Part shown: positions 1-54,284 of the stretch, piece by piece
Layout: each line of letters opens with the position of its first letter
Position numbering within the stretch: the stretch's first letter is position 1
Assembly: GCA_017412765.1 (NCBI GenBank)
Contig: JAFPWN010000033.1
Span: 1-54,284, forward strand
Source: Oscillospiraceae bacterium
Lineage (GTDB): Bacteria > Bacillota > Clostridia > Oscillospirales > Oscillospiraceae
Length of the DNA: 54,284 nucleotides
Direction of reading: 5' to 3'
The notes under the pieces: generated by a model
Database searches by the model: none
Told to the model about the DNA's origin: nothing
What the model saw: the letters and a program-made list of their open reading frames with translations, nothing else
Position numbers and translations under genes: made by a program

Positions 1-158
1 CAATGCGTCGACAAAGTCTCCGCATCGAACATATTTTGCGCTCTCTGAGCGCAAAATATGACGCCTGCGGGCGGGTGATGCGACGTGAAGGGGCCTCTCG
101 GCCGGCCCCTTCACAGATCCCCGCCTCCTTTATCCAACGCTGTTCTTCTTTGTCTACA
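1..158 (-). repeat. Dispersed 159-bp hairpin element, copy A (at contig edge)
   Basis: This is the reverse complement of the elements at 5689-5847, 12071-12228 and 54126-54284. Read on the minus strand it starts TGTAGACAAA, carries the AAAGGAGG-containing block, an 11-bp hairpin (GTGAAGGGGCC arms), a short GCC/GGC hairpin and a perfect 14-bp hairpin (CATATTTTGCGCTC arms). It ends TTTGTCGACGCATTG at base 1. It is about one base shorter than the other copies because of small changes after TGTAGACAAA. The contig starts exactly at the end of the element, which fits an assembly break at a repeat. Confidence 0.93.
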
Positions 159-166
159 GTCACAAA

Positions 167-190
167 AGAGCCTGCCGCTTGGCAGGCTCT
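167..190. terminator. Bidirectional intrinsic terminator next to repeat copy A
   Basis: A perfect 10-bp stem (AGAGCCTGCC / GGCAGGCTCT) with loop GCTT lies between the DUF1349 gene and repeat copy A. On the plus strand it is followed by TTTTTATTTT, on the minus strand by TTTTGTG. It would end the minus-strand operon whose last stop codon is at 200-202. Like the hairpins beside copies C and D, its stem begins GAGCC and it stands just outside the TGTAGAC end of the element. Confidence 0.8.
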
Positions 191-199
191 TTTTTATTT

Positions 200-811
200 T
201 CACATTACTCTTTGTCCGTCCGGCTGCTGACCGTCGTGCGCTTTCCACGCGCATTCGGTTATTGCAAAATCTGTGAAAACCGCTCTGAAGCTCGAATCCT
301 CCGGACTGCACGCATACACGCCGAAGCGTATCTTTCCGCCGCCCTCCCAAAGATGGCATACTCGCATCTGCGTGAACTCTTTTCCGTCGTATGAGCACTC
401 GACGCAGTAATCGTCCTCCCGGCGCGAAAGACGGTACCACATCGTATTAACGCTCGCCGGAACGGCGGTCGTCGCCCAATCTGAGTAGCCGTGATTTGTG
501 ACAACCGAGCCGAGGTGGCGAAAGCTCTCGTTTTCGTATTCAACCGAAGCCTTGAGCCAGTTTTCGGCGTCGAGGTATATAACGATACCGCACTGGTCAA
601 AGCGCCGACGGCTCTCGGCAAAGTCGCACTTTACGATAAATGAGAAGAATTTTTCGTCTGTTTCCATCTGAAAAACCGGCGCGTTGTCGTTGCGGAAGTG
701 ATAATACGTTCTCTGCCAGAGGTCAGTGTGCGGGGAGGTGACAACTTCGAGCCTGCCGCCGTCGATCTTATAGCTCTCCGGTCTGCGCTCCCACGTCATT
801 TTTTCAAGCAT
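200..811 (-). CDS. DUF1349 (Ree1-like, concanavalin-fold) protein
   Basis: A 203-residue protein that resembles the DUF1349 family, a concanavalin-like beta-sandwich related to yeast Ree1. The cues are an N-terminal tryptophan-rich stretch, a central segment reading Q-C-G-I-V-I-Y then E-N-W-L-K-A-S-V-E-Y, and a C-terminal F-G-V-Y-A-C-S-P motif. The length is normal for the family. No catalytic residues are known, and carbohydrate binding is only a family-level suggestion. The ATG at 811 has GAGGAAACGCG upstream and overlaps the end of the preceding gene by 16 bp, so it is the last gene of the psuK operon. A role in pseudouridine metabolism is inferred from position only. Confidence 0.8.
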   Translation of the reverse strand: MLEKMTWERRPESYKIDGGRLEVVTSPHTDLWQRTYYHFRNDNAPVFQMETDEKFFSFIVKCDFAESRRRFDQCGIVIYLDAENWLKASVEYENESFRHLGSVVTNHGYSDWATTAVPASVNTMWYRLSRREDDYCVECSYDGKEFTQMRVCHLWEGGGKIRFGVYACSPEDSSFRAVFTDFAITECAWKAHDGQQPDGQRVM

Positions 812-1434
812 CGCGTTTCCTCCTCAATGATCTTATTCAGCTTTTCGTAAAACCTGCCTATGTGTATCCCGTCAACGAGCGCGTGGTGCGCGAGTATCGA
901 CACCGGCATGACGAGCCTGCCGCCGCGCTTGAAGTATCCGCCCCAGGTTATATGCGGATTTGATTCGCCGCCCGTGGGCTGCACGAGCGAGGTGTAGCTC
1001 ACCCAGGGTATGCACGACACAAAATACGCGCTCTCCGAGTCCCCGTCCTCCTCGATCGAGCCGCGCTCGACGGCGCTTTTGCGCGCTTTAACGGCATAGT
1101 CCATATACTCACAAAGCGGCATATCGTGGCTCAGAGCGCAGTAGCAGTAGGTACCGTCCGGGAGCGGCTCTGTGTGGGAAGTCGGGCAGGCGTCGTATTC
1201 CCGTATCGCGCCGCCGTGTATGCGCTGACGAAGCGCCGGAACAGAGTCCGCCGCCTTTGCGGCAAGGTCGATGAACGAGAGGTAAAACGACCAGCCGTGC
1301 TGTTTACATAACTCTTTAAGCTCTGTAACGTCCATCTCCGCCGTAACTCCGACGTAAGGATTGGACAGCGAGCTGAAATACTCAAAGTGCGCTCTGCGCG
1401 GATATTCGGAAAGCGGGATCTCGCGGAAGCTCAT
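796..1434 (-). CDS. Chloramphenicol acetyltransferase-fold acyltransferase
   Basis: A 212-residue protein with the overall pattern of type A chloramphenicol acetyltransferases. It contains the family's catalytic H-H-A-L-V-D-G motif (HxxxDG, about residues 185-191) and the N-terminal region (H-F-E-Y-F, N-P-Y-V-G-V-T) typical of CatA-like trimers. Many CatA-like chromosomal proteins in Clostridia are not resistance enzymes, and nothing here shows chloramphenicol is the substrate. The start overlaps the psuG stop as ATGA, so translation is probably coupled. Position in a pseudouridine operon suggests a small-molecule acetyltransferase, but the substrate is unknown. Confidence 0.85.
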   Translation of the reverse strand: MSFREIPLSEYPRRAHFEYFSSLSNPYVGVTAEMDVTELKELCKQHGWSFYLSFIDLAAKAADSVPALRQRIHGGAIREYDACPTSHTEPLPDGTYCYCALSHDMPLCEYMDYAVKARKSAVERGSIEEDGDSESAYFVSCIPWVSYTSLVQPTGGESNPHITWGGYFKRGGRLVMPVSILAHHALVDGIHIGRFYEKLNKIIEEETRCLKK

Positions 1435-2345
1435 AGTTTACATAACTCCGATGCCGTTTTCGCGGCGAGGCGTGCGTTGTTATAGACAAGCTGGATATTG
1501 GAGGCGAGCGAATCGCCGCCCGTGATATCCTTGATTCGGGCAAGGAGGAAAGGTGTTGTCTGCTTGCCGTGGATGCCCTGAGCCCTGCACTCTTCGAGCG
1601 CCTTTTCGATAGCGGCGTCGATCGTCGCCTTGTCCATGCTGTACTCCTCGGGGATCGGGTTTGTGACGAGCATACCGCCCTTGTAGCCCATATCGCGCTG
1701 CGCCTTGAACGCCGCGGCAAGCTCCTCGGGGGTGTCGATCCGGTAATCCACTCCGAAGCCGGAGCTGCGGGTGTAGAACGCGGGCAGCTCGTCGGTGCCG
1801 AAGCCGATCACGGGAACGCCCTTGGTCTCAAGATATTCGAGCGTAAGGCCGAGGTCGAGGATGGATTTCGCGCCGGCGCAGATGACCATTACCGGTGTCT
1901 GACCGAGCTCCTCGAGGTCGGCGGAGATGTCCATAGTCGTCTCAGCGCCGCGGTGAACGCCGCCTATGCCGCCGGTAGCAAAGACCTTTATGCCCGCCAT
2001 CGCGGCGATCATCATAGTCGTCGTTACGGTCGTAGCGCCGTCGGAGCCGCGCGCGACGAGCACCGGCAGGTCGCGGCGAGACGCCTTCGGAACGTCGTAG
2101 CCCTTTTTGCCGAGGTGTTCGATCTCTTCCTTGCTCAGTCCAGCCTTCAGCCTTCCGCCGATTATGGCGCAGGTCGCGGGAACGGCGCCCGCCTCGCGGA
2201 TAATGCGCTCGACGTTAAGCGCCGTTTCGACGTTCTGAGGATACGGCATTCCGTGGCTGATTATCGTGCTCTCAAGCGCGACTACGGGTCTGTTTTCGCT
2301 GAGCGCCTTCTGTACCTCCGGCGCAATATCGAGATATTTATTCAT
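1431..2345 (-). CDS. psuG: Pseudouridine-5'-phosphate glycosidase
   Basis: A 304-residue protein of the PsuG/IndA family, full length. The enzyme reversibly splits pseudouridine 5'-phosphate into uracil and ribose 5-phosphate in the cytoplasm. Recognisable blocks are A-L-E-S-T-I-I-S-H-G-M-P-Y-P near the N-terminus, the V-A-R-G-S-D-G-A-T-T-V segment, F-A-T-G-G-I-G-G-V-H-R-G, and the C-terminal G-I-H-G-K-Q-T-T-P-F-L-L motif. The ATG at 2345 overlaps the end of psuK by 8 bp, so kinase and glycosidase form a coupled two-step module that feeds uracil and ribose phosphate to central metabolism. Confidence 0.96.
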   Translation of the reverse strand: MNKYLDIAPEVQKALSENRPVVALESTIISHGMPYPQNVETALNVERIIREAGAVPATCAIIGGRLKAGLSKEEIEHLGKKGYDVPKASRRDLPVLVARGSDGATTVTTTMMIAAMAGIKVFATGGIGGVHRGAETTMDISADLEELGQTPVMVICAGAKSILDLGLTLEYLETKGVPVIGFGTDELPAFYTRSSGFGVDYRIDTPEELAAAFKAQRDMGYKGGMLVTNPIPEEYSMDKATIDAAIEKALEECRAQGIHGKQTTPFLLARIKDITGGDSLASNIQLVYNNARLAAKTASELCKL

Positions 2346-3249
2346 TATGAGCCTCCATAATTCTTTTATTTATCAGTTCATCGCTTATCGCGGGGTTTAT
2401 CGTCTCCTCGCTCTCCACGGCTATTGATCCTGCGGCGAGAGCGTATTTCGCGCTTTCAAGCGGCGATCTGCCGTCAAGGCAGCTTTTTATAAGCGCAGCC
2501 ATCGCAGCGTCGCCGCCTCCGGTCGCGTTTACAAGGCGGCAGCTATACGCCGGAACGGTGAATATCTCGCCGTCCGACAGCACCGTCATTCCGTTTGCGC
2601 CGTCGCTTATATAGGCGCTTCGCACTCCGAGCGCGCGGAAGCGCTCCGCGCAGTCGATCGCGGTCTCACCGCCAGTCAGCGCGCGAGCTTCGATTAAGTT
2701 CGGCTTTATCGTGCCGATCTTTCCGAGCACCGGTCGGAGCTTTTCGCTCTTTGCCGCCGAAACGGGGTCCGCAAAAAGCGGCGCCGTTACGTTCCGGGCG
2801 ATGTACTCTATCGCTTCCGGAGTGAGATTTCCGTCAAAAACCACGCAGGCGGCGCTGTTCAGCGTATCAAGGTTGCGGCAGATTACCTCCGGCGTTACGT
2901 ACCGCGCGATATCCGTATCGCAGACGGCAAGCTCCATATCGCCCTCGGGGTCCGATATATACAGATAGCTTGAGGTGCGCTCGCCGAACGCGCGAAGCGC
3001 CATACCGAGTCCGATTCCGAGCTCGCGGCAGCTCTCCTCGATTATCCCCGCCCAGCGGTCTGAGCCGAGGACAGTAAGCATCTCGACCGGAACGCCGAGC
3101 TTTACGAGATTGTGGGCGATATTTCTTCCGACTCCGCCGAGGCTCATAGTTACCGAGCCGGGATTGGAGTCGCGCGCTCTCAGCGGCGCGAAGCTCCTGC
3201 CGCCTATATCCACGTTTACAGCGCCGATCACGGCGACGAAGTTTTCCAT
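2338..3249 (-). CDS. psuK: PfkB-family sugar kinase, probable pseudouridine kinase
   Basis: A ribokinase-like (PfkB) kinase of 303 residues. The start ATG at 3247-3249 is chosen because GGGGTGAGAAA precedes it; an upstream in-frame extension would lie before the predicted transcript start. The N-terminal D-I-G-G-R-S-F and G-G-V-G-R-N-I-A-H-N-L blocks bind the sugar. The C-terminal N-A-T-G-G-G-D-A-A-M-A-A motif contains the anion hole and catalytic aspartate of the family. Direct overlap with psuG identifies pseudouridine as the likely substrate, with ATP-dependent 5'-phosphorylation. It is the first gene of a four-gene overlapping operon. Confidence 0.93.
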   Translation of the reverse strand: MENFVAVIGAVNVDIGGRSFAPLRARDSNPGSVTMSLGGVGRNIAHNLVKLGVPVEMLTVLGSDRWAGIIEESCRELGIGLGMALRAFGERTSSYLYISDPEGDMELAVCDTDIARYVTPEVICRNLDTLNSAACVVFDGNLTPEAIEYIARNVTAPLFADPVSAAKSEKLRPVLGKIGTIKPNLIEARALTGGETAIDCAERFRALGVRSAYISDGANGMTVLSDGEIFTVPAYSCRLVNATGGGDAAMAALIKSCLDGRSPLESAKYALAAGSIAVESEETINPAISDELINKRIMEAHNE

Positions 3250-3265
3250 TTTCTCACCCCCCGGT

Positions 3266-3294
3266 ATTATACTACTTTCCCTCTCCCAATGCAA
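3266..3294 (-). promoter_or_regulatory. Promoter of the psuK operon
   Basis: Read on the minus strand: TTGCAT (3294-3289), a 17-bp spacer, TATAAT (3271-3266), 16 bp before the psuK start. This is a near-consensus housekeeping promoter. The spacer contains CTCTCCCAAT, which recurs inverted as ATTGGGAGAG at 3333-3342 in front of spoIIID, so a regulator could bridge the divergent pair. Confidence 0.75.
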
Positions 3295-3301
3295 GCTTTG
3301 G

Positions 3302-3330
3302 GCATAACGAATGCTCTCCCGGCATAGTAT
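3302..3330 (+). promoter_or_regulatory. Possible sigma-E-type promoter of spoIIID
   Basis: GCATAAC (3302-3308), 14 bp, CATAGTAT (3323-3330) resembles the sporulation sigma-E pattern (KMATATT, 14-15 bp, CATACAMT) with about 5/7 and 6/8 matches. In Bacillus spoIIID is transcribed by sigma-E. The predicted start would leave only a very short leader before the GGGAG at 3336-3340. No good housekeeping promoter is visible here. Treat as a weak prediction. Confidence 0.4.
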
Positions 3331-3350
3331 CAATTGGGAGAGTGGTCAAC

Positions 3351-3602
3351 TTGAGGCAGGATCTGTTTGAACGCGCAAGAGAGATCGGCGGCTACATAGT
3401 TTCGGAGAACGCGACCGTTCGCGCCGCCGCGGGAAAATTCGGAATATCCAAAAGCACGGTTTTCAAGGACGTTTCCGAACGGCTGTACGCAGCCGACAGG
3501 CTCCTCTACGAGCAGTGCAAGAGCGTTCTTGAGCGCAACAAGGCCGAGCGCCACATTCGCGGCGGCGAGGCGACAAGGAAAAAGTACGAGCGTACCCGTT
3601 AA
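3351..3602 (+). CDS. spoIIID: Sporulation transcriptional regulator SpoIIID
   Basis: An 83-residue mother-cell sporulation regulator. It aligns with Bacillus SpoIIID along its length: E-R-A-R-E-I-G-G-Y-I-V, then A-T-V-R-A-A-A-G-K-F-G-I-S-K-S-T-V as the helix-turn-helix, and the C-terminal R-H-I-R-G-G-E-A-T-R-K-K-Y basic helix that contacts DNA. The TTG at 3351 is preferred because it matches the known SpoIIID N-terminus and lies 10 bp after GGGAG; a GTG at 3342 sits almost on top of that ribosome binding site. The gene is divergent from psuK. Its presence argues that the organism forms, or descends from ancestors that formed, endospores. Confidence 0.94.
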   Translation: MRQDLFERAREIGGYIVSENATVRAAAGKFGISKSTVFKDVSERLYAADRLLYEQCKSVLERNKAERHIRGGEATRKKYERTR

Positions 3603-3611
3603 GGTACGCTC
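3588..3611. terminator. Terminator between spoIIID and the M3 peptidase gene
   Basis: A perfect 9-bp stem GAGCGTACC / GGTACGCTC with a 6-base loop that contains the spoIIID stop codon. Behind it on the minus strand is GTACTTTTTCC, on the plus strand only AATATTATTATT. It probably serves mainly the convergent peptidase gene and incidentally spoIIID. Confidence 0.65.
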
Positions 3612-3618
3612 AATATTA

Positions 3619-5322
3619 TTATTCGATTCCCGTCAGATCGTAGCTTCTGAGCCACTTTTCGGCCTTTTCGCAGACGGATCTGAGGGTATTCTCGTCAAAC
3701 GGCGAATCAAGTTCCGCGTTTTTGAGAAGCTCCGTGAACGTGCGTGTGCCGCCCTGGAGTGTGTAAGCCATGTACTTATCCCACGCCTTTTTTCTGTCCT
3801 CCTGCAAAAGCGCCCAGAACTCAAGCGACACTGTCTGTGCGAGGCAGTAATCAATGTAGTAGAACGGCGAATTGTAGATGTGCTGCTGGCGCTGCCAGCC
3901 GCAGCCCTCGCCGTAGACCGGGATCTCGCCGTCGATGCGCTGCCACGGCATATAGATATCGAGAAGATCGCGCCAGAGGTAGTGGCGCTCATCGGGGCCG
4001 AACTCCGGGTGCTCGTAAACGACGTGCTGGAAGTGATCCACCATCGTGCCGTAAGGAATGAATTTCAGCGCGTCGGCAAGGTGCGCGTAGCGGTATTTGC
4101 GCGCGTCGGCGCCGAAGAAGTCCTCTGCCCACGGCCAGGCCATGAACTCCATGCTCATGGAATGCACCTCGCACGCCTCCATGCTCGGCCAGACATAGCT
4201 GAGCGGAACGCGGGAGCGGTTTGTGTAAGCGGCAAACGCGTGACCCGCCTCATGTGTCATTACCTCAACGTCGTGCTGCGTGCCGTTGAAGTTTGCGAAG
4301 ATGAACGGCACCTCGTAATCCGCGATGGAGGTGCAGTAGCCGCCGCCCTCCTTGCCCTCTGTCGAGAGGAGATCCATAAGCTCGTTATCGAGCATAACGC
4401 CGAAGAACTCGCTCGTCTCGGGGCTCAGCTCGTCATAGAACTTCTTGCCCGCCCTGACGGTATCGTCAAAGGTGCCCTGCGGCTTCGGGTTTCCGGAGCG
4501 GAAGGTGAGCGCGTTGTCGGCAAAGCTCATCGGATATTCTTTTTTGAGGCGCTTTGCCTGGCGGCGGAAAATCTTGTCTGCGACCGGCACGACGTAGTTT
4601 ATTACCGCCGCGCGGAACTTTTCGACGTCCTTTTTATCGTAGCAGTTTCTGCCCATGCGGTAGTAGCCGAGCTCGGTATAATCCTTATAGCCGAGCTTCT
4701 TGCCCATTCTCGTGCGGAGCTTAACGAGCTTGTCGTAGATCTCGTCAAGCTCGGTCTGATTATCTTTGAACCACTGACCCTCAGCCTTCCATGCGCGAAG
4801 GCGCACGTCGTCGTCAGCGGAGTTCTTGAAGGGCGAGAGCTGGCTGAGCGTATATACGCCGCCGTCGAAGGGTATCTGTGCGGAAGCGATGAGCTTCATA
4901 TAGCGGGTGGTGAGGTCGTTTTCCTTCTGCATCTCGGGGATTATCTTCGGGGAGAACGCCTTTACGGAGATCTCGGTATTGACGAACATGAGGTCGCCGT
5001 ACTCGCGCTCGAAGTCGGGGCGGAACCTGCTTTCGAGCATTGCAAGATCAAACTTCTGCTCATGCTCGCTAAGCTCCGGCGCCTTAGCGTTCCAGAAGTC
5101 CTGCTCCTTGTCGTAGAACTCGTCGCGCGTGTCGATGGAGTGACGGATGGAAACGAGATTTGAGAGCGTGTCAATGTGGCGGAGAAGCTCCTCCTTCTCG
5201 AGGAAAATTGCCTTCGCCTCGTCGTAGCTCTCCGCACCCGAGAGCTTTTCCGCTAGAGAAGAAAGCTTCGCGCCGGCTTCGTCGAGGTCGGGGCGGGTGT
5301 ACTGCATTTCAGAAAATTTCAT
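3619..5322 (-). CDS. M3 family oligoendopeptidase (not-PepF subgroup)
   Basis: A 567-residue zinc metallopeptidase of the M3B oligoendopeptidase family; the length matches the M3 subgroup separate from classical PepF. The zinc site H-E-A-G-H is at residues 357-361. A downstream glutamate in E-A-C-E-V-H-S-M (about residues 383-390) is the expected third ligand. There is no signal peptide, so it should cleave short peptides in the cytoplasm. The start at 5322 follows GGAGGCAAAAT. It is a single gene, convergent with spoIIID and divergent from the Lar-like gene. Confidence 0.95.
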   Translation of the reverse strand: MKFSEMQYTRPDLDEAGAKLSSLAEKLSGAESYDEAKAIFLEKEELLRHIDTLSNLVSIRHSIDTRDEFYDKEQDFWNAKAPELSEHEQKFDLAMLESRFRPDFEREYGDLMFVNTEISVKAFSPKIIPEMQKENDLTTRYMKLIASAQIPFDGGVYTLSQLSPFKNSADDDVRLRAWKAEGQWFKDNQTELDEIYDKLVKLRTRMGKKLGYKDYTELGYYRMGRNCYDKKDVEKFRAAVINYVVPVADKIFRRQAKRLKKEYPMSFADNALTFRSGNPKPQGTFDDTVRAGKKFYDELSPETSEFFGVMLDNELMDLLSTEGKEGGGYCTSIADYEVPFIFANFNGTQHDVEVMTHEAGHAFAAYTNRSRVPLSYVWPSMEACEVHSMSMEFMAWPWAEDFFGADARKYRYAHLADALKFIPYGTMVDHFQHVVYEHPEFGPDERHYLWRDLLDIYMPWQRIDGEIPVYGEGCGWQRQQHIYNSPFYYIDYCLAQTVSLEFWALLQEDRKKAWDKYMAYTLQGGTRTFTELLKNAELDSPFDENTLRSVCEKAEKWLRSYDLTGIE

Positions 5323-5394
5323 ATTTTGCCTCCGGTAGATGTTTTTACAAAGAGATTTTAATACCGAATTGACGATTCGTCAACCTCAAAGAGC

Positions 5395-5423
5395 TTGACG
5401 AAAGCTCTCGCGCGCGGTAAAAT
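5395..5423 (+). promoter_or_regulatory. Promoter of the Lar-like gene
   Basis: TTGACG (5395-5400), a 17-bp spacer and TAAAAT (5418-5423), about 30 bp before the ATG at 5454. A good match to a housekeeping promoter. Confidence 0.72.
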
Positions 5424-5453
5424 AACTTCAATACGTCTTTGGAGGATAGAAAG

Positions 5454-5678
5454 ATGGATATTCACGCCGAAATTGAGCTTGATATATGCCCCATCTGCGG
5501 CGGCGCGGGGCTGTTGGACGAGGAAAACGGCTTCTGCTGGGCGGTGTACTGCATGGACTGCGGGGCGCACACGGCGAGCATAGAGTACAGAACCCCCTCC
5601 GAGCGCTTCGAGGTCGCAAAAAAAGCGGCGCACCTGTGGAACGTCGGCAAGGTGCTCAGAAGCGATCCCGGCGAATAA
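5454..5678 (+). CDS. Lar-family zinc-finger protein (restriction-alleviation-like)
   Basis: A 74-residue protein with two CxxC knuckles, C12-P-I-C15-G-G and C33-M-D-C36-G-A. A W-A-V-Y-C segment between them and a W-N-V stretch near the C-terminus match the Lar/restriction-alleviation zinc-ribbon family common in phages and on bacterial chromosomes. The start at 5454 lies 8 bp after GGAGG; an in-frame TTG at 5439 would overlap that site. No phage genes are nearby, so a role in countering restriction is not supported here. It is monocistronic, followed by repeat copy B and a terminator. Confidence 0.75.
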   Translation: MDIHAEIELDICPICGGAGLLDEENGFCWAVYCMDCGAHTASIEYRTPSERFEVAKKAAHLWNVGKVLRSDPGE

Positions 5679-5688
5679 TATCTCAGAC

Positions 5689-5847
5689 TGTAGACAAAAA
5701 GGAAAAAGCGTTGGATAAAGGAGGCGGGGATCTGTGAAGGGGCCGGCCAAGAGGCCCCTTCACGTCGCATAATCCGCCCGCAGGCGTCATATTTTGCGCT
5801 CAGAGAGCGCAAAATATGTTCGATGCGGAGACTTTGTCGACGCATTG
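5689..5847 (+). repeat. Dispersed 159-bp hairpin element, copy B
   Basis: Near-identical to copies A, C and D. Its parts are: TGTAGACAAA left end; AAAGGAGG block at about 5717-5724; perfect hairpin 5734-5763 (11-bp arms, loop GGCCAAGA); small hairpin near 5775-5786; perfect hairpin 5788-5818 (14-bp arms, loop AGA); right end TTTGTCGACGCATTG. The ends form an imperfect inverted repeat, GTAGACAAA against GTCGACAAA. It lies between the Lar-like gene and that gene's terminator. No long open frame is conserved between copies: copy B has TAA where copies A and D have TCA. Confidence 0.95.
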
Positions 5848-5848
5848 A

Positions 5849-5874
5849 GCCGTGCCCTCGGGCGCGGCTTTTTT
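5849..5874 (+). terminator. Intrinsic terminator behind repeat copy B
   Basis: An 8-bp stem GCCGTGCC / GGCGCGGC with one G-T pair and loop CTCG, followed by TTTTTT. It abuts the right end of the repeat directly and would end transcripts of the Lar-like gene that run through the repeat. Confidence 0.85.
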
Positions 5875-5903
5875 AATTTTCTGTTAATGAGCTGTTACCG
5901 CGC

Positions 5904-5932
5904 TTGAAGATTGTAGAAAAGAGTGGTAAAAT
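5904..5932 (+). promoter_or_regulatory. Promoter of the dehydratase activase gene
   Basis: TTGAAG (5904-5909), 17 bp, TAAAAT (5927-5932) with a TGG extended -10 context. Because the -10 box overlaps an upstream in-frame GTG at 5923, that codon cannot be the translation start, which supports ATG 5971. Confidence 0.7.
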
Positions 5933-5970
5933 GTATGTTTGGATATTCAGAACAGGAGAATTATACTCAG

Positions 5971-8900
5971 ATGCAGACATATCGTGCAGGAATTGACATA
6001 GGCTCAACGACCGTTAAGCTCGTTATTCTCGGCTCCCGCGGCGAGATACTATTCGGCGACTATCGCAGGCATCACGCGCACACGCAGGATACTCTCGCCT
6101 CGCTTCTCTCTGACGCGAGGGAAAGGCTCGGTGAGTGCGAGCTTATCTGCTCTATCACCGGCTCCGGCGGCATCGGACTCGGCAAGGCGATGGAGATACC
6201 CTTCGTTCAGGAGGTCGTCGCCGTTGCGGAGGCGCTTCAGAGCCGCTATCCGCAGACCGACGTAGCCATCGAGCTCGGCGGCGAGGACGCTAAGATCATA
6301 TACTTTGACGGCGGCATCGACGAGCGGATGAACGGAGTCTGCGCGGGCGGCACCGGCTCCTTCATCGACCAGATGGCGGCGCTTGTACAGACCGACGCCG
6401 CGGGACTCAACGAGGCGGCAAAGAGCGCGACCGAGCTGTACACTATCGCCGCGCGCTGCGGCGTTTTCGCCAAGACCGATATTCAGCCGCTCATAAACGA
6501 GGGCGCTTCGACCGCCAACCTCGCCTCTTCGATCTTCCAATCGGTCGTCAATCAGACCATCTCCGGTCTTGCCTGCGGCAAGCCTATTCGCGGGTGCGTC
6601 GCATTCCTCGGCGGTCCCCTGCACTACTTAAGCGAGCTGAAGGCAGCTTTCATACGCACGCTTCAGCTCACTCCGGAGAACGTGGTCGATCCCGAAAACT
6701 CCCACCTTTTCGCCGCGATCGGCGCGGCTGAGGCCGACGGCGCTCCGGCCGGTATTTCCGAGCTTATCGAGAGGCTCCGGCGCGGAGTTAAAATGGAGCT
6801 TGAAATAAAGCGCCTCGAGCCGCTTTTTGCCTCAAAAGAAGAATACGACGCCTTCAAGACGCGCCACGAGCGCGCGCGCGTCGCCAAGGCTGATATAAAG
6901 ACGTACTCCGGCAAGTGCTTTCTCGGCATCGACGCCGGCTCGACCACGACCAAGCTCGCGCTCGTCGGAGAAAACGGAGAGCTGCTGTTTTCATCATATT
7001 CCGGCAACCACGGCTCTCCGATAGAGACGGCAAAAAGCGAGCTGTCCGAAATGTTTTCTCTCCTGCCCCCCACCGCTACTATCGCCCGCGCCTGCTCCAC
7101 CGGCTACGGCGAGGCGCTTCTCAAGGCGGCGTTCCGTCTTGACGACGGCGAGGTCGAAACGGTAGCGCACACCACTGCCGCCGCGTTTTTCGACCCGGAG
7201 GTTGACTGCGTTCTCGACATCGGCGGGCAGGACATGAAGTGCATAAAGCTCAAAAGCCGCACCGTCGATACTGTGATGCTGAACGAGGCGTGCTCCTCCG
7301 GCTGCGGCTCGTTTATCGAAAATTTCGCCGTTTCACTCGGCTACACAGCGGAGAGCTTTGCCCGCGAGGCGCTGTTTGCCGCCTCCCCCATCGACCTCGG
7401 CACGCGCTGCACGGTATTTATGAATTCCAACGTAAAGCAGGCGCAGAAGGAGGGCGCGCCGGTCTCGGATATCAGCGCGGGGCTTGCGTATTCCGTCATC
7501 AAAAACGCTCTTTTCAAGGTCATCAAGCTTGCCGACGCCCGCGAGCTCGGCAGACGCATCGTAGTTCAGGGCGGCACCTTCTACAACGAGGCTGTGCTTC
7601 GCGCTTTTGAAAAGATTACCGGCGTGGACGTAGTCTGCCCCGACATATCAGGCATCATGGGCGCTTTCGGCGCGGCGCTTATCGCAAGAAGCAACTACGC
7701 CGGCGCGGAGTCGTCAATGCTCTCCGCCGAGGGAATAAAAAATCTCAGATACACCTCCCGCGCCGCGCGCTGCGGCGGCTGTGAGAACAACTGCATGCTC
7801 ACGATAAACACCTTCGAGGGCGGCGGCAGGTACATAAGCGGCAACCGCTGCGAGAAGAAGGTGCGCAACACGACCGGCGTCGAGAGCGGAGAAAATATGT
7901 TCGCCTACAAGCGCAGGCGCATTTTCTCCTACGAATCTCTCCCGGAGAGCGAGGCGCCGCGCGGCGTTATCGGTATTCCGAGGGTACTGAACATTTATGA
8001 AAACTACCCCTATTGGGCGGTGTTTTTCAGAGAGCTCGGCTTCTCTGTAGTGCTCTCGCCGTTTTCCGGCAGAAAGCTCTACGAAGCAGGCATGGATTCC
8101 ATTCCCTCAGAGAGCGAGTGCTATCCGGCGAAGCTCTCGCACGGTCACGTTCAGTGGCTCTACAACGCCGGAGTAAAGACCGTTTTCCACCCATGCGTAT
8201 TTTATGAATTTCAGGAAACAAAGGGCGCTCAGAACCACTATAACTGCCCGATGGTCATCTCTTACGCGGAAAATCTCAAAAACAACGTAGAGGCGATAAC
8301 CGGCGGCGAGATAGAATACCTGCGCCCGTTCATCGCGTTCACGAGCGAAAAGACCGCCGAGGACAGGCTCGTCGAGTTCTGCGGAGAGCGTTGGAGCATC
8401 CCCGCGAAGGAGGTGCGCGCCGCCGCTAAAAAAGCGTGGGCGGAGCAGAGAAAGGTAAAGGACGACATCCGCGCCGAGGGCCGCAGGATCCTCGGACTTA
8501 TGGAGGCCGAGGGCAGGCGCGGCATCGTGCTCGCAGGCCGCCCGTACCACATAGATCCCGAGATAAATCACGGCATTCCCGAGCTTGTCGCGTCCTTCGG
8601 GCTGGACGTTTTCACCGAGGACTCCCTCCCTCTCGACGAGGAGAAGGATAAATCCCTGCGCGTAGTCGATCAGTGGGTGTTCCACTCGCGCCTCTATAAC
8701 GCCGCGGAGTTTGTTTCAAAGCGCGACGATCTCGAGCTTATCCAGCTGTTCTCCTTCGGCTGCGGGCTTGACGCGGTCACCACCGACCAGGTGGAGGAGA
8801 TACTTGAAAAAAGCAACAAGCTCTACACCGTTCTGAAAATCGACGAGGTGTCGAATCTCGGCGCCGCGAGGATCCGCGTGCGCAGCCTGCTCGCGGCGAT

Positions 8901-10191
8901 GGATATGCGCCGCAAGGAGTGCGTAAAAGCCGATCCGCAGCCCGTTAAGTTCGAGCGGGTGGAGTTCACAAAGCGTATGTTCGACGAGGGCTATACGATC
9001 CTCGCTCCGCAGATGAGTCCCATACACTTCGACCTTCTTGCGCCTGCATTCAGAAAGTACGGCTACAAGCTCGTTATGCTCGATAACGCGACACGCAAGG
9101 CTGTGGATATGGGTCTGAGATACGTAAATAACGACGCCTGCTATCCCTCGATAATCACCACCGGAATGATGATGGAGGCGGTGATGTCGGGTGAGTACGA
9201 CACTGACAAGCTCGCGCTGATGATGACGCAGACGGGCGGCTGCTGCCGAGCCTCGAACTACGTCGGCTTCATTCGCCGCGCTCTTGAAAAGGCAGGTATG
9301 AGCCACATCCCCGTTATCTCGCTCAATGCCAACGGCATGGAGAAAAACGAGGGCTTCAAGGTCTCTCCGAGGCTTCTTCTTGAGGGTCTCAGAAGCGTTG
9401 TCTACGGCGATATTCTGATGCGCTGTCTGTACCGCACCCGGCCCTATGAAAAGACGCCCGGCTCAGCCGACGCGCTTCATAAAAAATGGAAGGAGATCTG
9501 CATATCCTACTTCCTCGACCCGAAAAACAAGCGCTCCTACCGCGATATTTGCCGCGGGATAGTGCGCGATTTTGACGATCTCGAGCTTGACGAGACGGTA
9601 AAAAAGCCGAGAGTCGGCATCGTAGGTGAAATTCTCGTAAAATATATGCCTCTTGCCAACAACAACCTCGTTGAGCTTCTTGAGCGCGAGGGCGCGGAGG
9701 CCGTAGTGCCCGATCTCATCGACTTCCTCGCCATGTGCCTTTACGGCAACGAGTACAAGCACCGCTTCCTCGGCGTCGGTCTGATGAGCGACATTATCGG
9801 CAGAGTCGGTATCGACGCGCTCGAAGCGCTCCGCAAGCCCGCCGTTGACGCACTCAAAGCCTCAAAGCGCTTCACGCCTCCGATACGCATCGAAAATATC
9901 GCGGAGCCGACAAAGCCGTTTCTCTCGATGGGCAATCAGTACGGCGAGGGCTGGTTCCTCTGCGGCGAGATGGTAGAGCTTCTCGACGAGGGCGTTCCCA
10001 ACATCGTCTGCATACAGCCTTTTGCCTGCCTGCCGAATCACGTAATGGGCAAGGGCGTTATTAAGTCGCTCAAGGCGGCTTATCCCGAGGCGAACATCGC
10101 CGCCGTGGACTACGATCCCGGCGCGAGCGAGGTAAATCAGCTCAACCGCATAAAGCTCATGCTCTCGCAGGCGAAGAAAAATCTCGGCTGA
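5971..10191 (+). CDS. Giant acyl-CoA dehydratase activase (duplicated HgdC/BcrAD module plus HgdB-like region)
   Basis: A 1406-residue protein. Two ASKHA ATPase modules of the HgdC/BcrAD/BadFG type lie at about residues 5-260 (G-I-D-I-G-S-T-T-V-K) and 315-580 (G-I-D-A-G-S-T-T-T-K). Each keeps the pair of cluster cysteines 39 residues apart, C124/C163 and C441/C480, as in HgdC, where a dimer holds one 4Fe-4S cluster. Next comes a cysteine-rich DUF2229-type region with C-G-G-C-E-N-N-C near residue 605. The C-terminal third resembles 2-hydroxyacyl-CoA dehydratase subunits. The family couples ATP hydrolysis to one-electron transfer that drives radical dehydration or ring reduction. No separate dehydratase subunits are adjacent, so the substrate is unknown. 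Start ATG follows AGGAGA. Confidence 0.9.
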   Translation: MQTYRAGIDIGSTTVKLVILGSRGEILFGDYRRHHAHTQDTLASLLSDARERLGECELICSITGSGGIGLGKAMEIPFVQEVVAVAEALQSRYPQTDVAIELGGEDAKIIYFDGGIDERMNGVCAGGTGSFIDQMAALVQTDAAGLNEAAKSATELYTIAARCGVFAKTDIQPLINEGASTANLASSIFQSVVNQTISGLACGKPIRGCVAFLGGPLHYLSELKAAFIRTLQLTPENVVDPENSHLFAAIGAAEADGAPAGISELIERLRRGVKMELEIKRLEPLFASKEEYDAFKTRHERARVAKADIKTYSGKCFLGIDAGSTTTKLALVGENGELLFSSYSGNHGSPIETAKSELSEMFSLLPPTATIARACSTGYGEALLKAAFRLDDGEVETVAHTTAAAFFDPEVDCVLDIGGQDMKCIKLKSRTVDTVMLNEACSSGCGSFIENFAVSLGYTAESFAREALFAASPIDLGTRCTVFMNSNVKQAQKEGAPVSDISAGLAYSVIKNALFKVIKLADARELGRRIVVQGGTFYNEAVLRAFEKITGVDVVCPDISGIMGAFGAALIARSNYAGAESSMLSAEGIKNLRYTSRAARCGGCENNCMLTINTFEGGGRYISGNRCEKKVRNTTGVESGENMFAYKRRRIFSYESLPESEAPRGVIGIPRVLNIYENYPYWAVFFRELGFSVVLSPFSGRKLYEAGMDSIPSESECYPAKLSHGHVQWLYNAGVKTVFHPCVFYEFQETKGAQNHYNCPMVISYAENLKNNVEAITGGEIEYLRPFIAFTSEKTAEDRLVEFCGERWSIPAKEVRAAAKKAWAEQRKVKDDIRAEGRRILGLMEAEGRRGIVLAGRPYHIDPEINHGIPELVASFGLDVFTEDSLPLDEEKDKSLRVVDQWVFHSRLYNAAEFVSKRDDLELIQLFSFGCGLDAVTTDQVEEILEKSNKLYTVLKIDEVSNLGAARIRVRSLLAAMDMRRKECVKADPQPVKFERVEFTKRMFDEGYTILAPQMSPIHFDLLAPAFRKYGYKLVMLDNATRKAVDMGLRYVNNDACYPSIITTGMMMEAVMSGEYDTDKLALMMTQTGGCCRASNYVGFIRRALEKAGMSHIPVISLNANGMEKNEGFKVSPRLLLEGLRSVVYGDILMRCLYRTRPYEKTPGSADALHKKWKEICISYFLDPKNKRSYRDICRGIVRDFDDLELDETVKKPRVGIVGEILVKYMPLANNNLVELLEREGAEAVVPDLIDFLAMCLYGNEYKHRFLGVGLMSDIIGRVGIDALEALRKPAVDALKASKRFTPPIRIENIAEPTKPFLSMGNQYGEGWFLCGEMVELLDEGVPNIVCIQPFACLPNHVMGKGVIKSLKAAYPEANIAAVDYDPGASEVNQLNRIKLMLSQAKKNLG

Positions 10192-11047
10192 TCGCGCGGC
10201 GGATCGCGTTCAGCGCGCGCTTTTTATCCTTGACCCACTCCGGCGCGATTATCATATCGCGCTTTCCGTCGCCGGTGAGGCGATGGACGACCGTTTCCTC
10301 CGGCAAAAGGCTCACCGCTTCCGCGATGAGGTCTGCGTACTCCTCTCGCGTGAGAAGGCGCCACGGGCTCCCGGCGTATTCATCGGCAAGGCGCGTGCCC
10401 CTGAGGATATTCAGCATCTGAAGCTTTACCCCCTCCGGTCTGAGCGCGGCGAGAAACCGCACAGAGTTCAGCATATCCTCGCGCGTCTCTCCCGGAAAGC
10501 CGAAGATCAGATGCGCGACCACCTCAACTCCTATCCCGTGCAGCTTCCTAACGGCATCGGCGTAGCACTCGTCTGAAAAGCCGCGGTTCATGCGCTTTGC
10601 CGTTTCTTCATCCGCGGTCTGAAGTCCCATCTCCACCCACACGGGCTTTATGCCGTTCAGTCGCGCGAGCATGGCGAGAATATCGTCTCCGAGGCAGTCC
10701 GGCCTCGTTCCTAGGCTGATAGCGACGATCTCAGGTCGGCTTATTGCCTCTTGGTAGAGCTTTTCGAGGCGCAAAGCGTCGCCGTAGGTGTTCGAGTACG
10801 CCTGAAAGTATGCGATAAACTTCTTTGCGCCGGTCTTATTTGCGATCAGCGCCTTAGCCTCCTCTATCTGCTCGCCGATCGGGCGGAGAGCGGCGGCAAA
10901 TTCGCCCGACCCGCCCTCTGAGCAGAAGGCGCAGCCTCCGTATGCGACAAGTCCGTCGCGGTTCGGGCAGGTACAGCCGGAGGAGAGAGTCAGCCGGTAG
11001 ATCTTTTCGCCGTATTTTTCCTTCAGAACGTCGCTTAAGTACCGCAT
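10157..11047 (-). CDS. TIGR01212-family radical SAM protein (YtqA-like)
   Basis: A 296-residue radical SAM enzyme with the cluster segment C-T-C-P-N-R-D-G then G-G-C-A-F-C (C27, C39 and C42 as likely ligands), the signature of the YtqA/YhcC family. The conserved A-Y-F-Q-A-Y-S-N-T-Y and H-L-I-F-G-F-P-G-E-T blocks follow. The reaction of this family is not firmly established. The start at 11047 is taken because AAAGGTG precedes it; an ATG five codons upstream has no ribosome binding site. Its 3' end overlaps the convergent activase gene by 35 bp. Confidence 0.92.
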   Translation of the reverse strand: MRYLSDVLKEKYGEKIYRLTLSSGCTCPNRDGLVAYGGCAFCSEGGSGEFAAALRPIGEQIEEAKALIANKTGAKKFIAYFQAYSNTYGDALRLEKLYQEAISRPEIVAISLGTRPDCLGDDILAMLARLNGIKPVWVEMGLQTADEETAKRMNRGFSDECYADAVRKLHGIGVEVVAHLIFGFPGETREDMLNSVRFLAALRPEGVKLQMLNILRGTRLADEYAGSPWRLLTREEYADLIAEAVSLLPEETVVHRLTGDGKRDMIIAPEWVKDKKRALNAIRRAISRDFSSPARA

Positions 11048-11137
11048 TGTTTCACCTTTCATACTTTGTTCACATTTCGTTTATAGGCGGTTCATTTTTG
11101 CAGTTTAGTATTGTCCTATCAAAAGGAGAGGTCCGAT

Positions 11138-11554
11138 ATGAAGAACTTTCTATCCTCACTACAACTGAAGATCCGCCAGTTTATGCAGGGGCGCTGCGGC
11201 CCGGACGAGCTTACGCGCGTGCTGTATATCGCGGCTCTCGTGCTTATTCTGCTCGGCGCGATCACGAGGCTCGGGCTGTTCTCCTCCCTCGCGCTCGTTG
11301 CGATGGTATGGGCGATTTACAGAATGCTGAGCCGCAATTACTCCGCGCGCGACGCCGAGAGAGCGAAGTGGCGCGATATAAAGAGCTTTTTCCATGACGA
11401 AGCCTCGCTCATAAAGAGCCGCTGGCGCGACAGAAAAACCCACAAGTATTTTCGCTGCCCCGCCTGCAAAAAGGCACTTCGCGTTCCGCGAGGCAAGGGA
11501 ACTGTAAAGGTCACCTGCCCGCGCTGCGGCAACAGGATAACGAAAAAAACCTGA
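11138..11554 (+). CDS. Membrane protein with C-terminal zinc ribbon
   Basis: A 138-residue protein. It has two closely spaced hydrophobic segments at about residues 27-63 ([13 protein letters not shown] then [11 protein letters not shown]), a basic linker, and a CxxC-x19-CxxC zinc ribbon at the C-terminus (C-P-A-C and C-P-R-C). The ATG at 11138 is preceded by AAAGGAGAGG. The function is unknown. It is 13 bp upstream of a J-domain gene, so the two are probably co-transcribed and may form a small membrane-associated chaperone adaptor pair; that is inference. Confidence 0.8.
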
Positions 11555-11567
11555 GAGGAGCACTGCC

Positions 11568-12035
11568 ATGACTAAGGATCCCTACGAAATCCTCGGTGTG
11601 GCGCCCGGCGCCAGCCAGGAAGATATAAAAAAGGCATACCGCCGCAAGACAAAAGAATATCACCCCGACCTACACCCCGACGATCCCACAGCAGGCGAGA
11701 AAATGGCTGAGGTCAACGCCGCTTACGACAGACTTCAGAACCCGGAAAAGTACGCCGCAGATCAGCGCCGCGAGGAGGCTCAGCGGCAGTATTCTCAGCA
11801 GCAGGGCTATCAGCATTATTCGCAGAACGGCGGCTACACCTATTACACCTACACCTATGACCCCTATGAGCGCTATGAGGAAGACGAGCGCGCCGACGAT
11901 CGGTTTTACGGTTTCCGCCGCTCATCGCCGGTCACGTTCAGCTTTTTCCCGTTTTTCGGGATACTCCGGTGGATATTCTATATAAACGCCATCGGCTGGT
12001 TTCTCCGTCTGATCGGCGGACTGTTCTTAAGATAA
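11568..12035 (+). CDS. J-domain (DnaJ-like) protein with hydrophobic tail
   Basis: A 155-residue protein. The N-terminal J domain (about residues 4-68) carries D-P-Y-E-I-L-G-V and the essential H-P-D tripeptide, so it should stimulate a DnaK ATPase. The G/F-rich, zinc and client-binding domains of full DnaJ are absent. Instead there is a Q/Y-rich low-complexity stretch (about 75-115) and a C-terminal hydrophobic segment ([12 protein letters not shown]) that may bind membrane. The ribosome binding site is GAGAGGAG. It is the second gene of a pair with the zinc-ribbon membrane protein. Confidence 0.9.
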
Positions 12036-12042
12036 TGATACG

Positions 12043-12066
12043 GAGCCGGACTTTTATGTCCGGCTT
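12043..12066 (+). terminator. Terminator hairpin, left member of an exact 24-bp duplication
   Basis: An 8-bp stem AGCCGGAC / GTCCGGCT with loop TTTTAT, 7 bp behind the J-domain gene. The 24 bases from GAGCC to GGCTT are repeated exactly at 12228-12251 on the other side of repeat copy C. The left copy lacks a T-tract (TTGGATTG follows). Confidence 0.75.
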
Positions 12067-12070
12067 GGAT

Positions 12071-12228
12071 TGTAGACAAAAAGGAAAAAGCGTTGGATAA
12101 AGGAGGCGGGGATCTGTGAAGGGGCCGGCCGAGAGGCCCCTTCACGTCGCAAAAAGGCCCGCAGGCGTCATATTTTGCGCTCAGAGAGCGCAAAATATGT
12201 TCGATGCGGAGACTTTGTCGACGCATCG
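12071..12228 (+). mobile_element. Dispersed 159-bp hairpin element, copy C, flanked by a 24-bp direct repeat
   Basis: Same architecture as copy B: TGTAGACAAA end, AAAGGAGG block, 11-bp hairpin with loop GGCCGAGA, 14-bp hairpin with loop AGA, TTTGTCGACGCATCG end. The linker between the hairpins differs (AAAAAGGCCC), which shifts any reading frame. It separates two convergent genes that appear to have shared one bidirectional terminator, now present as an exact 24-bp copy on each side. This looks like insertion of a non-autonomous element with target duplication. No transposase is in the window. Confidence 0.85.
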
Positions 12229-12251
12229 AGCCGGACTTTTATGTCCGGCTT
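12228..12251. terminator. Terminator hairpin, right member of the 24-bp duplication
   Basis: Identical to 12043-12066. It lies 2 bp from the stop codon of the convergent radical SAM gene and abuts repeat copy C. Plus-strand transcripts meet GGCTTTATC after the stem; the minus strand has no T-run. Together with its twin it brackets the repeat. Confidence 0.7.
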
Positions 12252-12253
12252 TA

Positions 12254-13258
12254 TCAATACCTTCTGCTGCCGGAGTACCTCTCGTCGGTAACGTCGCAGA
12301 CTTTGACTTTATGCTCCTCTGAATAGAGCTTACGATAGCGATGGTATAGATCTCTCCGGCGGTACAGCTTATCGCCGCTCTTATCCCCATATTCCTCGCC
12401 GAGCTCACCGAAATCCGGAAAAGCGGTGTAGTATTCGTCGTCGAGCCGCTCTATCCCGCGCAGTATTTCTTCGGCCGGGCGCTTTTCGTAATCCTCTATA
12501 TTCTCCTTCGTCAGCGAGATAAGAATCTGCCGGTATTTCTCTTCCTCCGGCTTCTCCGAGAGCCACTCCGCCTCGGTTTTATATAACTCCCGATTAAGGA
12601 GCTTTACTGAATCCGGCGAGAGCCTCTCAAGGTCGCGCCGCCTCAGCCGAATGCTCTCGAGCGCTTCGCCTCTTCCCTCGCCGTGTGGGATAAAGAGAAA
12701 CACCTTGCCGCTGCCGGCTTCTTTCAGCACAGCAGCAAGCTCGTCGATCTCGTCTATGTTTTCGCTGATAAGCGGCACAGCGGTGGTGAACGGAATTTCA
12801 GCCTCCCTTGCCGCCCTCATCATACGAAAAAGAAGATCATAGTCACCCTTTCTTCCGGCAAAACGGTCGTGGTAGTCTCTGAGCCCGTAAAGGGTAAAGT
12901 TCAGGCTTTTTACCCCCTCATCGCACAAAATTGCCATCAGCTCGCCGCACTGCATATCGTCTCTCATTTTCATGCCGTCGCACTGCATGAACTCCGCTGT
13001 CGGGCTTCCGAGTCTGCGCAGAGTGCGGATTGCCTCCCGCAGATTTCTATGCTCCATTGAGTATCCGAACGAAAAGGCACTGTCGAGCTGTGGCCTTGTT
13101 TCCCTCAGCTCGTTTATGATCCTCTCCGCCGTTTTAACGCTCCGCTCCCAATCTGCTCCCAGAGTTCTTCCGCTCCACGACAGCAAGCAATATCTGCATT
13201 TATTACAGCACGGAACGCAGAGACTTTGAATCAAAACCGACTTTGTCTGCATTTTCAT
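12254..13258 (-). CDS. Radical SAM protein of unknown substrate
   Basis: A 334-residue protein whose N-terminus has a CxxxCxxC cluster motif (C-C-N-K-C-R-Y-C, the first, fifth and eighth residues as ligands) after a short beta strand, as in radical SAM enzymes. An F-S-F-G-Y-S-M-E block and a K-S-L-N-F-T-L-Y-G strand fit the TIM-barrel. The C-terminal half is charged and carries no further cysteine cluster that I recognise. Pathway and substrate are unknown. The ATG at 13258 has AAAGGAATA in front. It converges on the J-domain gene across repeat copy C. Confidence 0.82.
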   Translation of the reverse strand: MKMQTKSVLIQSLCVPCCNKCRYCLLSWSGRTLGADWERSVKTAERIINELRETRPQLDSAFSFGYSMEHRNLREAIRTLRRLGSPTAEFMQCDGMKMRDDMQCGELMAILCDEGVKSLNFTLYGLRDYHDRFAGRKGDYDLLFRMMRAAREAEIPFTTAVPLISENIDEIDELAAVLKEAGSGKVFLFIPHGEGRGEALESIRLRRRDLERLSPDSVKLLNRELYKTEAEWLSEKPEEEKYRQILISLTKENIEDYEKRPAEEILRGIERLDDEYYTAFPDFGELGEEYGDKSGDKLYRRRDLYHRYRKLYSEEHKVKVCDVTDERYSGSRRY

Positions 13259-13320
13259 TATTCCTTTGTTGTTTTTTACAGAATAGCACTTTTTCAGAAA
13301 AATGACAATAATATATTGTA

Positions 13321-13348
13321 TTTACGCGGTCAAATATGTTAATATGAT
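13321..13348 (+). promoter_or_regulatory. Weak candidate promoter of the beta-galactosidase gene
   Basis: TTTACG (13321-13326), 16 bp, TATGAT (13343-13348) in an AT-rich stretch; an alternative -10 TATAAT is at 13350-13355 without a good -35 box. The ribosome binding site GGGGAGGG is at 13363-13370. Confidence 0.35.
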
Positions 13349-13374
13349 ATATAATTTCTTTTGGGGAGGGCAAT

Positions 13375-16302
13375 ATGAGATACGCAATCAACGATCGAAA
13401 CTATCACGATTTCAGTATTTTCGAGCTGAACAAGCTGCCAGGGCGCAGTTATTTTATACCATACCCCGACCGCAAGGGCGCGGACGCCGCCGCGCCGAAG
13501 GATAAGCGCTACAAGTCCGAAAAGGTGGTCTGCCTGAACGGGCAGTGGGATTTCAAGTTCTACCCCCGCCCCGCCGAGCTTCCGCTCGATTTCGACACCG
13601 ACGCTGTCGCCTTTGACAAGATCGACGTGCCCGCCTGCTGGCAGTTCCGCGGCTATGACAGGCCGTTTTACGTCAACATCCGCTACCAGTTCCCCTTCAA
13701 GCCGCCGGTGATACCCACGACCGGGAAGGTCGGCAGAGTGTTCTCCTGGCTTGGCTGCGACCAGGCGATAAGCCCGCGCTGGAAGGCGCCGGAGGACGAG
13801 TATAACTTCGTCGGTGTTTACCGCCGCTATATCGACGTTGCCGACGCTGACAAGAGCTATATAATCTCCTTCCTCGGCGTCGCAAGCTGCCTTGACCTTT
13901 ACCTCAACGGCGAGTTCATCGGCTACTCAGAGGGTTCGCACAACACCGCCGAGTTCGATCTCTCCGGCAAGCTGAAGGCTGGTCAGAACGAGCTTCTCGC
14001 GGTAGTTCACCGCTGGTGCACCGGCACATACCTCGAAAGTCAGGATATGTTCCGCAACAACGGCATTTTCCGCGACGTGCTTCTGCGCGTGTCTGACAAA
14101 ACCGACCTCTGGGACATAAACGCCGCGACCGAAAAGAAGGGCGATAAATACTCCCTTACCCTCACCGCCGCTGCGCTTTCCGACACCGACGTGACCTTCA
14201 CTTTCGGAGATAAGACCGTCACCGTTCCCACCGAGAACAAGGTAGCCAGGTGCGTATTCGACGAGCTTGAGGTCAGCGAGTGGAGCGCCGAGGCGCCGAC
14301 GCTTTACGATATCTACTTTGAAACGCCGACGAGCTGCGTAAAGGAGCGCATCGGCTTCAAGACTGTCGAGATTCGCGGCGACGTTTTCCTTCTAAACGGC
14401 AAAAAGATCAAGTTCAAGGGTGTGAACCACCACGATACGTCCCCCACGAACGGCTATACGATGACGCCGGACGAGATCGAGCGCGACCTCGATCTGTGCA
14501 AGCAGTTCAACATCGACACAGTCCGCACCTCGCACTATCCTCCCGATCCCCTGCTTATCGAGCTTGCGGACGAGAAGGGCATCTACATCGTCGATGAAAA
14601 CGATCTTGAGACTCACGGCACCTTCTCGATGCAGATACCTCCGACCTACAACACGATCTCCCACGATCCGAAGTGGCGAAATCGTTATATGGATCGCATA
14701 AAGCGCCTCTATAAGCGCGACAAGGTACACGCGAACACCTCTATCATAATGTGGTCGCTCGGCAACGAGGCCGGCGGTTACTCCAACACCGACGCTATGG
14801 CGGACTACCTGCACTCCCGCTCCTCTCTCCCCGTACACTATGAGAGCGCAGTTCACTGCAAGAGAGTCGCCTACGACGTCGGCAGCGATATGTATCCCCC
14901 CGCAAGCAAGCTCCACGAGATCGGCGAGCACCGCTGCAAGCAGAAGGAGCTGAACGACCGCCCGTACTTCATGTGCGAATACGCCCACGCGATGGGCGTC
15001 GGCCCCGGCAACACTGAGGCTTATTGGAAAGAGATATACTCCTACGATAACCTCATGGGCGGCTGTGTCTGGGAGATGGTCGATCACGCGATACTTCACT
15101 CCGACGGCTCTTACACCTACGGCGGCGACCACGGCGAGTGGGAGCATGACAGCAATTTCTGCGTTGACGGAATGTTCTATCCCGACCGCACTCCCTCCGT
15201 CGGCGCAAAGATAATCAGGTTCATCTACCGACCGATACGCGTGACCCACGCGACCGGCACGAGCTTCGTGATATTCAACACCACCGCTTTTTCCGACGGA
15301 AGCCGCTACAGGCTGAGGTTCAGGTGGAACGACGGCACCGAATACGAGCTTATCCCCGACGTTGCTCCGCTCACGAAAAAGAGCTTTGAGCTTGAGATCG
15401 GCAAGGCTGTTGACGGCAATCTCTCCGTCATCGTCGAGACGCTCGACACCGCGGCAAACCGCACAGTCAGCGAGGAGCAGATAGTCATATCCGAAAATGT
15501 GCAGTCCGCTCCGGATACAACGCCGCTTCCCGAGGGCGTTACCCTCGGCGGCGACAAGGTATATATCCTCCTGCCGAACGGAAAGCACCTCGAATCGGCG
15601 TCAGAGAGCACGATTCTCTACCGGGCCGCAACGGATAACGACACGGATATGTTCTTCTCGAACACGATGGCGCCGTATTATGATCAGCGCATCGAGTACA
15701 AGGGTATCGAGAGCATCGACCACGGCTGCAAGGTAACGAGCGTCGTGCAGAACAAAAAGGCGAAGTTCCTCGTTACAGATACCTACGAGGGTGTGCCCGG
15801 CGGAGTGCTCGTTACAAGCAGGCTCCACTGCATCTCCGGCGGAGGAATAATCCCGCGCTTCGGAAAAGCCTTCCGCCTCGATGAGAGCTTTGACACCGTT
15901 CGCTATCACGGCAGAGGCGGCGAGACCTACTGCGATATGCGCGACCAGTTCGTTATCGGGGACTATGAGTGCAAGGTTGGCGATATGACGGAGCCGAACA
16001 TCAGGCCGCAGGAATCGGGCAACCGTATGGACTGCACCTGCGCTGAATTTACGGACGGCGCCGTGACAGTGCGCTTCGAGGCTGTGGACAAGAGCTTCGA
16101 GCTCGGCGTAAAGCCATACACCGACCGCTCTCTCGTCAAGATGCGCCACCGCTCCGACGAGGCGCGCACCGGCACCTACGTCACGATCCAGGCGTTCCAG
16201 CAGGGCATCGGCACCGGCGCCTGCGGCCCGGCGATAATGCCGGAGTTCCAGTTCAGCGCCAAAGAGGACTACGAGCTGAGATTTATAATCAAGGTACTGT
16301 AA
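13375..16302 (+). CDS. lacZ: Glycoside hydrolase family 2 beta-galactosidase
   Basis: A 975-residue GH2 enzyme of LacZ type. It has an N-terminal jelly-roll sugar-binding domain (about 45-225), an immunoglobulin-like domain (about 230-335), a TIM barrel (about 340-625) and a C-terminal beta-gal small-chain-like region. The acid/base glutamate is E465 in S-L-G-N-E-A-G-G; the nucleophile is E535 in M-C-E-Y-A-H-A-M-G. There is no signal peptide, so it acts in the cytoplasm on lactose or other beta-galactosides. No transporter or regulator is adjacent. A small inverted-repeat element begins immediately after its stop codon. Confidence 0.94.
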   Translation: MRYAINDRNYHDFSIFELNKLPGRSYFIPYPDRKGADAAAPKDKRYKSEKVVCLNGQWDFKFYPRPAELPLDFDTDAVAFDKIDVPACWQFRGYDRPFYVNIRYQFPFKPPVIPTTGKVGRVFSWLGCDQAISPRWKAPEDEYNFVGVYRRYIDVADADKSYIISFLGVASCLDLYLNGEFIGYSEGSHNTAEFDLSGKLKAGQNELLAVVHRWCTGTYLESQDMFRNNGIFRDVLLRVSDKTDLWDINAATEKKGDKYSLTLTAAALSDTDVTFTFGDKTVTVPTENKVARCVFDELEVSEWSAEAPTLYDIYFETPTSCVKERIGFKTVEIRGDVFLLNGKKIKFKGVNHHDTSPTNGYTMTPDEIERDLDLCKQFNIDTVRTSHYPPDPLLIELADEKGIYIVDENDLETHGTFSMQIPPTYNTISHDPKWRNRYMDRIKRLYKRDKVHANTSIIMWSLGNEAGGYSNTDAMADYLHSRSSLPVHYESAVHCKRVAYDVGSDMYPPASKLHEIGEHRCKQKELNDRPYFMCEYAHAMGVGPGNTEAYWKEIYSYDNLMGGCVWEMVDHAILHSDGSYTYGGDHGEWEHDSNFCVDGMFYPDRTPSVGAKIIRFIYRPIRVTHATGTSFVIFNTTAFSDGSRYRLRFRWNDGTEYELIPDVAPLTKKSFELEIGKAVDGNLSVIVETLDTAANRTVSEEQIVISENVQSAPDTTPLPEGVTLGGDKVYILLPNGKHLESASESTILYRAATDNDTDMFFSNTMAPYYDQRIEYKGIESIDHGCKVTSVVQNKKAKFLVTDTYEGVPGGVLVTSRLHCISGGGIIPRFGKAFRLDESFDTVRYHGRGGETYCDMRDQFVIGDYECKVGDMTEPNIRPQESGNRMDCTCAEFTDGAVTVRFEAVDKSFELGVKPYTDRSLVKMRHRSDEARTGTYVTIQAFQQGIGTGACGPAIMPEFQFSAKEDYELRFIIKVL

Positions 16303-16462
16303 TACTAAACCTTAATAGAAACCTGACAGTCCTTCCGGCAGAAATTGCGCCATACTGCGTTAGCCCCCTTGACCATATATATCCATTATGCTCTGCTTTT
16401 CTGCCTTGTCTGGCACAATTTCTGCTCAGAATTACAAGTCAGTTTTATATCAAGGATTAGTA
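16303..16462. mobile_element. MITE-like 160-bp inverted-repeat element with TA ends
   Basis: The element starts TACTAA directly behind the lacZ stop and ends TTAGTA. The outer 25 bases of the two arms match at 21 of 25 positions in inverted orientation. Further in, GCAGAAATTG (16338-16347) recurs inverted as CAATTTCTGC (16416-16425), followed by GCCA on both arms. The arms are about 48 bp around a ~65-bp centre without an open frame. The terminal TA could be the target duplication of an IS630/mariner-type transposase acting in trans, which is inference. Only one copy is visible here. Confidence 0.7.
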
Positions 16463-16471
16463 TAAATATTT

Positions 16472-16504
16472 AAGGCTGAGAGCCGAAAAGCTCTCAGCCT
16501 TTTA
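16472..16504. terminator. Bidirectional terminator between lacZ and the HD-GYP sensor gene
   Basis: A perfect 12-bp stem AAGGCTGAGAGC / GCTCTCAGCCTT with loop CGAAAA, followed by TTTATT on the plus strand and AAATATTT on the minus strand. It serves both convergent genes; its original distance to lacZ was increased by the 160-bp element. Confidence 0.85.
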
Positions 16505-19500
16505 TTATGCCTTTTCTTCCGCAATCTGCTTTTCGTGGATATTGTTTATATCCTCGGTCGAGCCGCCGCCATCGTCGTCCGGCGCCTTGAGCACACCCTT
16601 CTCGGCAAGGCGCAGAAACGCGTCAACGACGTCCGGCGTGAGCTGTGTGCCGGAGACCTCCTTGATTATCGACACCACCTTGTCGAAATTCATGCGCTTG
16701 CGATAGGGCCTTGTCGAGTACATCGCGTCGAATGTATCCGCGACCGCGATAATCTGCGCGACGCGCGGAATCTCCTCGAGCTTCAGCCCGCGCGGATAGC
16801 CCTTGCCGTCCGGCCGCTCATGGTGGCAGCCCGCGCCGGTGGCAAGCTCCGGCATAATGCTTATATCCTTTAACACGTTGTAGCCGAGCTGCGCATGGGA
16901 CTGGATTATCTTGTACTCATCGTCCGTCAGCTTTCCGGGCTTGTTCAGCACCTCTTCCGGTATGCCGATCTTTCCGATATCGTGCAGCAGGGCGATGTTA
17001 TAGTACTTCTCAACGGTCTCGTCGTCGTATCCGAGCTCCTTTGCGAGCATAACGGTGTATTTCGCTACTCTGCCGGAGTGACCGTTAGTGTACTTATCCT
17101 TCATATCTATCGTCTTTGCGAACGCCTCTATCATCTCGCGGATAAAGGTTTTCTGCTCTTCGTTGCGCTTTTCGTAAGCCTTTGCCTTGCGCCTGAAGTA
17201 TATGAAGCTCAGACAGACTATGACCGCAATGAGAAGCACGACGCGCATGATCTGATACCACATCATCTCGCGTATCCTGAGCTGCTTCGATATGCGGAAG
17301 GTTTCGATTCCGCCGGATTTGCCGCGTGAGTCGAACAGCTCCATCACAAAATCGTAATCGCCGCCGGGCAGGTTAGTGTAGTCTACCGGCGTCATCTCGC
17401 TTCGCAAAACGACGTTCTCCGTCTTGTCAAAGCCGTCGAGCCGGAAGTGAACGGTCGGATTTACGAGCGAATAGTTGTAGACAAAGCCGTAGATCGTCAG
17501 CTTCGAGCAGGAGGAAGGCACGGTAAAAACTCCGTTTTCATCGGGATAGATCACCGTTCCGTCCGCGGAAAGATACGGCACGGAGAATTTGACATTCTCA
17601 ACTGTGTCGAATTCCTTTTCGATATTGACCTCCGCGACTCCGGTGGTTCCGGAGATATAGAGCGTTCCGTCCTCCGTCAGCTCAGAATAGGAGTTCGCGG
17701 TCGCAATTACCGGCAGGCCGTTGTAGCGGTTATAGAACTGCGGCTTTATTTCGCCGTTTCTGATAAGCTCGTCGGCAGAAAGCACGTAAACTCCGTTTGA
17801 CGAGAGCACCCACATTTCGCCGCTGCTGTTCTCATACAGGTCGAAGTTATTTGAATACGGAAATTTCTTGATATTCGTGACAGCGTGCGAAGCGTCCATA
17901 TAGGCGATCGAATTGCTCGTCACTATCCAGTAAATATCGCGGAATCGGTCTTTTTTTATGCGCATTACAACGTCGGATTTAAGTCCCGTATCGGTATCCA
18001 CGCATTCTACACCGGAATCCGAGATAACGTATATGCCTCCGCCGTCGGAGCCGGCGAGGATCTCGCCCGACTCAGTCTCGCAGACAGTGAGTATTTCGAT
18101 ATTGTACAGCCCGTCCTCTTCGCCGTAGGTCTTTGTGACCCTGCCGTTTTCGATCACGGCAACGCCGCCGGTGCAGGCGACGAGAATGCTTCCGTCCGCG
18201 CGCTCAAAAACAGTTCTGACGCGGTTCGAGGGAAGACCGTCCGCCTCCGTATAGCGCACTATCCCCTTTCCGTCGTAGGCGGTGAGCGCGTTGTCTCCGA
18301 ATGTGGATATCCAGAGTGTATTCCTGCTGTCGCGGATTATCGAGCGTATTTTCGTTCCGTTAAGAGAGTTAAGGAGGTCGAAGTCCGCAAGCGCTTCGCC
18401 CGAGGCGCTGACCGCGCTCTCAAGCGGCAGTTCACCGACGGTATAGCCGTTGTCGATCACCATAAGTCCGCTGCTCTTCGTTCCGACAAAGAGCTTTCCG
18501 TCGTAAAGGCAGGTGGAATAGACCACCTCATCGGGAATAAAATACTCCGCGAAAACGTCCTTGAACCGGTTCGGAACGAGCTTCAGGACACCCTGCTGGG
18601 AGCTGGTCATCCAGAGGTTGCCCTGATAGTCCGCCATGACGTGCTCAACGGATTTGTAGACGCCGATATTGCCGCAGTCCATAAACTCTCCGTCTTTTAT
18701 ATACCCCACTCCGTTATCGGCGCAGACCCAGAGATACCCGCCGATGTATTCGATGGAGTTTATAAAGTTCAGCGTAGTAACGGCAATCTCCGAAGCCTCA
18801 AAGCCGCCGAAGGACAGCTTTCCGTAATATATTTCCTCGTTTTTGCCGCCGAACCAGACATAACCCGGGTTTTCAGCGTCCGGCAGGACTGTTCTGACGC
18901 CCTCGATACCGAGCTCGCCATCCTTGAAATATGCCTTTATGCCGCCCTCATCCATCATAAAGACCTCGCCGTCCATCGTGACGCCGTAGAGGAAGCCGGC
19001 TCCGACCTTCAGGTCCCTTATATATTCCTCGTTGATGCGCGACTCGTCCACGCGGCAGAGCGTCATGCTGTCTTCCTCGATGTACGAAACTCCCTGCGTG
19101 GTGGCGATATAGATACGGCTGCCCTTTTCCGTTATCGCGCGCACGGAGTCGGCGCCGAGACCGTCGTGCTTTGTCCACATTCTCAGCTCGCCGCGCTCAA
19201 TGCAGCCGATGCCGGAGTCGTTCGTTCCGACCCACAGGCGATCCTTGGAGTCAACAAAAAGGCTCACAACGCTTGCGATACCGGTAGTGGAATCATAGCG
19301 CTCAAACGACAGTCCGTCATAGCGGATAAGTCCGGAATAGCCACCGATCCAGATAAAGCCCTCGCTCGTCTCTGCTATGCAGTTTGCCTCTGCGGTCGGC
19401 AGACCGTTCGTGTTGTCGTAGACGACTGCCGAATAACCGATCGACCTGCCGGTCGGGTCGATTCTCAGCTCATCCGACGCAAGCGCGGACGGAGCGAGAG

Positions 19501-19552
19501 CGCAGATCAGAACAGAAAGCGCAATGAAAAGCGCAGTAATTCTGTTTCTCAT
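16505..19552 (-). CDS. Transmembrane beta-propeller sensor with HD-GYP domain
   Basis: A 1015-residue protein. It has a signal peptide (about residues 1-25), then a long extracytoplasmic region of two-component-regulator-type propeller repeats (about 35-640, many G-Y-S-G-L-I-R-Y-D-G-L-like turns), a Y_Y_Y domain (about 660-750), one membrane segment (about 760-785), a short coiled coil and a C-terminal HD-GYP domain (about 800-1000). The metal motif L-L-H-D-I-G-K-I-G-I-P and the signature H-H-E-R-P-D-G-K-G-Y-P are intact, so cyclic-di-GMP hydrolysis is likely. A histidine kinase domain, usual after such sensors, is absent. The start follows GAGG, and the upstream ATG at 19582 lies at the predicted transcript start. 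Confidence 0.92.
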   Translation of the reverse strand: MRNRITALFIALSVLICALAPSALASDELRIDPTGRSIGYSAVVYDNTNGLPTAEANCIAETSEGFIWIGGYSGLIRYDGLSFERYDSTTGIASVVSLFVDSKDRLWVGTNDSGIGCIERGELRMWTKHDGLGADSVRAITEKGSRIYIATTQGVSYIEEDSMTLCRVDESRINEEYIRDLKVGAGFLYGVTMDGEVFMMDEGGIKAYFKDGELGIEGVRTVLPDAENPGYVWFGGKNEEIYYGKLSFGGFEASEIAVTTLNFINSIEYIGGYLWVCADNGVGYIKDGEFMDCGNIGVYKSVEHVMADYQGNLWMTSSQQGVLKLVPNRFKDVFAEYFIPDEVVYSTCLYDGKLFVGTKSSGLMVIDNGYTVGELPLESAVSASGEALADFDLLNSLNGTKIRSIIRDSRNTLWISTFGDNALTAYDGKGIVRYTEADGLPSNRVRTVFERADGSILVACTGGVAVIENGRVTKTYGEEDGLYNIEILTVCETESGEILAGSDGGGIYVISDSGVECVDTDTGLKSDVVMRIKKDRFRDIYWIVTSNSIAYMDASHAVTNIKKFPYSNNFDLYENSSGEMWVLSSNGVYVLSADELIRNGEIKPQFYNRYNGLPVIATANSYSELTEDGTLYISGTTGVAEVNIEKEFDTVENVKFSVPYLSADGTVIYPDENGVFTVPSSCSKLTIYGFVYNYSLVNPTVHFRLDGFDKTENVVLRSEMTPVDYTNLPGGDYDFVMELFDSRGKSGGIETFRISKQLRIREMMWYQIMRVVLLIAVIVCLSFIYFRRKAKAYEKRNEEQKTFIREMIEAFAKTIDMKDKYTNGHSGRVAKYTVMLAKELGYDDETVEKYYNIALLHDIGKIGIPEEVLNKPGKLTDDEYKIIQSHAQLGYNVLKDISIMPELATGAGCHHERPDGKGYPRGLKLEEIPRVAQIIAVADTFDAMYSTRPYRKRMNFDKVVSIIKEVSGTQLTPDVVDAFLRLAEKGVLKAPDDDGGGSTEDINNIHEKQIAEEKA

Positions 19553-19585
19553 CGAAATAACCTCACATTTAAACACTTTCATTTT

Positions 19586-19636
19586 ATTTTACTACTTCCG
19601 TCATTTATTGACAAGGGTGAAATGCATAATTATACT
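19586..19636. promoter_or_regulatory. Overlapping divergent promoters, HD-GYP sensor and DUF6873-like gene
   Basis: Plus strand: TTGACA (19608-19613), 17 bp, TATACT (19631-19636). Minus strand: TTGTCA (19614-19609), 17 bp, TAAAAT (19591-19586). The two -35 boxes share five base pairs, so polymerase cannot occupy both at once and the genes should be mutually exclusive or co-regulated. Confidence 0.75.
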
Positions 19637-19654
19637 ACTGAAAGGGGTGATTTT

Positions 19655-20290
19655 ATGGGCGATATTTATATTTCGGAGAGAGCGTATTCGGAAGTAACGG
19701 CATACCTTAAAAGCGCGGGAAACCGCGTACATACGGTACCGGCTGATAAGAGGCTCGGATTATACACCGGCGACCACGCCGATCTGCGGGTCATCCGGCT
19801 CGGAGAGAGCGTGATTTTTGCCGACGAGGACGATTTTAAACCGGATTATCCCGAAAACGCCGCGTTCTGCGCGCTCGCGTTCGGAAAATATTTCGTTCAC
19901 CGCCTCGATATAACCGCTCCGGCGCTTCTGAATGAGGCGCGGAGGAGAGGTATGGAACTCATAGACGTCCGCCAGGGCTACGCGCGCTGCTCCGCTCTCC
20001 CGGTGGACGGCAGGAGCGTCATAACAGCCGACAGAGGTATCGCCCGGGAACTCAGAGAGCGCGGCGCGGACGTTCTTGAGATCTCCCCGGGGCACGTTCT
20101 GCTCCCCGGCTACGCGGAGGGCTTTTTCGGCGGCTGCGGAGGCAGAGCCGGTGATACGGTCGTATTCAACGGAGACCTCAGAACGCACCCGGACTGCGAG
20201 CGCATCGTAACCTTCATCGCGGAACGCGGGGTCGGCGTAAAATTCTTCCCGGACCTCGTACTGCGGGATATCGGCTCGATCGTTAGTTAA
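19655..20290 (+). CDS. DUF6873-like (guanidine-modifying-enzyme fold) protein
   Basis: A 211-residue protein that I match from memory to the DUF6873 group, relatives of guanidine-modifying (deiminase-like) enzymes. The cues are V-R-Q-G-Y-A-R-C-S-A-L-P-V-D, V-I-T-A-D-R-G-I-A, G-H-V-L-L-P-G-Y-A-E-G-F-F-G-G-C-G-G, and a C-terminal F-N-G-D-L-R-T-H-P-D-C block. Which residues would be catalytic is not clear, and no substrate is known. GTG-rich alternatives upstream belong to another frame's shadow; the ATG at 19655 has AAAGGGGTGA in front. It is transcribed alone, divergently from the HD-GYP sensor. Confidence 0.65.
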   Translation: MGDIYISERAYSEVTAYLKSAGNRVHTVPADKRLGLYTGDHADLRVIRLGESVIFADEDDFKPDYPENAAFCALAFGKYFVHRLDITAPALLNEARRRGMELIDVRQGYARCSALPVDGRSVITADRGIARELRERGADVLEISPGHVLLPGYAEGFFGGCGGRAGDTVVFNGDLRTHPDCERIVTFIAERGVGVKFFPDLVLRDIGSIVS

Positions 20291-20368
20291 TCTGACGAAT
20301 GAGCGTTTTTTATCCGCGTAAGGTGTCATTCAAAATGATGAAATATGGCGGCAAGCCTCTAAAATATT

Positions 20369-20397
20369 TTGACATTAGCGATTTTTAGTGCTAAAGT
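20369..20397 (+). promoter_or_regulatory. Promoter of the liv operon
   Basis: TTGACA (20369-20374), 17 bp, TAAAGT (20392-20397), about 85 bp before livK. The leader includes a small CGCCG / CGGCG hairpin near 20431-20445. Confidence 0.72.
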
Positions 20398-20483
20398 GCA
20401 TTTTATAGAAATCTATATATTGTATTTTACGCCGCACATCGGCGCAGAAATAAATTTCCATTGCAATTAAAGGAGAGATCAAT

Positions 20484-21716
20484 ATGAAAAAGATGACGAG
20501 AGTTCTTGCGCTTATGATGGCGCTCTGCCTCATCGCCGCTGCCCTCGCCGGCTGCTCCGGCAACAGCTCCGGCACACCCGCAGACAACACCCCCGCCAAT
20601 GACACGCCCGCAAACAACACCCCCGCAAATAACGACGCTCCCGCGGCGACCGGCGCGACCGGCACCTTCAAGATCGGCGCGAGCGGCCCGCTCACCGGCG
20701 GCGCGGCAATTTACGGCACCGCCGTCATGAACGCCGCTAAGATCGCCGTTGACGAGATCAACGCCAAGGGCGGCATTCAGATCGAGTTCAACCCCCAGGA
20801 CGACGAGGCTGACGGCGAGAAGGCCGTTAACGCCTACAACACCCTAATGGACTGGGGCATGCAGGTCCTTTGCGGCCCGGTTACCACCGGCTCCGCTATC
20901 GCCGCCTCCGCTGAGGCCGCGAAGGATCGCGTTTTCGCTCTCACCCCCTCCGCCTCCTCCACCGACGTAACCGCGGGCAAGGACAACATGTTCCAGCTCT
21001 GCTTCACCGACCCCAACCAGGGTCTCGGCGCCGCTGACTACATCGCGGAGAATCTCTCCGGCAAGAAGATCGCGGTCATCTACCGCAACGACGACGCTTA
21101 CTCCTCCGGCATCCGCGACACCTTCATTGCCGAGGCAGGCGTAAAGAGTCTTGAGGTTGTCTACGAGGGAACCTTCACCGAGGCTACCCAGACCGATTTC
21201 AGCGTTCAGCTCACCGCCGCTCAGTCCGCGGGCGCTGACCTCCTCTTCCTCCCCATCTACTATCAGCCCGCTTCCGTAATCCTTTCCCAGGCTAAAGCAA
21301 TGAACTACGCGCCCATCTTCTTCGGCGTTGACGGTATGGACGGAATCCTCACCATGGAGGGCTTCGATACCAGCCTTGCCGAGGGCGTAATGCTCCTCAC
21401 ACCGTTTGCCGCCGACGCTCAGGACGATCTTACCAAGAACTTCGTTGCCGAGTACGAGAAGCGCTACGGCGAGACCCCCAACCAGTTCGCCGCTGACGGC
21501 TACGACGTTATCTACGTCCTTTACAACTGCCTTATCGAGTCCGGCTGCACCCCCGACATGAGCAATTCCGAGATCTGCGAGAGAATGATCGCTCAGATCC
21601 AGAAGACCACCTATGACGGACTTACCGGCTCCGGCATGACCTGGGGCGCAAACGGCGAGGTCTCCAAGATGCCCGTTGCCGTCGTGATCAAGGACGGCGT
21701 TTACGTCTCCGCCTGA
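20484..21716 (+). CDS. livK: Branched-chain amino acid ABC transporter, substrate-binding lipoprotein
   Basis: A 410-residue type I periplasmic-binding-fold lipoprotein (Peripla_BP_6). The lipobox L-A-G-C places the lipidated cysteine at residue 24. It is followed by a Thr/Pro/Asn/Ala-rich linker (about 28-60) with near-repeats of the N-T-P-A-N type, which tethers the domain to the membrane. The binding domain starts with F-K-I-G-A-S-G-P-L-T-G-G. The family binds leucine, isoleucine, valine or related amino acids and amides. It is the first gene of livKHMGF; its ribosome binding site is AAAGGAGAGA. A hairpin behind it may keep its mRNA level above that of the permease genes. Confidence 0.94.
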   Translation: MKKMTRVLALMMALCLIAAALAGCSGNSSGTPADNTPANDTPANNTPANNDAPAATGATGTFKIGASGPLTGGAAIYGTAVMNAAKIAVDEINAKGGIQIEFNPQDDEADGEKAVNAYNTLMDWGMQVLCGPVTTGSAIAASAEAAKDRVFALTPSASSTDVTAGKDNMFQLCFTDPNQGLGAADYIAENLSGKKIAVIYRNDDAYSSGIRDTFIAEAGVKSLEVVYEGTFTEATQTDFSVQLTAAQSAGADLLFLPIYYQPASVILSQAKAMNYAPIFFGVDGMDGILTMEGFDTSLAEGVMLLTPFAADAQDDLTKNFVAEYEKRYGETPNQFAADGYDVIYVLYNCLIESGCTPDMSNSEICERMIAQIQKTTYDGLTGSGMTWGANGEVSKMPVAVVIKDGVYVSA

Positions 21717-21737
21717 CCTTCAAGGATATAAGATCAA

Positions 21738-21763
21738 GGAGGGTCGCCTTAAGGTGACCCTCC
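21738..21763 (+). terminator. Intercistronic hairpin between livK and livH
   Basis: A 13-bp near-perfect palindrome (GGAGGGTCGCCTT / AAGGTGACCCTCC, one G-T pair). There is no T-run directly behind it; CATTTCGTATAATATCC follows. It may be a partial terminator or an mRNA-stabilising hairpin that raises livK relative to the downstream genes. The TATAAT at 21771-21776 could also act as an internal -10 box. Confidence 0.6.
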
Positions 21764-21821
21764 CATTTCGTATAATATCCCCTTTTCTTTTTGTCCAATT
21801 TCAAAGAATCGAGGTCTTTTC

Positions 21822-22724
21822 ATGGAATTTCTGTCCTATCTCATAAGCGGTATATGCCTCGGCTCCGTCTATGCGATCATAGCTCTCGGCTATACGATGG
21901 TCTACGGAATCGCCAAGATGCTGAACTTCGCCCACGGCGACGTCATCATGATCGGCGGCTACATATCCTTCTGCGGCTTTGCGTACATGGGTCTGAACGG
22001 CTGGGTGTCGCTTCTGCTCGCTATGGTCGTCTGCACTGTTCTCGGTATTCTCATTGAGGGGCTTGCGTACAAGCCTCTGCGCCAGGCGACCAGCCTTGCG
22101 GTGCTCATCACCGCCATCGGAGTGAGCTACCTGCTGCAGAACTCCGCTCTTCTCATCTGGGGCGCGACTCCCAAGGTTTATGCACCGCTTATCCCGCTCG
22201 TCGGGCCTGACGGCGCGCCAAACGCTCTCCGTCTATTCGACGGTCAGCTATCCATCAGCTATATGTCCATCGTCACCATGGCTGCCTGCGTTATCATCAT
22301 GGCGCTGCTTACGTGGTTTACAAGCAGAACGAAGCTCGGCAAGGCGATGCGCGCCTGCTCCGAAAACAAGGCCGCCGCGCAGCTCATGGGCATCAACGTA
22401 AACCGCACCATCTCCATGACCTTCGCCATCGGCTCCGCTCTTGCCGCCATCGCCGGCGTGCTTCTCTGCTCCTTTAATCCGACCCTTATGCCGACTACCG
22501 GCTCGATGCCCGGCATACGCGCCTTTACCGCCGCGGTTTTCGGCGGCATCGGCTCCATTCCCGGCGCTTTTCTCGGTGGTCTGCTTATCGGTATAATCGA
22601 GGCTATGGCAAAGGCTTATATCTCGACCCAGCTCGCAAACTCCGTCGTTTTCTCCGTGCTGATCATCGTGCTTCTCGTCCGTCCTGCCGGACTTCTCGGA
22701 AAGTACGTTCCCGAAAAGGTGTGA
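21822..22724 (+). CDS. livH: Branched-chain amino acid ABC transporter permease
   Basis: A 300-residue permease of the LivH type with about eight hydrophobic segments. The family motif G-Y-T-M-V-Y-G-I-A-K-M-L-N-F-A-H-G-D is near residues 25-42, and A-A-V-F-G-G-I-G-S-I-P-G-A-F-L-G-G is near the C-terminus (the EAA-like coupling loop lies just before it). It forms the membrane channel together with LivM. The start is preceded by GAGG, and the livM gene follows after 9 bp. Confidence 0.95.
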   Translation: MEFLSYLISGICLGSVYAIIALGYTMVYGIAKMLNFAHGDVIMIGGYISFCGFAYMGLNGWVSLLLAMVVCTVLGILIEGLAYKPLRQATSLAVLITAIGVSYLLQNSALLIWGATPKVYAPLIPLVGPDGAPNALRLFDGQLSISYMSIVTMAACVIIMALLTWFTSRTKLGKAMRACSENKAAAQLMGINVNRTISMTFAIGSALAAIAGVLLCSFNPTLMPTTGSMPGIRAFTAAVFGGIGSIPGAFLGGLLIGIIEAMAKAYISTQLANSVVFSVLIIVLLVRPAGLLGKYVPEKV

Positions 22725-22733
22725 GGTGAGAAT

Positions 22734-23810
22734 ATGAACAAGCTTAAGCTCAAGCACCACACCAAGGTCGATTTTGCGACCTACGCGGGCGTTATCGCCG
22801 CATTTCTTATCGTGACCTTCATGCAGTCGCGCGGTCTCCTCGGCCGCTCTACTCTCGGTCTGCTCGTTCCTATCTGCTGTTACGTGACTATGGCGATAAG
22901 CCTCAACCTCACGGTCGGCATTCTCGGCGAGCTGAGCCTCGGACACGCGGGCTTTATGGGCATCGGCGCATTCACCGGCGTTATCGTAAGTCAGTCGATG
23001 CTCATAAACGGCGCCGGGTCCGTTCCCCTCAGGCTCCTTGCCGCGATGTTCGTAGGCGCGCTTTTCGCCGCGGTATTCGGTTTTCTTATCGGCATACCCG
23101 TTCTTCGTCTGCGCGGCGACTACCTTGCGATCGTCACTCTCGCCTTCGGAGAGATAATCAAGGAGCTTATCACCTGCCTTCTCGTCGGCGTTGACAAGAA
23201 GGGTCTGCACGTCATATTCAACTACAACGGCCTTAAAACCGTCGCGGATCTGCACCTCGGCGAGGGCGGTCAGGTGATAATCAAGGGCGCCCAGGGCGCA
23301 ACCGGCACGAACACGATCGCTTCCTTTACCGCGGGCGTTATCCTTATTCTCGTCGCGCTCGTCATAGTGCTGAACCTTATCCACTCCCGCACCGGCCGCG
23401 CCGTCATGGCTATCCGCGATAACCGCATAGCCGCCGAGAGCGTCGGAATACCCATCACGAAGTACAAGATGATAGCATTCGTCACCTCCGCCGCCCTCGC
23501 AGGCGCCGCCGGAGCGCTCTACGGCCTCAACTACTCCAACCTTGTAGCCACGAAATTCGACTTCAACACCTCCATTCTCTGCCTCGTGTTCGTCGTTCTC
23601 GGCGGACTCGGCAATATGTGGGGCTCCATCATCGCCGCCGTAGTACTCTACGTTCTTCCCGAGGAGCTTCGCGCGCTCGGCGATTACAGAATGCTTATCT
23701 ACGCGGTAGTTCTTATCATCGTTATGCTCACGACCAACAGCTCGCAGTTCAAATCTCTCGCGGGAAGTCTGTCCATCCGTCAGAGCAAGAAAGGGGTGAC
23801 CGAGCGATGA
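22734..23810 (+). CDS. livM: Branched-chain amino acid ABC transporter permease
   Basis: A 358-residue permease of the LivM type, multi-spanning. It has the typical G-E-L-S-L-G-H-A-G-F-M-G-I-G-A-F segment near residue 65, R-G-D-Y-L-A-I-V-T-L-A-F-G-E-I near 125, and the coupling region A-I-R-D-N-R-I-A-A-E-S-V-G-I near 225. It pairs with LivH. The stop overlaps the livG start as ATGA. Confidence 0.95.
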   Translation: MNKLKLKHHTKVDFATYAGVIAAFLIVTFMQSRGLLGRSTLGLLVPICCYVTMAISLNLTVGILGELSLGHAGFMGIGAFTGVIVSQSMLINGAGSVPLRLLAAMFVGALFAAVFGFLIGIPVLRLRGDYLAIVTLAFGEIIKELITCLLVGVDKKGLHVIFNYNGLKTVADLHLGEGGQVIIKGAQGATGTNTIASFTAGVILILVALVIVLNLIHSRTGRAVMAIRDNRIAAESVGIPITKYKMIAFVTSAALAGAAGALYGLNYSNLVATKFDFNTSILCLVFVVLGGLGNMWGSIIAAVVLYVLPEELRALGDYRMLIYAVVLIIVMLTTNSSQFKSLAGSLSIRQSKKGVTER

Positions 23811-24664
23811 GCGCAGCACCTAAACGCGAGCCTACAAAGCTCGTACCGATCCCAAGCGTAAACCGCATACCGGAACGCGATATAGACAAAAGCCCGATCC
23901 TCGAGTGCCAGCACCTCGGCATCGACTTCGGCGGTCTTTCCGCCGTAAAGGAGTTCAACATCGCGATCGGGCGCACCGAGATCGCCGGTCTTATCGGCCC
24001 GAACGGCGCCGGAAAGACAACGGTTTTCAACCTCCTTACAAAGGTCTATCAGCCGACGAGAGGCACGATCCTTCTCGACGGCGTCGACACTCACTCCATG
24101 GACACCGCCGCCGTAAACCGCGCCGGCATCGCCCGCACCTTCCAGAACATCCGCCTTTTCAATAACCTGACTGTTGAGGACAACGTAAAGCTCGGACTTC
24201 ACAACTCCATCAGATACGGCATGTGGCAGGGTATTTTCCGCCTGCCGGGTTACTGGAGGGAGGAGAGGATCGCCCACGAGAGGGCGATGGAACTGCTCAG
24301 CATCTTCGACATGGAGCCGCTTGCCGGACACGAGGCCGGCTCTCTCCCCTACGGCGCGCAGCGCAGACTTGAAATAGTCCGCGCGCTTGCGACCAACCCC
24401 TCGCTTCTCCTGCTCGACGAGCCTGCCGCAGGAATGAACCCGTCCGAGACCGCCGAGCTTATGGAGAACATCGTAAAGATCCGCGACACCTTCGGCATCG
24501 CTATCCTGCTCATCGAGCACGACATGAACCTCGTCATGGGTATCTGCGAGGGCATCGCTGTTCTGAACTTCGGCCAGATAATAGCAAAGGGCACGCCGGA
24601 GGAGATTCAGGCGAACCCCGCGGTCATCGAAGCGTATCTCGGCAAAAAGAAGGAGGAGGCATAA
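23807..24664 (+). CDS. livG: Branched-chain amino acid ABC transporter ATPase
   Basis: A 285-residue ATPase. Walker A G-P-N-G-A-G-K-T-T is at residues 64-72, the signature is a LivG-type L-P-Y-G-A-Q-R-R, and Walker B is L-L-L-L-D-E-P-A-A-G-M-N-P. A LivG-specific long insert after the Q-loop (W-Q-G-I-F-R-L-P-G-Y-W) is present. It carries about 30 extra N-terminal residues relative to usual LivG proteins. The start at 23807 is supported by AAGGGGTG and the ATGA overlap with livM. Confidence 0.95.
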   Translation: MSAAPKREPTKLVPIPSVNRIPERDIDKSPILECQHLGIDFGGLSAVKEFNIAIGRTEIAGLIGPNGAGKTTVFNLLTKVYQPTRGTILLDGVDTHSMDTAAVNRAGIARTFQNIRLFNNLTVEDNVKLGLHNSIRYGMWQGIFRLPGYWREERIAHERAMELLSIFDMEPLAGHEAGSLPYGAQRRLEIVRALATNPSLLLLDEPAAGMNPSETAELMENIVKIRDTFGIAILLIEHDMNLVMGICEGIAVLNFGQIIAKGTPEEIQANPAVIEAYLGKKKEEA

Positions 24665-24666
24665 AA

Positions 24667-25374
24667 ATGAGCCTGCTTGAAGTAAATGACCTCCACGTCT
24701 ATTACGGCGCTATCCACGCCATAAAGGGCATATCCTTCAAGGTCGAGGAGGGCGAAATAGTAACCCTCATAGGCGCAAACGGCGCGGGAAAATCGACCAC
24801 ACTGAAAACGATCTCCGGTCTGCTGCATCCGCGCTCCGGCTCAGTTTCCTTCGACGGAAAGAGCACCCTCTCCATTCCTCCGCACAAGCTTGTCAGTTAC
24901 GGTCTCGCGCAGGTACCCGAGGGCAGAGCCGTTTTTCTTCAGATGACTGTCGCGGAAAACCTTGAGATGGGCGCGTACACCCGGCCGCCCCTGGAGGTTG
25001 CGGATTCCATGGCAAAGGTCTACGATCTCTTTCCCCGCCTTAAAGAGCGCGAAAAGCAGATCGCCGGAACGCTCTCCGGCGGAGAGCAGCAGATGCTTGC
25101 TATGGGCAGGGCGCTCATGAGCCGGCCCAAGCTTATGATGCTCGATGAGCCGAGCATGGGTCTGGCCCCTATCCTCGTTGAGCAGATTTTCGACATAATC
25201 AAGGATCTGCACCGCAGCGGCACGACGATACTTCTCGTTGAGCAGAACGCGCAGATGGCGCTCTCCGTCGCAGACAGAGCCTACGTTCTCGAAACGGGCA
25301 AGATCACCCTCTCCGGCACCGGAAAGGAGCTTGCCGCCTCCGAAGAGGTCAAGAAGGCCTACCTCGGCGGCTGA
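24667..25374 (+). CDS. livF: Branched-chain amino acid ABC transporter ATPase
   Basis: A 235-residue ATPase of LivF type. Walker A G-A-N-G-A-G-K-S-T is at residues 36-44, the signature is L-S-G-G-E-Q-Q-M-L-A-M-G-R-A-L and Walker B is L-M-M-L-D-E-P-S-M-G-L-A-P. It forms a heterodimer with LivG that powers LivHM. It begins 2 bp after livG and is the last gene of the operon, followed by a strong terminator. Confidence 0.96.
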   Translation: MSLLEVNDLHVYYGAIHAIKGISFKVEEGEIVTLIGANGAGKSTTLKTISGLLHPRSGSVSFDGKSTLSIPPHKLVSYGLAQVPEGRAVFLQMTVAENLEMGAYTRPPLEVADSMAKVYDLFPRLKEREKQIAGTLSGGEQQMLAMGRALMSRPKLMMLDEPSMGLAPILVEQIFDIIKDLHRSGTTILLVEQNAQMALSVADRAYVLETGKITLSGTGKELAASEEVKKAYLGG

Positions 25375-25387
25375 AACGCAAAAAATC

Positions 25388-25420
25388 AAGAGTCGCTTCG
25401 CTGTGAAGCGGCTCTTTTTT
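25388..25420 (+). terminator. Terminator of the liv operon
   Basis: A 12-bp stem AAGAGTCGCTTC / GAAGCGGCTCTT (one G-T pair) with loop GCTGT, followed by TTTTTT. A classical intrinsic terminator. Confidence 0.92.
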
Positions 25421-25471
25421 ATTAACCTCACGCGATTCTGAGCATAATATGCTTAGGAAGGATGTGAGAAT

Positions 25472-26515
25472 TTGAAAACAGAGTATTTTCTCGGCGCAAA
25501 CTCACCGCGCGGATTTTACAGCCTTTACGACGGCTTCATCGATCCGAAGCGCGACGAGCTGCGCATAATAAAGTCCGGTCCCGGCAGCGGAAAGAGTACA
25601 TTTATGCGTATTATTGCGGAAAAGGCGGAGAAAAAGGGCCTCGAAACGGAGCTTATCCGCTGCTCCGGCGATCCCGGAAGCCTCGACGGAGTGTATATTC
25701 CCGAGCTTCACATAGCCTACACGGACGGCACGAGTCCGCACGTTCAGGAGCCGGTCTATCACGGCATCGGCGGCAGATACGTCGACCTCAGCGACTTTTA
25801 CGATAGTGAGGGACTGCGCCGCGAACGCGACGCGATAATCCGCCTTACTGCGGCGTACAAGGCTAAATATTCGAGGGCATATAAGCTGATCGAGAGCGCA
25901 AAATGCGCCCACGAAGCGCTCTCACCCACGCTGACCGATGACGAAAAGCGCGCCGGTCTGCGCAGGCTTGACGGGATACTCACCCGCGAGATACCCGAAT
26001 CAGGCAAGGGCGGCAGCGTGAAGAGGCGTTTTCTCGGCGCAATAAGCTGCGAGGGCTTCGTTGAGCTGTACGACACCGTTAAGACTCTCTGCGACAGAGT
26101 TTATCTCTTCGATAACGATCTCTCCATGGGCTTTGACGCCGCTGAGAGGTGCGCAGAGCGCGCTGAGAGCGCCGGTTGGGATACCGTTCGCCTTATGAGC
26201 TGGTTTTCGCCCGAAAGATGCGCCGGCGTTATAGTACCGGAGCTGAGAGTCGCCTTTATCGCGCGCGACAGGCGCGTTCCGTACCCATGCGCGGTCTGCC
26301 GCACGCTTCGCCTCGACGCCGCCGCGTCGAGCATGGCAAGAGCCGAACAGCGCGCGGCGGATAAGCTGACTGACGCTGTTCTCGACCGCGCCGTTATCGC
26401 GCTCAGAGAAGCAAAAAGCCTTCACGACAAGCTCGAGGAGCACTACAATCCCTACGTCGATTTCGACGGAGTGAGAAGCCTTGCGATGCGCGAATGTGAT
26501 GCGATTTTCGGATAA
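25472..26515 (+). CDS. PRK06851-like ATPase
   Basis: A 347-residue P-loop protein resembling the PRK06851 family of uncharacterised Firmicutes ATPases. A Walker A G-P-G-S-G-K-S-T is at about residues 36-43, preceded by a conserved F-L-G-A-N-S-P-R-G-F-Y-S-L-Y start. A second, similar F-L-G-A-I-S-C-E-G-F-V-E-L-Y segment opens the C-terminal half but lacks a P-loop lysine, which points to an internal duplication with one degenerate half. The likely start is TTG at 25472, because the in-frame region upstream has no other start and GGAAGG lies about 10 bp before. It appears monocistronic. The function is unknown. Confidence 0.8.
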   Translation: MKTEYFLGANSPRGFYSLYDGFIDPKRDELRIIKSGPGSGKSTFMRIIAEKAEKKGLETELIRCSGDPGSLDGVYIPELHIAYTDGTSPHVQEPVYHGIGGRYVDLSDFYDSEGLRRERDAIIRLTAAYKAKYSRAYKLIESAKCAHEALSPTLTDDEKRAGLRRLDGILTREIPESGKGGSVKRRFLGAISCEGFVELYDTVKTLCDRVYLFDNDLSMGFDAAERCAERAESAGWDTVRLMSWFSPERCAGVIVPELRVAFIARDRRVPYPCAVCRTLRLDAAASSMARAEQRAADKLTDAVLDRAVIALREAKSLHDKLEEHYNPYVDFDGVRSLAMRECDAIFG

Positions 26516-26522
26516 AAAACGT

Positions 26523-26544
26523 GGGCGGCTTCAATTAGCCGCCC
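26523..26544. terminator. Hairpin between convergent genes
   Basis: An 8-bp perfect stem GGGCGGCT / AGCCGCCC with loop TCAATT. On the minus strand it is followed by ACGTTTTTTATC, so it mainly ends the acetyltransferase operon; on the plus strand only ATTATTAT follows. Confidence 0.72.
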
Positions 26545-26573
26545 ATTATTATGGCACCGGGAAACCTGCTTTC

Positions 26574-27011
26574 TCATTCATATTTTCTCATCTGAACGTG
26601 CGGTATTCCGTCCTCGAGAAACTCATCGCTCACGACCTCGAAGCCCTCGCGCGCGTAGTAGCCGACGGCGTAGGTCTGCGCCTCGAGGTAAAACCCGCTC
26701 GGCGAGAATCTCTCGCGCGCGACGCGAAGTCCCTCGCTGAGTATCGCAGCTCCGTAGCCCTTTTTCCGCTCCCGCGTGACTACTCTGCCGACCTGAATTA
26801 TCCCCTCCTCGCCATCGCGCGGAAAGATACGCAAACAGGCGACAAGTGAGCCGCCGTCCTCAATAAAAACGTGAACGCTCTTATAATCGACCCCGTCGAG
26901 GTCGAAGTACGGGCAGTTCTGCTCGACTACGAACACGTCCTGCCGCAGGCGCATTATCTCATAAAGCTCGGTATTCGTAAGCTCGTCGAAGGTCTTTGCG
27001 AGAGTTTTCAT
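26574..27011 (-). CDS. elaA: ElaA-type GNAT acetyltransferase
   Basis: A 145-residue GNAT-fold protein with the ElaA signature R-L-R-Q-D-V-F-V-V-E-Q-N-C-P-Y near residues 21-35. The acetyl-CoA binding segment is V-G-R-V-V-T-R-E-R-K-K-G-Y-G. The C-terminal Y-Y-A-R-E-G-F-E-V block is typical of GNATs. The physiological substrate of ElaA is not known. Its ATG overlaps the stop of the amidohydrolase gene by 4 bp, so the two are co-translated. Confidence 0.9.
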   Translation of the reverse strand: MKTLAKTFDELTNTELYEIMRLRQDVFVVEQNCPYFDLDGVDYKSVHVFIEDGGSLVACLRIFPRDGEEGIIQVGRVVTRERKKGYGAAILSEGLRVARERFSPSGFYLEAQTYAVGYYAREGFEVVSDEFLEDGIPHVQMRKYE

Positions 27012-28297
27012 CTATACAGCCGCTCCACCGATTTTCTGACGTCGAAGTAGATTTTTTCCTTGTCGAGAGTCTTGTACTCGCCGTTCTCGTAGAGAATTTT
27101 GCCGTCAACCATAGTCATGCAGACGTCCGAGCCCTGAACAGAGTAGCAAAGAAGCGCAAGAGTATCGAGATTCGGAATGAGATGCGGCTTGTCAAGGTCG
27201 ATAGCGGCTATATCAGCCTTCAGCCCGACCGCGAGAGCGCCGGTATCCTCCCTGCCCTGCGCGTACGCGCCGTTAGCCGTCGCCATTTTGATTATGTCAA
27301 CCGGCTTCATGATCGTCGGGTCGCCGGAGTATCCGTTGTGGATAACAGCGGCGAGGTGCATTTCCTCGAGCATATCGAGGTTGTTGTTTGACGCGGTGCC
27401 GTCGGTTCCGAGACCGACCCGGATGCCCTTATCGAGCATTTTCTGCACCGGCGCAAAGCCGCTTCCGAGCTTCATATTGCTCGTCGGGTTGTGGACTACT
27501 GATAACTTTTTCGCACAAATAAGCTCCATATCCTCGTCAGAAAGCCATATTCCGTGCGCTAAAAGCGCCTTTCCGTTGAGGCAGCCCATCTTGTCGAGCC
27601 ACTGTACCGGCGTGCAGCCGTGGCGCGCAATGCACTCATCGTGCTCGGATTTGGTCTCGGATACGTGGACGTGCAAGATGGCGCCCTTCTCGTCGCACAG
27701 CTCACCGAGCCTGTGCGCGATGGAGTCGTTATTTGTGTACTCCGCGTGGACGCAGAGGTCGATTTTGACCCTGCCGTCAAAAGAATTATGGTAACTGTCA
27801 AAAAGCTCCACGCTCTCGCGGATGCGGAAGCTGTCCTCCCACCTCTCATCTGGCGACGCGGCGACGACCGCGCGGGATATATTTGCCTTCATGCCCGCCT
27901 CGCCGACAGCCTCGCAGAGCATGTGCGGAAAGAAATACATATCCGAAAAGCTCGTCGTTCCGGTGCGGAGCATTTCGAGCATCGCAAGCGAGCCGCCGAC
28001 GCGCATATCCTCGGCGGTAAGCTTGTCCTCAATAGGGAATATTTTATTAAAGAGCCAATCCTGCAGCCTGAGGTCGGAGCCGACGCCTCGCAGAAGCGTC
28101 ATCGCCGCGTGAGTGTGGGCGTTCACAAGTCCGGGAATAAGAAGCTTATCCTTGTAGTCGCGCGTTTCCGCATACTTTTTTTCGGGCGCTGCAGCGCCGA
28201 TATAGTCGATCCTATCGCCGTCGACCCCGAGATAAGCGTTATCAAGTACGGTCATATCCGGCTGAAGAACGGATACGTTTTTAAATAAAACAGACAT
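27008..28297 (-). CDS. Amidohydrolase of the MtaD/SsnA type (probable SAH/MTA or related deaminase)
   Basis: A 429-residue amidohydrolase. Metal ligands are visible in H-T-H-A-A-M-T-L-L-R-G (about residues 60-70), H-V-H-V-S-E-T (about 200), a histidine in L-L-A-H-G-I-W, and the aspartate in G-T-D-G-T-A-S-N-N-N-L-D. This is the pattern of S-adenosylhomocysteine/methylthioadenosine deaminases and related cytosine-type deaminases. The start at 28297 follows GGAGGCAAAG; a codon four residues earlier overlaps that site. Exact substrate not determined; a nucleoside or SAH deaminase fits the salvage theme of the window. Confidence 0.88.
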   Translation of the reverse strand: MSVLFKNVSVLQPDMTVLDNAYLGVDGDRIDYIGAAAPEKKYAETRDYKDKLLIPGLVNAHTHAAMTLLRGVGSDLRLQDWLFNKIFPIEDKLTAEDMRVGGSLAMLEMLRTGTTSFSDMYFFPHMLCEAVGEAGMKANISRAVVAASPDERWEDSFRIRESVELFDSYHNSFDGRVKIDLCVHAEYTNNDSIAHRLGELCDEKGAILHVHVSETKSEHDECIARHGCTPVQWLDKMGCLNGKALLAHGIWLSDEDMELICAKKLSVVHNPTSNMKLGSGFAPVQKMLDKGIRVGLGTDGTASNNNLDMLEEMHLAAVIHNGYSGDPTIMKPVDIIKMATANGAYAQGREDTGALAVGLKADIAAIDLDKPHLIPNLDTLALLCYSVQGSDVCMTMVDGKILYENGEYKTLDKEKIYFDVRKSVERLYR

Positions 28298-28325
28298 CTT
28301 TGCCTCCAAAAACAGCTTTTTAGAA

Positions 28326-28334
28326 AGTATAGCA
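28326..28334 (-). promoter_or_regulatory. Extended -10 promoter of the amidohydrolase operon
   Basis: On the minus strand TGC-TATACT (28334-28326), an extended -10 box about 30 bp before the start codon; the -35 region is poor. Confidence 0.5.
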
Positions 28335-28374
28335 CAAAATATTTCCGAATTACAGAGGTTTTTGAAAATTTCTC

Positions 28375-28403
28375 TTTAATTATCCGCGGCTTTGTGGTAA
28401 AAT
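28375..28403 (+). promoter_or_regulatory. Promoter of the aminotransferase-trpS run
   Basis: TTTAAT (28375-28380), 17 bp, TAAAAT (28398-28403) preceded by TGG (extended -10), about 35 bp before the aminotransferase start. No T-box leader is visible upstream of trpS. Confidence 0.55.
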
Positions 28404-28438
28404 TATAGGGTTAAAAAGAAATTCAGGCGGTGATGCCC

Positions 28439-29632
28439 ATGATAAACGCCTCACTTATCGAAAAAACGCGCTCCGGCAGCGCCATACGCGCCATGTTTGA
28501 GGAGGGCAAGAGGCTCGCTTCGCTCTTCGGCGCTGAGAACGTCTATGATTTCTCGCTCGGAAACCCCTCGGTTCCCGCGCCTGACAGCGTTAAATCAGCG
28601 CTTCTCGACATCGCTGAGAACACCGACCCGCTCTCTCTGCACGGCTATATGTCGAACGCCGGCTACGAGAGTACGCGAAAAGCAGTTGCCGACGATCTCA
28701 ACCGTAGGTTCGGAACGGATTTCAGCGCCGGAAACGTCATAATGACAGTCGGCGCGGCGGGCGGGCTGAACGTGATACTGCGAACGCTCCTCAATCCCGG
28801 CGACGAGGTCATAGTTTTCGCGCCGTTCTTCCTCGAGTACGGCAACTACGTCGAAAACTACGGCGGAGCGCTCAGGATCGTAGACACAGGCGATGACTTT
28901 ATGCCGGACTGCGATGCGCTGTATAACGCGATAAACGGGCGCACGAAGGCTGTAATCATCAACAATCCCAACAATCCCACCGGCGCGGTTTACGATGAAG
29001 CGTGCATTATCCGCATAGCCGAAACCCTCGAAAGGCGCGGACGCGAGCTCGGAACGAGCATCTATCTCATCTCCGACGAGCCGTACCGCGAGCTTTGCTA
29101 CGACGGCGCAGAGGTTCCGTTCCTCACGAAATACTACCGCAATACCATCGTCGGATATTCGTGGAGTAAATCGCTTTCCCTGCCGGGCGAGCGTATCGGC
29201 TATCTTCTCATACCCTCGGAGTGCGACGAATCGGCGCTTATCTATGACGCGGCGGTGATTGCAAACCGCGTTCTCGGCTTTGTGAACGCTCCCGCGATCC
29301 AGCAGAGGCTTGTCGAGCGCTGTCTCGGTGAGAAAACTGACCTTGAGTATTACGATTATAACCGCAAGGCGCTCTATACCGGACTTACCGAGATCGGCTA
29401 CGAGTGCGTTTACCCCCGCGGCGCGTTCTATCTGTGGATGAAAAGCCCTGAAAAAGACGACAGAGCCTTCTGCGAGAGGGCAAAAAAATACAACATACTG
29501 CTTGTCCCCGGCTCGGGCTTCAAGCGCGGAGGCTACGTCAGACTTGCCTACTGCGTTCGTCACGCTATGATAATGCGCTCGCTCGACGCCTTCAAAAAAC
29601 TGTTTACGGAGTACGATAACTATGGAAAATGA
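28439..29632 (+). CDS. Pyridoxal-phosphate aminotransferase (class I/II, AspC-like)
   Basis: A 397-residue fold-type I aminotransferase. It has the N-terminal substrate segment F-S-L-G-N-P-S-V-P-A-P, the N-N-P-N-N-P-T-G motif near 180, and the D-E-P-Y-R-E aspartate/tyrosine. The PLP lysine is in S-W-S-K-S-L-S-L-P-G-E-R-I-G-Y (about residue 243). The R-L-A-Y-C C-terminal arginine binds the substrate carboxylate. Specificity (aspartate or aromatic amino acids) cannot be read from sequence. The ATG at 28439 follows AGGCGGTGA. It overlaps trpS by 11 bp. Confidence 0.92.
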   Translation: MINASLIEKTRSGSAIRAMFEEGKRLASLFGAENVYDFSLGNPSVPAPDSVKSALLDIAENTDPLSLHGYMSNAGYESTRKAVADDLNRRFGTDFSAGNVIMTVGAAGGLNVILRTLLNPGDEVIVFAPFFLEYGNYVENYGGALRIVDTGDDFMPDCDALYNAINGRTKAVIINNPNNPTGAVYDEACIIRIAETLERRGRELGTSIYLISDEPYRELCYDGAEVPFLTKYYRNTIVGYSWSKSLSLPGERIGYLLIPSECDESALIYDAAVIANRVLGFVNAPAIQQRLVERCLGEKTDLEYYDYNRKALYTGLTEIGYECVYPRGAFYLWMKSPEKDDRAFCERAKKYNILLVPGSGFKRGGYVRLAYCVRHAMIMRSLDAFKKLFTEYDNYGK

Positions 29633-30632
29633 AACTGTACAGAAAAAAGTAATGCTATCCGGCATTCAGCCCTCCGGCGATCTGCACCTCGGAAACTACC
29701 TCGGCGCGATAAAGAACTGGAGCGTCAGAGCCGATCAGTTCGACTGCTACTATTTCATGGCTGATATGCACACGATAACCGTCCGTCAGAATCCCGCGGA
29801 TCTGAGGCGCAGAACTCTCGAGCAGCTCGCGCAGTATATCGCCTGCGGACTTGATCCCGAGAAAAACACCCTCTTCGTGCAGTCGCACGTCCATCAGCAC
29901 GCCGAGCTCGGCTGGGTACTGCAGTGCTATACGATGTTCGGCGAGCTGTCGAGAATGACGCAGTTCAAGGATAAATCGAAGAAGAATGCCGACAATATAA
30001 ACGGCGGTCTTTTCGCCTATCCCAGCCTTATGGCTGCGGATATCCTCCTCTACCAGCCCGACCTCGTGCCGGTCGGCGAGGATCAGAAGCAGCACGTTGA
30101 GCTGTGCCGCAACGTCGTCCAGCGCTTCAACGGCATCTACGGCGACGTATTCAAAATGCCGGAGTTCTACTCCACAAAGGCCGGCGCCCGCATCATGTGC
30201 CTCACTCAGCCGGAGTCCAAGATGAGCAAATCAATGCCGGAGGGCTGCGTTTTCCTTATGGAGAACCCCGATGACATCATGCGCAAGTTCAAGCGCGCCG
30301 TCACGGATTCCGACACGGAGCGCTGCGTGCGCTACGCTCCGGACGAGAAGCCCGGCGTATCTAACCTCATGAGCATCTACTCCTCCGTCACCGGCAAGAG
30401 CTACGATGAGATCGAGACAGAGTTTGAGGGCAAGGGCTACGGCGCCTTCAAGCCCGCCGTCGGCGAGGCTGTCACGGCGCTTCTCAGACCCATACGTGAG
30501 GAGAGCCAGCGTCTCATCAAGGACAAGGCATACCTCGAGAGCGTGTACCGCGCCGGCGCCGAGAAGGCGGGCTGCGTTGCCGAAAAGACGCTCAGAAAAG
30601 TTTACAAGAAGATCGGTTTCCTCCAGAGATAA
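29622..30632 (+). CDS. trpS: Tryptophanyl-tRNA synthetase
   Basis: A 336-residue class Ic aminoacyl-tRNA synthetase of full length. The HIGH motif is H-L-G-N at residues 22-25 and the K-M-S-K-S loop is at 200-204. The conserved G-E-D-Q-K-Q-H-V-E-L tRNA/adenylate region is near 150. It charges tRNA-Trp in the cytoplasm. The start lies inside the end of the aminotransferase gene. Confidence 0.97.
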   Translation: MENETVQKKVMLSGIQPSGDLHLGNYLGAIKNWSVRADQFDCYYFMADMHTITVRQNPADLRRRTLEQLAQYIACGLDPEKNTLFVQSHVHQHAELGWVLQCYTMFGELSRMTQFKDKSKKNADNINGGLFAYPSLMAADILLYQPDLVPVGEDQKQHVELCRNVVQRFNGIYGDVFKMPEFYSTKAGARIMCLTQPESKMSKSMPEGCVFLMENPDDIMRKFKRAVTDSDTERCVRYAPDEKPGVSNLMSIYSSVTGKSYDEIETEFEGKGYGAFKPAVGEAVTALLRPIREESQRLIKDKAYLESVYRAGAEKAGCVAEKTLRKVYKKIGFLQR

Positions 30633-30643
30633 AGGTGAATTAT

Positions 30644-31768
30644 ATGCAGATCGACATTCAGATCCTCATAACGGCGACGCTTGCGCTTATCGCCGCCGGG
30701 ATCATAAGCTTTATAACTACCCCTATCGTGCGCCTCTTCGCGCAGAAGGTCGGCGCCGTTGACGTTCCGAAGGACTCGCGCAGAGTTCACAACCACCCCA
30801 TTCCGCGAATGGGCGGTCTCGCCATTTTTATCGGCTTTGTGCTGAGCGTTGTGCTCTTTGCCTCTGTCGACAACCAGATGCGCGGCATTCTGCTCGGCGC
30901 GGTCATAATCACCGTCGTCGGAGTTGTGGACGATATTACCCCGCTCCCCGCGCTCCTCAAGCTCGTTATCCAGATCGCCGCCGCGCTCGTCGCGGTCGCC
31001 TTCGGAGTGAGGATAGAATTTCTCGCAAACCCGATCTGGTGGAGCGAAACTATGTATATCGACCTCGGCTTTCTCTCCATTCCCGTGACGGTGCTGTGGA
31101 TAGTCGGCCTCACGAACGCCGTAAACCTCATAGACGGGCTTGACGGTCTTGCCTGCGGCGTTTCCGCCATCGCGTCGATCGCAATGATGACCATTGCGCT
31201 CGCCATGGGTCAGTGGAACACCGCGATCATACTCGCGGCGCTCGTGGGCGCGTGCTTCGGCTTCATGCCCTTCAACCTCAACCCCGCCCGCATATTCATG
31301 GGCGACACCGGCGCTCTTATGCTCGGCTACGTTATGGCGTGTATCTCGATCACGGGACTTCTGAAGTTCTACGCCATTATCTCCTTCATCGTGCCTCTGC
31401 TTGCGCTCGGTCTGCCGATTTTCGACACCGCCTTTGCGATAATCCGCCGCCTTGCCCACGGTCAGAACCCGATGAGCCCCGACCGCGGACATTTCCACCA
31501 CAGGCTGATCGACATGGGCCTCAGTCAGAAGCAGGCTGTCGCCCTGCTCTACGCGATCAGCGCGATACTCGGCTTTGCCTCGGTGCTTATCGCAACGAGC
31601 GGCGAAATGCGCGCGATCGTGCTCATTTTCGCATTCTGCGTTGCCTTTGCGATCGGCCTTGCGCTCATGCGCTCTGTCTATCCGGAGCGCTTCGGCATAA
31701 ACAGCGACGAGGAGTCTCAGACTCCAAGCGATCCCAAGAGCGAGGAAAAGGGCGAAGAGGATAAATAA
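30644..31768 (+). CDS. Undecaprenyl-phosphate GlcNAc-1-phosphate transferase (WecA/TagO-like)
   Basis: A 374-residue polyprenyl-phosphate sugar-1-phosphate transferase with about 10-11 membrane helices. The motifs of the MraY/WecA superfamily are in place: V-V-D-D-I-T near residue 96, N-L-I-D-G-L-D-G-L-A near 165, F-M-G-D-T-G-A-L-M-L-G near 220, and H-F-H-H-R-L near 285. The histidine-rich loop marks WecA/TagO rather than MraY. It would start wall teichoic acid or other glycopolymer synthesis at the inner membrane face. The charged C-terminal tail is unremarkable. ATG 30644 follows AAAGGTG. Its end overlaps a convergent small gene by 52 bp. Confidence 0.92.
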   Translation: MQIDIQILITATLALIAAGIISFITTPIVRLFAQKVGAVDVPKDSRRVHNHPIPRMGGLAIFIGFVLSVVLFASVDNQMRGILLGAVIITVVGVVDDITPLPALLKLVIQIAAALVAVAFGVRIEFLANPIWWSETMYIDLGFLSIPVTVLWIVGLTNAVNLIDGLDGLACGVSAIASIAMMTIALAMGQWNTAIILAALVGACFGFMPFNLNPARIFMGDTGALMLGYVMACISITGLLKFYAIISFIVPLLALGLPIFDTAFAIIRRLAHGQNPMSPDRGHFHHRLIDMGLSQKQAVALLYAISAILGFASVLIATSGEMRAIVLIFAFCVAFAIGLALMRSVYPERFGINSDEESQTPSDPKSEEKGEEDK

Positions 31769-31995
31769 GAACCGATATTAAAGATTTTCGCGGCGAGGAT
31801 TATGAGTATTATCAGAAATTCCTCGTCGCGCGATTCTTTATAGAGATACCAAAGCAGCGCTAGCAGCACAAGATCGCCCATATCAAGTCCGATATCCGGT
31901 CTTTGCGGCGGGCGAGGCGGATGAGGCGGACGCGGCGGCTCGGGCGGCGGGCAATCGTTCTGCGGCGGATAATAGCCCGAGTAGCGCCTAAGCAT
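31717..31995 (-). CDS. Small proline-rich membrane protein, unknown (third gene of a cassette)
   Basis: A 92-residue protein I do not recognise. The N-terminal third is P/R-rich with repeated P-P-x-P-P and R-P-P blocks and one cysteine. The second half has two hydrophobic stretches (about 42-50 and 58-73, L-I-I-L-I-I-L-A-A-K-I-F) separated by a charged loop, followed by a serine-rich tail. Its ATG overlaps the stop of the 77-residue gene by 8 bp, and its 3' end runs 52 bp into the end of the WecA-like gene on the other strand. The regular overlaps argue that it is real. Confidence 0.68.
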   Translation of the reverse strand: MLRRYSGYYPPQNDCPPPEPPRPPHPPRPPQRPDIGLDMGDLVLLALLWYLYKESRDEEFLIILIILAAKIFNIGSYLSSSPFSSLLGSLGV

Positions 31996-32221
31996 CGCCG
32001 TTTTCCGTCATCGCAAGGCGCGCGAGCTTTGCCATCCGCGCGAGCTTGACCGCGCTCATCAGCTCCTGCCTTCTTTCCGGCTTCAGATACGGCATGAGCG
32101 CGTCGAAGAGCTTTTCCTTCTCGCTGTCGCCGGAGTTCAGCGCGTTGACGATGCCCATCGCGCGGCTGAGGCTGTCCGGGTCACCCAGAAGCTTCTCGAG
32201 TATGCCGTCCAGCTCATCCAT
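31988..32221 (-). CDS. Small helical protein, unknown (second gene of a cassette)
   Basis: A 77-residue, probably all-helical protein without membrane segments. It has a D-P-D-S-L-S-R-A-M-G-I-V-N-A-L block, then L-M-P-Y-L-K-P-E-R-R-Q-E-L and a repetitive L-A-R-M-A-K-L-A-R-L tail. Similar short proteins occur, as far as I recall, in many Clostridia without a known function. It overlaps both neighbours by 8 bp, so all three genes are probably translationally coupled. Confidence 0.72.
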   Translation of the reverse strand: MDELDGILEKLLGDPDSLSRAMGIVNALNSGDSEKEKLFDALMPYLKPERRQELMSAVKLARMAKLARLAMTENGDA

Positions 32222-32474
32222 TGGGCTTCTTCCCTATTGCCGAGCTGAGCGAACGAAGGAATCTCGCGCCCTCCTTGGTCTTTGTGATGCTCTCGATGGC
32301 GCTTCTGACCGCCGCCGTATCGCCGCGCTTTATCGCGCCTGCAATATCCGCCTTTTCGAGGCTTTCCATCACCTTTTTCCCGTCCTCAGACTGCGCCGCC
32401 CGGGATAGCTCATCCTTATTTTCCAGCAGCTTTTTTGCTTCTCCGCTTTTCAAAAGGTCTTTTATGTCGCTCAT
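32214..32474 (-). CDS. Small helical protein, unknown (first gene of a cassette)
   Basis: An 86-residue, highly charged helical protein. Two similar modules are visible: K-K-V-M-E-S-L-E-K-A-D and R-S-A-I-E-S-I-T-K-T-K-E-G-A-R-F. No cysteine, signal peptide or membrane segment. The ATG at 32474 has a strong GAGGAGGGG ribosome binding site 6 bp upstream. It leads a three-gene minus-strand cassette and is divergent from the phosphoesterase gene with only about 49 bp between. The function is not known. Confidence 0.75.
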   Translation of the reverse strand: MSDIKDLLKSGEAKKLLENKDELSRAAQSEDGKKVMESLEKADIAGAIKRGDTAAVRSAIESITKTKEGARFLRSLSSAIGKKPNG

Positions 32475-32523
32475 TCTTACCCCTCCTCACGACAGTATAT
32501 GAGGAAATACAGAAAGGTTTACC

Positions 32524-32982
32524 ATGAAAATCGTTATTTTTTCCGATTCCCACGGCGCAGTCGAGGCAATGCGCACCATAGTAAGCGAAGAAAAGCCCGA
32601 CGCCGTTATCCACGCCGGCGACGGGCTGAGAGATATCAAAAGCATCGAGGACGATTACCCGGGAGTAAAGTTCCATTACGTTCCCGGAAACTGCGACTTC
32701 GGCTCCTTTGAGCCGGGCACGAAAATGCCTGTTATCGGCGGCAAGACATTTTTCCTCACCCACGGCCACGGCTACTACGTTAAATACGGGCTTGACAGCA
32801 TCATAAACAACGCCTGCGCTTCCGGCGCGGACGTCCTCGTTTTCGGTCACACTCACGAAGCCTACTGCGGCAACGTGAACGGGCTTCTTGTGATCAACCC
32901 CGGCTCCGTCGGTTACGGTCGCACCTACGGCGTTCTTACGCTTGACGGCAGCCGAATGTGGTACGAGGCTAAACGCGTATAG
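32524..32982 (+). CDS. yfcE: YfcE/MJ0936-family metallophosphoesterase
   Basis: A 152-residue calcineurin-like phosphodiesterase of minimal size. All metal motifs are present: F-S-D-S-H-G (residues 6-11), A-G-D-G-L, the P-G-N-C-D loop, T-H-G-H and the C-terminal F-G-H-T-H. The family hydrolyses phosphodiesters such as cyclic nucleotides or model substrates; the natural substrate is unclear. The ribosome binding site is AAAGG. A 24-codon frame with its own strong ribosome binding site follows directly. Confidence 0.93.
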   Translation: MKIVIFSDSHGAVEAMRTIVSEEKPDAVIHAGDGLRDIKSIEDDYPGVKFHYVPGNCDFGSFEPGTKMPVIGGKTFFLTHGHGYYVKYGLDSIINNACASGADVLVFGHTHEAYCGNVNGLLVINPGSVGYGRTYGVLTLDGSRMWYEAKRV

Positions 32983-32993
32983 GAGAAGAATCG

Positions 32994-33068
32994 ATGAATA
33001 ACATCCGGTCAGCTAACGTGCAGGGAGTTATGACCCTGAGTGGGATACAGCAGTTTCAATTACAATGA
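32994..33068 (+). CDS. Candidate 24-residue peptide downstream of the phosphoesterase
   Basis: A short frame ATG to TGA begins 11 bp after the phosphoesterase stop and is preceded by AGGAGA with 7-8 bp spacing, one of the better ribosome binding sites in the window. The peptide starts M-N-N-I-R-S-A-N-V-Q and ends Q-F-Q-L-Q. It has no hydrophobic segment. The AT-leaning, non-repetitive sequence and lack of visible homologs mean it may be a true small protein, a remnant or chance. Low confidence. Confidence 0.3.
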   Translation: MNNIRSANVQGVMTLSGIQQFQLQ

Positions 33069-33090
33069 CAGTCCGGGGAATAAAAAGCAG

Positions 33091-33121
33091 CCGGGAGTGA
33101 CAGCAAATCGGTCGCTCCCGG
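33091..33121. terminator. Terminator between the phosphoesterase and purA
   Basis: An 11-bp stem CCGGGAGTGAC / GTCGCTCCCGG (one G-T pair) with a 9-base loop. On the minus strand it is followed by CTGCTTTTTATT, on the plus strand by ATTTATTATTTA. It ends purBA and probably also the plus-strand unit. Confidence 0.82.
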
Positions 33122-33130
33122 ATTTATTAT

Positions 33131-34402
33131 TTACATCTCGAAGTACTCGTCGCGGTTTGCGCCGACGGAGACGTATTTGATGTGGCAGCCGACGGTGTCA
33201 GCGATATATTTTACATAGTCCTGCGCAGCCTTCGGAAGCTCCTCGAAGCTTCTCGCCTTGGAGATGTCGCACTTCCAGCCGGGCAGGTATTCGTAGACGG
33301 GCTTTGCGCGCATAAGGCGGCCTCCCATCGGGAACTTGTCGGTAACTTCGCCGTCCACCTCGTAATGTGTGCAGACGGGGATTTTCTCAAGATAGCTCAG
33401 AACGTCGAGCTTTGTGAGGGCGATCTCGGTCGCGCCCTGCACTAAACAGCCGTAGCGCGAAGCGACAACGTCGAATCCGCCGACTCTGCGCGGTCTGCCG
33501 GTCGCGGCGCCGTACTCGCCGCCTGCCTCTCTGAGCTCGTCGCCCTCCTTGCCGAACAGCTCGCAGGTGAACGGTCCCTCGCCGACGCAGCTTGAATAAG
33601 CCTTCATAATGCCGACGACGTTTGTAAGACGCTGGGCGGGGATACCCGCGCCGATCGGCGCGTAGGCGGCGATGGTGGACGAGGACGAGGTGTAGGGATA
33701 GATGCCGAAGTCGATGTCGCGGAGCGCGCCGAGCTGAGCCTCGAACATAACGCTCTTTCCGGCGTTTACGGCGTCGGTGAGGTATTCCGTAGTGTTCTTG
33801 ACGTAGGGCACGAACGGCATGGCGTACTTCAGAAGCCACTCGTACATCTCGTCGGCGGAGACGGGCTCGTGCTTATAGCCGCCGGCTACGGTGAGGTTCT
33901 TCCACTCGACGAGGTCGGCGACCTTCTCGCGGAGAGTCTCCGGCTCGAGAAGATCTCCGAAGCGAACGGTCTTTTTCATATACTTATCGGCATATACCGG
34001 CGCAATGCCGCGGCGTGTGGAGCCGAACTTCTTATCGGCAAGGCGCTCCTCCTCGAGAATATCCATCATCTTGTGATAAGGCATGCAAATGGTGGCTCTG
34101 TCAGAGATAACGAGATGCTTCGGGCTGATCTCTATCCCCTTTTCGCGGATCGCGGCGATCTCGTTTGTAAGATGCTCGACGTCCACGACCATGCCGGGGC
34201 CCATTACGTTCACGGTCTCGTCGCGGAGAATACCGCTCGGAAGCAGGTTAAGAATGAACTTGCCGCGCTCGTTGATAACGGTGTGGCCTGCGTTGTTGCC
34301 GCCCTGATAGCGCATTACTATATCGTAGCGCTCGCTGAGCAGATCGACCATTCTTCCCTTGCCCTCGTCGCCCCAGTTGATTCCGACTATTGCAGTAAGC
34401 AT
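33131..34402 (-). CDS. purA: Adenylosuccinate synthetase
   Basis: A 423-residue enzyme of normal length. The G-I-N-W-G-D-E-G-K-G phosphate loop carries the catalytic aspartate D12, and H40 in N-N-A-G-H-T is the second catalytic residue. It joins IMP and aspartate with GTP to give adenylosuccinate, in the cytoplasm. It lies 13 bp behind purB, whose product completes AMP synthesis, so the two-step IMP-to-AMP branch is one operon. Confidence 0.97.
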   Translation of the reverse strand: MLTAIVGINWGDEGKGRMVDLLSERYDIVMRYQGGNNAGHTVINERGKFILNLLPSGILRDETVNVMGPGMVVDVEHLTNEIAAIREKGIEISPKHLVISDRATICMPYHKMMDILEEERLADKKFGSTRRGIAPVYADKYMKKTVRFGDLLEPETLREKVADLVEWKNLTVAGGYKHEPVSADEMYEWLLKYAMPFVPYVKNTTEYLTDAVNAGKSVMFEAQLGALRDIDFGIYPYTSSSSTIAAYAPIGAGIPAQRLTNVVGIMKAYSSCVGEGPFTCELFGKEGDELREAGGEYGAATGRPRRVGGFDVVASRYGCLVQGATEIALTKLDVLSYLEKIPVCTHYEVDGEVTDKFPMGGRLMRAKPVYEYLPGWKCDISKARSFEELPKAAQDYVKYIADTVGCHIKYVSVGANRDEYFEM

Positions 34403-34415
34403 TTTTATTATCTCC

Positions 34416-35846
34416 TTATACTCTTATCTCCTCTTCTCTTCCGAGAAGGGCTTTGTTTTCTTCGATAACGGGTCTTGCGTAATTCTCTATAAATTCCTCG
34501 GTCTGGCTGACAGACAGTCCGATAAACTTTTTAACGTCCAGCGTTTCTCTGAGGCTCTCCTCGGAAAGTCCAAAGCGCTCGTCCTGCATGAGCGAGTCGA
34601 GCAGGTCGTTGTCGCCGCCCTCCAGCTTTACGCTCCTCGCCGCCTTCTGACTGTACTGGCGTATCGCCTCGTGCAGCTCCTGACGGTCGCCGCCGCGCTC
34701 GACGGCGTCCATAAGGATATTCTCGCTTGCGATGAACGGAAGCTCCTCGTTAAGATGCTTTTCCATGACCTTCGGGTAGATTACGGCGCCGGAGATAACG
34801 TTGATTACGAGGCTCAGTATGCCGTCGGTCGAAAGAAACGCTTCGGGGATAGACAGCCTGCGGTTTGCGGAATCGTCGAGCGTGCGCTCGAGCCACTGCG
34901 CTGCGGCGGTGTCGGAGGCGTTCTTCGCGTCGTTTATAACGTAGCGCGCAAGGGAGCATATCCTCTCGCAGCGCATCGGATTGCGCTTGTACGCCATCGC
35001 GGAGGAGCCGATCTGATTCTGCTCAAACGGCTCGTCAAGCTCCTTAAGGTGCGCGAGCAGACGGATATCGGTCGCCATCTTCTGGCAGGAAACGGCGATA
35101 TTTGCGAGGGTGTTCAGAACGTAGGCGTCGACCTTGCGGGAATAGGTCTGTCCGGAGACGGGCATACATGCTTCAAAGCCCATCTTCGCGGCGATTTTCG
35201 CCTCGACCGCTCTGACCTTATCCTCGTCGCCCCTGAAAAGCTCGAGAAAGCTCGCGCCGGTGCCGGTAGTGCCCTTGCAGCCGAGGAGCTTGAGGCGGCT
35301 TATTTCAAAATCGAGCCGCTCATAGTCCATTATGAGGTCCTGGAGCCATAATGTCGCGCGCTTGCCGACGGTCGTCGGCTGCGCCGCCTGAAAGTGCGTA
35401 TAGGCGAGCGTCGGGATCTCCTTATTGCGCTCGGCAAAGTCCGAAAGCGCCTTTATCGCGCCGACCAGCAGAGCCTTTATCTGATAAAGTCCCTCGCGCA
35501 TCTGGATAATATCGGTGTTGTCCCCGACGTAGCAGCTCGTTGCGCCGAGGTGGATTATCGGCTTTGCCTTGGGGCAGGCGTCACCGAATGTGTGGACGTG
35601 CGCCATGACGTCGTGGCGGAGCTTTCGCTCGTATTGGGCCGCCTTTTCATAGTCGATGTCCTCGATGTGCGCGCGCATTTCCGCGATCTGCTCGTCGGTT
35701 ATTCCGAGTCCCAGCTCCTGCTCGCTCTCCGCGAGCGCGACCCACAGCCTGCGCCACGTCGAAAACTTGAAATCCGGCGAGAAAATGTACTGCATCTTCT
35801 TTGAAGAGTATCTTCCGACAAGCGGATTTTCGTAAACCGGCTTCAT
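34416..35846 (-). CDS. purB: Adenylosuccinate lyase
   Basis: A 476-residue fumarase/aspartase-superfamily lyase. The signature G-S-S-A-M-A-Y-K-R-N-P is near residue 285, and H-L-G-A-T-S-C-Y-V-G-D-N-T-D carries conserved active-site residues near 100. It splits adenylosuccinate (and SAICAR in de novo synthesis) with release of fumarate. The start at 35846 is chosen over an upstream in-frame ATG because GGAGGGGAAAAGT precedes it, and the upstream extension would cover the leader hairpin. First gene of purBA. Confidence 0.96.
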   Translation of the reverse strand: MKPVYENPLVGRYSSKKMQYIFSPDFKFSTWRRLWVALAESEQELGLGITDEQIAEMRAHIEDIDYEKAAQYERKLRHDVMAHVHTFGDACPKAKPIIHLGATSCYVGDNTDIIQMREGLYQIKALLVGAIKALSDFAERNKEIPTLAYTHFQAAQPTTVGKRATLWLQDLIMDYERLDFEISRLKLLGCKGTTGTGASFLELFRGDEDKVRAVEAKIAAKMGFEACMPVSGQTYSRKVDAYVLNTLANIAVSCQKMATDIRLLAHLKELDEPFEQNQIGSSAMAYKRNPMRCERICSLARYVINDAKNASDTAAAQWLERTLDDSANRRLSIPEAFLSTDGILSLVINVISGAVIYPKVMEKHLNEELPFIASENILMDAVERGGDRQELHEAIRQYSQKAARSVKLEGGDNDLLDSLMQDERFGLSEESLRETLDVKKFIGLSVSQTEEFIENYARPVIEENKALLGREEEIRV

Positions 35847-35869
35847 ACTTTTCCCCTCCGGAAAAAAAA

Positions 35870-35901
35870 TTATCCCGTGGGCTTTATCACCCACGGGATA
35901 A
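35870..35901 (-). terminator. 12-bp terminator hairpin at the purB transcript start
   Basis: A perfect stem TTATCCCGTGGG / CCCACGGGATAA with an 8-base loop, followed on the minus strand by TTTTTTTT and then the purB ribosome binding site. It fits the terminator of the upstream exporter/acetyltransferase operon. The purB -10 box ends only 2 bp before the hairpin, so the purB transcript should start within the 5' arm. Confidence 0.85.
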
Positions 35902-35902
35902 T

Positions 35903-35931
35903 ATTATACATTAAATAAATCAGTATTGCAA
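35903..35931 (-). promoter_or_regulatory. Promoter of purBA
   Basis: On the minus strand TTGCAA (35931-35926), 17 bp, TATAAT (35908-35903). The strong -10 box abuts the terminator hairpin at 35901-35870. I see no purine riboswitch core in this short leader. Confidence 0.8.
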
Positions 35932-35961
35932 TATATTTTGCGGTTTCAATGCGCCGAAAAA

Positions 35962-36462
35962 TCAAGATATTGCCTTCTCAAAATAGACGATATCGCCGTC
36001 TGTCCACGGCTGTCTGTCCGCCTCGCGCCAGCCCTGCGACTTATAAAGCCGCATTGCCGGAATATTTGACGAAACAGTGTCGAACCGCATGGCCCTGACG
36101 CCCATTCTGCCGAGCTCTTTTTCAATCCCCCGCATCGCCGCCGCGCCGAGCCCGCGTCCGGTAAAGTCCGGATGCACAGCGAGGCGGTGCAGCGCGCGCC
36201 ACTCGCCGGGGATAGTCCATTTGTCGGTATCGTGCTCGTCGTCCACTTCATAGTTCCAGCTTATCGCGCCGGCGACGCGCCCGTCGCTTATCACGACGTA
36301 GAGGCAGTCCTCACTGAGATCGCGCTCCACGTGCTCGCGGCGGGGGTAAGTTTCGTCCCACTGGATTATTCCCGCGGCGTTCATCGCCCGCACGGCAAGG
36401 CGGTACAGCTCCTCAAGCTCGTCAAGGTCGCCTCTTTCCGCTTTTCTGAACTCAATATCCAT
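35962..36462 (-). CDS. GNAT-family acetyltransferase
   Basis: A 166-residue GNAT protein. The acetyl-CoA loop is in H-P-D-F-T-G-R-G-L-G-A-A-A-M (about 113-126), preceded by R-L-A-V, and the C-terminal M-R-L-Y-K-S-Q-G-W block is typical. The substrate is unknown. The start shares its A with the exporter stop (TAATG), so it is the third gene of the ABC operon and may modify the exported compound or a related metabolite; that is inference from position. Confidence 0.9.
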   Translation of the reverse strand: MDIEFRKAERGDLDELEELYRLAVRAMNAAGIIQWDETYPRREHVERDLSEDCLYVVISDGRVAGAISWNYEVDDEHDTDKWTIPGEWRALHRLAVHPDFTGRGLGAAAMRGIEKELGRMGVRAMRFDTVSSNIPAMRLYKSQGWREADRQPWTDGDIVYFEKAIS

Positions 36463-38513
36463 TACTGCTTCTGTATCTCATAGAGCTTCTTGTAGAAGCC
36501 GTTTTTCTCAAGCAGCTCCTGGTGCGTGCCGGACTCGCGTATCTTGCCCTTATGCATGACGTAGATGCAGTCGGCGTGCTGGATCGTCGAGAGTCTGTGC
36601 GCGACCATAATGGTCGTTCTGCCCTTCATAAGCGTTTCGAGCGCGTCCTGAATAAGCTCCTCCGTCTCTGTGTCGATGTTCGCGGTCGCCTCGTCCATAA
36701 CGAGAATACGCGGATCGTACGCGAGCGTGCGCGCGAAGCTCAGAAGCTGCCGCTGTCCGGCGGAGAGCGTTGCCCCGCGCTCCGTGACCGGCTCGTCGTA
36801 GGTTTTCGGCAGGCGGTCGATGAAGCGGTCTGCGTTGACGGCGACGGCGCTATCGCGGATTCTCTCATCTGTTATGCTGTCGTCGAGCAGGCGGATATTC
36901 GACTTTATATCGCCGGTGAACACGAAAACGTCCTGCTGTACCTGACCTATCGCGCCGCGTATCTCCTCTGTACTGAGGTCGCGGATATTCACGCCGTCGA
37001 TGAGTATCTCGCCCTTCTGGATCTCATAATAGCGGCCGATGAGGTTCAGAATCGAGCTTTTTCCGGCTCCGGTCGCGCCGACGAAGGCGACGCGCTGACC
37101 CGGCTCGATGGAAAACGACACGTCTCTGAGAACGTAGTCATCGTTTTCGTAGGCAAACCAGACGTTTCTGAACTCGATCTTGCCCTTTACAGTGCCGAGC
37201 TTTACGGGGTTTTCCTTCTCGACTATCGGATTTTCCTCGTCGAGGACGGAGAATATCTTTTCAGCCGAGGCAAGCGCGTTCTGAAGCGTTGAGAACTGCT
37301 CGGCTATGTCCATGATCGGCTCGAAGAACGAGCGGATGTAGTTTGTAAAGACGTAAAGAGTGCCTATGGTGAGCGTACCGACAAGCACGCTGACACCGGC
37401 ATTGTAGAGGATAAGCGCGAGCGCGGCGTTGGCGATGAGGTTTATGGACGGACGGAACACCGCCATGATGAACAGCTCCTTCATCTGACTGCGGTAGAGA
37501 TCCTTCGTTCTGCCCTCGAATTCCTCCGCCTTCTCCTTCTCGCGCGCGAATACCTGGATTAGCTTCATTCCGGAAATATTCTCGCTGAGGAAGGTGTTGA
37601 GCTGGCTCACCTTATTGCGAACTACGCGGTAGGTGCGGCGGGAAACAGTGCGGAACACGACCGTCAGGACGAGTATCACCGGGAAAAACGCGAAGCACAG
37701 AAGCGCAAGCTTCAGATTTATGCCGACCATAACGACCGCGTAGCCGATGATAAGCACCGTATTGCGGAAAAGGCGGATTATTATCTGCGTGTACATCTGG
37801 CTCAGCGACTCGACGTCGTTTGTCGCGCGGGTCACTATCCTGCCGACGGGGTTTGTGTCGAAAAATCTCAGCGGCAGCGAATGGACGTGCTCAAAGACCT
37901 GCTGGCGTATCGTGAAGATAATGCTCTGTCCCGTAAACTGCAAAAGCCACATCTCCGCGACGTCCGCAAGTCCGTTCAGTATGAGCACGATGCCGTAAAT
38001 TACGGCAAGGCGGCGGAGCGATGAGTAGTCGGTATCGCGCAGAACGGTAAGCTCCTCGCCGGAAAGAAGTCTGCCGGAAGCGCCCGCCGAGACGAGCGTT
38101 TCGCCGGAGAGCGACATCTCGTCAACGCTCTCGCGGCTCATATAGACCTCCTTCGCGCTTACGGAGTCGAGGTGCTCGAAGAGGTAGTAGCGCTCGTTAT
38201 AGTAGAGCATAACGGCGTATTCGCCCTCGGGAAAGGGCGCTTCCTCGTCCTCGACCGCGATTTTCTTCATTTTCTCGCCGCCGAGGGTTATATCGCCGTC
38301 GGCTGTGTAGACGTAGGGGTTATAGTAGCCCTCAATCGTGTCTATCGCCTGACCCGTTATCATCGGGCGGTACAGCTCAAGAACGGTGACGACGAGAACG
38401 AGCACAAGGCAGGCTATCATGCGCGCGGTATGCGGCTTGAGATAGCGGAAAAGGCGCGTGAATACGTTGCCCTTATAGGAGATGAGGTTTTCTTCTTTTT
38501 CTATTTTAGCCAT
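36462..38513 (-). CDS. Heterodimeric ABC exporter subunit with consensus ATP site (YheH/TM288-like)
   Basis: A 683-residue ABC exporter half, six membrane helices then the ATPase. Walker A is G-A-T-G-A-G-K-S-S, the signature L-S-A-G-Q-R-Q and Walker B L-V-M-D-E-A-T-A-N-I-D with the catalytic glutamate. It is about 90 residues longer than its partner because of a ~120-residue, acidic, probably extracellular insert between helices 1 and 2 (about residues 55-165). Bacillus YheH is similarly long. It lies 9 bp behind the partner gene. Such pairs export drugs or lipids; the substrate here is not determined. Confidence 0.92.
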   Translation of the reverse strand: MAKIEKEENLISYKGNVFTRLFRYLKPHTARMIACLVLVLVVTVLELYRPMITGQAIDTIEGYYNPYVYTADGDITLGGEKMKKIAVEDEEAPFPEGEYAVMLYYNERYYLFEHLDSVSAKEVYMSRESVDEMSLSGETLVSAGASGRLLSGEELTVLRDTDYSSLRRLAVIYGIVLILNGLADVAEMWLLQFTGQSIIFTIRQQVFEHVHSLPLRFFDTNPVGRIVTRATNDVESLSQMYTQIIIRLFRNTVLIIGYAVVMVGINLKLALLCFAFFPVILVLTVVFRTVSRRTYRVVRNKVSQLNTFLSENISGMKLIQVFAREKEKAEEFEGRTKDLYRSQMKELFIMAVFRPSINLIANAALALILYNAGVSVLVGTLTIGTLYVFTNYIRSFFEPIMDIAEQFSTLQNALASAEKIFSVLDEENPIVEKENPVKLGTVKGKIEFRNVWFAYENDDYVLRDVSFSIEPGQRVAFVGATGAGKSSILNLIGRYYEIQKGEILIDGVNIRDLSTEEIRGAIGQVQQDVFVFTGDIKSNIRLLDDSITDERIRDSAVAVNADRFIDRLPKTYDEPVTERGATLSAGQRQLLSFARTLAYDPRILVMDEATANIDTETEELIQDALETLMKGRTTIMVAHRLSTIQHADCIYVMHKGKIRESGTHQELLEKNGFYKKLYEIQKQ

Positions 38514-38522
38514 GCTCTCACC

Positions 38523-40292
38523 TCATTCCTCTTCGAGCAGCTGCTTTTCAAGCTGCTGCTTCTGGACCATCGTCGCAAAGGCGCCGCCCTTCGCCATAAG
38601 CTCCTCGTGGGTGCCGTATTCGAGCACTCTGCCGTCCTCAAGCACGAGGATGTGGTCGGCGTTCTGCACGGTCGAAACGCGGTGGGCGATCATTATCGTC
38701 GTCTTGCCCGCTCTGCGGCGCTTCAGGTTTTCAAGTATCGTCTCCTCAGTGTCGGTATCGACAGCTGAGAGCGAATCGTCGAGGATAAGAATGGGGCTGT
38801 CCTTGAGAAGCGCGCGGGCGATAGACGAGCGCTGCTTCTGACCGCCGGAGAGCGTGACTCCGCGCTCGCCGACGACGGTTTCGTATTTCTCCGGGAAGTC
38901 GGAGATATTGTCGTGAATATCCGCGTCGCGCGCCGCCTCCTCGATCTCCTCCTGTGTAGCGTCGAGCTTTCCGAAGGCGATGTTGTTTGCGAGGGTATTC
39001 GAGAACAGGAAGTTATCCTGCGGAACGTAGGCTATATTCTCGTGCAGCGTTTTGAGCGGTATTTTGCGTATATCGTGGCCGTCAAGCTCTATCGAGCCGC
39101 CGGTGACGTCGTAAACGCGGCACAAGAGATTTACGAACGTGGTCTTTCCGGCGCCGGTGCGTCCGAGCACAGCGAGCGTCTCGCCGGGCTTGACCTCGAC
39201 GGAGATATCCTCGAGCGCCTCGGGAAGCTCGGGCTTATATTTGAAAGTCGTATTCTTGAAGCTTATCGCGCCCTTAAGCTCTGTTACGTCGTCGGGGTTT
39301 TCGTCGTCCGTTATCTCAGCCGCCTCGTCGAATACCTCGTGGATGCGGTTGAGACCCGCAATGCCCTGCGAGACCATCGTGATGCTGTCGCCGAGCGCGA
39401 GCATAGGCCAAACGAGCGAGCCGATGTAGCTGTTGAAGGTCACGAAGCTGCCGAGGGTTATCTCGCCCTTCATCGTGAGATAGCCGCCGACTACGATCGC
39501 AACGATGTAGGTTATTCCGACGAGGAAGTGCAGCACGGGGCCGAACGCCGCGTCGAGCATGACTACGTTCAGCGTCGTCCTGCGGTTGTTTTCATTGACG
39601 GCGCGGAAGGCGTCCACCTGGCGCTTTTCCTGCACGAACGCCTTTATGACCCTCTCGCCGGAGACGGACTCCTGGACGTAGTCCGACATATCGGCAAAGG
39701 TCTGCTGCTTCTTTGCCCAGCGGCGCTCGATGAGGTCGCCGTAAAAATATCCGAACAGCGCGATGACGCCCATCGGAATGAGGCAGTAGAGCGTCAGCGA
39801 CACGGACACGTCGGTTATCATGCGGTATAACACCATGACCGTCAGCACGCTCGAGTCGAAAACGCTGATTATCGAGGGACCGATCGCCATTCTGACAGCG
39901 TCGAGATCGTTTGTGAAGTAGCTCATTATATCGCCGGTCTTGTGCTCGTTGAAGTAGCGCTGAGAGAGCGTTTCAAGCTTTTCGAACATATTGTCCCTGA
40001 GCCGGCGCTCTATCTTGCGCGCGGAGCCGAAGATGAAATAGCGGTAGCCGAAGCGCCCCGCCGCGATAAGCGCCGCGCACAGCACGATCCTCAGAACGAT
40101 ATTCAGTATCCCGCCCGCGTCCAGCGTATGCGCCGTAAGCCCGTCCGTCACGTCGCCGAGATAGCGCGGAATCAGCAGGTTCACGTAGTCCACCATGAAC
40201 AGCATAATAAGGCCGACGACGTACGCCGGCCAGTATATTTTGAGGAGCGGCGAGAGCACCTTTGCCCCCCGCTTTTTCTGTTTCTCTTCCAT
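38523..40292 (-). CDS. Heterodimeric ABC exporter subunit with degenerate ATP site (YheI/TM287-like)
   Basis: A 589-residue ABC exporter half. Walker A is G-R-T-G-A-G-K-T-T and the signature L-S-G-G-Q-K-Q-R. In Walker B the catalytic glutamate is replaced by aspartate (L-I-L-D-D-S-L-S-A-V-D), as in the non-catalytic site of TM287/YheI-type subunits. Together with the next gene, which has the glutamate, this indicates an asymmetric heterodimer. Ribosome binding site GGAGG. First gene of an operon exporter-exporter-acetyltransferase. Confidence 0.94.
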   Translation of the reverse strand: MEEKQKKRGAKVLSPLLKIYWPAYVVGLIMLFMVDYVNLLIPRYLGDVTDGLTAHTLDAGGILNIVLRIVLCAALIAAGRFGYRYFIFGSARKIERRLRDNMFEKLETLSQRYFNEHKTGDIMSYFTNDLDAVRMAIGPSIISVFDSSVLTVMVLYRMITDVSVSLTLYCLIPMGVIALFGYFYGDLIERRWAKKQQTFADMSDYVQESVSGERVIKAFVQEKRQVDAFRAVNENNRRTTLNVVMLDAAFGPVLHFLVGITYIVAIVVGGYLTMKGEITLGSFVTFNSYIGSLVWPMLALGDSITMVSQGIAGLNRIHEVFDEAAEITDDENPDDVTELKGAISFKNTTFKYKPELPEALEDISVEVKPGETLAVLGRTGAGKTTFVNLLCRVYDVTGGSIELDGHDIRKIPLKTLHENIAYVPQDNFLFSNTLANNIAFGKLDATQEEIEEAARDADIHDNISDFPEKYETVVGERGVTLSGGQKQRSSIARALLKDSPILILDDSLSAVDTDTEETILENLKRRRAGKTTIMIAHRVSTVQNADHILVLEDGRVLEYGTHEELMAKGGAFATMVQKQQLEKQLLEEE

Positions 40293-40345
40293 TTATCCTC
40301 CGATTGTATAAAAAGCCGCACATTTCCGAATTAGCAACGGCGTAT

Positions 40346-40375
40346 ATTATACAATTAAATCGGTAAAATTTTCAA
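40346..40375 (-). promoter_or_regulatory. Promoter of the ABC exporter operon
   Basis: On the minus strand TTGAAA (40375-40370), 18 bp, TATAAT (40351-40346), about 54 bp before the start codon. Confidence 0.7.
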
Positions 40376-40387
40376 GCTAAATTCTGA

Positions 40388-40669
40388 CTAAATTCGCGTC
40401 TCTCTGCCGACGCTTTTCGTGATGATGTTGCTTTTGAGCTGAACGAACCACTTTCCGTCCTCCTCGCGGAAGAGATAGGTCTGCTTGCCGTCGATAACCA
40501 CCGTATAGCGGCTCGTCGGCTTAGCCGCGGCGACTCGCTCTACCGCGCGGACGCGGTCGATCTTGAAGTCCTTGCCGTTCTCGAGCCTTATCTCGACCGG
40601 AACGCACAGCCCGCTTATCTGATGCTCCGCAAGCACCTCGACGTAGCACTTTCTTCTTGCGCAAGCCAT
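40388..40669 (-). CDS. Small protein downstream of the LexA-like repressor, unknown
   Basis: A 93-residue, mostly beta-strand-forming protein I do not recognise by name. It has two early cysteines (A-C-A-R-R-K-C-Y), a V-P-V-E-I-R-L-E-N-G-K-D-F strand pair and a basic C-terminus. The ATG overlaps the repressor stop as TGATG, which argues for co-translation and for this start rather than a longer one. Its position makes an SOS/mutagenesis-linked accessory role possible; there is no direct sequence evidence. Confidence 0.7.
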   Translation of the reverse strand: MACARRKCYVEVLAEHQISGLCVPVEIRLENGKDFKIDRVRAVERVAAAKPTSRYTVVIDGKQTYLFREEDGKWFVQLKSNIITKSVGRETRI

Positions 40670-41271
40670 CAGACCACCGCCTTTATGATATGCCGCGCAA
40701 CGCCCTGTATAGCGCACTCAGACGCCAGAATATCCGCGTAGCGCGGATTTTCTGCGTGCAGGCGCACCTTGCCCGCCTCGCGGTCGATATAGTAGCGCTT
40801 CAGTGTGTTCTCACCCTCGACGAGAGCGACGACTATCTCGCCCTCGCGCGCAGAACTGCACCGCTCTATGACGACGAGGTCGCCGGAATCTATGCCCGCG
40901 CCCTGCATACTGTCGCCGGAGGCGCGCAGGATATAGAAGTCCCCCGTGCCGAAGATCGCGTCCGGCAGGGCGACGTAAGCCTCGACCGCCTCCTCTTCCT
41001 CCTCCGGAGTTCCGCAGGGTATGGAGCCGACTATCGCGGCGCGGGAGGTGCGGCTCTCGCAAAGGCGCGTGCGCCCCGTTTCGATAACGCCGCCCCTGTA
41101 GCTTATCTCGCCCTGAAGGTCCATCGCGGCGAGGTATTTATACGCGGTCGAGCGCGCGATGCCGAACGCTTCGGCTATATCGCCCGTCGACGGCGACAGG
41201 CCGGTCTTGAGTATATTCTCCTCCGCAAAGAGGCGGATCTTTTCCATTAGAGCTTGATTTTTCGTCCGCAT
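40669..41271 (-). CDS. LexA/UmuD-like self-cleaving repressor (S24)
   Basis: A 200-residue protein with an N-terminal winged helix-turn-helix of the LexA type (about residues 8-60, P-S-T-G-D-I-A-E-A-F-G-I) and a C-terminal S24 peptidase-like domain. The cleavage site is probably C86-G87 (Cys-Gly, as in UmuD and several phage repressors, rather than LexA's Ala-Gly). The catalytic pair is S121 in S-G-D-S-M-Q-G and K158 in N-T-L-K-R. It should derepress after RecA-stimulated self-cleavage. It is divergent from an error-prone polymerase gene, with a palindromic operator at its own start. Confidence 0.92.
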   Translation of the reverse strand: MRTKNQALMEKIRLFAEENILKTGLSPSTGDIAEAFGIARSTAYKYLAAMDLQGEISYRGGVIETGRTRLCESRTSRAAIVGSIPCGTPEEEEEAVEAYVALPDAIFGTGDFYILRASGDSMQGAGIDSGDLVVIERCSSAREGEIVVALVEGENTLKRYYIDREAGKVRLHAENPRYADILASECAIQGVARHIIKAVV

Positions 41272-41283
41272 GGTGGTATCCTC

Positions 41284-41310
41284 CTATCGGAAGCAGTTTG
41301 TTTCCGATAG
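41284..41310. promoter_or_regulatory. Palindromic operator, CTATCGGAA-N9-TTCCGATAG
   Basis: A perfect 9-bp inverted repeat with a 9-bp centre, between the -10 box and the ribosome binding site of the LexA-like gene. It is the best candidate for the repressor's binding site. It differs from the Bacillus LexA box (CGAAC-N4-GTTCG). No second copy is in this intergenic region. Confidence 0.72.
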
Positions 41311-41314
41311 ATTT

Positions 41315-41365
41315 ATTATAATACGCTGTTTTTTATTTTGCAATAGGAAAAATATGTGTTATACT
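41315..41365. promoter_or_regulatory. Divergent promoters sharing one palindromic -35 box
   Basis: TTGCAA (41338-41343) is its own reverse complement. To the left on the minus strand it is followed by 17 bp and TATAAT (41320-41315) for the LexA-like gene. To the right on the plus strand, 16 bp and TATACT (41360-41365) for the polymerase gene. Confidence 0.75.
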
Positions 41366-41387
41366 TTTACTGTACGGAGGGGCGCAA

Positions 41388-42668
41388 ATGGCTGAAAAAT
41401 ACTATCTCTGCATAGACCTTAAGAGCTTTTACGCCTCTGTCGAGTGCGTTGAGCGCGGGCTTGACCCGATGACGACCGACCTCGTGGTGGCGGATCCGAG
41501 CCGCTCCGCAGGTACGATATGCCTCGCCATCTCGCCCTCGATGAAGGCGAAGGGCGTGCGCAACCGGTGCAGGGTTTTCGAGATACCGAAGGATATGGAC
41601 TACATCGTCGCGCCGCCGAGAATGGCTAAGTACATCGAGTACGCCGCCGATATTTACGGCGTGTATCTGCGCTTCATCTCCCCGGACGATATACACGTCT
41701 ATTCGATAGACGAGGCGTTTCTCGACATAACGGGATACCTCAGATTCTACAATAAAACGCCGCGTGAGATGGCGGTTTTCCTTATGGACAAGGTCACCGA
41801 GGAGGTCGGAGTCCGCGCGACCGCCGGGATAGGCACCAATATGTACCTCGCCAAAATCGCGCTCGACATAACGGCGAAGCACTCGCCGGACTTCATAGGC
41901 GAGCTCAACGAAAAAACCTACCGCGAGACGCTGTGGGATCATAAGCCCATCACCGATTTCTGGCGCATAGGCCGCGGGATCGCGAAGCGGCTCGAAAAAT
42001 ACGGCATAACCACCCAGCGCGGGATAGCGAACTGCGACGAGGAGATACTCTACCGCGAGTTCGGCATCGACGCCGAGCTGATGATAGACCACGCGTGGGG
42101 CATAGAACCGACTACGATCGCGGATATAAAGGCGTATAAGCCTCAGAGCCATTCGCTCTCCTCGGGGCAGGTGCTCATGCGCGACTATAATTTCGACGAG
42201 GCGAAGCTTATTCTGAAGGAAATGGTCGATTCGCTCTCGCTCGATATGGTCGAAAAGGGACTTGTGACGTCCTCGCTCGGTATATGGGTCGGCTACACTT
42301 CCTCGGCGCTCAGAAAGCCCGCGAAGGGTACTGTAAAGCTCGGCATCGAAACGAACGCCGACAGCGTTATGATACCGGCGGCGACCGCGGTTTTTGACAG
42401 AGTTGTCGACCGCGAAACGCCGATCCGCCGCATAAATATCGGCACGGGCGAGCTTAATCCCGACGGCGGTGTCTTCCAGCAGTCGCTCTTTACCGAGAGC
42501 GAGCACAAGGATCTCGAGAAAAACCGCAAAATTCAGGAAGCGGTGCTGAAAATAAAGAAAAAATACGGCAAAAACGCCGTTTTGAAGGGTATGGACTTTG
42601 AGGAGGGCGCGACGAGAAGAGAGCGCAATCTTCAGATCGGAGGTCACAAAAGTGGGGAAGAGACCTGA
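41388..42668 (+). CDS. Y-family translesion DNA polymerase (UvrX/UmuC-like)
   Basis: A 426-residue Y-family polymerase. Catalytic carboxylates are D10 in C-I-D-L-K-S-F-Y-A-S-V-E and D108-E109 in Y-S-I-D-E-A-F-L-D. The R-C-R-V-F-E-I and G-I-G-T-N-M-Y-L-A-K blocks resemble Bacillus UvrX/YqjW more than DinB. It carries out error-prone bypass of DNA lesions. RBS GGAGGGG. It is followed by a small partner gene and lies opposite a LexA/UmuD-like repressor, i.e. an SOS mutagenesis cassette. Confidence 0.93.
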   Translation: MAEKYYLCIDLKSFYASVECVERGLDPMTTDLVVADPSRSAGTICLAISPSMKAKGVRNRCRVFEIPKDMDYIVAPPRMAKYIEYAADIYGVYLRFISPDDIHVYSIDEAFLDITGYLRFYNKTPREMAVFLMDKVTEEVGVRATAGIGTNMYLAKIALDITAKHSPDFIGELNEKTYRETLWDHKPITDFWRIGRGIAKRLEKYGITTQRGIANCDEEILYREFGIDAELMIDHAWGIEPTTIADIKAYKPQSHSLSSGQVLMRDYNFDEAKLILKEMVDSLSLDMVEKGLVTSSLGIWVGYTSSALRKPAKGTVKLGIETNADSVMIPAATAVFDRVVDRETPIRRINIGTGELNPDGGVFQQSLFTESEHKDLEKNRKIQEAVLKIKKKYGKNAVLKGMDFEEGATRRERNLQIGGHKSGEET

Positions 42669-42867
42669 GTATAAAATGAGCCGCGCGGACAGGGCAAAGC
42701 AGTTTTCGCCATTCGACGCGCTGACCGGTCTTTCCGCTGCGCTCCGGCGCAGGCGAATGGAGCTCGGAATGCCCGAAAAGGGCGAGAATTTCGACGAGGA
42801 CATTCAGGAATATATCGACTTTGACGCCATACCAGACGATTGGTACGAGGAATCTGAAAGCGAGTGA
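42652..42867 (+). CDS. Small YolD-like partner of the Y-family polymerase
   Basis: A 71-residue protein that overlaps the end of the polymerase gene by 17 bp. The GTG at 42652 is preferred because GGAGG lies 8 bp before it. The conserved-looking core is M-S-R-A-D-R-A-K-Q-F-S-P-F-D-A-L, followed by an R-R-R-R-M-E-L segment and an acidic tail with D-D-W-Y-E-E. In Firmicutes, UvrX-type polymerases are accompanied by YolD-like small proteins of this kind. The role as polymerase accessory is inferred from that association. Confidence 0.75.
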   Translation: MGKRPEYKMSRADRAKQFSPFDALTGLSAALRRRRMELGMPEKGENFDEDIQEYIDFDAIPDDWYEESESE

Positions 42868-42877
42868 GGAAAAAACT

Positions 42878-43501
42878 ATGGTAAAGCTGTACACAAGGGA
42901 TATCTCAGAACTGTATGACGGCGCGTGGCGCGAAAAGCTCGCGCTCATCCCGTCCGACCGGCGCAAAAGGGCGCAGAATATGCGAAAGGATCACGATTCT
43001 GCGCGCTCTGTCGGCGCGTGGCTTCTTCTGCGCGACGCGATGAACGCCGAGGGCGTGGACATTGACGGGCTTGCGGTCACGAAAAACGAGTACGGCAAGC
43101 CGCGCATCGAAGGCGCGCCGGAGTTCTCCATCTCCCACGCGGGGCCGTGGGCGGCGGTTGCGGTCTCCGATTCACCCGTCGGAGTGGACGTTGAGAGCGC
43201 GCGGTGCACGATGAAGATGGCGGAGAGATTTTTCACCTCCTCCGAGCTTGAGGGCGCGGAAAAGCTCTCGGGCGAGGCGCAGGCTCTCTATCTCCAGCGG
43301 CTGTGGGTCTGCAACGAGGCGTTCGTCAAGGCGATCGGCACGGGTCTGTACACGCCGTTTTCCGCCTTCAACGTAGTCCTTGACGGCGGCGGCGCGGAGC
43401 TTGAGCAGACTCTGAGTTCCCTTCCCTTCAGGCTCGTCGAATATCCCTGCGGCGATTTCCGCATAGCCGTATGCGGGCTCGGCACCATCATCCGCGCGTA
43501 A
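42878..43501 (+). CDS. 4'-phosphopantetheinyl transferase (Sfp type)
   Basis: A 207-residue Sfp-superfamily enzyme. It has the S-I-S-H-A-G-P-W block, G-V-D-V-E with the first magnesium ligands, and the W-V-C-N-E-A-F-V-K-A-I-G helix with the catalytic glutamate and lysine. It transfers phosphopantetheine from CoA to carrier-protein serines. No polyketide or peptide synthetase is in the window, so the partner is unknown (a fatty acid carrier protein or a distant cluster). The gene follows the YolD-like gene by 10 bp, which places it in the polymerase operon. Confidence 0.9.
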   Translation: MVKLYTRDISELYDGAWREKLALIPSDRRKRAQNMRKDHDSARSVGAWLLLRDAMNAEGVDIDGLAVTKNEYGKPRIEGAPEFSISHAGPWAAVAVSDSPVGVDVESARCTMKMAERFFTSSELEGAEKLSGEAQALYLQRLWVCNEAFVKAIGTGLYTPFSAFNVVLDGGGAELEQTLSSLPFRLVEYPCGDFRIAVCGLGTIIRA

Positions 43502-44452
43502 ATGGACAGCCGGATACTTCAGAAGCTCTCCGCCGTAACGGGCGAGGAGCGCGAATACCTCGACGGGCGCGAGACCATAGCCCGCGAGCTTTACATGGGC
43601 GAGCGCAGCGACGTGGTCGAGAGCGAAAAGCTCCTCGACACCGGAAAGCTCATAACCATCCGCCCGCACACCAGATTCGTGCATTTCCCGAAGCACTCGC
43701 ACGATTACGTCGAGATGGTCTATATGCTCTCGGGTGAAACGCGGCACATAGTAAACGGCGACGAGATTACTCTCCGCGAGGGCGAGCTGCTCATTCTTGG
43801 GCAGGACGCGGTGCAGGAGATCTTCCCCGCCGGCGAGGGCGATCTGGCCGTAAACTTTATCGTGAAGCCGGAGTTTTTCGGCGGCACGCTCCCCTATCTC
43901 GGAGCGGACGACACTCCGCTCAGGAGCTTTATCCTCGCCTGCCTCTCGGGAGGCGACAATTTAGGTTATCTTCTCTTCCGCGTTTCCGGTGTGAAGCCGG
44001 TCGAAAATCTCATTGAAAATATGCTCTGGGCATTCGTGAACGAAGCTCCGAACCGCCGAAGCATTCATCAGATGACTATGGGGCTTCTCTTCGTTGAGCT
44101 GATGAACCTCACTGACCGCCTCTCGGTCGGTGAAAAGAGCAAGGAAAATCTCCTGCGCGTGCTGACGTATATCGAGGAGCATTACCGCGACGGCAGCCTT
44201 ACGGAGCTTGCGGCCGCCCTGCACTACGATACCGCGTGGCTCAGCCGCGAGATAAAGCGCCGCAGCGGTAAAAGCTACACCGAGCTTGTGCAGGAAAAGC
44301 GTCTGAGCCAGGCGGCGTGGCTGCTTCGCAACACCGATGAGAACGTCGCCGACGCCGCCTATCTTGTCGGCTACGAGAACATGAGCTACTTCCACCGCAT
44401 TTTCCGCGCCCGCTTCGGAATGAATCCCAAAGAATACCGCAGGTGCAAATAA
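43502..44452 (+). CDS. AraC-family regulator, probably of rhamnose use
   Basis: A 316-residue regulator. It has an N-terminal cupin-like sugar-sensing region (about 50-150: H-F-P-K-H-S-H-D-Y-V-E-M-V-Y) and two C-terminal AraC helix-turn-helix motifs (about 215-315, ending F-R-A-R-F-G-M-N-P-K-E-Y-R). The ATG follows the phosphopantetheinyl transferase stop with no gap, so it is co-transcribed from upstream. It immediately precedes the rhamnose operon on the same strand; by analogy with RhaS/RhaR it probably activates that operon on rhamnose. Confidence 0.88.
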   Translation: MDSRILQKLSAVTGEEREYLDGRETIARELYMGERSDVVESEKLLDTGKLITIRPHTRFVHFPKHSHDYVEMVYMLSGETRHIVNGDEITLREGELLILGQDAVQEIFPAGEGDLAVNFIVKPEFFGGTLPYLGADDTPLRSFILACLSGGDNLGYLLFRVSGVKPVENLIENMLWAFVNEAPNRRSIHQMTMGLLFVELMNLTDRLSVGEKSKENLLRVLTYIEEHYRDGSLTELAAALHYDTAWLSREIKRRSGKSYTELVQEKRLSQAAWLLRNTDENVADAAYLVGYENMSYFHRIFRARFGMNPKEYRRCK

Positions 44453-44486
44453 GGACACTTTTTCAGTCATATTAAGATATTTAAAT

Positions 44487-44536
44487 TTACCTCCGTTTTT
44501 GGCATTATGTACGTAATGAAAGGAAAACGGAGGTAA
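44487..44536 (+). promoter_or_regulatory. Inverted repeat enclosing the rhaB Shine-Dalgarno
   Basis: TTACCTCCGTTTT (44487-44499) and AAAACGGAGGTAA (44524-44536) are exact 13-bp complements. The right arm contains the GGAGG that serves the ATG at 44543; the left arm contains the anti-Shine-Dalgarno CCTCC. The 24-bp loop holds a second near-palindrome CATTATGT-ACGTAATG (44503-44518). It could be an RNA switch that hides the ribosome binding site or a nested operator for the AraC-type regulator. I find no convincing promoter in the 90-bp gap. Confidence 0.7.
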
Positions 44537-44542
44537 TTTTTT

Positions 44543-45829
44543 ATGGCTTATTACCTGGCTGTTGACATTGGCGCCTCGTCCGGGCGGCACATAGTCGCGT
44601 GGGACGGCGAGACGGGGCTTGAAACGAAAGAGGTCTACCGCTTTCCGAACGGAGTAAAAAACGAGGGCGGCAGCCTCGTCTGGGACATCGACTCGCTCAC
44701 AGAGAACGTAAAGATCGGCTTTGACATGGCTCTCGATGAGTTTCCGGACATAAAGACGTTTTCGATCGACACCTGGGGCGTGGACTACGTTCTCCTGCGC
44801 GAGGGCGGCGAGATCGTCCGGCCGGTCTATGCCTACCGCGATTCGCGTACCGAGGCGGTCATACCCGAGGTGCATGAGAAGATACCGTTTTCCGAGCTTT
44901 ACGAGCGCACCGGAATACAGTTTCAGCCCTTCAACTCCGTCTATCAGCTCTGCGATGACCTCAAAAAAGGCAGGCTGGGCGGCGTCACGCACCTTCTGAT
45001 GATCCCCGAATACCTGATGTATAAGCTGACGGGCGTTATGGCGCGCGAGTACACGAACGCGACGACGATGGGACTTGTGAGCGCCGAAACCGGAGAGTTC
45101 GATAACGAGATCCTCTCCCGTCTTTCTCTTCCGAAGTACCTCTTCCCGAAGCTCTCAAGGCCCGGAGCTTACGCCGGAGAATACAAGGGCGTCAAGTGCA
45201 TCCTCTGCGCGACGCATGACACCGGCTCCGCCGTCGAGGGCATACCGATGGATGGCGACGAGCCGTATATCTCCTCCGGGACGTGGTCGCTGCTCGGCGT
45301 CAAGACTCCGAAGCCGATCTGCGACAAAAAGAGCGAGTGCGCCAACTACTCAAACGAGGGCGGCGTAGGCTACAACCGCTATCAGAAGAACATAATGGGA
45401 ATGTGGATAGTGAACAATCTCCGCAAGGAGCTCTGCCCCGACATGCCCTTCCCCGAGATAGAAAAAGCGGCGCGGGAATCGTGCGCCGACGTGCTCGTTG
45501 ACGTGAACGCTCAGCTATTCCTCGCGCCGGAGAGCATGAAGGCCGCCTTTGATACCGCCGCAGGCGGCGCGCTGCATACCGTCGGCGACTACTTCCGCTG
45601 CGCTTTCCGCTCGCTTGCCGACAGCTATCGCGCCGCGGTAGAGGAGCTTGAGCATAACAGCGGCAGGACTTACCATAAAATATACATCGTCGGCGGCGGA
45701 GCCAAAAATCAGACGCTCAACCGCTGGACTGAGGAATTTACCGGCAAAGAGGTCGTCGCCCTGCCTATCGAGGCAACGGCGCTCGGCAATCTCAAAATTC
45801 AAAGAGAGTATTATAAGGAGGAAAAGTGA
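44543..45829 (+). CDS. rhaB: Rhamnulokinase
   Basis: A 428-residue FGGY-family carbohydrate kinase of RhaB type. The ATP/sugar site motifs are A-V-D-I-G-A-S-S-G-R-H near residue 6, D-T-W-G-V-D-Y near 76, and the C-terminal V-G-G-G-A-K-N nucleotide loop near 385. It phosphorylates L-rhamnulose at O1. It is about 50 residues shorter than the usual ~480, mainly at the C-terminus. First gene of the rhamnose operon; its stop overlaps the next gene as TGATG. Confidence 0.92.
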   Translation: MAYYLAVDIGASSGRHIVAWDGETGLETKEVYRFPNGVKNEGGSLVWDIDSLTENVKIGFDMALDEFPDIKTFSIDTWGVDYVLLREGGEIVRPVYAYRDSRTEAVIPEVHEKIPFSELYERTGIQFQPFNSVYQLCDDLKKGRLGGVTHLLMIPEYLMYKLTGVMAREYTNATTMGLVSAETGEFDNEILSRLSLPKYLFPKLSRPGAYAGEYKGVKCILCATHDTGSAVEGIPMDGDEPYISSGTWSLLGVKTPKPICDKKSECANYSNEGGVGYNRYQKNIMGMWIVNNLRKELCPDMPFPEIEKAARESCADVLVDVNAQLFLAPESMKAAFDTAAGGALHTVGDYFRCAFRSLADSYRAAVEELEHNSGRTYHKIYIVGGGAKNQTLNRWTEEFTGKEVVALPIEATALGNLKIQREYYKEEK

Positions 45830-46905
45830 TGAAAAAAGCCATCTCGATCCTACTCGCGCTCGTTATGACCCTCTCCCTCGCTCTTCCGGCGTTCGCCTAC
45901 GACGACAAGGTATTTGCCGAAAGCGAGACGCTGCCCGGTCAGATGGGCTTTGACTACGACAGCGTGACCGTAAAGAGCGGCGTAACGGTCACGTTCCGCG
46001 ACCTCGGCAGCGATCCGCAGACGCTCTGGATCCACAAGAGCCTCGCGGTCGAGGACGGCGCCGGCTTTGCCGGTCTCGGCAGCATCGCCTTTGTCGGCGA
46101 CGCAAGCTTTTCCGGCATTGATCTCTATTACACCGTCGGCGGCGCAGAGAAGCTTCTTGATCCCGTAAACCTCGCGGCGCTTATTAAGGACGATCCCGAA
46201 AACCGCAGCATCTTCAATTACAGCCGCGAGACCGGTCACTTCGTTCTCTCCGGCTACGATTTTGAGGTCGATCCCTTTGAGATCCCCGCTCCCGCGGACG
46301 GCGGAAGCTCCGGTTTCTTCGACCCCACCGTTCTCTTCGCCGAGGGACTTAAGGCTCTCGGGATCTTCAACGGCGTCGGCAATAATCCCGACGGCACCGT
46401 AAACTTCGACTTAAACCGCGCTCCCACAAGAGAAGAGGCGGTAGTTCTTCTGATCCGTCTTCTCGGCAAGGACGCCGAGGCAAGGGAATACCCCGCAGAA
46501 AAATGCCCCTTTACCGATGCCTCCGATTGGGCAAGAAGCTATCTTGCCTACGCCTATGACAACGGCATTACAAACGGCATCGGAGGCGGTCTTTTCGGAG
46601 TCGGAGAAGCCACCGTCGAGCAGTTCCAGACCTTCGTTCTCCGCGCAATGGGCTATTCCGACAAGGATGGGCTTGATTTTACCTGGGATCACCCGGAAAA
46701 GCTCGCCGAGAAGCTCGGGATCGTACTCAGCGAGAACGATAAAGCGAATTTCACTCGCGGCGTGTGCGTCCGCATCATGGAGATCGCGCTCCGCAACGCT
46801 ATGAAAACCGGCGAGCGCCTTGCAGATAAGCTCATTGAGCAGGGCGTTTTCACAAAAGAAGCATTTGAAGCCGCATTCAGCGGCTTGGATAAGGAGGATG
46901 AATAA
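45829..46905 (+). CDS. Secreted S-layer-homology (SLH) domain protein inside the rhamnose operon
   Basis: A 358-residue protein with a signal peptide (about 1-24, cleavage after A-F-A). There is an uncharacterised N-terminal domain (about 25-155, D-P-Q-T-L-W-I-H-K-S) and two SLH-like repeats (about 165-225 and 228-290, with N-R-A-P-T-R-E-E-A-V and F-T-D-A-S-D-W-A-R-S-Y). SLH domains bind pyruvylated wall polymer. The gene is coupled to rhaB upstream (TGATG) and to the isomerase downstream (TAATG), so it is expressed with rhamnose catabolism. The N-terminal domain may capture or bind a rhamnose-bearing polymer; that is inference. Confidence 0.85.
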   Translation: MKKAISILLALVMTLSLALPAFAYDDKVFAESETLPGQMGFDYDSVTVKSGVTVTFRDLGSDPQTLWIHKSLAVEDGAGFAGLGSIAFVGDASFSGIDLYYTVGGAEKLLDPVNLAALIKDDPENRSIFNYSRETGHFVLSGYDFEVDPFEIPAPADGGSSGFFDPTVLFAEGLKALGIFNGVGNNPDGTVNFDLNRAPTREEAVVLLIRLLGKDAEAREYPAEKCPFTDASDWARSYLAYAYDNGITNGIGGGLFGVGEATVEQFQTFVLRAMGYSDKDGLDFTWDHPEKLAEKLGIVLSENDKANFTRGVCVRIMEIALRNAMKTGERLADKLIEQGVFTKEAFEAAFSGLDKEDE

Positions 46906-48326
46906 TGTTAGTTGACACCAAAGCCCGCATAGGCGTATTTTCCATCGCGCTCGGCGCCTATCTGCCGCAGTTTCCCTCCCTCGTTCCGGAGTTCGAGGGA
47001 CAGTACGCGCAGTTCAAAAAGCTCATACCCGACACAGTCGAGCTTATCGACGGCGGCATAGTAACGACAAAGGAGAAGGCGATGGAGGCCGGCGACAAGT
47101 TCCGCGCAGCAGACGTTGACCTTGTCATTCTCCAGCTGCTCACTTACGCGACAAGCTACAATATGCTCCCCGCGGTGCGCGATCTCGACGTTCCCGTCGT
47201 GCTCGTGAACGTGCAGAAGAAAAAGGCGCCGGATTACGCTAACACCGACACCCCGACGTGGCTCGGAGAGCTCTACGCCTGCGGCGCCGTCGGTGAGATG
47301 GTTGCCGACCTTGAGCGCGCCGGCAAGCGCCACGCTGTGATTACCGGCGTAGTTGAGGGCGGCGACCCCGAGGTCGAGGCGGAAATTCTCGACTGGTGCC
47401 GCGCCGCGCAGGTGCGCCGCCGCTTCCGCGACACGAATCTCGCGCAGATCGGCCGTCCCTACCCCGGCATGATGGATCTCTACATCGACGAGACTAACCT
47501 CTACCACCGTATGTGGCTCTACACCAAGCAGTTCGACTGGGAGAAGATGTGGGCTATCGCGGACAACGTAACAGACGAGGCGGCGATCCGCTCCAAGGCT
47601 GAGGACATTCTCGCAACCTTCGACATTGAGGGCGGCGGAACGGTCGAAAAGGTCTGGGATATGGCAAAATACGTCGTCGCCTTTGAGCAGTGGGTCAGGG
47701 ATGAGAAGCTCGGCTTCGTCGCAAGCCACTACGACGGCTTTGCTCAGGGCGTCGCCGGAAAGCTCGACAGTATGCTGATCCCGGCGTTCTCGATGCTCAT
47801 AAAGCAGGGCACCGCCTGCGCCGTCGAGGGCGATATCAAGGTCGCAATGGCGATGAGCATCCTCAAGACCATCTCCGGCATGGGTCAGCTCAGCGAGATG
47901 TACTCCATCGACTTCAACGAGGATATCTGCATTATCGGTCACTCCGGCTCCGGCGACGCGGATATCTCGAAGGCAAAGAAGCCGACGATGAAGATAGTCC
48001 CCATATTCCACGGCAAGACCGGAGGCGGATACCTCACGCAGTTCTACCCCGCTCCCGGCCCCGTCACGTATCTCGGCATCACTCAGGACAGAGACGGTCA
48101 CTTCAAGTTCGTAGTCGCCGAGGGCGTAAACGAGGAAGGCCCGATCTTCACCTTCGGCGATACCAATATGCGCACCCGCTTCACCTGCGGCGCGCGCGAA
48201 TTCTGCAATAAGTGGAGCGAGGCAGGCCCCACACACCACATGGCAGCCGCTTCCGGCCGCCATATCGACACCATACTCAAGGTCGCAAAGATCTTCAACG
48301 TACCCGTAGACGTAATTACAAGATAG
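46905..48326 (+). CDS. L-fucose/L-arabinose isomerase family protein, probable rhamnose isomerase
   Basis: A 473-residue sugar isomerase resembling the AraA/FucI superfamily, not the classical RhaA TIM-barrel. Cues are R-I-G-V-F-S-I-A-L-G-A-Y at the N-terminus, the V-N-V-Q segment near 105, S-H-Y-D-G-F near 270, E-M-Y-S-I-D-F with a metal-type glutamate near 325, and H-H-M-A-A-A-S-G-R-H at the C-terminus. No other isomerase is in the operon, so it probably converts L-rhamnose to L-rhamnulose (or L-fucose to L-fuculose). It starts on the last base of the SLH gene. Confidence 0.85.
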   Translation: MLVDTKARIGVFSIALGAYLPQFPSLVPEFEGQYAQFKKLIPDTVELIDGGIVTTKEKAMEAGDKFRAADVDLVILQLLTYATSYNMLPAVRDLDVPVVLVNVQKKKAPDYANTDTPTWLGELYACGAVGEMVADLERAGKRHAVITGVVEGGDPEVEAEILDWCRAAQVRRRFRDTNLAQIGRPYPGMMDLYIDETNLYHRMWLYTKQFDWEKMWAIADNVTDEAAIRSKAEDILATFDIEGGGTVEKVWDMAKYVVAFEQWVRDEKLGFVASHYDGFAQGVAGKLDSMLIPAFSMLIKQGTACAVEGDIKVAMAMSILKTISGMGQLSEMYSIDFNEDICIIGHSGSGDADISKAKKPTMKIVPIFHGKTGGGYLTQFYPAPGPVTYLGITQDRDGHFKFVVAEGVNEEGPIFTFGDTNMRTRFTCGAREFCNKWSEAGPTHHMAAASGRHIDTILKVAKIFNVPVDVITR

Positions 48327-48340
48327 GAGGATATACTGAA

Positions 48341-49153
48341 ATGAAAGACATTCTTACCGCACCCTGGATGGTCGAAATGATCCGCACCGCCACGAATATG
48401 TATGACCACGGCTGGGACGAGCGCAACGGCGGCAACATCAGCCTTATGCTCGACGAGGCGAGCGTGAAGGAATACCTCAACACAGACCACGTTCTGCGCG
48501 TTATCCCCACCGGCTTCAAGGCTCCCGAGCTCGAGGGCAAATACTTCCTCGTGACCGGCACCGGCAAATATTTCAAGAACGTGCAGTACGCTCCCGACGT
48601 CAACCTCGGCGTTGTCCGCATCGCGGACGGCGGCGAGAACGCCGAGCTTCTCTGGGGCTACTCCGACGGCGGCAAATTCACCTCCGAGTTCCCCGCCCAC
48701 ATGATGAGCCACGTCGCGCGCCTCTCCGTTGATCCCGAGAACAAGGTCGTAATGCACTGCCACCCGGCAAATCTTCTCGCCATGACCTACGTCCACACTC
48801 TCGACGAGCGCGAGTTCACCCGCACCCTTTGGCAGATGTGCACCGAGTGCATCGTAGTTTTCCCCGACGGCGTGAACGTCCTCCCCTGGATGCTCTGCGG
48901 CACGAACGCTATCGGCGAGGCGACCGCCGAAAAGATGCACACAGCCCGCCTTGTCGTATGGTCGCTCCACGGCATCTACGGCGCAGGCAAGGATCTCGAC
49001 GAGACCTTCGGTCTTATCGAAACCGCCGAGAAGGCCGCCGAGATCTACATGAAGATCGCTCACCTCCCGCGCGTGAATACGATCACCGACGCGCAGATGC
49101 ACGAGCTTGAGGCCCGCTTCGGCGTCAAGGGCCGCGAGGGATATTTAGACTAA
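48341..49153 (+). CDS. rhaD: Rhamnulose-1-phosphate aldolase (class II)
   Basis: A 270-residue zinc-dependent aldolase. Metal and catalytic residues are visible as S-E-F-P-A-H (catalytic glutamate, about 118), H-C-H-P (about 142-145) and W-S-L-H-G (about 210), the RhaD arrangement. It splits L-rhamnulose 1-phosphate into dihydroxyacetone phosphate and L-lactaldehyde. RBS AGGAGG. Between the isomerase and the lactaldehyde reductase, it completes the pathway order. Confidence 0.95.
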   Translation: MKDILTAPWMVEMIRTATNMYDHGWDERNGGNISLMLDEASVKEYLNTDHVLRVIPTGFKAPELEGKYFLVTGTGKYFKNVQYAPDVNLGVVRIADGGENAELLWGYSDGGKFTSEFPAHMMSHVARLSVDPENKVVMHCHPANLLAMTYVHTLDEREFTRTLWQMCTECIVVFPDGVNVLPWMLCGTNAIGEATAEKMHTARLVVWSLHGIYGAGKDLDETFGLIETAEKAAEIYMKIAHLPRVNTITDAQMHELEARFGVKGREGYLD

Positions 49154-49192
49154 GCGTACCACCAAATTTTTTATACAAGGAGTAATGTAAAA

Positions 49193-50341
49193 ATGGCTGA
49201 CAGAATCGTACTCAATCCCATCTCCTACCACGGACACGGCGCGATCGAGAACATCGTTCCGACTCTTCAGGCAAAGGGCTTCAAGAAGGCCTTTGTCGCC
49301 ACCGACCCCGATCTTCTGAGGTTCGGCGTTTCCAAAAAGGTCACCGACCTGCTCGACAAGGCAGGCTTCGCCTATGAGGTCTATTCCGACATCAAGCCCA
49401 ATCCCACCATCGAGAACGTTCAGAACGGCGTCGCCGCGTTCAAGGCAGCCGGCGCGGACTGCATCGTAGCTATCGGCGGCGGAAGCGCTATGGACACCTC
49501 CAAGGCAATCGGCATCATCGTTGAGAACCCCGAGTTCGCCGACGTCCGCTCTCTCGAGGGCGTTGCTCCGACCAAGAAGCACGCCGTATTCACCATCGCC
49601 GTACCGACCACCGCCGGCACCGCCGCCGAGGTCACCATCAACTACGTCATCACCGACGTTGAGAAAAAGCGCAAGTTCGTCTGCGTTGACGTCAACGACA
49701 TTCCCGAGATCGCCGTCGTCGATCCCGACATGATGAGCACCATGCCCCGCGGTCTCACCGCCGCCACCGGTATGGACGCTCTCACCCACGCGATTGAGGG
49801 CTATATCACCAAGGGACACTGCGCAATAAGCGATATGTTCCATCTTGAGGCGATCCGCCTTATCGCAAAGAACCTCCGCGGCGCAGTAGAGAACACCCCC
49901 GAGGGACGCGAGGGCATGGCTCTCGGTCAGTATATCGCCGGAATGGGCTTCTCTAACGTCGGTCTCGGCATCGTCCACTCCATGGCTCACGGCCTCTCCG
50001 CTCTCTACGATACCCCCCACGGAGTCGCCTGCGCGATTCTTCTGCCCGTTGGACTTGAGTACAACAAGTGCGTAGCCGGCGAGCGCTACCGCGCTATCGG
50101 CAAGGCGATGGAGGTCCCCTACATTGATTCCATGAACGATGAGGACGCCGCTGCCGCCACCATCGCCGCCGTAAAGAAGCTCTCAGCCGACGTCGGTATC
50201 CCCGCAAACCTCAAGGGCATCCTCAAGGATGAGGACGTTGACTTCCTCACCGCCTCCGCTATGGCTGACGCCTGCATGCCCGGCAACCCCCGCGAGGCAA
50301 CGAGCGAGGAAGTAGCGGCTCTTTACAGAAGCCAGATGTAA
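49193..50341 (+). CDS. fucO: Lactaldehyde reductase (iron-containing alcohol dehydrogenase)
   Basis: A 382-residue group III alcohol dehydrogenase. The NAD-binding G-G-G-S-A-M-D loop is near residue 95, and iron ligands lie in the A-I-E-G-Y-I, S-M-A-H-G-L-S-A and T-P-H-G-V-A regions (about 200-280). It reduces L-lactaldehyde to 1,2-propanediol with NADH under anaerobic conditions, which disposes of the aldehyde formed by RhaD. Last gene of the operon, ending at a terminator. Confidence 0.94.
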   Translation: MADRIVLNPISYHGHGAIENIVPTLQAKGFKKAFVATDPDLLRFGVSKKVTDLLDKAGFAYEVYSDIKPNPTIENVQNGVAAFKAAGADCIVAIGGGSAMDTSKAIGIIVENPEFADVRSLEGVAPTKKHAVFTIAVPTTAGTAAEVTINYVITDVEKKRKFVCVDVNDIPEIAVVDPDMMSTMPRGLTAATGMDALTHAIEGYITKGHCAISDMFHLEAIRLIAKNLRGAVENTPEGREGMALGQYIAGMGFSNVGLGIVHSMAHGLSALYDTPHGVACAILLPVGLEYNKCVAGERYRAIGKAMEVPYIDSMNDEDAAAATIAAVKKLSADVGIPANLKGILKDEDVDFLTASAMADACMPGNPREATSEEVAALYRSQM

Positions 50342-50375
50342 ATCAAAGCGAGGCAATGCAATACTGACACAAGAA

Positions 50376-50406
50376 ATGACCGCGAGGATAAGTTCCCCGC
50401 GGTCAT
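50376..50406. terminator. Terminator of the rhamnose operon
   Basis: A 9-bp stem ATGACCGCG / CGCGGTCAT with a 13-base loop, followed on the plus strand by TATTATTATTAT and on the minus strand by TTTCTTG. It can also end the convergent thymidine kinase unit. Confidence 0.75.
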
Positions 50407-50439
50407 TATTATTATATGATCATTTGAGGCGCTCCTCAT

Positions 50440-51033
50440 TTACTCAAGGGTCATCTGATCCTCCTGCTCCTCTATTTTCTTCTTCCAGCAGCGGTGGCAC
50501 ATGGCGACGTAGCTGTCGTTGCCGCCGAGCATTACCTGCGCGCCCTCGGTAACAATTCTGCCAAGCGCGTCGATTCTCGCGTTCACTATCGCCTTTCTGC
50601 CGCAGGAGCATATCGTTTTTATCTCCGTTATCGAATCCGCAAGCTCCATAAGTCTCTGCGCGCCGGGGAAAAAGTGCGTAAGAAAGTCTGTCCGCAGTCC
50701 GAAGCACAGCACCGGAATATCCTCCATATCCACAAGCCAGCGCAGTCCGTCTATCTGCGCGGGCGATAAAAACTGCGCCTCGTCTACGATGATCACGTCG
50801 TGCCTGCCCGCCTTGCGGTATGCCTCGACTATATCCTGCTCGGGCGTGATGATCTCCGCATGGCGCTTTAAGCCGATGCGGCTCTTGACTATATCCGCGC
50901 CGTCGCGCGTATCGGTGGCGGGCTTAATGAGCCACACAGTCATGCCCTTTTCCTCATAATTGAACTGCGTTATGAGCGCCTGAGCCGATTTTGACGAGCC
51001 CATGGCGCCGTATTTGAAGTAAAGCTTTGCCAT
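50440..51033 (-). CDS. tdk: Thymidine kinase
   Basis: A 197-residue type II thymidine kinase. Walker A is G-A-M-G-S-S-K-S (residues 9-16), the Walker B aspartate is in I-I-V-D-E-A-Q-F, and the zinc lasso uses C-S-C-G-R-K and C-H-R-C. It phosphorylates thymidine in salvage. Its start overlaps the udk stop (TAATG). Confidence 0.96.
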   Translation of the reverse strand: MAKLYFKYGAMGSSKSAQALITQFNYEEKGMTVWLIKPATDTRDGADIVKSRIGLKRHAEIITPEQDIVEAYRKAGRHDVIIVDEAQFLSPAQIDGLRWLVDMEDIPVLCFGLRTDFLTHFFPGAQRLMELADSITEIKTICSCGRKAIVNARIDALGRIVTEGAQVMLGGNDSYVAMCHRCWKKKIEEQEDQMTLE

Positions 51034-51656
51034 TATTCCTCTGTGCTCCTGAGATATCCTCTTATTCTGTCTATTACCATGTCGATGGCGACGCGGTTTC
51101 TGCCGCCCTCCGGCACGATTATGTCAGCCCTGCGCTTCGACGGCTCAACGAACTGCTCGTGCATGGGCTTTACGGTCGTCAGATACTGGTCAACGACGCT
51201 CTCGAGCGTCCTGCCGCGCTTTTTTACGTCGCGCATAATTCGGCGCAGGATACGCACGTCCGCGTCGGTATCGACGAAAATCTTTATATCGAGCTCATCG
51301 CAGATCGCCTGCTCCGCGTAGATCAGTATGCCCTCGACAACGAGCACGCGCGCAGGCTCGATAATCTCCGTTACCTTAGAGCGGTTGTGGACAGTGTAAT
51401 CGTAAACGGGGCTCAGAACGCTCTCACCGTTTTTGAGGGCTCGGATATGCTCGATGAAAAGCTCGTTGTCAAAAGAGTTCGGGTGATCGTAATTGAGCTT
51501 CGTGCGCTCCTCATAGCTCAGATCGTCATGCGATTTATAGTAGCTGTCATGGTGCAGAACGGATACCTCTGAGCCGAACGCCTCGACGATATTCCTCGTT
51601 ATCGTGGTCTTTCCGCTGCCGGTGCCTCCGGCGATGCCGATAGTCAGTGTTTTCAT
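51033..51656 (-). CDS. udk: Uridine kinase
   Basis: A 207-residue P-loop kinase. Walker A is G-G-T-G-S-G-K-T-T (residues 9-17), with the substrate block H-D-S-Y-Y-K and the Y-D-H-P-N-S-F-D segment of Udk proteins. It phosphorylates uridine and cytidine with ATP or GTP. The ATG at 51656 is preceded by GGGAGGG; an in-frame start 21 codons earlier lies before the predicted promoter -10 and is rejected. Operon udk-tdk. Confidence 0.95.
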   Translation of the reverse strand: MKTLTIGIAGGTGSGKTTITRNIVEAFGSEVSVLHHDSYYKSHDDLSYEERTKLNYDHPNSFDNELFIEHIRALKNGESVLSPVYDYTVHNRSKVTEIIEPARVLVVEGILIYAEQAICDELDIKIFVDTDADVRILRRIMRDVKKRGRTLESVVDQYLTTVKPMHEQFVEPSKRRADIIVPEGGRNRVAIDMVIDRIRGYLRSTEE

Positions 51657-51683
51657 CGCAGTCCCTCCCAGCTCTTTTTTATT

Positions 51684-51741
51684 ATTGTACCACTTTATCC
51701 CCACCTTGTAAATTGACATTTCGGCTTTTTCAATTTATAAT
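51684..51741. promoter_or_regulatory. Back-to-back promoters of udk-tdk and deoD
   Basis: Plus: TTGACA (51713-51718), 17 bp, TATAAT (51736-51741), a perfect consensus, for deoD. Minus: TTTACA (51712-51707), 17 bp, TACAAT (51689-51684), for udk-tdk. The two -35 boxes are adjacent with no gap. Confidence 0.85.
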
Positions 51742-51772
51742 TATGCTACAAAGAAAGAAGGAGGAGTTAATT

Positions 51773-52498
51773 ATGTCAACTCCACACATCAGCGCCCAGA
51801 AGGGCGATTTTGCAAAAACCGTGCTTATGCCCGGCGACCCGCTGCGTTCAAAATTCATCGCGGAGAATTTTCTGACCGATCCGAAGCTTGTGAACAACGT
51901 CCGCGGAGTTCAGGGCTACACCGGCACCTGGAAGGGCGTTCCCGTCAGCGTAATGGCGTCCGGAATGGGAATTCCCGCAATCGGCATCTATTCCTATGAG
52001 CTTTACACACAGTACGACGTGGATAACATCATCCGCATCGGCTCAGCCGGAAGCATTCAGCCCGATCTGCACGCCTTGGACATAGTTATCGCGTCCGGAG
52101 CCTGCACCGACTCGAACTTCGCGCATCAGTTCAACTTGAACGGCACCTTCGCGCCCATCGCGGACTACGAGCTTCTCTCCGCCGCAGTCGGCTGCGCGAA
52201 GCAAAAAGGCATTTCGCCGCGCGTAGGCAACGTGCTGAGCGCCGATAATTTCTATTCGCCGGACTCCGACGGACCCGATCAGTGGAAAAAGATGGGCGTT
52301 CTTGCGATCGAGATGGAGTGCGCGGGACTTTATATGAACGCCGCCCGCCTCGGAAAGCGCGCGCTCGGCATACTCACGATCTCCGACCACCTCTACGACA
52401 CCTCTGAAAATCTTTCACCGGAGGCGCGTCAGAAGGGCTTCACTCAGATGATGGAGATCGCCCTCGACACCGCCGTCGAGATGTCAAAGTTAGGTTAA
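51773..52498 (+). CDS. deoD: Purine-nucleoside phosphorylase (DeoD type)
   Basis: A 241-residue hexameric-type phosphorylase. It has the N-terminal M-P-G-D-P-L-R-S phosphate-binding segment, G-M-G-I-P-A-I-G-I-Y-S-Y-E, R-I-G-S-A-G-S and the E-M-E-C-A-G-L-Y ribose-binding motif near 182. The catalytic aspartate is in T-I-S-D-H (about 206-210). It splits purine nucleosides to base and ribose 1-phosphate. RBS AAGGAGGAG. It neighbours a nucleoside-type binding lipoprotein downstream. Confidence 0.96.
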   Translation: MSTPHISAQKGDFAKTVLMPGDPLRSKFIAENFLTDPKLVNNVRGVQGYTGTWKGVPVSVMASGMGIPAIGIYSYELYTQYDVDNIIRIGSAGSIQPDLHALDIVIASGACTDSNFAHQFNLNGTFAPIADYELLSAAVGCAKQKGISPRVGNVLSADNFYSPDSDGPDQWKKMGVLAIEMECAGLYMNAARLGKRALGILTISDHLYDTSENLSPEARQKGFTQMMEIALDTAVEMSKLG

Positions 52499-52533
52499 AT
52501 TCTGCACAAAACGACAAAAGTATATTATGTAAC

Positions 52534-52562
52534 TTGAAATCCTGCCCGAAATGATATATAAT
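52534..52562 (+). promoter_or_regulatory. Promoter of the BMP lipoprotein gene
   Basis: TTGAAA (52534-52539), 17 bp, TATAAT (52557-52562), about 60 bp before the start codon. Confidence 0.8.
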
Positions 52563-52566
52563 ACAA

Positions 52567-52584
52567 TTGTGCATTAGGGCACAA
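52567..52584. promoter_or_regulatory. Operator-like palindrome TTGTGC-N6-GCACAA
   Basis: A perfect 6-bp inverted repeat with 6-bp centre, 4 bp behind the -10 box, i.e. over the transcript start of the BMP gene. A further GCACAA half-site lies at 52504-52509, upstream of the -35 box. Its position suits a repressor that senses nucleosides; the regulator is not identified. Confidence 0.5.
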
Positions 52585-52621
52585 ATACAGAAAATGAGAA
52601 CAGATATGGAGGAATGTACAA

Positions 52622-53761
52622 ATGAAAAAGTTTCTCGCACTGGCTCTCGCCCTCGCAATGGTCTTCTCTCTCGCCGCCTGCTCTACTGGCAGCAACAACG
52701 AGACCAAGAATGACAACGTGGACGTGACCAACCCAGATTCCATTCCCGACACCATGACCAGCGCCGACGGTAAGTATCAGGTAGCCTTCGTTACCGACGT
52801 CGGTCAGCTCAAGGACAAGTCCTTCAACCAGGGCACCTACGACGGCGTTAAGAGCTACGCTTATCAGAACAACGAGAGCTACAAGTATTATCAGCCCGCC
52901 AACGGCGATCAGGCAACTGACGACGACCGTTACGACGCGATGAAGGCAGCTGCCGAGGCAGGCGCCAAGGTCATCGTCTGCGCAGGCTTCATGCAGGCCG
53001 GCGCTCTCGAGAGAGCCGCCAAGGATTACCCCGAGACCAACTTCGTATTCATCGACGGTTGGAACCTCGGTCTTGACAACGTCGCCGGCATCGACTTCAA
53101 AGAGGAGCAGCCCGGCTACTTCGCAGGCTATGCGATCGTCAAGGAAGGCTATGACAAGCTCGGCTTCGCCGGCGGCGGCGGCGGAACCAACCCCGCAGTC
53201 AACCGCTACGGCTACGGCTTCGTCCAGGGCGCAAATGATGCCGCTAAGGAAATGGGCAAGACCGTTGAGATCAAGTACACCTATCAGTACGGCGCTTCCT
53301 TCTCCGCCTCCCCCGAGCTTCAGAGCATGATGAGCGGTTGGTATCAGAACGGCACCCAGGTCGTATTCGCCTGCGGCGGCTCCATCTTCCAGTCCATCAC
53401 CGCTGCCGCTTCCGCTAACGACGGACTCGTTATCGGCGTTGACGTAGACCAGAGCCCCGATTCCGAGACTGTTGTCACCTCCGCTATGAAGGGTCTCTCC
53501 GCTGCCGCAATGCTCGCCATTTCCATGAACGATAACGGCACCTGGGGTCTTATCGGCGGCAACGGCACCTCCCTCGGCGTTGCCGAGAACGCTGTCGGCC
53601 TCCCGACCGATACCTGGAAGATGAAGAACTACACCGTTGCAGAGTACGAGGCGCTTTACCAGAAGGTTCTCGACGGCTCTGTCACCATCGACAACGCCGC
53701 TCCCGAGTCTGACGGAATCTCCGCCAAGGACTTCTCCAACGTCACCATCATCTACGAATAA
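52622..53761 (+). CDS. BMP-family (PnrA-like) nucleoside-binding lipoprotein
   Basis: A 379-residue substrate-binding lipoprotein. The lipobox L-A-A-C gives lipidation at C20. The mature domain starts with V-A-F-V-T-D-V-G-Q-L-K-D-K-S-F-N-Q-G, the hallmark of the basic-membrane-protein/PnrA family, followed by G-F-A-G-G-G-G-G near 185. PnrA-like proteins bind purine nucleosides for an ABC importer. Expected ATPase and permease genes are not present before the contig end. The adjacent deoD fits uptake followed by phosphorolysis. Confidence 0.93.
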   Translation: MKKFLALALALAMVFSLAACSTGSNNETKNDNVDVTNPDSIPDTMTSADGKYQVAFVTDVGQLKDKSFNQGTYDGVKSYAYQNNESYKYYQPANGDQATDDDRYDAMKAAAEAGAKVIVCAGFMQAGALERAAKDYPETNFVFIDGWNLGLDNVAGIDFKEEQPGYFAGYAIVKEGYDKLGFAGGGGGTNPAVNRYGYGFVQGANDAAKEMGKTVEIKYTYQYGASFSASPELQSMMSGWYQNGTQVVFACGGSIFQSITAAASANDGLVIGVDVDQSPDSETVVTSAMKGLSAAAMLAISMNDNGTWGLIGGNGTSLGVAENAVGLPTDTWKMKNYTVAEYEALYQKVLDGSVTIDNAAPESDGISAKDFSNVTIIYE

Positions 53762-53781
53762 TTCCGGTATCTCAAGCTCAA

Positions 53782-53815
53782 AAGGGTCTGTCCTTCTACG
53801 GACAGACCCTTTTTT
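53782..53815 (+). terminator. Terminator behind the BMP lipoprotein gene
   Basis: A perfect 12-bp stem AAGGGTCTGTCC / GGACAGACCCTT with loop TTCTAC and a run of T to 53815. It ends the lipoprotein transcript, so transporter genes, if linked, need partial read-through or another promoter. Confidence 0.93.
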
Positions 53816-54125
53816 GTGCTATTTTGAACGCGACTGATCGCTTTATGTTTTCTTCCTCCTGCGGAGCCGTATCCTGCTCTGATGGTGAGGAGGATCACTT
53901 TCTCGGCGGCAGGAAGATGGGGTCTTGGGTCTCCGCGCCTCAGCACGTCTGTATGCCCTTGATCCGCAAGGGAAACGCAGAAATGGTCAAAAGTACAGTC
54001 GTGCTTGTGATTGCCGTCAACGCGCCTCTGATCGCGTCGTATCACTTGACCGGCAAGGCGCAATTCCATCTCGTTTCGTCTGACAGGGAAAAAATGAGCC
54101 TTGAGGAAAACCTCAAGGCTCAGAC
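53816..54125. other. Gene-poor stretch with several RNA-like hairpins, unidentified
   Basis: About 310 bp between the BMP terminator and repeat copy D without a gene I can support. Long frames exist on both strands, but their ends run into the repeat, and none has a ribosome binding site in place. Visible structure: CCCTTG-ATCCG-CAAGGG near 53957-53974, and a larger stem TTGCCGTCAA (54011-54020) with TTGACCGGCAA (54046-54056), 10 pairs with one bulge, that encloses a small CGCG hairpin. It could be a non-coding RNA or a decayed gene. I do not see signatures of 6S, SRP, tmRNA or RNase P RNA. Confidence 0.4.
54096..54121 (+). terminator. Perfect hairpin abutting repeat copy D
   Basis: An 11-bp perfect stem GAGCCTTGAGG / CCTCAAGGCTC with loop AAAA, 4 bp before TGTAGAC. 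There is no T-run behind it, just as at the left hairpin of copy C. If copy D also split a terminator, an identical hairpin followed by T residues would lie beyond the contig end. Confidence 0.6.
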
Positions 54126-54284
54126 TGTAGACAAAATGGAAAAAGCGTTGGATAAAGGAGGCGGGGATCTGTGAAGGGGCCGGCCGAGAGGCCCCTTCAC
54201 GTCGCATCACCCGCCCGCAGGCGTCATATTTTGCGCTCAGAGAGCGCAAAATATGTTCGATGCGGAGACTTTGTCGACGCATTG
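54126..54284 (+). repeat. Dispersed 159-bp hairpin element, copy D (at contig edge)
   Basis: Plus-oriented copy, nearly identical to A, B and C, including both hairpins and the linker TCACCCG shared with copy A. The contig ends exactly at GACGCATTG, the end of the element. With copy A at base 1 in opposite orientation, the window is bounded by inverted copies. Confidence 0.93.

Follow-up and report, generated by a model that had tools for sequence, protein, structure and literature searches.

Complete stem-loops as target-site duplications of a MITE and of IS1182-family insertion sequences, and their probable origin by joining at the feet of a cruciform

Mobile elements of an IS1182 subgroup with ends like CAGACTGTAGACAAA insert at palindromes that can form a stem-loop, and the target-site duplication (TSD) flanking them is the complete stem-loop, 20-40 bp long and of any sequence. 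Copy C of a MITE, located in the window between a J-domain protein gene and a radical SAM protein gene, is an instance of this arrangement; the window is the whole contig C22 (54,284 nucleotides) of a 2.28-Mb Oscillospiraceae genome in 74 contigs. Judging from the comparison of sequences, copy C is very probably a MITE moved by an insertion sequence (IS) of the IS1182 family; the target palindrome would have been extruded as a cruciform and copy C joined at its two 5' feet, with gap repair duplicating the stem-loop. It is also probable, to a somewhat lower degree, that a broad IS1182 subgroup present in Clostridia, Bacilli and Proteobacteria joins at the 5' feet of cruciforms, so that the secondary structure of the target, and not the enzyme, sets the length of the TSD.

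The insertion site of copy C

Comparison of the copies defines the TSD of copy C as AGCCGGACTTTTATGTCCGGCT, a 22-bp direct repeat that begins with A, ends with T and constitutes one complete hairpin (Table 1). The initial annotation had described an exact duplication of 24 bp at this place. The 24-mer is indeed found at 12043-12066 and 12228-12251, with a shuffle expectation of 0.00; a search of the window allowing up to 3 mismatches gave no further match, and the repeat does hold a full hairpin. Its outer G and T, however, are matches to the end bases of copy C itself, and the TSD measures 22 bp. The same annotation supposed that a single hairpin stood there before the insertion, and this is the state observed in G028, a genome of the same genus whose orthologous site is empty and carries one hairpin at exactly that place. 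The flanks of the two sites are 88% identical over 603 bp on the left and 81% identical over only 72 bp on the right, and the gap of -22 between them corresponds to one missing TSD. The radical SAM protein, considered as a guide to empty sites, was set aside, its homologues in other genomes (7 out of 34) being distant only (38-40%).

Table 1. Position of the MITE copies, their adjoining hairpins and the genes beside copy C in the window
Feature	Position	Strand	Remarks
MITE copy A	1-163	-	reaches contig end
Hairpin abutting copy A	164-193	.	same hairpin at matching right end on contig C15
MITE copy B	5684-5847	+	locus L001
Hairpin at right end of copy B only	5848-5869	.	left side without duplicate
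J-domain (DnaJ) protein gene, left neighbour of copy C	11568-12035	+	Pfam DnaJ
Duplicated target hairpin of copy C, left copy	12044-12065	.	22 bp, identical to 12229-12250; single in G028
MITE copy C	12066-12228	+	163 bp, ends TGGATTGTAGACAAA...TTTGTCGACGCATCG; 96% identity to copy B
Duplicated target hairpin of copy C, right copy	12229-12250	.	22 bp
Radical SAM protein gene, right neighbour of copy C	12254-13258	-	Pfam Radical_SAM
Hairpin abutting left end of copy D	54097-54120	.	near-identical hairpin at matching right end, contig C32
MITE copy D	54121-54284	+	reaches contig end

In the first search for copies 40 of 83 candidates were scored. Hairpins adjoin copies A, B and D, as the initial annotation had noticed, that of copy B on the right only. 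The repeat shared by copy A and C15 continues five bases (GTGAC) into the position of the usual end of the element, and the hairpin of copy D differs from its partner on C32 by one base in the loop. These matching hairpins suggest that C15 and C32 are the contigs neighbouring the window at copies A and D, respectively. Comparison of copy B with G028 reveals one degenerate hairpin and no TSD. Positions 1 and 54284 of the window both fall inside MITE copies.

Hairpin duplication in the MITE family

The right-end pattern of the MITE has 57 exact and 3 one-mismatch matches in its own genome, which gives about 60 right ends, and the left-end pattern has 41 exact and 13 one-mismatch matches; some of the matched ends belong to derivatives devoid of the usual interior. 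The elements typically start with CAGACTGTAGACAAA and end with TTTGTCGACGCATTG, and they are short, present in many copies and without a transposase gene, as expected for a MITE. Both ends and flanks were available for 71 rows (44 from the own genome, 13 from G026 and 14 from G028), from which 4 copies at contig edges (L010, L029, L117, L120) had been excluded. One of the rows (L119, plus strand) is a spurious double detection, leaving 70 true rows with a length of 157-165 bp. In L035, L047 and L048 (minus strand) the right end is present and the interior is different or mostly deleted, and L049 represents a diverged subfamily. An identical left flank and hairpin precede the MITE at L015 (start of C43) and the start of a full IS at L054 (end of C68), so that a tandem or strain-variable insertion may have occurred at one hairpin.

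A TSD score of at least 12 was reached by 53 of the 71 rows. Among 1540 mismatched pairs, in which the left flank of one copy was combined with the right flank of another, 3 reached it. By a strict hairpin test the 71 rows comprise 52 with the same hairpin on both sides, 4 with hairpins on both sides and a low direct-repeat score, 9 one-sided and 6 with none. The four low-score rows (L015, L111 and L128, with the loop inverted, and L123, shifted) were accepted by eye together with L129, whose hairpin is offset. Hence the same hairpin is found on both sides of 57 of the 70 copies (52 by the strict test and 5 by eye), the remaining 13 being without it. The target hairpins vary in sequence from site to site. 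TSDs of 6-8 bp occur at L013, L026, L031, L038, L042 and L130; where the hairpin is not duplicated, these are taken as the native stagger of the enzyme.

Five MITE pairs (L007, L014 on the minus strand, L015, L111 and L128) consist of two hairpins whose loops are in opposite orientation, the case of L015 being less clear owing to further changes. No such pair exists among 40 IS copies, and the inversion may for that reason arise later than the insertion. As a background, 108 hairpins in stretches of G026 yielded 21 comparisons with 0 inversions, a small sample. At L131 the loop likewise has opposite orientations in the occupied site and in its empty orthologue.

Stem-loops in general serve as targets, and most of those used resemble intrinsic terminators. 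At L039 (G000, contig C40, around 3440-3650), directly after five tRNA genes, the duplicated hairpin resembles a tRNA anticodon arm and the right side holds a T-arm-like sequence; ARAGORN called no tRNA at this hairpin. The earlier proposal that the element targets and duplicates terminator hairpins is sustained as regards the duplication, which is general, and is widened as regards the target.

The state of the sites prior to insertion was examined by searching with the flanks of the 71 rows in approximately 0.38 Mb of G028, 0.39 Mb of G026 and the loci already collected. For twelve of the hairpin-flanked sites the searched DNA contains an unoccupied orthologue (L016, L017, L020, L022, which is copy C, L023, L032, L050, L065, L108, L118, L121 and L131), and each of the twelve has one hairpin, the flanks joining with one TSD missing to within 2 bases. 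The best empty site is that of L108 in G028, with flanks 97-98% identical. The comparison is weaker for L121 and L022, where one of the two flank matches spans only 41 and 72 bp, respectively, for L023, which depends on an adjacent match of 40 bp, and for L032, whose left flank has 68% identity. The initial annotation had held that copies lacking the duplication, or element-free strains carrying two hairpins, would speak against such targeting; the counts of 57 of 70 and twelve of twelve point the other way. At the short-repeat sites L038, L042 and L130 the repeat is also single when the site is empty. Their TSDs measure 7, 6 and 7 bp and the predicted gaps are -7, -12 and -7, respectively, that of L042 not being an exact fit. 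Rearrangement of the sites made the comparisons of L004, L049 and L127, as well as that of L118 against G000, uninformative. At six sites the element is present in two or three species. In two of the six, L107/L124 and L037/L112, it is oppositely oriented across species and the MITE variants are distinct close to the left end, and these pairs are read as independent insertions at one hairpin.

The autonomous IS1182-family partner

In the own genome the IS is represented by fragments at contig ends only, at which the ends of the element adjoin the start or the end of a transposase. Starts are located on C41, C51, C52 and C68, and ends on C39, C42 and C49; identical hairpins pair C52 with C49, C51 with C39 and C41 with C42, and these contigs would accordingly be joined. 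The left end of the MITE, CAGACTGTAGACAAA, equals the IS1182-type fragment ends on C41, C51, C52, C68, C39 and C49, that of C42 having one mismatch, while the right end of the MITE is similar and non-identical to the IS end. From the shared ends and the shared type of TSD, the MITE appears to be moved in trans by an IS1182-family transposase.

The transposase pieces of the own genome, which are C-terminal, score 25 bits against NCBIfam NF033551, under the cut-off, a weak match as expected for fragments. Transposases L076 and L077 of the same genus reach 436 and 385 bits against a cut-off of 270. The protein has the domains DUF772, DDE_Tnp_1_6 and DDE_Tnp_1, and D150, D313 and E440, which we take to be the catalytic triad, are invariant in the alignment. 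The terminal inverted repeats of the IS are CAGTCTGTCGACAAA / CAGACTGTAGACAAA. Instead of the 4-bp TSD reported for several IS1182 members, the subgroup has a whole hairpin of 20-40 bp; since repeat length is variable within the family, this marks an IS1182 variant and does not exclude the elements from it.

The candidate search covered 60 genomes, with at most 14 candidates scored per genome. Nine IS copies of the same genus lie above the IS1182 cut-off, eight of them with CAG-type ends, and an exact hairpin TSD of 22-31 bp flanks seven of these eight; in the eighth (L074) a hairpin adjoins the left end and the right end is unrecognisable. The ninth copy, L090, with the ends GGGGCTGTGAAAA and both ends resolved, displays no hairpin duplication. 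In other members of the GGGGCTGTGAAAA lineage (L082, L088, L091, L092 and L100) the second match is internal and one flank only is readable. Two IS lineages 40-43% identical in protein both duplicate hairpins.

Hairpin duplication beyond the genus

A scan of 84,980 species-representative genomes gave 325 relatives, from which the best 80 were kept; 53 of these were measurable, 18 without a pair of terminal inverted repeats and 9 at contig edges being left out. Among the 53 measurable copies from the best 80 of 325, 40 are flanked left and right by the same hairpin, with a TSD of 20-40 bp (median 26) that is exact in 37. The other 13 comprise five with two different hairpins, five one-sided by the strict test and three with neither, the latter being L254 (a 21-bp exact repeat and a weak hairpin), L228 (8 bp) and L233 (6 bp). 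Inspection by eye of the one-sided rows L208, L244 and L258 revealed a hairpin at each end, the two differing. A hairpin abuts 94 of 106 IS ends, against 166 of 4200 nearby background positions.

Among the copies listed, the duplication is found in 6 of 7 of Lachnospiraceae bacterium GAM79, a complete genome, in 8 of 8 of Anaerostipes sp. 992a and in 3 of 3 of Kineothrix alysoides. Misassembly therefore fails to explain it. Copies whose two ends adjoin different hairpins (L183, L227, L231, L246, L252, L271, L208, L244 and L258) occur in isolates (Blautia wexlerae, GAM79) as well as in metagenome-assembled genomes (MAGs). Recombination between copies, or misassembly in the MAGs, is a possible source of the difference, and mismatched hairpins may thus flag rearrangements. 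Conversely, a match between hairpins allows both ends of an insertion to be linked over contig breaks, as with three IS copies and with copies A and D.

Plasmids were sampled as 17 records hand-picked from two listings. A hairpin TSD of 20-28 bp accompanies 8 of the 9 plasmid copies with CAGACTG-type ends, namely those of Acetoanaerobium, E. faecium (ISEfa7-like), Macrococcoides, Rhizobium, Staphylococcus agnetis, Providencia (two) and Enterococcus raffinosus; the ninth, L271 of E. faecalis, has two different hairpins. Among distant IS1182 members, those of Aeromonas and Bradyrhizobium have a 4-bp TSD and that of Yoonia probably one of 4 bp, and at the Sphingomonas copy (L272) no TSD was found. 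The ends are unrecognisable in Arthrobacter citreus (L266) and indistinct in Paraburkholderia (L274), and the Sinorhizobium case (L276) is weak; Mariniplasma (L273), cut by the end of the record, was left out.

A transposase tree was built with 36 of 48 extracted proteins, 12 being dropped because the automatic choice of open reading frame had selected another frame or because the match was of insufficient strength or length. The distant L264, L265, L272 and L275 are split from all 25 hairpin duplicators by a strongly supported branch, long branches leaving the placement of the distant group uncertain. The duplicator side also holds five differing or one-sided rows and two labelled short or none (L074, L254). 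The hairpin label needs 8 changes on the tree, a value equalled by 81 of 500 shuffles; this weak statistic is due mainly to the rows with two different hairpins having formed a separate label.

Target geometry and insertion mechanism

The geometry of the target was analysed in 86 TSDs, 40 from IS copies and 46 from those of the 53 high-scoring MITE rows without end offset. The TSD is palindromic through its end bases in 36 of 40 IS and 34 of 46 MITE cases, its first base being A in 81 of 86 and its last base T in 79 of 86. At the empty site at least one extra pair could form outside the TSD in 27 of the 36 palindromic IS cases and 25 of the 34 palindromic MITE cases, mostly one to three pairs; therefore, the joints coincide with the foot of the longest stem that could form or lie slightly inside it. 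A run of T after the target or of A before it, as in terminators, is present in 32 of 40 IS and 35 of 46 MITE cases. The orientation of the element with respect to the direction of the terminator is not significantly biased (16 versus 17 for the IS; 22 versus 14 for the MITE, p=0.24, a small sample compatible with a mild bias), as a target of two-fold symmetry predicts.

In DDE transposition the 3' ends of the element attack both target strands, and the sequence between the points of attack is duplicated; the textbook outcome is a short TSD, of a length set by the enzyme. Hence, a TSD of 20-40 bp that tracks the stem-loop, recorded in many genomic footprints, suggests that the transposase reads a DNA shape, the cruciform, in living cells. 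The palindrome would be extruded as a cruciform in supercoiled DNA, bringing its two 5' feet side by side, and the transposase would join the two 3' ends of the element to them. Each flank would then retain the stem-loop of one strand, and gap repair would render both double-stranded. The duplication itself is demonstrated, and the course of the transposition is read from its end products; we infer the cruciform because one type of element leaves 20-40 bp at palindromes and 6-8 bp elsewhere. The loop inversion in the five MITE pairs is not predicted by simple gap repair.

It is conceivable, and in our judgement unlikely, that the palindrome stays linear and double-stranded, without any cruciform, and that the enzyme reads its two symmetric arms (A-tract borders, for instance) and cuts 20-40 bp apart. 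The nearly constant A and T at the limits of the TSD could mean that the enzyme recognises a short sequence at both feet, A or T runs adjoin most targets, and pairing frequently extends past the joint. However, the stagger would have to vary between 20 and 40 bp, which is unusual for a DDE synaptic complex, and yet be 6-8 bp at other sites. Less probable still is that the hairpin is targeted as a single strand, on the lagging-strand template or in connection with transcription, in the way of group IIC introns or IS200/IS605. Most targets are terminator-like, as are those of group IIC introns, but the element has terminal inverted repeats and a DDE transposase, and the orientation with respect to terminator direction lacks a significant bias. 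A group IIC intron as the identity of the element was rejected, as no Rfam family passed its gathering threshold in the window and 163 bp are too short for a reverse transcriptase; the initial annotation, which saw no intron features, was right in this, the mover being an IS1182-family DDE transposase.

That two hairpins pre-existed, that the hairpin is part of the element, or that gene conversion homogenised the copies would account for the bare duplication and nothing beyond it, and is hardly credible given that the hairpins vary between sites and that all twelve empty orthologues are single. Many hairpins exist in intergenic regions, and elements residing in terminator-rich DNA could in principle have matching flanks by coincidence, an explanation of negligible probability in view of the frequency of hairpins at IS ends relative to the background and of the rarity of high scores among mismatched flank pairs.

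With the joints at the 5' feet, the terminator would be doubled instead of broken, and the genes on either side would retain one each. As both neighbours keep a terminator, the insertion would be nearly neutral and a high copy number would be aided, which would explain how dozens of terminators came to be occupied without loss of termination for the neighbouring genes.

Comparison with known systems

Stem-loop targeting by IS1182 members, MITEs with IS1182 ends and repeats of 4 bp were already known. Group IIC introns also insert beside terminator hairpins, but they are RNA-based, encode a reverse transcriptase, insert in an oriented manner and duplicate no target, whereas the system of copy C has inverted terminal repeats, a DDE transposase and a target duplication. 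In the open literature searched, which is to be distinguished from the ISfinder entries, duplication of a whole stem-loop appears solely as a hypothetical pathway (b) drawn for IS1272. ISfinder gives variable, partly long direct repeats for IS1182, and single cases of whole-hairpin repeats may for this reason be recorded there already.

Direct repeats of 4 bp are described for the IS1182 members ISPse1 (PMC3281130) and ISCaa15 (PMC3196728), and likewise for MITEPye1, a MITE with ISPye18-like, IS1182-type ends (PMC11578231). These elements share the transposase family with the copy C subgroup, and MITEPye1 is in addition a MITE with IS1182-type ends; unlike the subgroup, they have short repeats, and the portions of those articles consulted mention no hairpin duplication.

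The closest parallel is IS1272 / TnSha1 of Staphylococcus, also of the IS1182 family, for which the sections consulted report a structure-guided targeting of stem-loops, several terminators included, with little or no preference for primary sequence (PMC5678879, PMC4923244). IS1272 deletes or replaces the target stem-loop and leaves no TSD (PMC5678879), whereas the copy C subgroup duplicates the stem-loop whole; replacement of the IS1272 type was rejected for the present elements, the stem-loop being kept on both sides in 57 of 70 MITE and 40 of 53 IS copies. In the pathways drawn in that article, as far as consulted, attack at the 3' feet leads to deletion of the stem-loop, as reported for IS1272, and attack at the 5' feet of the cruciform (Fig 13, pathway b, hypothetical) leads to its duplication (PMC5678879). 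If the reading proposed here is true, the subgroup provides a natural demonstration, in many genomes, of a pathway previously only drawn for IS1272. Both systems recognise stem-loops, and IS1272, by which the hairpin is deleted, and the copy C subgroup, by which it is duplicated, would constitute a natural pair for joining at the 3' feet versus the 5' feet.
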